Assembly (NCBI GenBank): GCA_937924445.1
Contig: CALDSX010000124.1
Coordinates: 1 to 32,460 of the forward strand
DNA length: 32,460 nucleotides
Direction: 5' to 3'
DNA from: an uncultured Chthoniobacterales bacterium
GTDB lineage: Bacteria > Verrucomicrobiota > Verrucomicrobiia > Chthoniobacterales > CALDSX01
Part shown: positions 1 through 32,460 of the stretch, piece after piece
Position numbering within the stretch: the stretch's first letter is position 1
Layout of the letters: each line of letters starts with the position of its first letter
Program-made: the position numbers and the translations under genes
The notes under the pieces: generated by a model
Seen by the model: only the letters and a program-made list of their open reading frames with translations
Told to the model about the DNA's origin: nothing
Databases searched by the model: none

Positions 1-227
1 CCCCCCTGGTGAATTCAGCAAAAAACGAACTTTTTTTCTGTTGCGTTCGGGGGGGGGTGTAATCTATTCTTCGGTTACTGATGGTCCCATGGTGGGACTA
101 CCTGAGCAGTTACGTTTGGTCGGTGTTTTCGGACCCATGAGAGGATGGGAGTTTTTGTCAGGAAAGATGTATCTTGGCAGCGCTGACTTCAGTGGAGGTA
201 TTTCTGCTGCTGTTGAGTCTGTGACAG

Positions 228-267
228 CAAAACGGGCCGATCCGCTTTCGCAAACCGGCCCGTTTTG
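228..267 (-). terminator. Hairpin downstream of the RRM gene, candidate terminator
   Basis: An 11-bp perfect inverted repeat (caaaacgggcc / ggcccgttttg) flanks an 18-nt loop and starts about 30 nt beyond the stop codon of the minus-strand RRM gene. The stem carries a T run on its 3' side when read from either strand, so it could end transcription in both directions. No other gene is visible between position 1 and 295. That stretch otherwise holds homopolymer runs (C at 1-6, G near 50-57) and no convincing ORF. Confidence 0.5.
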
Positions 268-295
268 GTGGCGGGATACTTTCAGTGCAGAGGAA

Positions 296-580
296 TTACC
301 GCCGGTGATTAGAGAAGGTGCGACGAACGGGGCGATCTTCGCGCGGACGCGCTTCATTTACTGTGAGGGGACGGCCCTGAAAGGACCGGCCGTTTGTTCC
401 GATTATAGCCGCTTCGCCCTCGGCTTTGCTGCTCATCGTTACAAAGCCAAACCCGCGTGAACGCCCGGACATCCGGTCTGTCATAAGGGCGGCATCAGTC
501 ACAGAACCGTGCTGCGAGAAGAGATCTTTGAGGTCATTTTCGGTGGTTTCGAAGGAGAGATTTCCTACATACAATTTCAT
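296..580 (-). CDS. RRM-domain RNA-binding protein
   Basis: A 94-residue single-RRM protein, expected to bind single-stranded RNA in the cytoplasm. Both RRM signatures are visible: RNP2 as KLYVGNLSF at the very N-terminus and RNP1 as RGFGFVTM near residue 45. The RRM is followed by a short basic tail ([13 protein letters not shown]). The ORF track starts 7 codons upstream, but the ATG at 580 gives the MKLYVGNL start typical of this family. Small RRM proteins of this kind occur in cyanobacteria and in PVC bacteria, where several are linked to cold response or RNA handling; no specific target can be read here. The gene is divergent from the three-gene cassette at 848, with 267 bp between them. 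No clear Shine-Dalgarno sequence precedes the start. Confidence 0.9.
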
Positions 581-847
581 ATCAGAGTGGTGGAGTGGCA
601 CTAACCAAGCTGCAAAGCCGTTCCCGCGATTCGGGTTTCAAATCACCACCGGGACCAGCCCACCTGACAATTTTCCGCGCAACCAACTGGCAAAATTCCA
701 ATTCCAACATCTTATACTAAGGCTTAAATTGAGTGGTGCAACAAAAAGTTATTTGCCTTTTAAGGAAAAAGCGTGTGAGCTGATGTGCTTTGGTATAGGT
801 TAAAAAAGAAGTTGCTTGAGCGATTCATCTTTGGCTAGTTCCTTTGA
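581..847. other. Divergent intergenic region
   Basis: This 267-bp stretch separates the minus-strand RRM gene from the plus-strand cassette, so it should carry promoters for both. I see no convincing -35/-10 pair, operator palindrome or conserved RNA. The overlapping plus-strand ORF at 426-803 runs antisense to the RRM gene and has no recognisable protein content. Confidence 0.4.
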
Positions 848-1573
848 GTGAAAAGAGAAAGTTACGAGAACGTCGAGCAGAAACTTTTGCAGAAACTCGA
901 CGTTGTAGGGAGCAAGGGGTTAACGAAATCGAAATTGCTTCCTAAGAAGACAAGCCCAAAAAGAGCGGCGGCTGAAGAGGCTCTTGGTGCATTACTCTCC
1001 CGCCGACTCATTGGAAATCTTGGCACGTCCAGATCACCACGCTATGTCGTTATTTCACACTACAAGCCGCTTGAGTTGGCCTGCTCGGTCGTTGAGGCCA
1101 AGGCGATCCCGGAGCGACTTATACTTTACACCATCACCGAGCTCGGCAAAGGCTGCACGGGAGCGGTAAAGGAAGCAATTCCGGAGGCTGTTGCCTTGTT
1201 GGTGAAAGAAAAAAAACTGCTTGCCCTAAAACGAGGGCGTTCTCTTTACTATCTGTTCACGGCACCGCTGCGAGAACAGCTTTTAAAGAACGAAGCAGAG
1301 GGCGATGAACCGCTGCCTTTGGACGAGGGCGCCGTGCGTAGAGCGTATCGGCAACTTGTCGGGGAATCGGGGCTGCCTTACGTTGCTATTTCACGCCTGC
1401 AAGAGCGGGCAGGGGTGGCGCTCGATCCATTGAAAATCTGGCTCAAAGAGCAGAGCCGTATCGGAAGCGTTGTTCCAAGTCGTGGCGACTGGTCGCTTTC
1501 AGACACGTGCCAGAGAGAGGCGGCTATTGAAATGCGTGGCGAACCGCATTTGCTTGTGCAACTTCTCGATTAA
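848..1573 (+). CDS. Putative tandem winged-helix protein, first gene of the three-gene cassette
   Basis: A 241-residue soluble protein that I do not recognise by name. It starts at GTG with no obvious Shine-Dalgarno sequence; no better in-frame start is nearby. By eye it divides into three similar units of about 75 residues, each with helices followed by a beta-wing-like ending. The first ends LLSRRLIGNLGTSRSPRYVV, the second LLVKEKKLLALKRGRSLYYLF, and the third runs from about residue 165 (LPYVAISRLQERAGVALDPL) to RIGSVVPSRGDWSLS. This pattern is typical of winged helix-turn-helix folds and suggests DNA binding or a kleisin-like adaptor. No enzyme motif is visible. The ATPase gene follows about 40 bp downstream on the same strand, so a shared transcript is likely. 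A structure prediction would settle the fold. Confidence 0.72.
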   Translation: MKRESYENVEQKLLQKLDVVGSKGLTKSKLLPKKTSPKRAAAEEALGALLSRRLIGNLGTSRSPRYVVISHYKPLELACSVVEAKAIPERLILYTITELGKGCTGAVKEAIPEAVALLVKEKKLLALKRGRSLYYLFTAPLREQLLKNEAEGDEPLPLDEGAVRRAYRQLVGESGLPYVAISRLQERAGVALDPLKIWLKEQSRIGSVVPSRGDWSLSDTCQREAAIEMRGEPHLLVQLLD

Positions 1574-1613
1574 TTAGCAGCTTTTTAGTCATAAAATCTC
1601 AGTAAATGAAAGC

Positions 1614-3701
1614 TTGGACGTGAACCCTTTCGCAAACAACATTGTCATGGAGCCTCGGGAAGCGGAGCCGTCTGTGCTCGGTTTGAACGAGCACGCTTTG
1701 GAGGCTCTTATTGCCGAGTTTCTGAGGCTAGAGAAGCAACCTCCCCCCCGTGTGGTCCGTCTGAATTCCCCTTTACTTGCCCAACTTGTTATCTCGCCCG
1801 AACCAGGTTACGGCAAGTCACACCTGATCGGTCGTTTTTTTCAACGGCTCAATGGCAGGGCGTTGCGGGTGTATCTCCGCCCGTTTCAGGATGCTTCATC
1901 AGCTTGGCGAACGATTCTGAGAGGAGTACTCGTTGAACTCGCGCAGACGGAAAAAGGTTCTTTGGAGAAATCTCTCGAAGGAGTGAGTCAGCTCCGTGCT
2001 TTGGCGTTGCACATTTTTGCGAATTTGACGGCAATGATGGTTGAATCAGGCCAGCTTGTGTCATCTGATGCGGTGTGCCAAGGCGCAGCACTCCGCGCCG
2101 ATCCAGTGGGATCTTTTGGAGTCGGGGCAAAGGACCAAATCATAGCGGACTGGATGCGGGAGAATTTTTTTTCTACGACCCTGCTTTCGCTTTTTGAAGA
2201 GCAACTTACCCTAAGCAATCTCGACCTCAACGCCCCGCCTGGTGCCTGGCTGAAAATTCTTTTCGCAATCGCATTCCAAAACTCTAAACTATTGAATATC
2301 TGCTGCGATTGGATTAAAGGCAACGAATTGGAGGAGGGCGACAAACGTGCCCTTTGCTTGACACGCAACGAAAGTTCCGAGCCTGAAGGCACTTGGGCTG
2401 GTAGAAACGAAATCGCGCGCCAGCGGTTGTTCGATCTCTTGAAGCTTTCTGGATTTTACAGGCCGATGGTGCTCTGTTTCGACCAGACCGAGCTTCTCAC
2501 AGGTCGAGTTGAAGAATGTGCAGAGTTTGGTCGCGTGATCGAGGATCTTGTTTGCAATGGGCGCAACGTGCTCATTGTTGTAACAGCCAACCAACAGTCT
2601 TGGGAGTCGATAAAGCTCTCAATGGAAGTCGCGCACCATGACCGCTTCTGCCAGCCTATTTGTCTAGAGGGAATTGATCTCAAACAGTCCCAAGAACTTA
2701 TTCGTCTTCGCTGCGAGAGTTACAACATCGCACCGGATGGCTGGCTAGATTTTATGTCGAACGGCTGGCTGAAATCCTTTTTTTCAGAGGCGCCACGGGC
2801 CGGTGTCCGGGCTCTGCTTCGCGTGTGTGAACAGCGCTGGTCTGAGCGCTCCAAAGCCAAAACGAGCGATAAGGCGATTGTCAACAAGTTGCTTCCACAG
2901 CGTTTCTCCAATTCACTTTCGCAGCCGCAAATCGGGGACTTTTTCAGTAGATCCCGCAAGGACGTCTCCTTGCGCCCTGGTGATTTGGATTTCGATGCTG
3001 ATATCCTGCGGTGGTTTGTTAGCCCGCTCTGCTTGGGGGACACGATTCTGCCGTGGCAAGTAAGCGGGCCTGAGAGTTTCGGCTCGAGTCGTCAGTTCGC
3101 GGCTCTGTGGATGCACGACAAAACTCTGCTGCTGTTTGGCGTCGAGGATTCAAACAACGCTTTACATTGGCGGGGACGCCTTCGCGAAAACAAACGAAAG
3201 CGGGAGTCCTCAGCTGCGAAAGGCTTTACCTTCAAGGTCACCTACCTCCGAACACCTGAACAGCGGCCGATTCCTGGTGCCAGCTGGAGTGTCATCGGAC
3301 AGGAAATTCGAGCTGAAGAGGCGTGGTTTCAAATCCGAACATTAGCCTTTGAGGAGTGGTTGGAGATCGTGGCGGCATTCGATGTTTGGGTCAAGAGCAA
3401 AGAGGGCGATCTCCCGTTCTCAACAGAAATCACCCTATCTTATGTCCGGGAGAAACTTGCTCCAATCTGGCGCGGCTTTATTGCATGGACAGGTTCTATC
3501 TCTCAGCCGCCGCAGGGTCTTCAAACAGAGATCCGCCGTGTGCTTTGCGAGCGACCGTTTCTCAGCTTAACGCAACTTGTTGCCAGCCTCCCAGGAAGAC
3601 CAGAGCCAACTTCAGTGCTCGATGTTTGTGAAAAAATGTCTGAAATCGCCGTTTTTAGATCCCCCACGCAAACTGTTTTGCAATGGAAAGCAGAAACATA
3701 A
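1614..3701 (+). CDS. Large AAA+/ORC-like P-loop ATPase, second gene of the cassette
   Basis: A 695-residue ATPase. With the TTG start at 1614, Walker A is PEPGYGKSH at about 62-70 (K68, S69), Walker B is MVLCFDQTELL with D290-Q291, and a sensor-1-like N326 lies in VVTANQQSW. This order fits ORC/STAND-like AAA+ proteins that load or control DNA machines. The C-terminal half (about 420-695) matches no family I know; it contains a Trp-rich, beta-looking section around WQVSGPESFGSSRQFAALW and ends in a possible small helical domain. The start is uncertain: GTG at 1620 would give MNPFANN and ATG at 1647 is also in frame. The end overlaps the nuclease-translocase gene by 19 nt, which implies translational coupling. 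The likely role is an energy-dependent partner of that protein; this is inferred from context. Confidence 0.85.
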   Translation: MDVNPFANNIVMEPREAEPSVLGLNEHALEALIAEFLRLEKQPPPRVVRLNSPLLAQLVISPEPGYGKSHLIGRFFQRLNGRALRVYLRPFQDASSAWRTILRGVLVELAQTEKGSLEKSLEGVSQLRALALHIFANLTAMMVESGQLVSSDAVCQGAALRADPVGSFGVGAKDQIIADWMRENFFSTTLLSLFEEQLTLSNLDLNAPPGAWLKILFAIAFQNSKLLNICCDWIKGNELEEGDKRALCLTRNESSEPEGTWAGRNEIARQRLFDLLKLSGFYRPMVLCFDQTELLTGRVEECAEFGRVIEDLVCNGRNVLIVVTANQQSWESIKLSMEVAHHDRFCQPICLEGIDLKQSQELIRLRCESYNIAPDGWLDFMSNGWLKSFFSEAPRAGVRALLRVCEQRWSERSKAKTSDKAIVNKLLPQRFSNSLSQPQIGDFFSRSRKDVSLRPGDLDFDADILRWFVSPLCLGDTILPWQVSGPESFGSSRQFAALWMHDKTLLLFGVEDSNNALHWRGRLRENKRKRESSAAKGFTFKVTYLRTPEQRPIPGASWSVIGQEIRAEEAWFQIRTLAFEEWLEIVAAFDVWVKSKEGDLPFSTEITLSYVREKLAPIWRGFIAWTGSISQPPQGLQTEIRRVLCERPFLSLTQLVASLPGRPEPTSVLDVCEKMSEIAVFRSPTQTVLQWKAET

Positions 3702-5530
3702 CTGTTACAGAACTTGTCCGCGCATGTCTCGATGAACATTGTAAGCGGGCTTTAAAATCGGGGAGAAAACACGTCGACAAACCACTCATTTCAGCTGGCC
3801 AATATCCTGTAGGGGGACAGTATTTTCATTTGCTCGTGGCCAAATTTCTCTCGTGGCTGGTTTCCGAACCAGCGAGTGCGACACTGAGGGAGGGCGCGGC
3901 GCTTTGGCGGGAGTGTTACAAACGATTTGCGTCAGATAAGCTGGAGGAACTCTGTAAATCGGATAGGATTGATACCGCGTTGAATCTCTCTAATGCCCTT
4001 GAGGCTTTTTGCCAACGAATCGCAGCCCTGCGCCATGCAGCTGAGTTCGAGGCTGATTGGAACGATGTTTTTTTGGCTCAAGAATATCCGTTACAGGATG
4101 TGCCGTTTCGGTTTGGGCAAAATGTAATTTTCCTCTCGGGCGTGATGGATGCCATCCGTATCAACCCGTCCAAAGGAATTGAAGTTGCCGATTACAAACT
4201 TTCCCGGGGTGCCAACGTGCAGGAGGATTTGCTGCAGATCGCCATTTACGCTCGGATGTTAAGAGAGCGGAATCCGGGTATTGTTTTCCACGCTGTTTTG
4301 GAATATTACAGCCCCGCGTTTGAGGCTCTTGAAATCCTGCCCGAAGAACTCGGGAACCTTTTCAGTCAGTTGGTTGAACCTGTGTTGCGCGAGCTTGCGA
4401 TACTCACCCCACCGCCCAATGTTCATGAAGCCGAGGCAAAGAATTACGGCGGGTCGGAAGAATTTTCAGAGCCCGATCTCAGCGAGGCTATTGCGGCTTG
4501 TTTTCGTTCCTTCAAGCTCGACGTGACCCCATCTGGCCTTGTGAAGGGACCCCAAATCTTCCGATATATCCTCCGCCCATCTTTCGGTGTGAAAGTGGTC
4601 TCCCTCGCAAACCGGGCCAAAGATTTGCAGGTTGCACTGAGTTTGCCTGATGTGCCGCGCATCGAACCTAGCAGCAATGGAGTGACCATCGACATCCCGC
4701 GGAGAAAGCCGGAAACCGTTCATTGGGGTGATGTGATCGCTCGCTGTCCCGCCGACAAGTTACGCTTTCCTATCGGAGTGGCAGTGGACGGCAGTGTCGT
4801 TTCTGCCGACCTCAGCGACCCCTCATCCTGCCATGCTTTGGTTGGGGGCACCTCCGGCAGTGGTAAGAGTGAATGGCTCAAGTCGCTGGTGGCAAGTCTG
4901 ATAGCCCGTTCGGATGCTTGCGAGGTGAAGATCGCTCTTGTGGATCCCAAGTTGATCACTTTCAAACCGATCGAGCATTCCTCACACCTTCTTCGTCCAT
5001 TGTTGACCGAAGTGAGAGAAACACTAGACTTCCTTAAGGAGGCTCTAAATGAGATGGAACGACGATATTCAATCTTGGCCTCCCGACACGCGTCAAATCT
5101 CGCCGAGCTTCGCGCCGCACGACAAGATGACATTCCTTTTTGGGTGATAATTTTCGATGAATTTGCCGATCTGATTCTTTCCGGAGCCGACGAGAAAAAG
5201 GAGTTTGAGCGCATGGTGTCGCGCATCGCAGGCAAAGGTCGTGCTGCTGGGATTCATCTCGTCCTTGCCACCCAGCGGCCAGACAGCAAAGTTGTCACTG
5301 GTCTCATAAAAGCGAATCTGCCGCTGAAAATCTGTCTTCGAGTCATTAGCGGAGCCAACTCGCAAATCGTGCTCGACGAGCCTGGCGCTGAACGCCTCCT
5401 TGGCCGGGGCGACCTTCTCTATGATGTCGGCCGGGGCATTCATCGTGCCCAGGGAGCATTTATTTCAACGCATGAACTGGTGAGCTTGGCCGTTGGGCGC
5501 ACTGACAAACCGAAGACCCCAAAGCATTAA
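3683..5530 (+). CDS. RecB-type PD-(D/E)XK nuclease fused to FtsK/SpoIIIE-like DNA translocase
   Basis: A 615-residue two-part enzyme. Residues about 40-215 carry all the landmarks of the RecB/Cas4 nuclease family in order: GGQYFH (H49), GVMD (D156), VADYK (D170, K172) and the QhxxY motif QIAIY (Q185, Y189). Residues about 285-350 resemble the FtsK beta domain (FGVKVVSLANRAKDLQVALSL, RRKPETVHWGDV). The motor follows: Walker A GGTSGSGKS (388-396), Walker B VIIFDEFADL (D492, E493), LVLATQRP, and the SpoIIIE-like IKANLPLKICLRVISG and LLGRGDLLY. There are no transmembrane segments and no C-terminal gamma winged helix, so it is not the cell-division FtsK. It should pump double-stranded DNA and cut it. 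It overlaps the ATPase gene and ends the cassette. HerA-NurA pairs join similar activities in separate proteins; here they are one chain. Confidence 0.92.
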   Translation: MESRNITVTELVRACLDEHCKRALKSGRKHVDKPLISAGQYPVGGQYFHLLVAKFLSWLVSEPASATLREGAALWRECYKRFASDKLEELCKSDRIDTALNLSNALEAFCQRIAALRHAAEFEADWNDVFLAQEYPLQDVPFRFGQNVIFLSGVMDAIRINPSKGIEVADYKLSRGANVQEDLLQIAIYARMLRERNPGIVFHAVLEYYSPAFEALEILPEELGNLFSQLVEPVLRELAILTPPPNVHEAEAKNYGGSEEFSEPDLSEAIAACFRSFKLDVTPSGLVKGPQIFRYILRPSFGVKVVSLANRAKDLQVALSLPDVPRIEPSSNGVTIDIPRRKPETVHWGDVIARCPADKLRFPIGVAVDGSVVSADLSDPSSCHALVGGTSGSGKSEWLKSLVASLIARSDACEVKIALVDPKLITFKPIEHSSHLLRPLLTEVRETLDFLKEALNEMERRYSILASRHASNLAELRAARQDDIPFWVIIFDEFADLILSGADEKKEFERMVSRIAGKGRAAGIHLVLATQRPDSKVVTGLIKANLPLKICLRVISGANSQIVLDEPGAERLLGRGDLLYDVGRGIHRAQGAFISTHELVSLAVGRTDKPKTPKH

Positions 5531-5626
5531 AAACCGCTTCGTAAATAGCACTTCGTGAAAAGCAGAAGGTAATCCGCTATTGCCTGACCAAAGAATTTCG
5601 CTTATGTCCGAAGAAATCATCTGCTT

Positions 5627-6646
5627 ATGAGTCATTCAATCAAAGCTCTTGCAGCCTCCGCGCCTGGCTCATCTCTCTCTCTTTTTGAATATGAGCCAGG
5701 CCCGCTACGCCCCGAACAGGTCGAAATCAAAGTCAGCCACTGCGGCATCTGTCATTCCGACCTTTCGGTCATCCAAAACGATTGGGGTTTCAGCAGCTAT
5801 CCGCTTGTGCCTGGCCATGAGATTATTGGGACGGTTGTGGCAGCAGGTGCAGCCGTCAAGCGCGTTAAAGTTGGCGATCGCGTGGGTGTCGGCTGGTTCT
5901 CGGGGAGTTGCCTTTCCTGCCCGCAATGCCTCGCCGGCCACCATAACCTCTGCTCTGCTGCCGAGCAGACCATAGTAGGTCGCCACGGGGGCTTCGCCGA
6001 TCGCGTGCGTGCCAACTGGGAGTGGGCAACTCCTTTACCCAAAACGCTTGATCCATCCAAATCCGGTCCTTTGTTTTGCGGCGGTATCACCGTCTTCACT
6101 CCTCTCATTGCGTACAACGTCTGCCCCACAAACCGCGTTGGCGTCGTTGGAATTGGGGGGCTCGGTCATATGGCGCTCCAATTTTTTCACGCATGGGGTT
6201 GCGAGGTTGTGGGGCTGACTTCGACACCCGCAAAGAAAGAAGAAGCACTTTCGCTCGGGGCACACAAGGCCGTCGTAGTGCAGGACACGGCCGAGCTTGC
6301 GCCCCTTACTGGGTCACTTGACTTTTTGCTTGTCACATCAAACGTCACGCTGGACTTGAGCACCCTGCTCGGGCTGCTATCACCTAGAGGCCGTTTGCAT
6401 CTTGTCGGAGCCGTTCTCGAGCCGATGGCCATTCACGCATTTTCACTGATCACAGGTCAAAAATCGGTCTCCGGCTCTCCGCTCGGCAGCCCCGCGCTCG
6501 TGGGGGAAATGCTTGACTTTTGCGCCCGGCACAAAATTATGCCAGTCACAGAAATCTTTCCCATGACCCGTGCCAACGATGCCTTAGAACATCTCCGTAC
6601 TGGTAAAGCACGTTATCGTGTCGTGCTTGAAAACGATCTTAACTAA
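5627..6646 (+). CDS. Zinc-dependent alcohol dehydrogenase, CAD/YahK-like
   Basis: A 339-residue medium-chain dehydrogenase that should interconvert alcohols and aldehydes with NAD(P)(H). Catalytic zinc ligands fit C39 in CGICHSD and H64-E65 in GHE, with a third Cys in LFCGG. Structural zinc ligands are C95, C98, C101 and C109 in CLSCPQCLAGHHNLC. The Rossmann motif is VGIGGLGH near 170. Length and motifs match the cinnamyl-alcohol-dehydrogenase-like branch (E. coli YahK, yeast Adh6-like), which is usually NADPH-dependent and broad in aldehyde choice; the substrate here cannot be told. The gene starts 96 bp after the nuclease-translocase gene and lies 10 nt before the deoxyhypusine-synthase-like gene, so it probably shares a transcript with the latter. 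Confidence 0.95.
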   Translation: MSHSIKALAASAPGSSLSLFEYEPGPLRPEQVEIKVSHCGICHSDLSVIQNDWGFSSYPLVPGHEIIGTVVAAGAAVKRVKVGDRVGVGWFSGSCLSCPQCLAGHHNLCSAAEQTIVGRHGGFADRVRANWEWATPLPKTLDPSKSGPLFCGGITVFTPLIAYNVCPTNRVGVVGIGGLGHMALQFFHAWGCEVVGLTSTPAKKEEALSLGAHKAVVVQDTAELAPLTGSLDFLLVTSNVTLDLSTLLGLLSPRGRLHLVGAVLEPMAIHAFSLITGQKSVSGSPLGSPALVGEMLDFCARHKIMPVTEIFPMTRANDALEHLRTGKARYRVVLENDLN

Positions 6647-6656
6647 ACCCGTCGAT

Positions 6657-7631
6657 ATGACCTCACCTGTCAAAGAGTTTATCCGCCATCATTACCGTCA
6701 CTTCAACGCCGCCGCATTAAAGGATGCCGCCGAGGCATACGTCACCCACGTCGAAGGTGGTGGTAAAATGCTCCTCACCCTTGCGGGGGCGATGAGCACC
6801 GCCGAACTTGGCGTTTCGCTCGCCGAGATGATACGCCAAGATAAAGTGCACGCCATCTGCTGCACCGGAGCAAATCTCGAGGAAGATGTCTTTAATCTTG
6901 TCGCCCATGAATTTTACGAGCGTGTCCCGAATTATCGCGACCTTACACCGGCCGACGAGAAGGCTTTGCTGGATCGTCACATGAATCGTGTGACCGACAC
7001 ATGTATTCCTGAAATGGAAGCAATGCGCCGAATTGAAGCTGCGGTTCTCGAAGAATGGGTTGCTGCAGATAAGGCTGGGGAGCGCTATTTCCCGCATGAA
7101 TTCATGTTCAAAATTCTTCGTAGTGGTAAGCTCGCTAAATCCTATCAAATTGACCCCAAAGACTCTTGGCTGCTTGCGGCGATGGAGAAAAACCTCCCGA
7201 TGTTCGTTCCTGGCTGGGAAGACGCTACCCTTGGCAACATGTATGCCGGGCACTGTATCTCGGGCGATGTAAAGAATGTTCACACCGTGCGCACCGGCAT
7301 CGAATACATGATTGAGCTGGCCGATTTTTACACGCGAACTTCCGCAGAAACGCCCATCGGATTCTTCCAGATCGGTGGCGGGATCGCGGGTGATTTCCCC
7401 ATCTGTGTCGTGCCGATGCTTCATCAGGATCTCGGGCGTGAGAATGTTCCCCTCTGGGCATACTTCTGCCAAATTAGCGACTCGACCACCAGCTACGGCT
7501 CTTACTCTGGCGCAGTGCCCAACGAGAAAATAACCTGGGGCAAGCTCGGCGTTGAAACACCCAAGTTTGTCATAGAAAGCGATGCATCCATTGTCGCACC
7601 GCTGATTTTTGCGTGGGTGCTCGGTTGGTGA
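6657..7631 (+). CDS. Deoxyhypusine-synthase-like protein
   Basis: A 324-residue member of the deoxyhypusine synthase/homospermidine synthase family, which transfers the aminobutyl group of spermidine using NAD. The core signatures are LAGAMSTAELG, CCTGANLEEDVFN near the N-terminus, IGGGIAGDFPI, and ITWGKLG near the end. K296 in WGK aligns with the Lys that forms the enzyme-imine intermediate (K329 in human DHS). I start it at ATG 6657 because the 13 extra residues in the ORF track overlap the upstream dehydrogenase and look unlike the family. Bacteria lack eIF5A, the classic substrate, so homospermidine synthesis or modification of another protein is more likely. The 10-nt gap to the alcohol dehydrogenase indicates co-expression. 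Confidence 0.9.
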   Translation: MTSPVKEFIRHHYRHFNAAALKDAAEAYVTHVEGGGKMLLTLAGAMSTAELGVSLAEMIRQDKVHAICCTGANLEEDVFNLVAHEFYERVPNYRDLTPADEKALLDRHMNRVTDTCIPEMEAMRRIEAAVLEEWVAADKAGERYFPHEFMFKILRSGKLAKSYQIDPKDSWLLAAMEKNLPMFVPGWEDATLGNMYAGHCISGDVKNVHTVRTGIEYMIELADFYTRTSAETPIGFFQIGGGIAGDFPICVVPMLHQDLGRENVPLWAYFCQISDSTTSYGSYSGAVPNEKITWGKLGVETPKFVIESDASIVAPLIFAWVLGW

Positions 7632-9043
7632 TATTGAGGGACTACCTAGATTCGTCGCTGGTTTTCAGTTCTGCGCCGCCTTCAATCATCTATAATTGAG
7701 CGCATGCGGCATCCAATTCGGATTGCACCCCACAACGGCGGAGACTCGCCCTGGTAGGCTCTTCGAGGGCAGCTGAACTTTTGTTCAGAAAATCTTTGGC
7801 TTAAGACTCCTCGTTTGCCGACCCCTAGTCGGCTCCTGGCCTGATGAAAAACAAGCCTCCGCAAATCACGGGTCTGAGAAATCTTAGCTGGCGCTGGCGT
7901 GCAGCGCGAGCGTCTGCATAAATTGGTCGCGGCCCTTGTTGGTTTCGAACTCTGCGAGGTCATTTGCTACCAAGTCTGAAAACATTCTTCTATACCCCGC
8001 GCCGTCCGTAGTCATTGGTTCCCGGCTAGAAATCAGCTACGGTGAGCCGTCCGCAGTGTGGACTCGGAAGTCAAACACGACATCAGTTGGTTCCGCGTAA
8101 GATAACGGTGACTTTTATCAGAACCATAAAAACTTGGATCTGCTGCTCGGCCTCATCACAAGGACCGCTGCTCGCTCCACTCTAGTTGTCATATCTGCTT
8201 AGAACTTATCTTCGATATGGGATCAATATGCTTTCTAAAAAACAGCATTTAAAAGAGAACCCTTTCTTGTTTGCATTCTCGCGGTTTGGCGTGAGCCCTA
8301 TGCCGCGGAGGCGAATGGCCCAAGGACAATGGCCCGAAAAGGTGTCCCTGAATAAGGCGCTTGGGTGCTGCCGCACAATGCCTTCGATATTGTCGTTATC
8401 AGAGATTTCCTTCCACACCCCTGTTGTCCGCGAACCAGCGCCTGTTACTCTCGTCCTTTTTCCACGCAAAGCTTCTATGAAAAGGCTTAGCGATCCTTTT
8501 GATCCTAACCCTCGGGTCTGGGCCGGGGGCCATGAGTGCATCGTCCCAAGCATGGGAGGATCGGATGACGGAACGATCACCTCGTTGTATTTGCGGCTGC
8601 TCACAGAGCTATTAAGTAAGCGCGTGATCCATGTTCAATGATCCACGTTCAATGGTCTTAAGCTATTAGAGAGCGGACTTCGAGCAGCGGGATAACCAAG
8701 TCTTCAACTCATCGAAGCTTGACCTTCCGTGGGTGGTCTTTTGGCGCTTGGTGGCATGGCGTCCAGGACCACCTCGAGATGCCGAAGGGTAGTTTTTTGG
8801 ACTTAGGTTAAGGTATTGGCACTGCAATACTGTCTTCGTTGCAACGAAGTCTTATTTTGCGCATGATACGTAGAAGCCTTAAGAAATTATTTGCACAGAT
8901 GTTATGAAGGCAATTTAAAACTGCCCCGTGTTTGAGTTTGCGCTGCAACCCGGTAGTTGACCAAGCATTACTTTGCGTTTTTTTGGTTATTCATGATTTC
9001 AAAGCCCTACATTCTGCACATTGTTCACTGGAAAAACATTTGA
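7632..9043. other. 1.4-kb gene-poor, decayed region
   Basis: No intact gene is convincing here. Two ORFs overlap on opposite strands (8186-8641 plus, 151 aa; 8206-8604 minus, 132 aa), neither resembles a family I know, and at most one could be real. The 3' part of a broken minus-strand reading frame is listed separately (7897-8154). A perfect 16-bp palindrome cttcgttgcaacgaag lies at 8834-8849, and a short near-repeat (gatccatgttcaatg / gatccacgttcaatg) lies around 8626-8654. The region reads as degenerated accessory DNA upstream of hemL. Confidence 0.55.
7897..8154 (-). pseudogene. Possible decayed protein-coding remnant
   Basis: Read on the minus strand, a frame gives protein-like sequence interrupted by a TAG: VVFDFRVHTADGSP, stop, LISSREPMTTDGAGYRRMF, SDLVANDLAEFETNKGRDQ, then a final stop at TAA. 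The balanced composition and the way sense continues on both sides of the internal stop suggest the 3' end of a dead gene. I do not recognise the family, and the 5' part cannot be followed beyond about 8154. Chance reading of non-coding DNA remains possible. Confidence 0.35.
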
Positions 9044-10342
9044 ATGACTGAGCAAAGAAACAATTCAAGATCAGCAACTCTTTTTCACCAGGCGCTTGCT
9101 GCGATCCCCGGTGGGGTCAACTCACCGGTGCGGGCTTTTCGAGCGGTGGGCGGACAACCGTTTTTTGTAGAATCAGCAAGTGGCGCACGCATCCACACTG
9201 TTGATGGCCTCTCGCTGATCGACTATGTTTGCACTTGGGGACCGGCGATTCTCGGGCATGCACCCCGAGCGGTTTTGGAAGCGATCCGCGAAACTGTGGG
9301 GCATGGATTGAGTTTTGGTATTCCAAATCCTCGCGAGGTGGATATGGCCGAGAGCATAAAGCGCTTTGTCCCTGCTGTGCAAAAGGTTCGCATGGTCAAT
9401 AGCGGCACCGAGGCAACGATGTCATGTGTTCGTCTGGCACGCGGGTTTACGAACCGGGATTTGATTGTGAAGTTTGCGGGTTGCTATCACGGCCATGTGG
9501 ACAGTCTGCTCGTTAAAGCTGGTAGTGGTGCGCTCACAAATGGTGAGCCGGACAGTGCTGGCGTGCCATGCGCACTAGCGGCGCTTACAATCACACTCCC
9601 TTTTAATGATAAGGAGGCGATTCGGGAGCTGTTCTCTCGGCGAGGGCGTGAAATTGCGGCGATCATTCTCGAGCCAATTCCTGCAAACGCGGGGCTTTAT
9701 CTTCCCGAGCCTGGCTATCTCGAGTTGTTGCGTCATATGTGCGATGCGCATGGGGCCTTGCTTATTTTTGATGAGGTAATGACCGGGTTTAGGCTTGGAC
9801 CTGGTGGGGCGCAAGAGTTGTTTGGTATTTCTCCTGATCTATCGGCATTTGGCAAAGTCATTGGTGGGGGGTTGCCAGTTGGAGCCTTTGGAGGGAGGGC
9901 TGATGTGATGGATTATCTCTCCCCCTCCGGGCCGGTTTATCAGGCGGGGACGCTATCGGGCAATCCGCTTGCTCTAGCGGCCGGCCTAACACAGCTTCGC
10001 GAACTCGAACATGGTGGTGGCTGGGCGCGGCTGGAGCAAATCGGGCTGGCTTTTGAGCAATTGATACGGGAGGCTCTCGTACAAACACGCACGTATGCGA
10101 CATTTCACCGAATTGGTTCGATGTTTTGTCTCTATTTTTGTGAGGGACCTGTTCGAAATCTTGACGATGCGATGCGGTCCGATCGGGCGCGATTCGCTCG
10201 GTTTTTTCACGAGTGCTTGAAGAGAGGGGTTTACTTCGCGCCGTCGCAGTTTGAAGCCGGATTTCTCTCTCTTGCACATGGAGAGGACGAGTTGGAGGCC
10301 ACAGCACGTGTTGTCCGGGAGGCGCTTGCAGTTTCAGGATAA
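9044..10342 (+). CDS. hemL: Glutamate-1-semialdehyde 2,1-aminomutase
   Basis: A 432-residue PLP enzyme that converts glutamate-1-semialdehyde into 5-aminolevulinate in the C5 route to haem and other tetrapyrroles. It begins with the family hallmark IPGGVNSPVRAF, contains VNSGTEATMSCVRLAR and CYHGHVD for cofactor phosphate binding, IFDEVMTGFR (D243), and the Schiff-base Lys in SAFGKVIGGGLPVG (K271). Length matches HemL from other bacteria (about 425-430). The ATG at 9044 leaves little room for another start. It stands alone downstream of the decayed region, and no haem-pathway neighbour is visible. No regulatory site was recognised upstream. Confidence 0.98.
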   Translation: MTEQRNNSRSATLFHQALAAIPGGVNSPVRAFRAVGGQPFFVESASGARIHTVDGLSLIDYVCTWGPAILGHAPRAVLEAIRETVGHGLSFGIPNPREVDMAESIKRFVPAVQKVRMVNSGTEATMSCVRLARGFTNRDLIVKFAGCYHGHVDSLLVKAGSGALTNGEPDSAGVPCALAALTITLPFNDKEAIRELFSRRGREIAAIILEPIPANAGLYLPEPGYLELLRHMCDAHGALLIFDEVMTGFRLGPGGAQELFGISPDLSAFGKVIGGGLPVGAFGGRADVMDYLSPSGPVYQAGTLSGNPLALAAGLTQLRELEHGGGWARLEQIGLAFEQLIREALVQTRTYATFHRIGSMFCLYFCEGPVRNLDDAMRSDRARFARFFHECLKRGVYFAPSQFEAGFLSLAHGEDELEATARVVREALAVSG

Positions 10343-10714
10343 GCCAATGACGCAGCTCTGCCTCATCCGATCGATGCAGTCGTTGTGTGGCGTTAGGGGC
10401 TATGCGAAGAAAAACAGATACAAAAACCCACGCGTCCGGTTCGATAAAGGCTGTGAGGGTTGTGGTTATCGGCCTCATGCCTTACATCCTGTGAATGCTC
10501 TTTTTGCTTTAATTATCTACTTTTTGCGAACCGATAAAAAAATCTATGTCTCAAATTTGTTAAATTTGAGAACGAAATGGGTGAGAAGAAAAAACTTTCG
10601 GCAGTCTACGCTGGTGAAGTCGATAGAAGCTTTTGAAAAGCACCCCTGTGACGTTTATTGGCTGACATAAGAGAGGGGATTTTGCAGTCGATGGAAAATG
10701 CAGGGGTAGGGGGA
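10343..10714. other. Intergenic region between hemL and tRNA-Pro
   Basis: This 372-bp stretch holds no supported gene. The plus-strand ORF at 10251-10670 begins inside hemL in another frame and looks like a shadow. The one clear structure is the AT-rich inverted repeat at 10549-10571. Confidence 0.5.
10549..10571. repeat. Perfect AT-rich inverted repeat
   Basis: The two arms tctcaaattt and aaatttgaga form a perfect 10-bp inverted repeat around a 3-nt loop. The stem is too AT-rich for a standard intrinsic terminator and has no T tract after it. It could be an operator-like site or a weak terminator between hemL and the convergent tRNA-Pro gene. Confidence 0.45.
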
Positions 10715-10788
10715 TCGGGCTGGCGGGATTTGAACCCGCGGCCTCTGCGTCCCGAACGCAGCGCTCTACCAAGCTGAGCCACAGCCCG
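10715..10788 (-). tRNA. tRNA-Pro (anticodon CGG)
   Basis: The minus strand folds as a full cloverleaf: acceptor CGGGCTG/CAGCCCG, D arm GCTC...GAGC, anticodon stem CTGCG/CGCAG around loop TTCGGGA (anticodon CGG), and T arm GCGGG TTCAAAT CCCGC. The discriminator base is A and the CCA end is not encoded. It decodes CCG proline codons. Confidence 0.97.
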
Positions 10789-10939
10789 CTCGAAGAAGCT
10801 TAGCCTCCATTAACGGCGAAGCAAGTAATAGTTTTTGTTGCCTTGGTCTTTGGACACCTGATAATTGAAGAGCGAACAATGCAAAATCTATTCGGCGTGC
10901 GAGTTAATTTTGTATTTGGCAGCTTTAATTTGGATCTAA

Positions 10940-11377
10940 ATGGATACGATTCCTGAGCTAACAATTGATGTTCAAGTAATGTTTTTTGACACCGACTGCG
11001 CTGGGGTGGTTCATAACATTGCTTACCTACGGCATATCGAAACCGCGCGCACTCATCTTGCTGAGATATTAGGTTGGCGGCTGGTCGAGATGGCGAACAC
11101 GGGTCTTTATCCGGTGGTGGTTCGGACCGAGATTGACTACAAACGTCCCGCAAGATTGGGTGATGTGATGCGTGTTCGAGGGTTTCTTGAAGAAGTCGAG
11201 CGCTCGCGTTTTTGGTGCGGGTTTGAAATAAGCCGAGCAACAGATAATCGATTGCTCGTCACATGTCGCCAATCGCTTGCTTTGGTGCAAATGCCGGAAG
11301 GAAGGGCTGTCCGGCTTCCACCAGAATGGCGTGAACGGTGGAGCAAAAAAGTACGGGTTCGTGAAAGCACCACCTAA
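10940..11377 (+). CDS. Acyl-CoA thioesterase, YbgC/4-hydroxybenzoyl-CoA thioesterase family
   Basis: A 145-residue hotdog-fold protein. The family signature is at the N-terminus, MFFDTDCAGVVHNIAYLRHIETAR, with D17 in the position of the catalytic Asp. The strand pattern YPVVVRTEIDYKRPARLGDVMRV is typical of the fold. These enzymes cleave acyl-CoA or acyl-ACP thioesters in the cytoplasm. In gammaproteobacteria YbgC sits with tol-pal, but no tol genes are visible here, so the link to envelope function cannot be made from context. It lies between tRNA-Pro and a convergent thioredoxin-fold gene, apparently as a single-gene unit. Confidence 0.93.
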   Translation: MDTIPELTIDVQVMFFDTDCAGVVHNIAYLRHIETARTHLAEILGWRLVEMANTGLYPVVVRTEIDYKRPARLGDVMRVRGFLEEVERSRFWCGFEISRATDNRLLVTCRQSLALVQMPEGRAVRLPPEWRERWSKKVRVRESTT

Positions 11378-11507
11378 AGCTTCATAAGAGGCGATAAAAG
11401 AAACGATAAACAGCGGACTGCGTTTTTGCCGGTGCTAAGTTGATTTGGCGCCTCGTCAGAGCTTGTCAGCAGGAATTTTTATAAGCTTCTTTTTTACTTA
11501 TGAGATG

Positions 11508-11996
11508 TTAAGGTTTGCTGGTTCCTTTGGAGAGAATGTTGTTGATCTCCGAGATAAATTTCTGCGGACTGGCGTCGGGGGAGGCACCAAGGCGCCCAAG
11601 CTCTTTTTCTCCGGTGGAGTCAAGAACAACGTAAGTTGGGTATCCTTTGATCCCAAATTCTTGCTGTAAAGAGTTATTCCGGGCAACGTATTCCGATGGC
11701 ACAATACTTTTGTTCTGTGGAAAATCGATTGTAACGAGGATAAGCTTTTTCGCAGCGTACTCTTTCCATTCCGTTTGGGCAAACACCTTTTTGTCCATGA
11801 GCTTGCACCATCCGCACCAATCGGAGCCGGTGAAATTGATGAGTATTGGTAAATCCTTTTCCTTGGCCAATTTGGTTGCAGCGGCTAAGTCCATTGTCCA
11901 TTTGCCAGGCTCAGCGCCTTCGGTTGCTACTTCAGCACGAACGTTGGTGAGAGCAAGAATAGAGATCGTAAGAAAGGAGAAAATGTGAGTTTTCAT
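11508..11996 (-). CDS. Secreted thioredoxin-fold protein
   Basis: With the ATG at 11996 this is a 162-residue protein beginning with a signal peptide (MKTHIFSFLTISILALTNVRAEV, probable cleavage after VRA). The longer ORF in the track places 29 unlikely residues before that signal and was not used. The active site is WCGWCK (C61, C64), with the cis-Pro loop at GYPTYVVLD. The order fits the DUF255/thioredoxin_7-like group of periplasmic reductases, which often act on misoxidised or cytochrome-maturation substrates; the target here is unknown. It is convergent with the thioesterase and divergent from gyrA, with 353 bp to the latter. Confidence 0.93.
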   Translation of the reverse strand: MKTHIFSFLTISILALTNVRAEVATEGAEPGKWTMDLAAATKLAKEKDLPILINFTGSDWCGWCKLMDKKVFAQTEWKEYAAKKLILVTIDFPQNKSIVPSEYVARNNSLQQEFGIKGYPTYVVLDSTGEKELGRLGASPDASPQKFISEINNILSKGTSKP

Positions 11997-12349
11997 ATTG
12001 TTGTGTGACGGCACACCAAGGATGGCATAATGTCGGCCGAGGCCAACGCTGGAAGAAGTCAACCAGGATGAGACTATTGCCACTGATAGTCGCCACTGTT
12101 AGGTGCGGTTGCAAAAATGTCAAACGCAAGATTTAAAGAAACACCCAGTGAATCAGGCATCGGAAAAGAAGAAGCCAGTCATGGAGGACTTTTAAAATTT
12201 CTCCCGGTTGCCTACTAAATTGATTGAAGCCGGGTGGTAAGAACAAATATTCATTCTTCCCGAATTTTCTTTGCTCTTGTAGTTTGGCTCGCCCATATTG
12301 AAATTTCGCCAATAATAAGCCTCTCTCCAAAAGCGAAACATTTTAAAAC
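11997..12349. other. Divergent intergenic region upstream of gyrA
   Basis: This 353-bp region should contain promoters for gyrA and the thioredoxin-fold gene. A small GC hairpin (cccgg...ccggg, around 12205-12236) is the only structure noted. No clear -35/-10 pair or other gene was found; the minus-strand ORFs here lack recognisable protein content. Confidence 0.4.
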
Positions 12350-14929
12350 GTGTACACCCAAAACGAAAAAGTTGACCCAATAAACGTCGCCGAAGAGATG
12401 TCGAGGAGTTTCCTCGATTATTCCATGTCGGTCATCATTTCGAGGGCACTGCCCGACGCTCGTGATGGTCTAAAGCCTTCACAGAGGCGCATTCTTTTTG
12501 CCATGCGAGATCTTGGCGTGCAGCCAAACCGTAAGCATCTGAAGTGCGCTAAGATCGTAGGTGAAACCATGGGCAACTACCATCCCCATGGCGACCAGGC
12601 AATTTATCCGACTCTCGTGCACATGGCGCAACCATGGTCTATGCGAGACACGTTAGTTGATGGGCAGGGTAATTTTGGTTCTGTGGAAGGAGATCCCCCT
12701 GCGTCGATGCGATATACAGAGGCGCGGTTGACACCTCTTGGCTCTGTGATCATGGATGACATGGACAAAGAGACCGTGGATTTCGTGCCGAACTATGACG
12801 AGACACGGCTTGAGCCATCTGTTTTTCCGGCCGCTTTCCCGAATCTCCTCGTCAACGGGGGAACAGGTATTGCGGTTGGAATGGCTACCAATATACCTCC
12901 ACATAATCTTGGTGAGTTGGTGGACGGGTTGTGCGCGATGGTCGATGATCCCGGGATTGGCGTAAACGAACTGATGCGCTTTGTTAAAGGCCCAGACTTT
13001 CCGACCGGCTGCCAGATCACTGGAACGGCTGGGATTCGTCAGTATTTTGAGACGGGACGTGGCAGCGTGAAGGTGAGGGGTTGCGCAGGGGTTGAAGAAA
13101 TAAAAGGCGGGCGAGAACAGATTGTCATCACGCAAATTCCTTACGGTGTTAATAGAGCAGAACTTGTTTCTCGAATTGCTGAACTGGTGAATGATAAAAC
13201 CCTCACTGACATCTCTGCAATTCGCGATGAATCAGACGAAAACACCCGCGTAGTGATCGAACTCAAACGCGATGCCGTCGCAAAAGTCGTTATCAACAAT
13301 CTATTCAAGCAGACTTCGTTGGCCACTTCCTTCTCAGCCAACATGCTTGCGATTGTGGGTGGCAGGCCAAAGTTGCTTTCACTCAAAGACGCACTCCAAT
13401 GCTTTCTTGACCACAGACGGGATGTTGTTTTGAGACGCACACGGTTTTTGTTGCGCAAAGCTGAGGAGCGTGCGGAGACTCTGGAGGGTTATCTGATCGC
13501 ACTAGAGAATCTCGATGAATTCATAAGGATCATCAGAGATTCAAACAACCGCGACCAAGCTCGCGAGCGTCTCTTGAAATTTAATTTTTCACAGCGGGAG
13601 ATCGAGGATCTTGGGATTTTGATACGCTCTGAAGCGCGATTGGTGAATGGACGCTACGGATTTAGCGAGGCACAGGCCGATGCAGTGCTCGATTTGCGCC
13701 TTTACCAACTTACTGGCTTAGAGCGTGAGAAGGTAACCGGTGAATATAAAGCGCTTGTTTCACAGATTAACGATCTCCGTGATATTCTCGAACGCGAAGA
13801 GCGGGTGCGTTCCATCATCAAAGAGGAACTTCAAGCTGTAAGAGCCAAGTATGCCACTCCCCGCCGAACCGAGATTGTCCCTGAGGAGGGGGAAATGGCG
13901 CTCGAAGATCTTATTGTCAACGAAGGTTGTGTTATCACGATCACCCACAAGGGTTATATCAAACGCACCGCTGTAAGTGCCTACCGCGCTCAGCGACGTG
14001 GTGGCGTGGGAGTGCGTGGTATGTTGACCCGCGACGCTACCGGCGAGGATCAGGAGGGGGACTTTGTGGAGCACATCTACACTGCAAGCACTCACGATTA
14101 TCTAATGTTTTTTACTAGGCAGGGGCGATGCTACGTCGAGCGTGTCCACAGCATTAACGAAGGGGAGCGGGGATCAAAGGGACGATCAATCGCGAATCTG
14201 CTCGAACTCAAAAACGACGAAAAGATTGCGGCGATCATTCGTGTTCAATCAAAGGTGGTCGGCAACAAAGACTCGACTTGGGATTCTAACCTCCACGTGC
14301 TATTTGCCACCAGTTCCGGCATCGTCAAGAAAACCAATCTTTCTGAATTTTCCAACGTCCGTAAAGGTGGAATTATTGCCATGCAAATTGAGGAAGGTGA
14401 TGAGCTCATTGAAGCTATGTTGACCAGTGGGCAGGATGAGGCGGTGTTGATAACCCACCAGGGAATGAGTCTGCGGTTTCACGAAGACCAAATTCGAGAT
14501 CAGGGCCGTAACACTGTTGGCGTATGGGGTATCCGTCCTGAGAAAGAAGATTATGTGGTAGCCCTGGCTATTGTCCAACCTGATGCCATGCTTTTAGTAG
14601 CCGGCGAAAATGGGATTGGCAAAAGAACCCCTTTTGATGAGTATCGGCTCCAAGCCCGGGGCGGCAAAGGTATCATAACAATGAAAACCGGCGACAAGAC
14701 CGGTGCGGTGGTTGGCGCTTTGACTATTCGAGAAAATGACGAAATGATGTTAATCAGCAATAAGGGCCAAATGACACGAATCAAAGTGAATAACATTCGT
14801 GTGACTGGACGCAACGCCCAAGGGGTGAAACTTATGGATCTTCGCCCGGGAGAGCGACTTGTAGATATTGCTCCAGTTGTTGTAGATACCGAAACAGACA
14901 TAGACACAAGTTCGAACACGACTGCATAA
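12350..14929 (+). CDS. gyrA: DNA gyrase subunit A
   Basis: An 859-residue GyrA, the DNA-cleaving and rejoining subunit of gyrase, which introduces negative supercoils with GyrB. The N-terminal winged helix and tower domains are intact and the catalytic Tyr is Y122 in SMRYTEARL. The C-terminal wrapping domain carries a GyrA box, QRRGGVG, which separates it from ParC. In the quinolone-determining region (HPHGDQAIYPTLVHMAQPW) residues 83 and 87 are Gln and Pro, where E. coli has Ser and Asp; numbering coincides with E. coli. Translation starts at GTG 12350, with no clear Shine-Dalgarno sequence. gyrB is not adjacent. The downstream gene is convergent. Confidence 0.98.
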   Translation: MYTQNEKVDPINVAEEMSRSFLDYSMSVIISRALPDARDGLKPSQRRILFAMRDLGVQPNRKHLKCAKIVGETMGNYHPHGDQAIYPTLVHMAQPWSMRDTLVDGQGNFGSVEGDPPASMRYTEARLTPLGSVIMDDMDKETVDFVPNYDETRLEPSVFPAAFPNLLVNGGTGIAVGMATNIPPHNLGELVDGLCAMVDDPGIGVNELMRFVKGPDFPTGCQITGTAGIRQYFETGRGSVKVRGCAGVEEIKGGREQIVITQIPYGVNRAELVSRIAELVNDKTLTDISAIRDESDENTRVVIELKRDAVAKVVINNLFKQTSLATSFSANMLAIVGGRPKLLSLKDALQCFLDHRRDVVLRRTRFLLRKAEERAETLEGYLIALENLDEFIRIIRDSNNRDQARERLLKFNFSQREIEDLGILIRSEARLVNGRYGFSEAQADAVLDLRLYQLTGLEREKVTGEYKALVSQINDLRDILEREERVRSIIKEELQAVRAKYATPRRTEIVPEEGEMALEDLIVNEGCVITITHKGYIKRTAVSAYRAQRRGGVGVRGMLTRDATGEDQEGDFVEHIYTASTHDYLMFFTRQGRCYVERVHSINEGERGSKGRSIANLLELKNDEKIAAIIRVQSKVVGNKDSTWDSNLHVLFATSSGIVKKTNLSEFSNVRKGGIIAMQIEEGDELIEAMLTSGQDEAVLITHQGMSLRFHEDQIRDQGRNTVGVWGIRPEKEDYVVALAIVQPDAMLLVAGENGIGKRTPFDEYRLQARGGKGIITMKTGDKTGAVVGALTIRENDEMMLISNKGQMTRIKVNNIRVTGRNAQGVKLMDLRPGERLVDIAPVVVDTETDIDTSSNTTA

Positions 14930-15077
14930 GTTCGCTCGACTAAGTCCCAGTAGAGGCTTTTGGGATCTCAAGCCCGCGATGAAAAGGTTCGTGAATAGAC
15001 CATAATTCAGTCTCGCAAACTAGGAGGTTCCTTTATGCTTTGGTTTTGGCGTGAAAAATATCGGGTGAAAGTCAATA

Positions 15078-15106
15078 GAAAATCCACACCATGCTTCGGT
15101 GTGGAT
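15078..15106 (-). terminator. Intrinsic terminator of the ABC/LolA-like operon
   Basis: A perfect 9-bp stem (atccacacc / ggtgtggat) encloses a 7-nt loop. Read on the minus strand it is followed by TTTTC, and it begins 14 nt after the stop of the LolA-like gene. It lies in the convergent gap with gyrA. On the plus strand it lacks a T tract. Confidence 0.65.
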
Positions 15107-15119
15107 GATTGTGATAGCT

Positions 15120-15917
15120 TCATCGTCCCGGAATGAGAAATTGGCGAAAGGTTTCCTTTTCGAACTCCGATTCGGGAATCTCGATATCCCTTTCTCCTCG
15201 GCTGAACTCAACAGAGGTTCGCCGACCACTGGGTGGAATTTCCACCGTAAACGATACGGGGCTCCATACACCTCCTTCGCGTCGTGCCAGACGCTGAAAA
15301 TAAATAACAGCTGTCTTTTCGCCTTTTATTCCGAAAAACTCGATGTGGATCGGGACAAATTTGTCCTTGGAAACCGCCGATCGTACGGAAGGAGAGGGCC
15401 GCCCGGCTTGAGGGCGTGAGAGCAAAATCCAACTCTCTTCTCGCCCTGCCATCTCGGATCCGATAATCTCCTGCTCGGGCCAATACCAAAATGGTTGAAC
15501 AAAATCAGAGGGACGGATTGCTGTCGCAAACAATTCTTCATCGAGCATTTCCTGCTTAAGATCCCAAATGGCGTCGTTCGGACCAAACATGAAGCCCGAC
15601 ACTTGACGATCGGTGCGACGGTCAATCATCACCCCTGAGCCTTTCACATTTGCGGGCCACAACGCTGCAATCAGTATGCGTGTCCGTGGTCCGTCGCGTC
15701 GTCCTTTCAATGTGATCTGTGCACTGCTGCGGGTCCCATCCAAATGGAACGTTTCAACCCTTGCTCTTGCGCGAAATCCCCGGCTCTGGTGTTGTTCAAG
15801 CACTGTTCTTATGAGATCAGCCGCGGGCGGTGGGTCTTGGCACAGACCACGCCCCGAGAATAGAAGAACGCTGAGGAGTATTGTTGCACACAAGAGATTT
15901 TTGCTGAGTGAGTTCAC
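15120..15917 (-). CDS. LolA-fold outer-membrane lipoprotein-sorting protein
   Basis: A 265-residue protein starting at GTG 15917, six bases after the stop of the permease gene. It has a signal peptide (KNLLCATILLSVLLFSGRGLCQ) and then a single domain. The order of features, TLKGRRDGPRTRILI, VKGSGVMIDRRTDRQVSGFMFGP, WYWPEQEIIGSEMAGREESW, and a late YFQRLARREGGVWSP, resembles the LolA-like outer-membrane lipoprotein-sorting group. Such proteins bind lipids or lipid-modified proteins in the periplasm. The upstream ABC ATPase and permease support a shared job in moving lipid-linked cargo toward the outer membrane. A Cys at the end of the signal could be a lipobox (GLCQ), so the protein may itself be a lipoprotein. 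Confidence 0.82.
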   Translation of the reverse strand: MNSLSKNLLCATILLSVLLFSGRGLCQDPPPAADLIRTVLEQHQSRGFRARARVETFHLDGTRSSAQITLKGRRDGPRTRILIAALWPANVKGSGVMIDRRTDRQVSGFMFGPNDAIWDLKQEMLDEELFATAIRPSDFVQPFWYWPEQEIIGSEMAGREESWILLSRPQAGRPSPSVRSAVSKDKFVPIHIEFFGIKGEKTAVIYFQRLARREGGVWSPVSFTVEIPPSGRRTSVEFSRGERDIEIPESEFEKETFRQFLIPGR

Positions 15918-15922
15918 TGTGC

Positions 15923-17038
15923 TTACTCACTGCGGAGCGCATCACCTGGCTGCAAACGCGAAGCACGCCAGGCAGGGTAAACTCCCGCCAATAATCCAAG
16001 TGCTACTGAAAGCGACATTGCCACAAGAAATAGTCCGGGACCGATATCAGCTTTCAGCCGGCCTCTGAGCAAGTCCGCCGTCTCCAGAGCGCGGGCAATG
16101 CAAATTCCAATCAATAAACCGAATACACCACCGATGAGGGAGAGAAGCAACGATTCCAGAAGGATCATTCCCATCACACGTGCCCGGCGCCAGCCTATCG
16201 CTAGGAGAATACCTATTTCCTTTACTCGCTCGAAAACACTCATCAACATGGTGTTCGTTACCCCAAACATGCCGACAAACAAAGCCAAAAGTGAGGTGGC
16301 CCAACTCATGGCACGAACGATCTCGATGCCGCTGTTACGGGATGCGACTTCTGCCGAATCGAGAGCGCTGAAGCCTTGATGAAGCTTTTCCAAACGCGCT
16401 TTTACCTCAGCCACGCCGGTAGGGGGATCCTTAAGCCTGAGGTTGAGAAAATTGACTTTTCCCTCTCGACCCGTGGCGGCCTGCATTTGCTCAAGCGGAA
16501 GCACAATGGCCCCGTTTTCCACCAAAGCTGGACTTTCGAAGATACCCGACACCGTAAACTCCTCAAACTCGATCTGTATAATGTCCCCAATTTTTTTGCC
16601 GAGCGAGGAGGCAGCTATTCTGCCTATAGCGGCTTCTCGCGACGCTCCGCTTTCTGGAGCTCTGCCTTCAAGGAATCGCAAATGATCCCACAAAAAGCTT
16701 GGTTTTTCCCATCCAAAGACCAATACCGCAGAGGAATCCTCCACGCCCATCATATCGCTGAGCAGCGCGGCCGAGGCCTCGATTGAAGGGCAGTCAAGAA
16801 ATTCCTGCAATGCGCGTTGCTCGAAAGGCACGGGCAGCGGGCTTCTGCTGGTAACTTTGGTGACCACAAGATCTGTGCCGCGTGCTTTATATGCCTCTTG
16901 CCAAACCTTTTCGAGCCCTTGCGCGAAACCGATCAGCGCAACCACAGCCGCAACACCCACTGAAATACCCAAAACCGTGAGCAGTGTGCGGGTGCGCCTT
17001 CGGAACAAGTTTCGCCAAACCATCCCTGCTATCGTCAT
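15923..17038 (-). CDS. ABC transporter permease, MacB/LolE type (FtsX domain)
   Basis: A 371-residue inner-membrane protein with the type VII ABC layout. It has one N-terminal transmembrane helix (TLLTVLGISVGVAAVVALIGFA), a large periplasmic domain from about 45 to 240, and three C-terminal helices (SLLALFVGMFGVTNTMLMSV, LLLSLIGGVFGLLIGICIA, LFLVAMSLSVALGLLAGVYPAW). It ends in the family tail PAWRASRLQPGDALR. The coupling helix region is ERVKEIGILLAIGWRR. Such permeases work by mechanotransmission rather than by moving substrate through the membrane. Its ATG overlaps the stop of the ATPase gene (ATGA), and the LolA-like gene follows directly, so lipoprotein or lipid handling is the best guess. 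Confidence 0.93.
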   Translation of the reverse strand: MTIAGMVWRNLFRRRTRTLLTVLGISVGVAAVVALIGFAQGLEKVWQEAYKARGTDLVVTKVTSRSPLPVPFEQRALQEFLDCPSIEASAALLSDMMGVEDSSAVLVFGWEKPSFLWDHLRFLEGRAPESGASREAAIGRIAASSLGKKIGDIIQIEFEEFTVSGIFESPALVENGAIVLPLEQMQAATGREGKVNFLNLRLKDPPTGVAEVKARLEKLHQGFSALDSAEVASRNSGIEIVRAMSWATSLLALFVGMFGVTNTMLMSVFERVKEIGILLAIGWRRARVMGMILLESLLLSLIGGVFGLLIGICIARALETADLLRGRLKADIGPGLFLVAMSLSVALGLLAGVYPAWRASRLQPGDALRSE

Positions 17039-17763
17039 GTCCGATTCTCCGTTTCTATGGGGCCATCCGACACGATTGACCCGTCGAGCATGTGCACCAC
17101 CCTGCCAACTCGTGTCGCGACACGAGGATCGTGTGTAACGATAACCATTGTTGTCGCGTGTAAACGATGTATTTCAACAAGCAGTTCTATAATTCGCGAA
17201 GCGCTCGCCGAATCGAGGTTGCCTGTCGGTTCGTCAGCAAGGAGCAGGCGCGGTGTGTTTGCTAGGCTACGGGCCACAGCCACCCTTTGGCGTTCCCCAC
17301 CGGAAAGTTGTGCTGGCAGATGTTCAAGGCGGTGACCCAAACCAACACTTTCAAGAAGATCCACTGCCCTGGCCCGACGTGCCTTTCGGCTAAGGCCAAT
17401 TTCAAACATTGGAACCTCCACATTTTCGGCCGCGGTAAGTGTGGGGATGAGGTGAAAGGACTGAAAAATGAATCCTATTTCCCGTGCGCGAAACGCCGCC
17501 AGGTTGCGTCGCGCTTGCAGCGGTTGTGCGTCGAAAAGCACCTCGCCTGAGGTCGGACGGTCAAGAGCACCGATTATTTGGAGAAGAGTAGATTTTCCGC
17601 AGCCACTTGGGCCGATAATCGCCACTGGCTCACCTCCCATGATGGTGAGATCAAGGCCTCGCAGGGCTTTAACTCTTCCATCGTCAAATTCTTTGACAAC
17701 TCCACGGAGTTCCACCAGCGGGAGAGTCGGCTGATTGGGAGGCGAGGGGTGAAAGGTCTTCAA
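17035..17763 (-). CDS. ABC transporter ATPase, LolD/MacB type
   Basis: A 242-residue ATPase with Walker A GPSGCGKST, Q-loop FQSFHLIPTLTAAENV, signature LSGGERQRVAVARSLA, Walker B LLLADEPTGNLD and the H-loop VTHD. This is the LolD/MacB/FtsE class. I place the start at TTG 17763 because it forms a TTGA junction with the stop of the alpha/beta hydrolase; the longer ORF in the track runs 78 nt into that gene. It powers the FtsX-type permease encoded immediately downstream, with which it overlaps by 4 nt. All genes of this block read on the minus strand. Confidence 0.95.
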   Translation of the reverse strand: MKTFHPSPPNQPTLPLVELRGVVKEFDDGRVKALRGLDLTIMGGEPVAIIGPSGCGKSTLLQIIGALDRPTSGEVLFDAQPLQARRNLAAFRAREIGFIFQSFHLIPTLTAAENVEVPMFEIGLSRKARRARAVDLLESVGLGHRLEHLPAQLSGGERQRVAVARSLANTPRLLLADEPTGNLDSASASRIIELLVEIHRLHATTMVIVTHDPRVATRVGRVVHMLDGSIVSDGPIETENRT

Positions 17764-18569
17764 GGGAGTATCCGTAAAAGAAATTTTTCGAGGATACGCA
17801 TAAACTCCTCTGGACGCTCGATTTGTGCGGCATGACCGCATTGCGGGATCAAGTGAAGTTCGGCGTCAGGCAAATGCTTTTTAAATTCATAAGCTACGTC
17901 AGGCGGGGTGATGTTATCATCCTCACCCCAGATAAGAGTTACCGGACAGCGGATATCACGGAGAAGTTCACGGAGATTGCAGCGGCGAACAGAGCGCGCA
18001 AGCCGCACGATATTCACCACGGTATGTCGTTCGGAGATTGTCTGAGAAATTTCATCTAGAAGGTTTTCAGTGACATGAACGGGATCCCAGAAAACCTCCC
18101 GAACTCGTGAATAGATCCAGTCGCGTCCTGGCTTCCGGGGCACGCCCTTTTCAAAGCCCTTTTCTAATCCGCGTTCGTAAAGCCCTGAGCTGCCGGTGAG
18201 CACAAGCCCCGAAACGCGGTCAGGATACGCCAGGGCGGTTAATAAAGCGATATGTCCGCCCAACGAATTCCCACCAAGAATAGCTTTTTCGATCCTTTGT
18301 TCGTCCATAAGAACCCGCACCCGTTGACAAAGTATTTCAAGCCCATCTTGGTGTGCTGGAAAATCAAAAACCGGCAACCGAGGATTGAATACCCTCCAGC
18401 TTGGACCAAGAGATGCGGCAATGAGCGACCAATCGTAGGGTCTGCCGAACATGCCATGCAGAAAGATCATCGCAGGCCGTTGGTCCATGGCAACGGTTTG
18501 CAACGGTTTAGTTTCGCTATTGAAGGAATTATGCTTGTTGGAGGAGGCAGAATCATGTGAAACGTTCAT
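17760..18569 (-). CDS. Alpha/beta hydrolase
   Basis: A 269-residue alpha/beta-hydrolase. The oxyanion-hole motif is HGMFG, the nucleophile elbow GGNSLGGH gives S102, the acid is likely in WGEDDNITP, and the catalytic His is in PQCGHAAQIE. The N-terminal 25 residues are polar and unlike the family. The start is ATG 18569; a GTG lies one codon upstream. It belongs to the broad esterase/lipase group and the substrate cannot be told. It is joined to the ABC ATPase gene by a stop/start overlap, so it probably acts in the same envelope or lipid process. The YqaA-like gene lies 44 nt upstream on the same strand. Confidence 0.9.
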   Translation of the reverse strand: MNVSHDSASSNKHNSFNSETKPLQTVAMDQRPAMIFLHGMFGRPYDWSLIAASLGPSWRVFNPRLPVFDFPAHQDGLEILCQRVRVLMDEQRIEKAILGGNSLGGHIALLTALAYPDRVSGLVLTGSSGLYERGLEKGFEKGVPRKPGRDWIYSRVREVFWDPVHVTENLLDEISQTISERHTVVNIVRLARSVRRCNLRELLRDIRCPVTLIWGEDDNITPPDVAYEFKKHLPDAELHLIPQCGHAAQIERPEEFMRILEKFLLRILP

Positions 18570-18613
18570 CACAGACCGACAGTTCTGATTTAAAGCAAAC
18601 TATCGAAGGCTGG

Positions 18614-19270
18614 TCAGTGTGGCAACATTTTGATGAGCGCAAATCCTGCAAATGCAAGGAAAAGCAGCACAATCGTCGCGACTTCAAAGTGTTTTTCTAA
18701 AAAGGGCTTGATTCTGGGGCCAAACAACCGAATCAAAATGGCCACAAGATAAAAACGAGCTCCGCGTCCAAGCACTGATGCAATTACCAGGGTTGGAATT
18801 GCCACATGGCAAACACCGGCTGCAATCGTGAAAACTTTGTAGGGAATCGGAGTAAAGGCTGCTGCAAACACTGCCAAAAAGGCGTTTTTTTGGTAAAGCA
18901 ACTCCACTTGGCCAAACTTCTCAGGTGTGAATCCAGGAATAATATTGAAAAAGAAATCCTTTGTGGCACCCCAAAATCCAAAGCCGATGTACCACCCCAG
19001 CACACCTCCCAGAACGCTCGCCACGGTGCAAACCAAACCATAAACGAACCACTTTTTCGGATTCGCAAAACACATCGCCATCAGCAGAATATCTGGCGGG
19101 ATGGGAAAAATGGAAGATTCGGTAAAGGAGACGATGAAAAGCGCTGGCAGGGCGTGTTTTGTGTCCGCCCAGTGCAGGGTCCAGAAATAAAGTTTCCGAA
19201 GCGGATTTTTGGTCGTTTTAGCCAGTTCCATCGCTATTGGAGGTGGCGTTGCAATGAATTCCTCTTTCAT
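18614..19270 (-). CDS. YqaA-like inner-membrane protein (DedA/SNARE-associated superfamily)
   Basis: A 218-residue membrane protein with the VTT-type core. Hydrophobic segments lie at ALPALFIVSFTESSIFPIPPDILLMA, FVYGLVCTVASVLGGVLGWYIGFGFW, AFLAVFAAAFTPIPYKVFTIAAGV and VATIVLLFLAFAGFALIKML. The motifs FPIPPDILL and FTPIPYKVFTIAAG are typical of YqaA proteins, whose DedA relatives act in lipid scrambling or proton-linked membrane homeostasis. It precedes the hydrolase-ABC block on the same strand and may be its first gene. ATG 19231 is an alternative start. Confidence 0.9.
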   Translation of the reverse strand: MKEEFIATPPPIAMELAKTTKNPLRKLYFWTLHWADTKHALPALFIVSFTESSIFPIPPDILLMAMCFANPKKWFVYGLVCTVASVLGGVLGWYIGFGFWGATKDFFFNIIPGFTPEKFGQVELLYQKNAFLAVFAAAFTPIPYKVFTIAAGVCHVAIPTLVIASVLGRGARFYLVAILIRLFGPRIKPFLEKHFEVATIVLLFLAFAGFALIKMLPH

Positions 19271-19381
19271 GAAAGTGCACAGAGGAACATACTTTTTTCA
19301 CGGCGCAACAAATTTCCGGTCTGCTCGGTCGGATTCCTGTGCTTTGACTGTGAAGAAGCAATGTTAAAATGAGCAAGGCTC

Positions 19382-19409
19382 TTGCAGGAGCGGTGTTGTG
19401 TGTTATGGT
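19382..19409 (+). promoter_or_regulatory. Possible sigma-70 promoter upstream of the small basic protein
   Basis: A TTGCAG hexamer at 19382-19387 is separated by 16 bp from TATGGT at 19404-19409, about 93 bp before the ATG of the small basic protein. The match is moderate and the call rests on position and spacing only. Confidence 0.25.
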
Positions 19410-19501
19410 GGCCACTTACACAAAAACTTTTCATATGCTTTCTGGGGTCCTATATTTGGTTACTCACGCCAAGGAAGCTTTTGATCCAACTTCAACACAT
19501 C

Positions 19502-19657
19502 ATGTCTCAACATCCCAGTTTAAAAGGTTCAGGTGCCATCAAAACACGTCGGAACGTCCTTAAACGATTCGAACGCGTGGATCTTTTGATGAAGCGTGGC
19601 AAGTTCAAACCGGGGGACCGTGTTCTAGGGCTTCCAAAGACAAAGCCTGAGGAGTAA
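19502..19657 (+). CDS. Verrucomicrobial/chlamydial small basic protein
   Basis: A 51-residue, Lys/Arg-rich protein (MSQHPSLKGSGAIKTRRNVL, then KRFERVDLLMKRGKFKPGDR). It matches the conserved small basic protein known from verrucomicrobia and chlamydiae (I believe TIGRFAM TIGR04137), whose role is unproven but which is thought to relate to the ribosome or rRNA. The longer ORFs in the track start upstream in unrelated sequence; ATG 19502 gives the conserved MSQH start. It lies just before a pseudouridine synthase gene on the same strand, which would fit an RNA-linked role. Its presence is the strongest taxonomic marker in the window. Confidence 0.9.
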   Translation: MSQHPSLKGSGAIKTRRNVLKRFERVDLLMKRGKFKPGDRVLGLPKTKPEE

Positions 19658-19672
19658 GCTTTTTGCCTTTGA

Positions 19673-20482
19673 ATGACCCCGTTCAGGTGGTGTGCCACCG
19701 GCGGTTGGGCTACTTTTTACGAGGCGTTGCACAAACAGTCCTGCGCAGAAAAACCCTTGCGTATAAATCTTTATCTTGCTCGCTGCGGGGTGGGATCGCG
19801 TCGTGTTTCTGATGAACTGGTGCTCTCGGGTAGAGTTTCTGTCAACGGAGTTGTTTGTATCAACCCCGCCACCCAGATTAGCTCTGAGGACGAAGTGCTC
19901 CTCGACAATCGGCCCGTCAATCCGAAACCAAATCTCTATTTTGCGCTGAACAAACCACCCGGGTTCATTTGTACTGCTGCGGATGAGAGGGGACGACGGA
20001 CAATTTACGATTTGCTGCCGCGCGAGTTAAAACAGTGCCATTACATCGGGCGACTCGACAAAGAGTCACGCGGATTATTGCTGCTGACTACCGATGGTGC
20101 ATTGGCGCAGGCTCTTTGTCATCCTCGCTCGAAGGTGGAAAAAGAATACGATGTCAGGTTGGAGCAAACAATTTCCGATAAAGCACTTGCCGAATTATCC
20201 AAGGGCACCTTTATCGAGGGGCGATTTGCGTGTGCGGAGTCCGTTCGTCGTATCACACCGCGTCGGTTGAAAATTATCCTCACGCAGGGCATCAAACGAC
20301 AGATTCGCGTGATGCTTTATCGTGTGGGAGTTGAAGTTCGCGACCTTTGCCGTGTAAGGTTTGGTCCGGTGCGCCTGGCGGGTTTGCTACAAGGGTCCAC
20401 ACGCGAACTAACCCCGCGTGAAATTGATATGCTCAAATACGGAAAAGGGCCCTTGACGCGGGTTCAAAGCAAAAAATTCTAA
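19673..20482 (+). CDS. Pseudouridine synthase, RsuA/RluB/RluE family
   Basis: A 269-residue enzyme that isomerises uridine to pseudouridine in rRNA. An S4 RNA-binding domain covers about residues 29-75 (RINLYLARCGVGSRRVSDEL), followed by the catalytic domain with GRLDKESRGLLLLTTDG, where D129 is the catalytic Asp. The C-terminal IKRQIRVMLYRVG motif is typical of this family. The first 28 residues do not look conserved, and the real start may be a later non-ATG codon. The position in 16S or 23S rRNA cannot be decided from sequence alone; length and motifs fit RluB better than RsuA. It follows the small basic protein gene by 15 nt, so the two may share a transcript. Confidence 0.93.
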   Translation: MTPFRWCATGGWATFYEALHKQSCAEKPLRINLYLARCGVGSRRVSDELVLSGRVSVNGVVCINPATQISSEDEVLLDNRPVNPKPNLYFALNKPPGFICTAADERGRRTIYDLLPRELKQCHYIGRLDKESRGLLLLTTDGALAQALCHPRSKVEKEYDVRLEQTISDKALAELSKGTFIEGRFACAESVRRITPRRLKIILTQGIKRQIRVMLYRVGVEVRDLCRVRFGPVRLAGLLQGSTRELTPREIDMLKYGKGPLTRVQSKKF

Positions 20483-20780
20483 ATCAATTGATTCTTCGGG
20501 GGGAACTTTAGCCCCACGACCGCCTCTGTCTGCCGCCATCTTACAAATTTTCGCTGGCATTAGTTCCCTGGTTTTGGCATTTTTTCTTATCGCAAACTTG
20601 CATAGGAAAATTAAACTACCAAGTGGGGCCGATGAAGCAAAGACAGTGGGAATGAAGCTGCCATCCCATGGATTGGCAGGAGATTCACCGAATCTTGAAA
20701 AAGCTGGTGTGAACCGATTTCACAATTACCGGGGTCAAGACGCTAGAGAGAGGGATGACCAAGATCGTCAAAAGAGGTTG

Positions 20781-23138
20781 ATGTCGGCTTCTTCTTGGTC
20801 GGCCTCCGCTTCTTACTTATTGTTTGCTTTGGCTGCACCTTTTTTGGGAAGCAGCTATAGGCCTTGGGCTTGGGGCGCGCTGTCGATCTGGCTTGGCCTG
20901 ATGATGGTGGTTTTTCCTCCCAAACGCCCACCAGGCGGTTGGCTTGGAGCTTTAATGGTGGTTTTGCTTGCGGGACTCGGCGCGGCTTTTTTGCCTAGAT
21001 GGATTCAACCAACACCGAGTTGGCGGGTAACGCTCGAAGACGTCTTTGGCATAGCAACGGGGGAGATGTTGAGTGCGCAACCGTGGATTAGTCTAGATTG
21101 CATAGCGCTTTTCGGGCTCGCCATGGCCTGGGTCTGTGTTCTTCTTGATCCGCCTTGGACCTTAAAACAAAGGCATCTTCTTCATCAGTTCTTTGTTGCC
21201 GGGCTCTTTTTGATCGTTGGAATAAGTCTCGTAGGCTTTTTTGCAAAAAGCTCCCTGCCGTTTTGGCACAATGAGCGATTTTTTGGTCCGTTTCCCAACA
21301 GAAACCAGATGGCAACTTTGCTGGCAATGGCGGTATTACTGACTTTTCCTCCCCTCATAGAAGACTTTCGTGGTAAAAATCCGCGCACACTCTTCTGGAG
21401 CTTCTGTCTCGCGGTGTTTCTCTGTGCTATTGTTCTGAACTACTCGCGCGCAGGGCTTCTGCTTGTCATATGTGGAGGGATGCTTTGGGCATTGCTTTTG
21501 TCTGTGTTTCGCAAAACGCATCTTCCTATCACGCTGATGGCATCAACCATGGTGCTTTTTGCGGGGCTTTTTTTGTTTTTTGGAGGTGACACCCTCAAGA
21601 GATTTATGGGCGTGGAAGGGAAGGAAATGAGTGGCCCTGCGTTGTTGGGATTCCGCATTGAAATCTACAGGGACGCATTTGCGATGATTTTTCAAATGCC
21701 AGTTTTTGGTGTCGGCTTGGGAAATTTCGAGCCAGTTTTTCAGTTCTATCGTGAGGTCAGCAAAAAGCCTGTGCGAGTGATCCACCCCGAAAGTGACTGG
21801 CTGTGGATGATTGCAGAGGCTGGGGCACCGTGGGCGATTCTTTTTACTGTGGGACTTCTGCTTTTTGCGCGACGCGCTTTTCCCTTAGAACGCTCACGAC
21901 ACATCGGATTTCGTCTCATGGCTATAAGTGTGGCGGCGGCGGTTGCTTTTCACGGATTATTTGATGTGTCCGGACACCGGCTTGGGAGTGTTTTTCCGGC
22001 CATGTTCATTTTCGCTTTAGCAATTGATCCGCTGAGAAAAGTCCGGCGCGAAAGCCCTGTCTTTTGCTCTTTTATGAGAATTTTTGGTTTGGTATTTATT
22101 TTATATGGTTCCCTGCAGATGAAATGGGGTTCCGCAAAACTTCCAGCGCCGGGATTTGGCAAGTGGCTTGCGCTGCGAGAAGAGACTGACAAAGCTCTTG
22201 CGTCCGGCCAGTATGAGATCGCGTTGGAAAGCGCAAACCAGGCGTTGGCAATTGCCCCTTTGGACTGGCGGCTCTATTTCCAGAGAGCTTTGGCCAAAGC
22301 CCAGATAGGGGAACCGTGGTGGGAAATCGCATCGGATTTTCGACGCGCACGTGCCTTAGAGCAGTTTGATTATAAATTACCGCTTGCTGAATCGAAATTC
22401 TGGGCCAAGGCCAACCGGCCACTTCTTGCCGGAGCTGCATGGCGAGAAGCCACGCGGCGCTCTCCGAAGCCGTTGGGTTGGCGAGACGTTGAAATGACCC
22501 TTGAAGACCTTGCAAAGTCCGCGGAGTTGCGGAATGTTTTTCGTGATCTTGCAGGTAAAGATAGGGAGCAACTTTTGGATTTTCTCCTATCTGGAACTCC
22601 CGAGGAATTTGAAGAGTTGCTTGCGGAGTGGCTTTCCGAAGACCCCGAGCTTGCTTCCTGGTCGCCAGATGAGAAGCGTAAACTTTTCGCAATTTGGTGG
22701 CAACTCGGAGATCGAAACGAAATGGTTCGCTCTGCGATGTCTCGCCCTGATTGGTTAGCGCAGTGTTGGGAAATGGCCGCCATTTATAGCTTAGAAAAGG
22801 ACGATGCATGCAGTGCATTTCGACTTGCCGACCGATTCGTAACAAAACCGACGCTTCCTCCCGTCGACAATAAGAGCAGCCTTCAGGAGCTCCAATCTGC
22901 CTATGGAAAAAACAAAGGAAATTTTCTCTCCAGTTATTCACTCTACGAACGTCTGCGCCTCACCGGGAAATCCGATGAGGCGTTATCAGTCGCTTCAACA
23001 ATGGCCGAATATCCGGGCGCCCCACACTATTGGTATTATTTGCTTGCAAAAAATCTCGGCGATCGTGCGAAATGGAACGAGGCTTGGAGGGCGATCAAAG
23101 AATACCACGATCTGCGTAAAAGGAGTGAGATGCCATGA
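20781..23138 (+). CDS. O-antigen ligase/polymerase family protein with C-terminal helical repeats
   Basis: A polytopic membrane protein of 785 residues from ATG 20781; upstream in-frame starts at 20574 and 20652 are possible, but 20781 directly precedes the first membrane helix and follows AAGAGG. About twelve hydrophobic segments fill the first 450 residues. The Wzy/WaaL core is seen in PFPNRNQMATLLAM, NYSRAGLLLVICG, GVGLGNFEPVFQFYREV and HPESDWLWMIAEAGAPW. The soluble C-terminal part (about 470-785) is alpha-helical with TPR-like units such as ALASGQYEIALESANQALAI. The family joins or polymerises surface polysaccharides or glycosylates proteins. It overlaps the Sel1 gene by 4 nt, so the two are translationally coupled. 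Confidence 0.9.
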   Translation: MSASSWSASASYLLFALAAPFLGSSYRPWAWGALSIWLGLMMVVFPPKRPPGGWLGALMVVLLAGLGAAFLPRWIQPTPSWRVTLEDVFGIATGEMLSAQPWISLDCIALFGLAMAWVCVLLDPPWTLKQRHLLHQFFVAGLFLIVGISLVGFFAKSSLPFWHNERFFGPFPNRNQMATLLAMAVLLTFPPLIEDFRGKNPRTLFWSFCLAVFLCAIVLNYSRAGLLLVICGGMLWALLLSVFRKTHLPITLMASTMVLFAGLFLFFGGDTLKRFMGVEGKEMSGPALLGFRIEIYRDAFAMIFQMPVFGVGLGNFEPVFQFYREVSKKPVRVIHPESDWLWMIAEAGAPWAILFTVGLLLFARRAFPLERSRHIGFRLMAISVAAAVAFHGLFDVSGHRLGSVFPAMFIFALAIDPLRKVRRESPVFCSFMRIFGLVFILYGSLQMKWGSAKLPAPGFGKWLALREETDKALASGQYEIALESANQALAIAPLDWRLYFQRALAKAQIGEPWWEIASDFRRARALEQFDYKLPLAESKFWAKANRPLLAGAAWREATRRSPKPLGWRDVEMTLEDLAKSAELRNVFRDLAGKDREQLLDFLLSGTPEEFEELLAEWLSEDPELASWSPDEKRKLFAIWWQLGDRNEMVRSAMSRPDWLAQCWEMAAIYSLEKDDACSAFRLADRFVTKPTLPPVDNKSSLQELQSAYGKNKGNFLSSYSLYERLRLTGKSDEALSVASTMAEYPGAPHYWYYLLAKNLGDRAKWNEAWRAIKEYHDLRKRSEMP

Positions 23139-24700
23139 GCTTATTGAAATTGTTCTTTAGTTGCTTTTTGCTTCTTGAGTCTGGAGCTCTGACGGTCTTT
23201 CGTGCTCTCCGGATCGCGTTATTGACCCTGGGTTTAAGCGATTGTTTCTTTGCTGCAATATCTGCGCAGGAACGCCCAGTGCCTGTTCCTGAATTTGATC
23301 TCGTGTTTCTGCGCCCTCTTGAACCATCGGATTCAAGTGGGGGCGAAGCCGACTCTGCCGCAGAAAAAAAGTTTCGTGAGGCAATGGAACTTCTTCGTCT
23401 CAGGGCAGACACGGAACAGCTCTCACGGGCGCGGGCTTTGCTCAAAGAGGCATCCTCTAAGGGACACGCCACCGCTGCGCTTTACCATGCCTATATGGCG
23501 CAAACAGGTCGTGGGGGGGGCGTTGATTTGATCGCCGCCGAGAGCGATTACATCAAGGCGGCGAGAGCCAATTTGATTGCCGCTTATAACAACATTGGAT
23601 GTGTTTATGCCCAGGGGATTCACGGTAAAAAACCTGAGTATGACAAAGCTCTCAAATGGTTCGAGCGTGGTTGTGAGGCCGGTGAGGTCGTTGCCCTTTC
23701 CAACGCCGCAACCCTCCACTTTTTTGGCTTGGGAACAGAACGAAACACCGAAAAGGCCCTCGATCTCTTAATCAAAGCTGCCAATCTCGGTCATATTCCG
23801 GCGGCAACACGAGCCGGTATACTCCTCTGCGATGGCCACGAAATGCCTGCTGACCTTGGACGCGGAATCCCGCTACTTCGCCGGGCTGCAGATGCCGGAA
23901 ACTCCTCCGCGGCGTATGCGCTGGCGATCCTTCTCATTGAAGGGAAAGGAGTTCCCCAAGATCCTGCGGGTGCCGCCAGATGGCTCAAACGATCTGCCGA
24001 AGATGGCCATCCCTATGCGATGACTAACCTTGGTGCTCTTTACGAAGAGGGTAGGGGAGTGCCTCAGGACCTCAAGCAAGCGGCCGTCCTTTACAGGGCA
24101 GCAACAGAGAAAGGAGCCTCATTCGCGGCATACAACCTAGGTCGGCTTTATCGCAACGGTTTAGGTGTGGAGAAAGATCTTCATCAGGCAATTAAACTTT
24201 TTGAGCAAGCCGCAAACGACGGAATGCCTGCCGCACTTAATGAACTTGGTGAGATGGTTCGAGACGGTATCGGCACAGAAAGAGATGCTGCACGAGCCGA
24301 AGAACTCTTTAAAGAAGCTGCAGAGAAAGGTGTGGCTGATGCGGCTGTCAACCTAGCCACCATCCGCCTTCTAAAGAATGATATCGAACAACGTACACTA
24401 GCTGTGGAGACGCTTCAGCTCCATGCGGAGGCAGGCAACGCCCATGCGCAAAACAATCTTGGTGTCGCTTTGCGGGATGGTCGTGGGATAAGCCGAAATT
24501 ACGCTGCGGCTGTGGGTTGGTTCAAAAAGGCCGCTGCTCAAAACCTTGCCGCAGCATATTGCAATCTGGGCTTTATGTTTGAGTTCGGACTGGGGGTTGA
24601 TTTGGACGATAGTGCCGCAATCCGTCACTACCGTTTAGCCGCTGCTCTGGGGAGCGACTATGCGAAAGCGAAACTTGCACGGCTCGGGGAAACGTTCTGA
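23135..24700 (+). CDS. Sel1-repeat (TPR-like) exported protein
   Basis: A 521-residue protein with a hydrophobic N-terminus (about residues 1-45, ending near AISAQ) that could be a signal or anchor, then a continuous array of about nine Sel1 repeats of 36 residues from about residue 110 to the end. Typical units are AMTNLGALYEEGRGVPQD, AAYNLGRLYRNGLGVEKD and AQNNLGVALRDGRGISRN. Such solenoids are protein-interaction scaffolds. The start overlaps the stop of the O-antigen ligase gene (ATGA), so the two proteins probably work together at the envelope. No catalytic domain is present. Confidence 0.93.
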   Translation: MSLLKLFFSCFLLLESGALTVFRALRIALLTLGLSDCFFAAISAQERPVPVPEFDLVFLRPLEPSDSSGGEADSAAEKKFREAMELLRLRADTEQLSRARALLKEASSKGHATAALYHAYMAQTGRGGGVDLIAAESDYIKAARANLIAAYNNIGCVYAQGIHGKKPEYDKALKWFERGCEAGEVVALSNAATLHFFGLGTERNTEKALDLLIKAANLGHIPAATRAGILLCDGHEMPADLGRGIPLLRRAADAGNSSAAYALAILLIEGKGVPQDPAGAARWLKRSAEDGHPYAMTNLGALYEEGRGVPQDLKQAAVLYRAATEKGASFAAYNLGRLYRNGLGVEKDLHQAIKLFEQAANDGMPAALNELGEMVRDGIGTERDAARAEELFKEAAEKGVADAAVNLATIRLLKNDIEQRTLAVETLQLHAEAGNAHAQNNLGVALRDGRGISRNYAAAVGWFKKAAAQNLAAAYCNLGFMFEFGLGVDLDDSAAIRHYRLAAALGSDYAKAKLARLGETF

Positions 24701-24961
24701 TGACAGATCCCCCTTCCCTCTGAACGCGCCCTCGTTGTGGAAAGGTTGAATAAACATTCCGAAAAAATGAATGCCCTTTTGTTGTTAATTGAACATTTCG
24801 CGGATCGTTGTCGCCGCCAATTATGGCGGTTGCTCAGTTTCGTGTGTTTGAACAAAAACTATCCCCACCACACATACCCAAGCAAATAGCACTTACTGAA
24901 TTGCTTCAGAGATGGTGTCTGCGTTGTATCGTCGCATCAAGGAAAGAGGATTCCACATTGC
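24701..24961. other. Intergenic region upstream of glcD
   Basis: This 261-bp region has no supported gene or RNA. It should hold the promoter of the glcDEF operon, but no clear promoter or riboswitch was identified. Confidence 0.4.
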
Positions 24962-26419
24962 GTGGTGCCATTTTTAGGTTTACATGAAAAAAATTATATG
25001 ATCCTCCGACGCTCAGCAGAAAATCTTCCTCGGAGCGTGAAAGTTATACGACGCACGGCTCCTTCATGCAAAGTTCTGCACCACCCGAGCCAATTGGCAG
25101 CATACGACTGCGACGCCTTGAGTTTTAAGCATTTTACCCCGGAAGCTGTGGTGATTCCTGAAAACGTGGACCAACTTGTTGCTGTGGTGAAAGGACTGGC
25201 TGGTGCGGGTATTCCCTTTCAGCCCCGTGGAGCAGGCACCTCTCTTTCCGGGGGACCTGTGGCTGCTCAGGGGGGAGTGATACTTCATCTCTCACGGTTT
25301 CGGACGATCGAGCAGATTGACAAAGAGAATCGCCTGGCTGTCGTCCAACCTGGTGTAGTGCTTTCTGATCTCGAAAAAGCAGTGAAGCCATTAGGTCTCT
25401 ACTATCCGCCGGATCCCTCAACAGGACCTGTCTGTACACTTGGGGGAAACGTTGCAAGCAACTCTGGTGGGGTGCATTGTTTTCGCTATGGGGTTACAGG
25501 AAATTACGTCCTTGGAGTCGAGACTCTACTTTTGGATGGTTCCTTAGTGCGTTTCGGCGGGCCAGCGGGTGGGCGTGGAGATTGGCGTGACGATTGGAAG
25601 AGACTCTTCATCGGCTCTGAAGGAACGCTGGGGATTTTCACCCGCTTTTGGCTCCGACTTATCCCGCGTCCTGAGAAGGTTTGGACATTAAGGGCTACTT
25701 ACCGTGATTTAAGGTCTGCATCATTAGCCATTCAAAAGCTGGCAACACATCCTTCTTTCCCAGCCGCGATTGAATTTATGGATCCGCGTTGTGTTGAACT
25801 GGTCGAAAACAGCTCGATGCGAGTTGGCCTGCCCAAGGGATCTTTCATGATTTTAACTGAGATTGACGGTCCCGCTGTGCTTGTTGATCGGAGGCTCAAA
25901 TCAATAGCAGATCTTTTGCAGCAATGCGGATCTGAGGACGTCGCATTTGCCGATGTTGAGAGCGAAAGGCTCGCGTTATGGAAAGCCCGAAAAGCACTCG
26001 GTGGTTTGTTGGGCAAAATCACCCCGAATTTTCTTGTTCAAGATGCCGTGATTCCAAAAGCTGTTCTAGGTGAAATGCTCGAATTTCTTTATCAGGAAGC
26101 GGATGCCGCTGGTGTCGGCGTGGCAACGATAATGCACGCGGGAGATGGCAACCTTCACCCGAACTTTCTTTTCGATGCCCGTCGCCCTGGTGAATTAGAG
26201 AAAGTCGAGAAAATCGGCTCAAAAATCATGTTAAAAGTCAGCGAGTTGGGCGGGACTCTCTCTGGTGAGCACGGGATAGGGAATGATAAATCGCCTTACA
26301 TCGAAGACCATTTTGGTCCGCTAGCTTCCGCAATGCAGATGGCGATTCCCAACGTGTTCAACCCGCAACACCAACTCAATCCTTTAAAAGTTTTTCCTCA
26401 GAGAAAATTCGTTGCATGA
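24962..26419 (+). CDS. glcD: Glycolate oxidase subunit GlcD-like, FAD-linked oxidase
   Basis: A 485-residue FAD enzyme of the GlcD/lactate dehydrogenase group. The N-terminal FAD-binding half has RGAGTSLSGGPV, VVQPGVVLSDLE, LGGNVASNSGGVHCFRYGVTGNYVLG and GSEGTLGIFT. The C-terminal cap carries MHAGDGNLHPN and GTLSGEHGIGNDK, with the conserved active-site histidines. It oxidises glycolate, or another 2-hydroxy acid, with GlcE and GlcF at the membrane. A GTG at 24962 follows AGAGGA at about 9 nt; ATG 24998 is an alternative. The stop overlaps the glcE start (ATGA). Confidence 0.95.
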   Translation: MVPFLGLHEKNYMILRRSAENLPRSVKVIRRTAPSCKVLHHPSQLAAYDCDALSFKHFTPEAVVIPENVDQLVAVVKGLAGAGIPFQPRGAGTSLSGGPVAAQGGVILHLSRFRTIEQIDKENRLAVVQPGVVLSDLEKAVKPLGLYYPPDPSTGPVCTLGGNVASNSGGVHCFRYGVTGNYVLGVETLLLDGSLVRFGGPAGGRGDWRDDWKRLFIGSEGTLGIFTRFWLRLIPRPEKVWTLRATYRDLRSASLAIQKLATHPSFPAAIEFMDPRCVELVENSSMRVGLPKGSFMILTEIDGPAVLVDRRLKSIADLLQQCGSEDVAFADVESERLALWKARKALGGLLGKITPNFLVQDAVIPKAVLGEMLEFLYQEADAAGVGVATIMHAGDGNLHPNFLFDARRPGELEKVEKIGSKIMLKVSELGGTLSGEHGIGNDKSPYIEDHFGPLASAMQMAIPNVFNPQHQLNPLKVFPQRKFVA

Positions 26420-27390
26420 CGCGGGAAGTTTTAACGAGTAAAAACAGTTCTGACGCCATGGATGATAGACGCCATCTTTTTCCGCCCTTCTTTGATCCGG
26501 TGGATATGATAGGTCTCTTTTCATCTAACTCTCCGCTTCAGGATGTATTGAACACCGCGGAGGCATATGGACTTACCTTCCCATTACTTTTCGATCCCGC
26601 TGTTTCGCTCAGCGGACACATGGCATGCTCTGATTATGCGCCCGCTTCCGCCAGGTTTGGCCCGTTCGTTGACAACGTCATCGGGATGAATTGGCAATTG
26701 CCCTCAGGACGAGTTGTTCGAATCGGTGAACGGGTTGTGAAGTCCACAACCGGATATGACCTGTTGCGTTTTTTATTACACAGCGACGGACGTTATGGCC
26801 AAGGTAAAGATTATGTGTTGCGCCTTCGTCCGCTCGCCCCTTCCTCGGTGCAACTGCGCTTTGATGGCGACGCGACGGCGCTTTTCAAGCTTCACCAGAG
26901 ACTTGCACTTGGCGCATGGGCACACTGGCTCGATCGGGTAGACGAAATCTACCGAGCCGGTGAAGCACCTTTCATCGAAGTCGAATCGCGTTGTTTGAAA
27001 GGCGAAGAGGAGTTATTTCTCGACTACTTTCGTTCAACTGCTCTGGAGGCTGGCTGTAGAATCGCTGAGGCCGAATCGACGCCTCTGAAAATGCCAGTCT
27101 TGAGTATTAAGTCGACTGCAAATACTGTCGATTCCCTGGCCTTGCGCTGCTGTGAACGTTTTGGAACGACGTGTCGGGCTTTGCTGTTCAATGGTGTTGT
27201 TCTGGTCGATTTGGCAGTAGGTGATCTCAATGCTTTCAAGCAATCTCACGAGATTTTCTTAAACGCATTGGCAAAAGAAGTCGAGAGCTACGGAGGGCAT
27301 CTGATGGGTGCGGCGGCACCTCAACCGAGCGTAAATCCTCTCGAGAGAGATTGGTCCGCTAGAATCGAAAAAGCCTGGGGAAATTTATGA
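26416..27390 (+). CDS. glcE: Glycolate oxidase FAD subunit GlcE-like, shortened N-terminus
   Basis: A 324-residue partner of GlcD. The second half of the FAD-binding domain is recognisable: SPLQDVLNTAEAYGLTFPLLFDP, NVIGMNWQLPSGRVVRIGERVVKSTTGYDLLRFL. The first half seen in E. coli GlcE, with its glycine-rich QGSNSK-type motif, is missing; only about 40 residues of unrelated sequence precede the match. FAD binding may therefore be weak or lost, and the subunit may be structural. It is linked by 4-nt overlaps to both glcD and glcF. Confidence 0.85.
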   Translation: MTREVLTSKNSSDAMDDRRHLFPPFFDPVDMIGLFSSNSPLQDVLNTAEAYGLTFPLLFDPAVSLSGHMACSDYAPASARFGPFVDNVIGMNWQLPSGRVVRIGERVVKSTTGYDLLRFLLHSDGRYGQGKDYVLRLRPLAPSSVQLRFDGDATALFKLHQRLALGAWAHWLDRVDEIYRAGEAPFIEVESRCLKGEEELFLDYFRSTALEAGCRIAEAESTPLKMPVLSIKSTANTVDSLALRCCERFGTTCRALLFNGVVLVDLAVGDLNAFKQSHEIFLNALAKEVESYGGHLMGAAAPQPSVNPLERDWSARIEKAWGNL

Positions 27391-28604
27391 GTCAGGGACC
27401 GTCGCAAACCTTAACAAATGTCAGTTCGGCAGTGGATCCCCTGCGCGCTTGTGTGCATTGTGGATTATGTCTTGAGGCTTGTCCAACTTATCGGTTGACC
27501 GGGGATGAGAATAATTCACCGCGCGGACGTTTGCTTCTTTGGAGGGCAATTGATGAGGGGAGGTTACAGGCCGACACCTACACCGATTTCTACACTGACG
27601 AGTGTGTCGGTTGCCTTGCTTGCGAATCGGTTTGTCCGGCTGATGTCCCGTATGGGCATAACCTTGAAATTCAGCGTCAGCGCCAAGTTGAAGCCGAACG
27701 AGCCCACCTTGACTGGCGAGTTCGTGCGGCAGGGGTTGCAGTTAAATCGCCCGCAATATTTAATCTGGCCCTTGCGCCTGCTCGCCTACTGCGGTCATTA
27801 TCACTTTTGCCGCACCCGATGGTTTTCAAAGGACGCCCTGCGCTCTTAAAATCTACCGCGGAGTATGCGGCCGACCTGGTCGCAAAGTTTAATCCGACCG
27901 GACCCAAAGTTGCTTTTTTGACAGGTTGTCTCATGGAGGCTCTCTTCCGAGAAATAAACTTTGCGACCGTGCGCGTTTTGGTCGAAAACGGGGTTCGGGT
28001 TGTAGTGCCTAGGGGGCAGGGTTGTTGCGGAGCCTTTCACGAGCATACCGGAATGTCTGGCGCCGCAGAGCTTTCGGTGACAAATCAGCAGGTGTTTCGT
28101 GCTGCTGACGTCGAGCGAGTAGTGACCAACTCCGCCGGTTGTGGGTTTGCTCTTCAAAAAGCTCTCGCGGGTGATCCTCCTGTGCAAGACGTGCTTGGTT
28201 TTCTGGGGACACTTGACGTTAAACGACAGCAAGAACGTGAGGGGCTTTATAAGGTTTATGTTGACCTGCCATGCCATCTCGTTCACGGACAGAAAGTTGA
28301 TGGCATTCCTGATAGCGTTCTCGACGCAACAGGTTATCGCTGGGAGTTGGCTCCCTATGCCAGAGATTGCTGCGGTTCCGGTGGCGTTTATAATCTACAA
28401 AAACCGAAAAATGCTCGCCATATTTTAAAGTCGAAGGCTGCGTTTCTGGAAAAGGTCCCCAAGGACATTGTGCCAATTGTTGCTACATCGAACCATGTCT
28501 GCATGATGCAATGGAACACTGCGAAAACCTTCATCCGGCGACGGTTTGAGGTGAGGCACATTGTTCAACTGTTAGATCCTGCTTCTTCGTTTGATTCGAC
28601 GTAA
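27387..28604 (+). CDS. glcF: Glycolate oxidase iron-sulfur subunit GlcF-like
   Basis: A 405-residue protein with two 4Fe-4S ferredoxin motifs near the N-terminus (CVHCGLCLEACP and CVGCLACESVCP) and two CCG domains (GCCGAFHEHTG; RDCCGSGGVYNLQ), as in GlcF, HdrD and LutA. It should pass electrons from the FAD subunits to the membrane quinone pool. Length matches E. coli GlcF (407). It ends the glc operon. The next features downstream are IS remnants starting within about 80 bp. Confidence 0.96.
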   Translation: MSQGPSQTLTNVSSAVDPLRACVHCGLCLEACPTYRLTGDENNSPRGRLLLWRAIDEGRLQADTYTDFYTDECVGCLACESVCPADVPYGHNLEIQRQRQVEAERAHLDWRVRAAGVAVKSPAIFNLALAPARLLRSLSLLPHPMVFKGRPALLKSTAEYAADLVAKFNPTGPKVAFLTGCLMEALFREINFATVRVLVENGVRVVVPRGQGCCGAFHEHTGMSGAAELSVTNQQVFRAADVERVVTNSAGCGFALQKALAGDPPVQDVLGFLGTLDVKRQQEREGLYKVYVDLPCHLVHGQKVDGIPDSVLDATGYRWELAPYARDCCGSGGVYNLQKPKNARHILKSKAAFLEKVPKDIVPIVATSNHVCMMQWNTAKTFIRRRFEVRHIVQLLDPASSFDST

Positions 28605-28684
28605 CTGTTCAGGTAGCCGCCCGCCTTGGGGCGGCCACCTGTGAGTGAATGGTCGGGCGCACGCACCCGACGCTTGGGCGAGAC

Positions 28685-28865
28685 TCACGAGGTGTTGACC
28701 GCTGGCACGAAGGGGGTGCCGAGGAACACGCGCTGCAACGCAGCGCAAGGCATTGAGGCCGTTCTTGCGTGCCGTGGAGACGTAGCCGCGGATGCGGCAG
28801 AAGTTCACGAGAGCCTGGATGCTGCGAAAGGTGCCGGAGATCTTCTGGCGCAGCTTTATCATCCA
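28685..28865 (-). pseudogene. 3' remnant of an IS66-family transposase gene
   Basis: The minus strand gives the IS66 C-terminal signature KLRQKISGTFRSIQALVNFC and RIRGYVSTARKNGLNAL. After a 1-nt frame change it continues as LQRVFLGTPFVPAVNTS and a stop at 28685-28687. Only about 60 codons survive. The 5' side is cut off at 28866, where the neighbouring IS begins, and I found no continuation of the gene on its far side. Confidence 0.85.
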
Positions 28866-28888
28866 CAGCTTCAGACATCCTGACCACT
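28866..28888 (+). repeat. Left terminal inverted repeat of the IS
   Basis: The 23-bp sequence cagcttcagacatcctgaccact matches the complement of the right end except at two positions. It abuts the IS66-type remnant directly. Confidence 0.85.
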
Positions 28889-28965
28889 ACGAGGGAGGAG
28901 CAAGGAGTCGAGGAAAACCAATGAACTGAGTTGAAAGGTTTGAGGTAATGAGTTGATAATGGAGA

Positions 28966-31218
28966 ATGCCGCAAATTCAGCTTCCGATATTCCCCTCTAG
29001 CAGCACGCCAATAACTAACGAATTGGCCTTTGAGGAAAGGGAAGGAATAGTGTGGTATTTCAACGGGCATCTTCCGGTTTTCAGCCATCCGGTGGAAGAC
29101 ATAGGATCCTTTCGATTTTTCATCAGCCAGCTTATCGCCAACGGGAATGCCTCGCAGAGCGAGATTGCGCGAGCATTCGGTGTGCCGCTGGTCAGCGTGA
29201 AGCGGGCTTGTAAAAAACTGCGGGAGCAAGGGGCTGCGGGATTTTTCCAGACACCGAAACCTCAGCAAGGACACAAGCTGACAGGGCCACGCATCGAAGA
29301 AGTTCAAGGGATGCTTGATGCGGGAATGGAAGTTCCCGCCATTGGGGCGCAACTCGGGGTGTTGCCCAACACGATCCACAAGGCCATCCGGGCTGGAGGG
29401 CTCAAAAAAAAAAGCGTAGGCAGGCCGATTCCGTCGGCGGTGGATGAGGCAAGCAGCCAAGGTGAGCGCAGCATCGCCGACGGAGAGGCTGCGATGGGAG
29501 TGGGTACGACCCGTTCGATGGAACGGGTTGCCGCAGCTCTTGGAGCCTTGGAACAAGCCGAAACACGTTTTGAGCGAGCCGATGATGTTCCCAACGGTGG
29601 TGTGCTCTGTGCCTTGGCCGCCCTGCTCGGATTGGGACTCTTGAGTTACGCACAAAGTCACTTCAGTGCGCCCAAGGGCTTCTATCCGATGGAGTCGATT
29701 TTCCTGTTGCTGGCCTACCTGGCGTTGGGCCGGGTGCCGAGTTTGGAGCAGTTGCGTTACCGATCGCCCGGAGAATGGGGCAAGCTCCTGGGCTTGGATC
29801 GCATCCCCGAAGTCAAGACGTTGCGCGATAAAATCGGAGTTCTTGCCGATGACCCGGAGCGCACGGCTCGATGGAGCGGGGATCTGGCCAAAGAGTGGAT
29901 GGCCCAGGACGTGGAGGCCGCCGGGGTACTTCTCATTGATGGGCATGTGCGGGTTTATCACGGAGAAGCCACCAAGTTGCCCCGGCGCTACATCAGTCGC
30001 GAGAGGCTTTGCCTGCGGGGCACCACCGACTACTGGGTCAACGCGCTGGATGGAGCCCCCTTCTTCTGCGTGAGCAAAGCAGTGGATGCGGGCCTGCAGA
30101 AAACTCTTGAAGAAGAGATCGTGCCTCGCCTGCTGGCCGACATCCCCGGACAACCCACTCCCGAAGAACTGGCCGCCGAGCCGCTACGCCACTGCTTCAC
30201 GCTCATCTTCGACCGCGAAGGCTACTCACCGGATCTCTTCAAGCGACTCAAAACCCAGCGCATCGCCATCCTCACCTATCACAAACATCCTGGCCCCGAT
30301 TGGGCACCCGGCGAGTTCGCCCCGCAAATGCTCACCCATCCCAACGGGGAAACCAGCACGCTCCAATTGGCCGAACGGGGCACCCGACTGAGCAACGGAC
30401 TTTGGGTGCGCGAGATCCGCTCCTTGAGTTCAAGCGGCCATCAAACCGCCATCTTGAGCACCGATTATTGTGGCCAATTGGGGCGTTCTGCCGCCGCAAT
30501 GTTCGCCAGATGGAATCAGGAAAACTTCTTCAAATACATGCGTGAACACTACGGCTTGGATCGTCTTATCGAGTATGGAGTTAGCCCGCTTCTTGAGACC
30601 ACTCGCCTGGTCAATCCCGACTGGCGGAGCCTCGAGAGCCAAGTCCGGCGCACCGCTGCAGAACTCAGCCGAGCCCGTGCCACCTTTGCCGCCCATACCC
30701 TCGGAGCCCAGGAAAGCGAGCCCGAGACCGCCGCCCGTCACGAGGAAAAGAAAGGAGCGGCTTTGAACCTCATCCAGAACAAGCAAAGCCAGCTCGACTC
30801 CCTCAAAAACCGACGCAAAGCCACCCCCAAACATGTCGAACTCAAAGACTTCGCACCCGAGCAACGTGTTGCCCAACTGCGCGGCGGCAGAAAGCACTTC
30901 ATCGACACTATCAAACTCATCGCCTACCGGGCCGAAACCGCCCTCGTCCAACTCGCCCGCGAAACCCTACGCCGCCACGACGATGCCCGTTCTTTCCTGC
31001 GCGGGCTCTTTGCTTCCAGCATCAACCTGCGCCCCGATCCCGCACGCAAAGAACTGTGCGTCGAAATCCATGGCCAGACCAACCCCATCCATGACGCCAC
31101 TCTTGAGGTCATGTGCACCGAACTCAATGCCACGGAAGTCTACTATCCAGGCACAGATCTCCGCGTCTTTTACCGCCCAATCAGGTCATCCGTTTTCCCC
31201 AGAGGTCAGGATGTCTGA
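28966..31218 (+). CDS. DDE-type transposase of the IS
   Basis: A 750-residue transposase. An N-terminal helix-turn-helix is visible (SQSEIARAFGVPLVSVKRACKKL), with a second HTH-like segment at MEVPAIGAQLGVLPNTIHKAIR. The likely catalytic acids are D325 in LLIDGHVRVYHG, D416 in LIFDREGYSP and E519 in WNQENFFKYMREHYGLD, in the order and context of IS4/IS1634-like DDE enzymes. A charged helical stretch with EEKKGAALNLIQNKQSQLDSLKNRR follows near residue 610. It is much longer than IS4 transposases and resembles large putative transposases found in verrucomicrobial and planctomycete genomes. The frame is intact. Confidence 0.85.
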   Translation: MPQIQLPIFPSSSTPITNELAFEEREGIVWYFNGHLPVFSHPVEDIGSFRFFISQLIANGNASQSEIARAFGVPLVSVKRACKKLREQGAAGFFQTPKPQQGHKLTGPRIEEVQGMLDAGMEVPAIGAQLGVLPNTIHKAIRAGGLKKKSVGRPIPSAVDEASSQGERSIADGEAAMGVGTTRSMERVAAALGALEQAETRFERADDVPNGGVLCALAALLGLGLLSYAQSHFSAPKGFYPMESIFLLLAYLALGRVPSLEQLRYRSPGEWGKLLGLDRIPEVKTLRDKIGVLADDPERTARWSGDLAKEWMAQDVEAAGVLLIDGHVRVYHGEATKLPRRYISRERLCLRGTTDYWVNALDGAPFFCVSKAVDAGLQKTLEEEIVPRLLADIPGQPTPEELAAEPLRHCFTLIFDREGYSPDLFKRLKTQRIAILTYHKHPGPDWAPGEFAPQMLTHPNGETSTLQLAERGTRLSNGLWVREIRSLSSSGHQTAILSTDYCGQLGRSAAAMFARWNQENFFKYMREHYGLDRLIEYGVSPLLETTRLVNPDWRSLESQVRRTAAELSRARATFAAHTLGAQESEPETAARHEEKKGAALNLIQNKQSQLDSLKNRRKATPKHVELKDFAPEQRVAQLRGGRKHFIDTIKLIAYRAETALVQLARETLRRHDDARSFLRGLFASSINLRPDPARKELCVEIHGQTNPIHDATLEVMCTELNATEVYYPGTDLRVFYRPIRSSVFPRGQDV

Positions 31219-31223
31219 GGCTG
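31201..31223 (-). repeat. Right terminal inverted repeat of the IS
   Basis: The sequence agaggtcaggatgtctgaggctg is the complement of the left end with two mismatches. The transposase stop codon (31216-31218) lies inside it. Confidence 0.85.
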
Positions 31224-31553
31224 TCCCACTTCGTTCCGGCTCCTTGCACAACCGCCAGATTTACCTCCACGACTGAACCGTTGGCCTTCGCTGTGTTGTG
31301 CCAGCTCCTCCCGTCGTATCGGCCTCTTATCTGCTTCTTGTTCATCGGCTCGCAAGTTTTGTCTAGCGTTGCATGCAGATTTTGGTAAAGATTTGTCATG
31401 CTGTCTGCGCTGCGCTTCGGCTCCTCCCCCCCCCGGTCGGTTACCCTTCCGGAGTTGACTTCAAATGGTGATTTTATTTTCATGTTTCTATGTTTTGGTT
31501 CTTTCACGGGGGACTTTCACCCCATTTACAACGCGCCCATGCTGGGCGCACAC
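31224..31553. other. Unassigned non-coding stretch with hairpins
   Basis: About 330 bp between the intact IS and an IS110 remnant. No ORF here looks like a protein. It has C-rich and hairpin-prone sequence, including ccggtcggttacccttccgg, cgggggactttcacccc and a perfect 7-bp stem with a 3-nt loop at 31533-31549. The stretch ends abruptly where IS110-type coding sequence begins, so it may be the end of a separate small element inserted there. Confidence 0.5.
31533..31549. repeat. Perfect short hairpin at the edge of the unassigned stretch
   Basis: gcgccca and tgggcgc pair perfectly around a tgc loop. The hairpin lies 4 nt before recognisable IS110 coding sequence starts. Confidence 0.7.
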
Positions 31554-31883
31554 AAAATCAGCGGCGGCAGAGTCATCCGCCGTGCGGTCATGCCCGGACA
31601 GGTCTGGCTCAAAAACCTCTTGCGCCACAGTGCCGCAAGCCTTGCCCGTAGTGAGAGTGTCCTTGGCGATTACTACCGCCGTATTGGCGCGAGAATGGGA
31701 CCCGCCGGGGCCAACACGGTCTTGGCTCATAAACTCGCCCGTATCCTCTGGCAAATGGTGACCCACCAAGTCGAATACGAGGAAACCATCCTTGCTCACC
31801 TTGATAAAGCCCGCCAAGAGCGCCAACTCAAGCGTCTCCAACGCCAGGCTCGCGCCCTCAATTGCCAACTCACCCCGCTCTAA
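31554..31883 (+). pseudogene. 3' remnant of an IS110-family transposase gene
   Basis: About 109 C-terminal codons of an IS110/IS1111-type (DEDD, Transposase_20) recombinase remain: KISGGRVIRRAVMPGQVW, LARSESVLGDYYRRIGARMG, NTVLAHKLARILWQMVTHQV, ending RLQRQARALNCQLTP and a stop. The N-terminal DEDD RuvC-like domain is absent, so the gene is dead. The upstream codons of the 161-aa ORF in the track belong to the hairpin-rich stretch and are not transposase sequence. Confidence 0.85.
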
Positions 31884-32026
31884 CAAGCCGCATAAAATCC
31901 CAATTCAAACCGCCTCCTCGGTGAGCAGTTCCTTTGGAGGAGGAGTGCTTGGGCTGGAAGCCTGAAGTAACAGCATCTGGCAAACTGCGTTTTTTTTCTT
32001 GCATCACCAGCCTTATGGTACATGTT

Positions 32027-32032
32027 TATAAT
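32027..32032 (+). promoter_or_regulatory. Possible -10 box for tRNA-Gly
   Basis: An exact TATAAT lies 6 nt before the tRNA start. A TTGCAT upstream is too far away (22 bp) for a good -35 match, so the call is weak. Confidence 0.25.
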
Positions 32033-32037
32033 TAGAA

Positions 32038-32112
32038 GCGGGTGTAGCTCAGCGGTAGAGCGCTTCCTTGCCAAGGAAGATGTCGCGAGTTCGATCCTCG
32101 TCACCCGCTCCA
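32038..32112 (+). tRNA. tRNA-Gly (anticodon GCC)
   Basis: A complete cloverleaf: acceptor GCGGGTG/CACCCGC, D arm GCTC...GAGC, anticodon stem CTTCC/GGAAG around TTGCCAA (anticodon GCC), and T loop TTCGATC. The discriminator is T, and the CCA end is encoded (32110-32112), unlike tRNA-Pro in this window. It decodes GGC and GGU. Confidence 0.97.
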
Positions 32113-32133
32113 TTTTGGCTGACTATCAGCCTG

Positions 32134-32170
32134 TCGGACTTTTCTAAACCTGCGGCTTGAAAAAGTCCGA
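32134..32170. repeat. 10-bp inverted repeat after tRNA-Gly
   Basis: tcggactttt and aaaagtccga form a perfect stem around a 17-nt loop, starting about 20 nt after the tRNA. It could be the tRNA terminator or part of the IS1182 left end. Confidence 0.5.
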
Positions 32171-32189
32171 GGAAAAAGAGAAGCGGAAC

Positions 32190-32460
32190 ATGGCCGCGCG
32201 ATTCATCAGCATAGACCGGGAGACTCCGCTCTTGTTGCCCCCGGATATGAGAGATTGGGTTGCGGAGAACCATCTCAGCCAGTTCATTCTGAACGCAGTG
32301 GATCAGATCGATCCGAGTTCGGCGAAGGTCTAAGGGGGTGTGGCAGCCGGCAATATCCGCCGCGCATGCTGCTTGCGTTGCTCATTTACAGCTACAGCAG
32401 CGGGATCTTTTCGAGCCGTGCCATCGAGCGGGCGACCTATGACAGTATGGCGGTGCGGGT
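32190..32460 (+). pseudogene. Frameshifted 5' part of an IS1182-family transposase gene, cut by the window end
   Basis: The reading frame opens with MAARFISIDRETPLLLPPDM and RDWVAENHLSQFILNAVDQI, the usual N-terminus of IS1182 transposases, and hits a TAA after SSAKV. The next frame resumes at once as RGCGSRQYPPRMLLALLIYS and FSSRAIERATYDSMAVR, which is the family continuation (YPPRMLL, ERATYDS). One missing base in a Tyr codon (ta-) at the stop explains both halves. It is probably a dead copy, although a sequencing error or programmed shift cannot be excluded. Confidence 0.85.

Follow-up and report, generated by a model that had tools for sequence, protein, structure and literature searches.

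Whether a compact three-gene cassette from an uncultured Chthoniobacterales bacterium serves to clear invading DNA, and to which kind of system it belongs if it does, is the question raised by the locus described here. The window, by which we mean the whole 32,460-nt stretch of DNA that was analysed, is the entire contig C124 of the source genome G000 (a 2.58-Mb draft, 94.9% complete), and the cassette occupies positions 848-5530 with three genes, all on the plus strand. As a sequence-only reading of this DNA had claimed, a 40-nt gap separates genes 1 and 2 and a 19-nt overlap joins genes 2 and 3, and all three ORFs were confirmed. Judging from gene content, we favour, with a probability of about 0.6, a stand-alone restriction module against phages or plasmids, of the Orc/Cdc6-coupled "HerA/FtsK capture" kind predicted by Rakesh, Aravind and Krishnan (NAR 2024; PMC10853773). 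L-numbers below denote homologous loci and G-numbers genomes (L032, for example, lies in G000 and L095 in G119). The features of the cassette, all on the plus strand, are the following.

848..1573, plus strand: gene 1, ORF of 241 aa with a GTG start; predicted multi-winged-helix, DNA-binding-like protein
Gene 1, about aa 6-68, 74-137 and 160-239, plus strand: winged helix-turn-helix (wHTH) units of the AlphaFold2 model
1614..3701, plus strand: gene 2, ORF of 695 aa with a TTG start; P-loop ATPase with a predicted C-terminal winged helix
1803..1823, plus strand: ATPase Walker A, PGYGKSH, aa 64-70; motif invariant across the trio family
2475..2492, plus strand: ATPase Walker B, CFDQTE, aa 288-293; motif invariant across the trio family
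3513..3686, plus strand: putative C-terminal winged helix of the ATPase, about aa 634-691; helix-strand-helix-helix-strand-strand in the AlphaFold2 model, pLDDT about 60-87
3683..5530, plus strand: gene 3, ORF of 615 aa with an ATG start; RecB/AddB/Cas4-type nuclease fused to FtsK-alpha and an FtsK motor
4136..4249, plus strand: PDDEXK active-site stretch with conserved motifs GVMD156, D170-Y-K172 and Q185xxxY189
4469..4699, plus strand: FtsK alpha domain, aa 263-339; PF17854, E=2.3e-9
4763..5281, plus strand: FtsK/SpoIIIE motor, aa 361-533; PF01580, E=2.5e-34; PDB FtsK, 2e-57
4844-4873, plus strand: FtsK Walker A motif, GGTSGSGKSE
5144-5173, plus strand: FtsK Walker B motif, VIIFDEFADL

Profile searches of PADLOC, Pfam and NCBIfam, which name only the FtsK and nuclease domains of the cassette, returned no sequence-family match for gene 1, and the tandem winged-helix protein proposed for this gene finds its support in structure prediction instead. 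The AlphaFold2 model (mean pLDDT 82.5, from an alignment of 3 sequences) contains three helix-helix-helix-strand-strand units, and its best PDB matches in Foldseek are multi-wHTH proteins, namely an RNA polymerase III subunit, SelB, ScpB and, lower down, SspB, with a single match at E<=0.001. Homologues of gene 1 lie 5' of the ATPase in L017, L033, L036, L037, L038 and L095-L100, and the protein diverges fast (23-44% identity). As modelled, gene 1 would correspond to the separate gene with 2-4 wHTH present in a subset of the Orc/Cdc6-coupled capture systems.

Gene 2 had been read as an AAA+/ORC-like ATPase. Its P-loop character stands, with Walker A and B intact and a VTAN sensor-like motif kept in the trio family, and the signals for the ORC-like part are weak: AAA_16 and AAA_22 were matched sub-threshold at E of about 0.003, human CDC6 was matched by the gene 2 family profile at E=0.23, one archaeal Orc-like ATPase gave no alignment beyond Walker A, and the PADLOC, Pfam and NCBIfam libraries held no family name for the protein. 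The ATPase core of the AlphaFold2 model is too poor to be classified by AlphaFold2 or Foldseek because the alignment for folding had three sequences only, and at about aa 440-600 there is an alpha/beta region of mixed confidence for which Foldseek gave no fold match. The C-terminal end of the model looks like the wHTH that closes the ATPase of the capture class, and Foldseek matches include short wHTH repressor structures, all at E>0.1. Gene 2 is probably an Orc/Cdc6-like AAA+ protein.

The RecB nuclease-FtsK fusion claimed for gene 3 was borne out, its FtsK part by strong matches to both Pfam families listed above. The N-terminal ~260 residues are a RecB/AddB/Cas4-type PDDEXK nuclease, as seen from Cas4 models (E about 1e-3 to 1e-4), from PF12705 PDDEXK_1, which homologues match at E=3e-11 to 3e-14, and from the motifs common to gene 3 and its homologues, GxxFH(49), GxxD(156), DYK(170-172) and QxxxY(185-189), and we predict a REase of the active type. 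The family profile of this nuclease comes nearest to the AdnAB repair nucleases (7e-6), with 4ic1, which we take to be a Cas4 structure, at 0.02. HerA models match gene 3 weakly. In a tree of FtsK domains, the motors of the Verrucomicrobiota trios fall outside the branch that unites cellular FtsKs with those of Dnd and Ssp systems (support 99/97), and those of L093 and L105 fall inside it, beside the others. A housekeeping FtsK was rejected for gene 3, as the trio motors lie outside the cellular FtsK clade and carry a nuclease.

The trio arrangement is not due to chance, because homologous trios in the same order, sharing about 23-49% identity, occur in other genomes. Profiles recover the order winged-helix protein, ATPase and nuclease/motor in the window, L017, L033, L036 (the L018 locus), L037, L038 and L095, with the genes of L033 and L036 located by tblastn and profile searches, and this order is kept across several Verrucomicrobiota families. 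In L096, L097 and L098 a single ORF of about 1190-1250 aa, preceded by the wHTH gene, encodes ATPase, nuclease and FtsK together; a frame change divides the fused ORF of L099, and L100 lacks the nuclease through loss. These five loci belong to one family with small genomes (2.2-2.5 Mb), and the single polypeptide of some of its species is good evidence that the three domains would work together. An FRG-domain gene adjoins the L098 copy. The motor has been swapped in L037 and L038, where the nuclease is fused to a HerA/DUF87 domain with a long insert in place of the FtsK of most other genomes. The ordered unit is also found incomplete: L034 and L040 keep the wHTH and ATPase genes with no nuclease/motor gene nearby, and therefore the pair can exist alone, the ATPase of L035 is truncated with an in-frame stop and has no motor gene, that of L039 is broken, and L041 and L042 are fragments at contig edges.

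Genome searches covered samples of 57 genomes of the order and 388 of the phylum, the latter queried with the ATPase, as gene 3 mostly returned cellular FtsK. The ATPase was matched in nine of the 57 same-order genomes, G000 included and some copies being partial, and at E<1e-100 in only seven of the phylum sample, again with G000; more distant ATPases, with E-values of about 1e-59 at best, were found solitary. With a presence this patchy, the cassette is not a housekeeping locus.

A second ATPase-FtsK pair is carried by G000 itself (L032, G000:C1:82000-101900, positions 9601-14258, or C1 91.6-96.3 kb). No recognisable wHTH gene was found at this paralogue, whose ATPase and FtsK P-loops are intact and whose every nuclease motif is lost; it may be a regulator, a decoy or a decaying copy. 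An arginine decarboxylase gene lies 75 bp 3' of the pair, together with an EVE-domain gene, and a spermidine-synthase-domain gene lies upstream. Polyamine genes near the paralogue recall, perhaps by coincidence, the bacterial deoxyhypusine-synthase-family gene (PF01916) found just downstream of the window cassette at 6618-7631, where it overlaps a zinc alcohol dehydrogenase gene.

Next to the window cassette lie genes for an RRM protein and an alcohol dehydrogenase, along with the deoxyhypusine-synthase-like gene, and most of its closest relatives likewise sit amid ordinary metabolic genes. We saw no defence genes flanking the window cassette, no mobility gene adjoining it and no GC shift at its position. 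A Transposase_29 gene (PF21804) is found 23 kb away, at 28966-31218, and overlaps a 514-aa antisense ORF. A defence-gene neighbourhood, which had been put forward as a check, turned up for some divergent relatives only and for neither the window copy nor most of its closest relatives: in L094 a divergent ATPase relative that matches a DEDDh exonuclease model stands beside DNA methyltransferase, GIY-YIG and HEPN genes, and in L140 another stands beside TIR and macro-domain genes. At the sensitivity used, no ATPase relatives were detected in phages or viral contigs. Farther away, genes for a P-loop NTPase, for a protein with the order PDDEXK-FtsK-alpha-FtsK and for a hypothetical protein are carried by a conjugative plasmid of Pseudanabaena (L093); hhalign confirms the ATPase as a genuine relative (98.7%, E=1.8e-16), and the 266-aa neighbour has no detectable relation to gene 1. 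An archaeal plasmid, from Halobaculum (L141, 11484-19160), carries near a Druantia DruA gene the genes for a 507-aa P-loop protein that looks SspF-like by eye, for a nuclease-like-FtsK fusion and for hypothetical proteins; the set may represent an SspFGH-like or a capture system.

A pair formed by a SNF2 helicase and a SWIM zinc-finger protein adjoins the cassette at L033 (4116-7965) and L093 (3166-7303), and so spans two phyla, Verrucomicrobiota (with DUF3670) and Cyanobacteriota (with divergent SNF2/SWIM); in G012 it lies upstream of the trio. A general five-gene system was nevertheless rejected, as G000 has no DUF3670 protein, co-occurrence of SNF2 (DUF3670) with the trio is marginal (four of nine trio genomes among 57, hypergeometric P=0.04, a value that ignores relatedness), and the trio was seen at none of the nine further SNF2 loci, some of which lie on short contigs.

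If the cassette is a capture module, DNA would be bound by the multi-wHTH protein together with the wHTH at the end of the ATPase. The complex would be loaded or licensed by the Orc/Cdc6-like ATPase at some site or structure that is characteristic of an invader's DNA, and the FtsK motor would pump double-stranded DNA past the RecB/Cas4-type nuclease to which it is fused, there to be cut or degraded. That such a complex forms, that the steps follow this order and that self DNA is spared is what we infer. Self-marking by phosphorothioation is unlikely, since no match to DndC (TIGR03183) was found in the 94.9% complete G000, and self-protection would probably come about through recognition of an invader-specific state, or of replication or transfer intermediates, instead of through a phosphorothioate mark. 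In favour of the capture module we counted the domains with their intact motifs, the conserved gene order, the ATPase-nuclease-FtsK fusion, the patchiness, the plasmid relative, the defence-side divergent relatives, the motor swap and the core parts common to the published class; against it, the lack of defence genes flanking the window copy, the unproven Orc/Cdc6 core and inactive REase, the AlkB-like gene of L095, and the lack of an ATPase relative in phages or viral contigs at the sensitivity used.

The main rival, which we regard as unlikely, is a machine for DNA repair or recombination, in which FtsK and the RecB-type nuclease would process double-strand breaks or chromosome ends in the manner of HerA-NurA or AdnAB, and loading would fall to the ATPase and the wHTH protein. 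The proximity of the nuclease profile to AdnAB and the location of most copies away from known defence genes would fit such a machine, as would L095 (11490-12116, in G119), where a gene for an AlkB-like 2OG-Fe(II) oxygenase, possibly a fourth member of the operon, has a 4-nt overlap with the end of the gene for the nuclease-FtsK protein and could hint at a role in DNA repair. A patchy occurrence among related genomes, a fast-diverging wHTH protein and a relative carried on a plasmid speak against it, however, and motor exchange and loss of the nuclease would be unusual for a core repair complex. HerA-NurA and the HerA-linked antiphage pairs do share with the cassette a DNA translocase and a nuclease, but the motor here is an FtsK with FtsK-alpha, and its RecB-type nuclease is part of the same protein instead of a separate NurA. 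The copy on a conjugative plasmid would fit a partition or transfer module of a mobile element or plasmid, where FtsK would be the DNA pump and the nuclease a processing enzyme, and the ATPase-plus-wHTH design may indeed resemble replication or partition factors. Such a module is nonetheless quite improbable here, as no relaxase, integrase or replication gene adjoins the cassette at those chromosomal loci that were inspected, the window cassette shows no GC shift, and both the nuclease fusion and the chromosomal conservation over several families argue otherwise.

Membership in the phosphorothioate-linked restriction systems SspFGH and DndFGH would account for the match of the FtsK part to SspH C-termini (PADLOC, 6.3e-53) and for the likeness to SspFGH of SspABCD-SspFGH (PMC8092258), which is also a three-gene cassette with a Walker-A ATPase protein and a C-terminal FtsK-like motor. 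That match is a general one, however, which covers cellular FtsK as well, and it involves only the end of SspH models that, at 1561-1766 aa, are far longer than gene 3. The PADLOC models of SspF, SspG, DndF and DndG gave no match to genes 1 and 2 at E<=1, and in a direct gene comparison an SspF-like protein aligned only at Walker A and an SspG-like protein showed no similarity, so that SspF and SspG are non-homologous to genes 1 and 2 by these tests. DndFGH, which works alone in many genomes according to the main text of PMC10853773, shares with the cassette an ATPase, a protein with several wHTH (DndG) and, in DndH, a nuclease joined to HerA/FtsK; even so, no DndF, DndG or DndH model matched genes 1-3 at E<=1, and in gene 3 the RecB-type nuclease sits directly before FtsK-alpha. 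With no DndC match in the 94.9% complete G000 as well, membership in either system was rejected, and this explanation is largely refuted and very improbable.

As a capture module, the trio would be a compact three-gene version of a predicted class, with clear catalytic motifs and a setting that appears modification-independent, and it comes in natural variants, namely the fusion, the motor exchange and the dead-nuclease copy. It is a convenient unit with which to ask whether an FtsK pump and an Orc-like ATPase detect and destroy invading DNA, and it also suits the question of how self DNA escapes without a mark. A bolder and rather doubtful extension is that the Verrucomicrobiota trios form a distinct subtype, in which FtsK and HerA are exchanged behind one RecB/Cas4-type nuclease, the window and G000:C1 copies of G000 would work as a pair of an active and a nuclease-dead cassette, and some lineages (G012, the Pseudanabaena plasmid) have a SNF2-SWIM pair for a remodeller-assisted, modification-independent clearing of DNA.

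The set of genes had been taken for an unnamed one, which is true of PADLOC, Pfam and NCBIfam, and for a new defence or plasmid-clearance module, of which the domain calls and the defence-like pairing of translocase and nuclease have held. The trio is not a new kind, though, as its architecture is already in print as the Orc/Cdc6-coupled capture class (PMC10853773). As described in the main text of that paper, the class combines an Orc/Cdc6 ATPase with an inactive REase before its C-terminal wHTH, an active REase and a HerA/FtsK motor, one set of motors having FtsK-alpha and another lacking it and carrying a helical insert in HerA; a subset has the separate gene of 2-4 wHTH, the domains may lie in one or several polypeptides, and relatives carry fusions, to TIR domains or, for the motor, to exonuclease domains. 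Anti-invader activity was predicted there from gene neighbourhoods, and we found no experimental test of the class in the literature; a 2026 paper (PMC12839542) repeats the capture theme and adds BREX-related capture systems. The main text of PMC10853773 does not mention Verrucomicrobiota, RecB, Cas4, AddB or AlkB, although its supplements may list the family, and it gives the class a mobile gene neighbourhood, against which we observed a patchy distribution and one plasmid copy, and no mobility gene beside the window cassette. The Orc/Cdc6 core, the inactive REase and the mobile setting are unproven for the trio, which otherwise fits the class, as presented in that text, closely: the HerA with a long insert in L037 and L038 resembles the inserted-helix HerA set, L140 beside its TIR gene and L094 with its DEDDh exonuclease match recall the TIR and exonuclease fusions, and shared with the class are an ATPase with a predicted C-terminal wHTH, a REase, an FtsK-alpha motor and a multi-wHTH gene.
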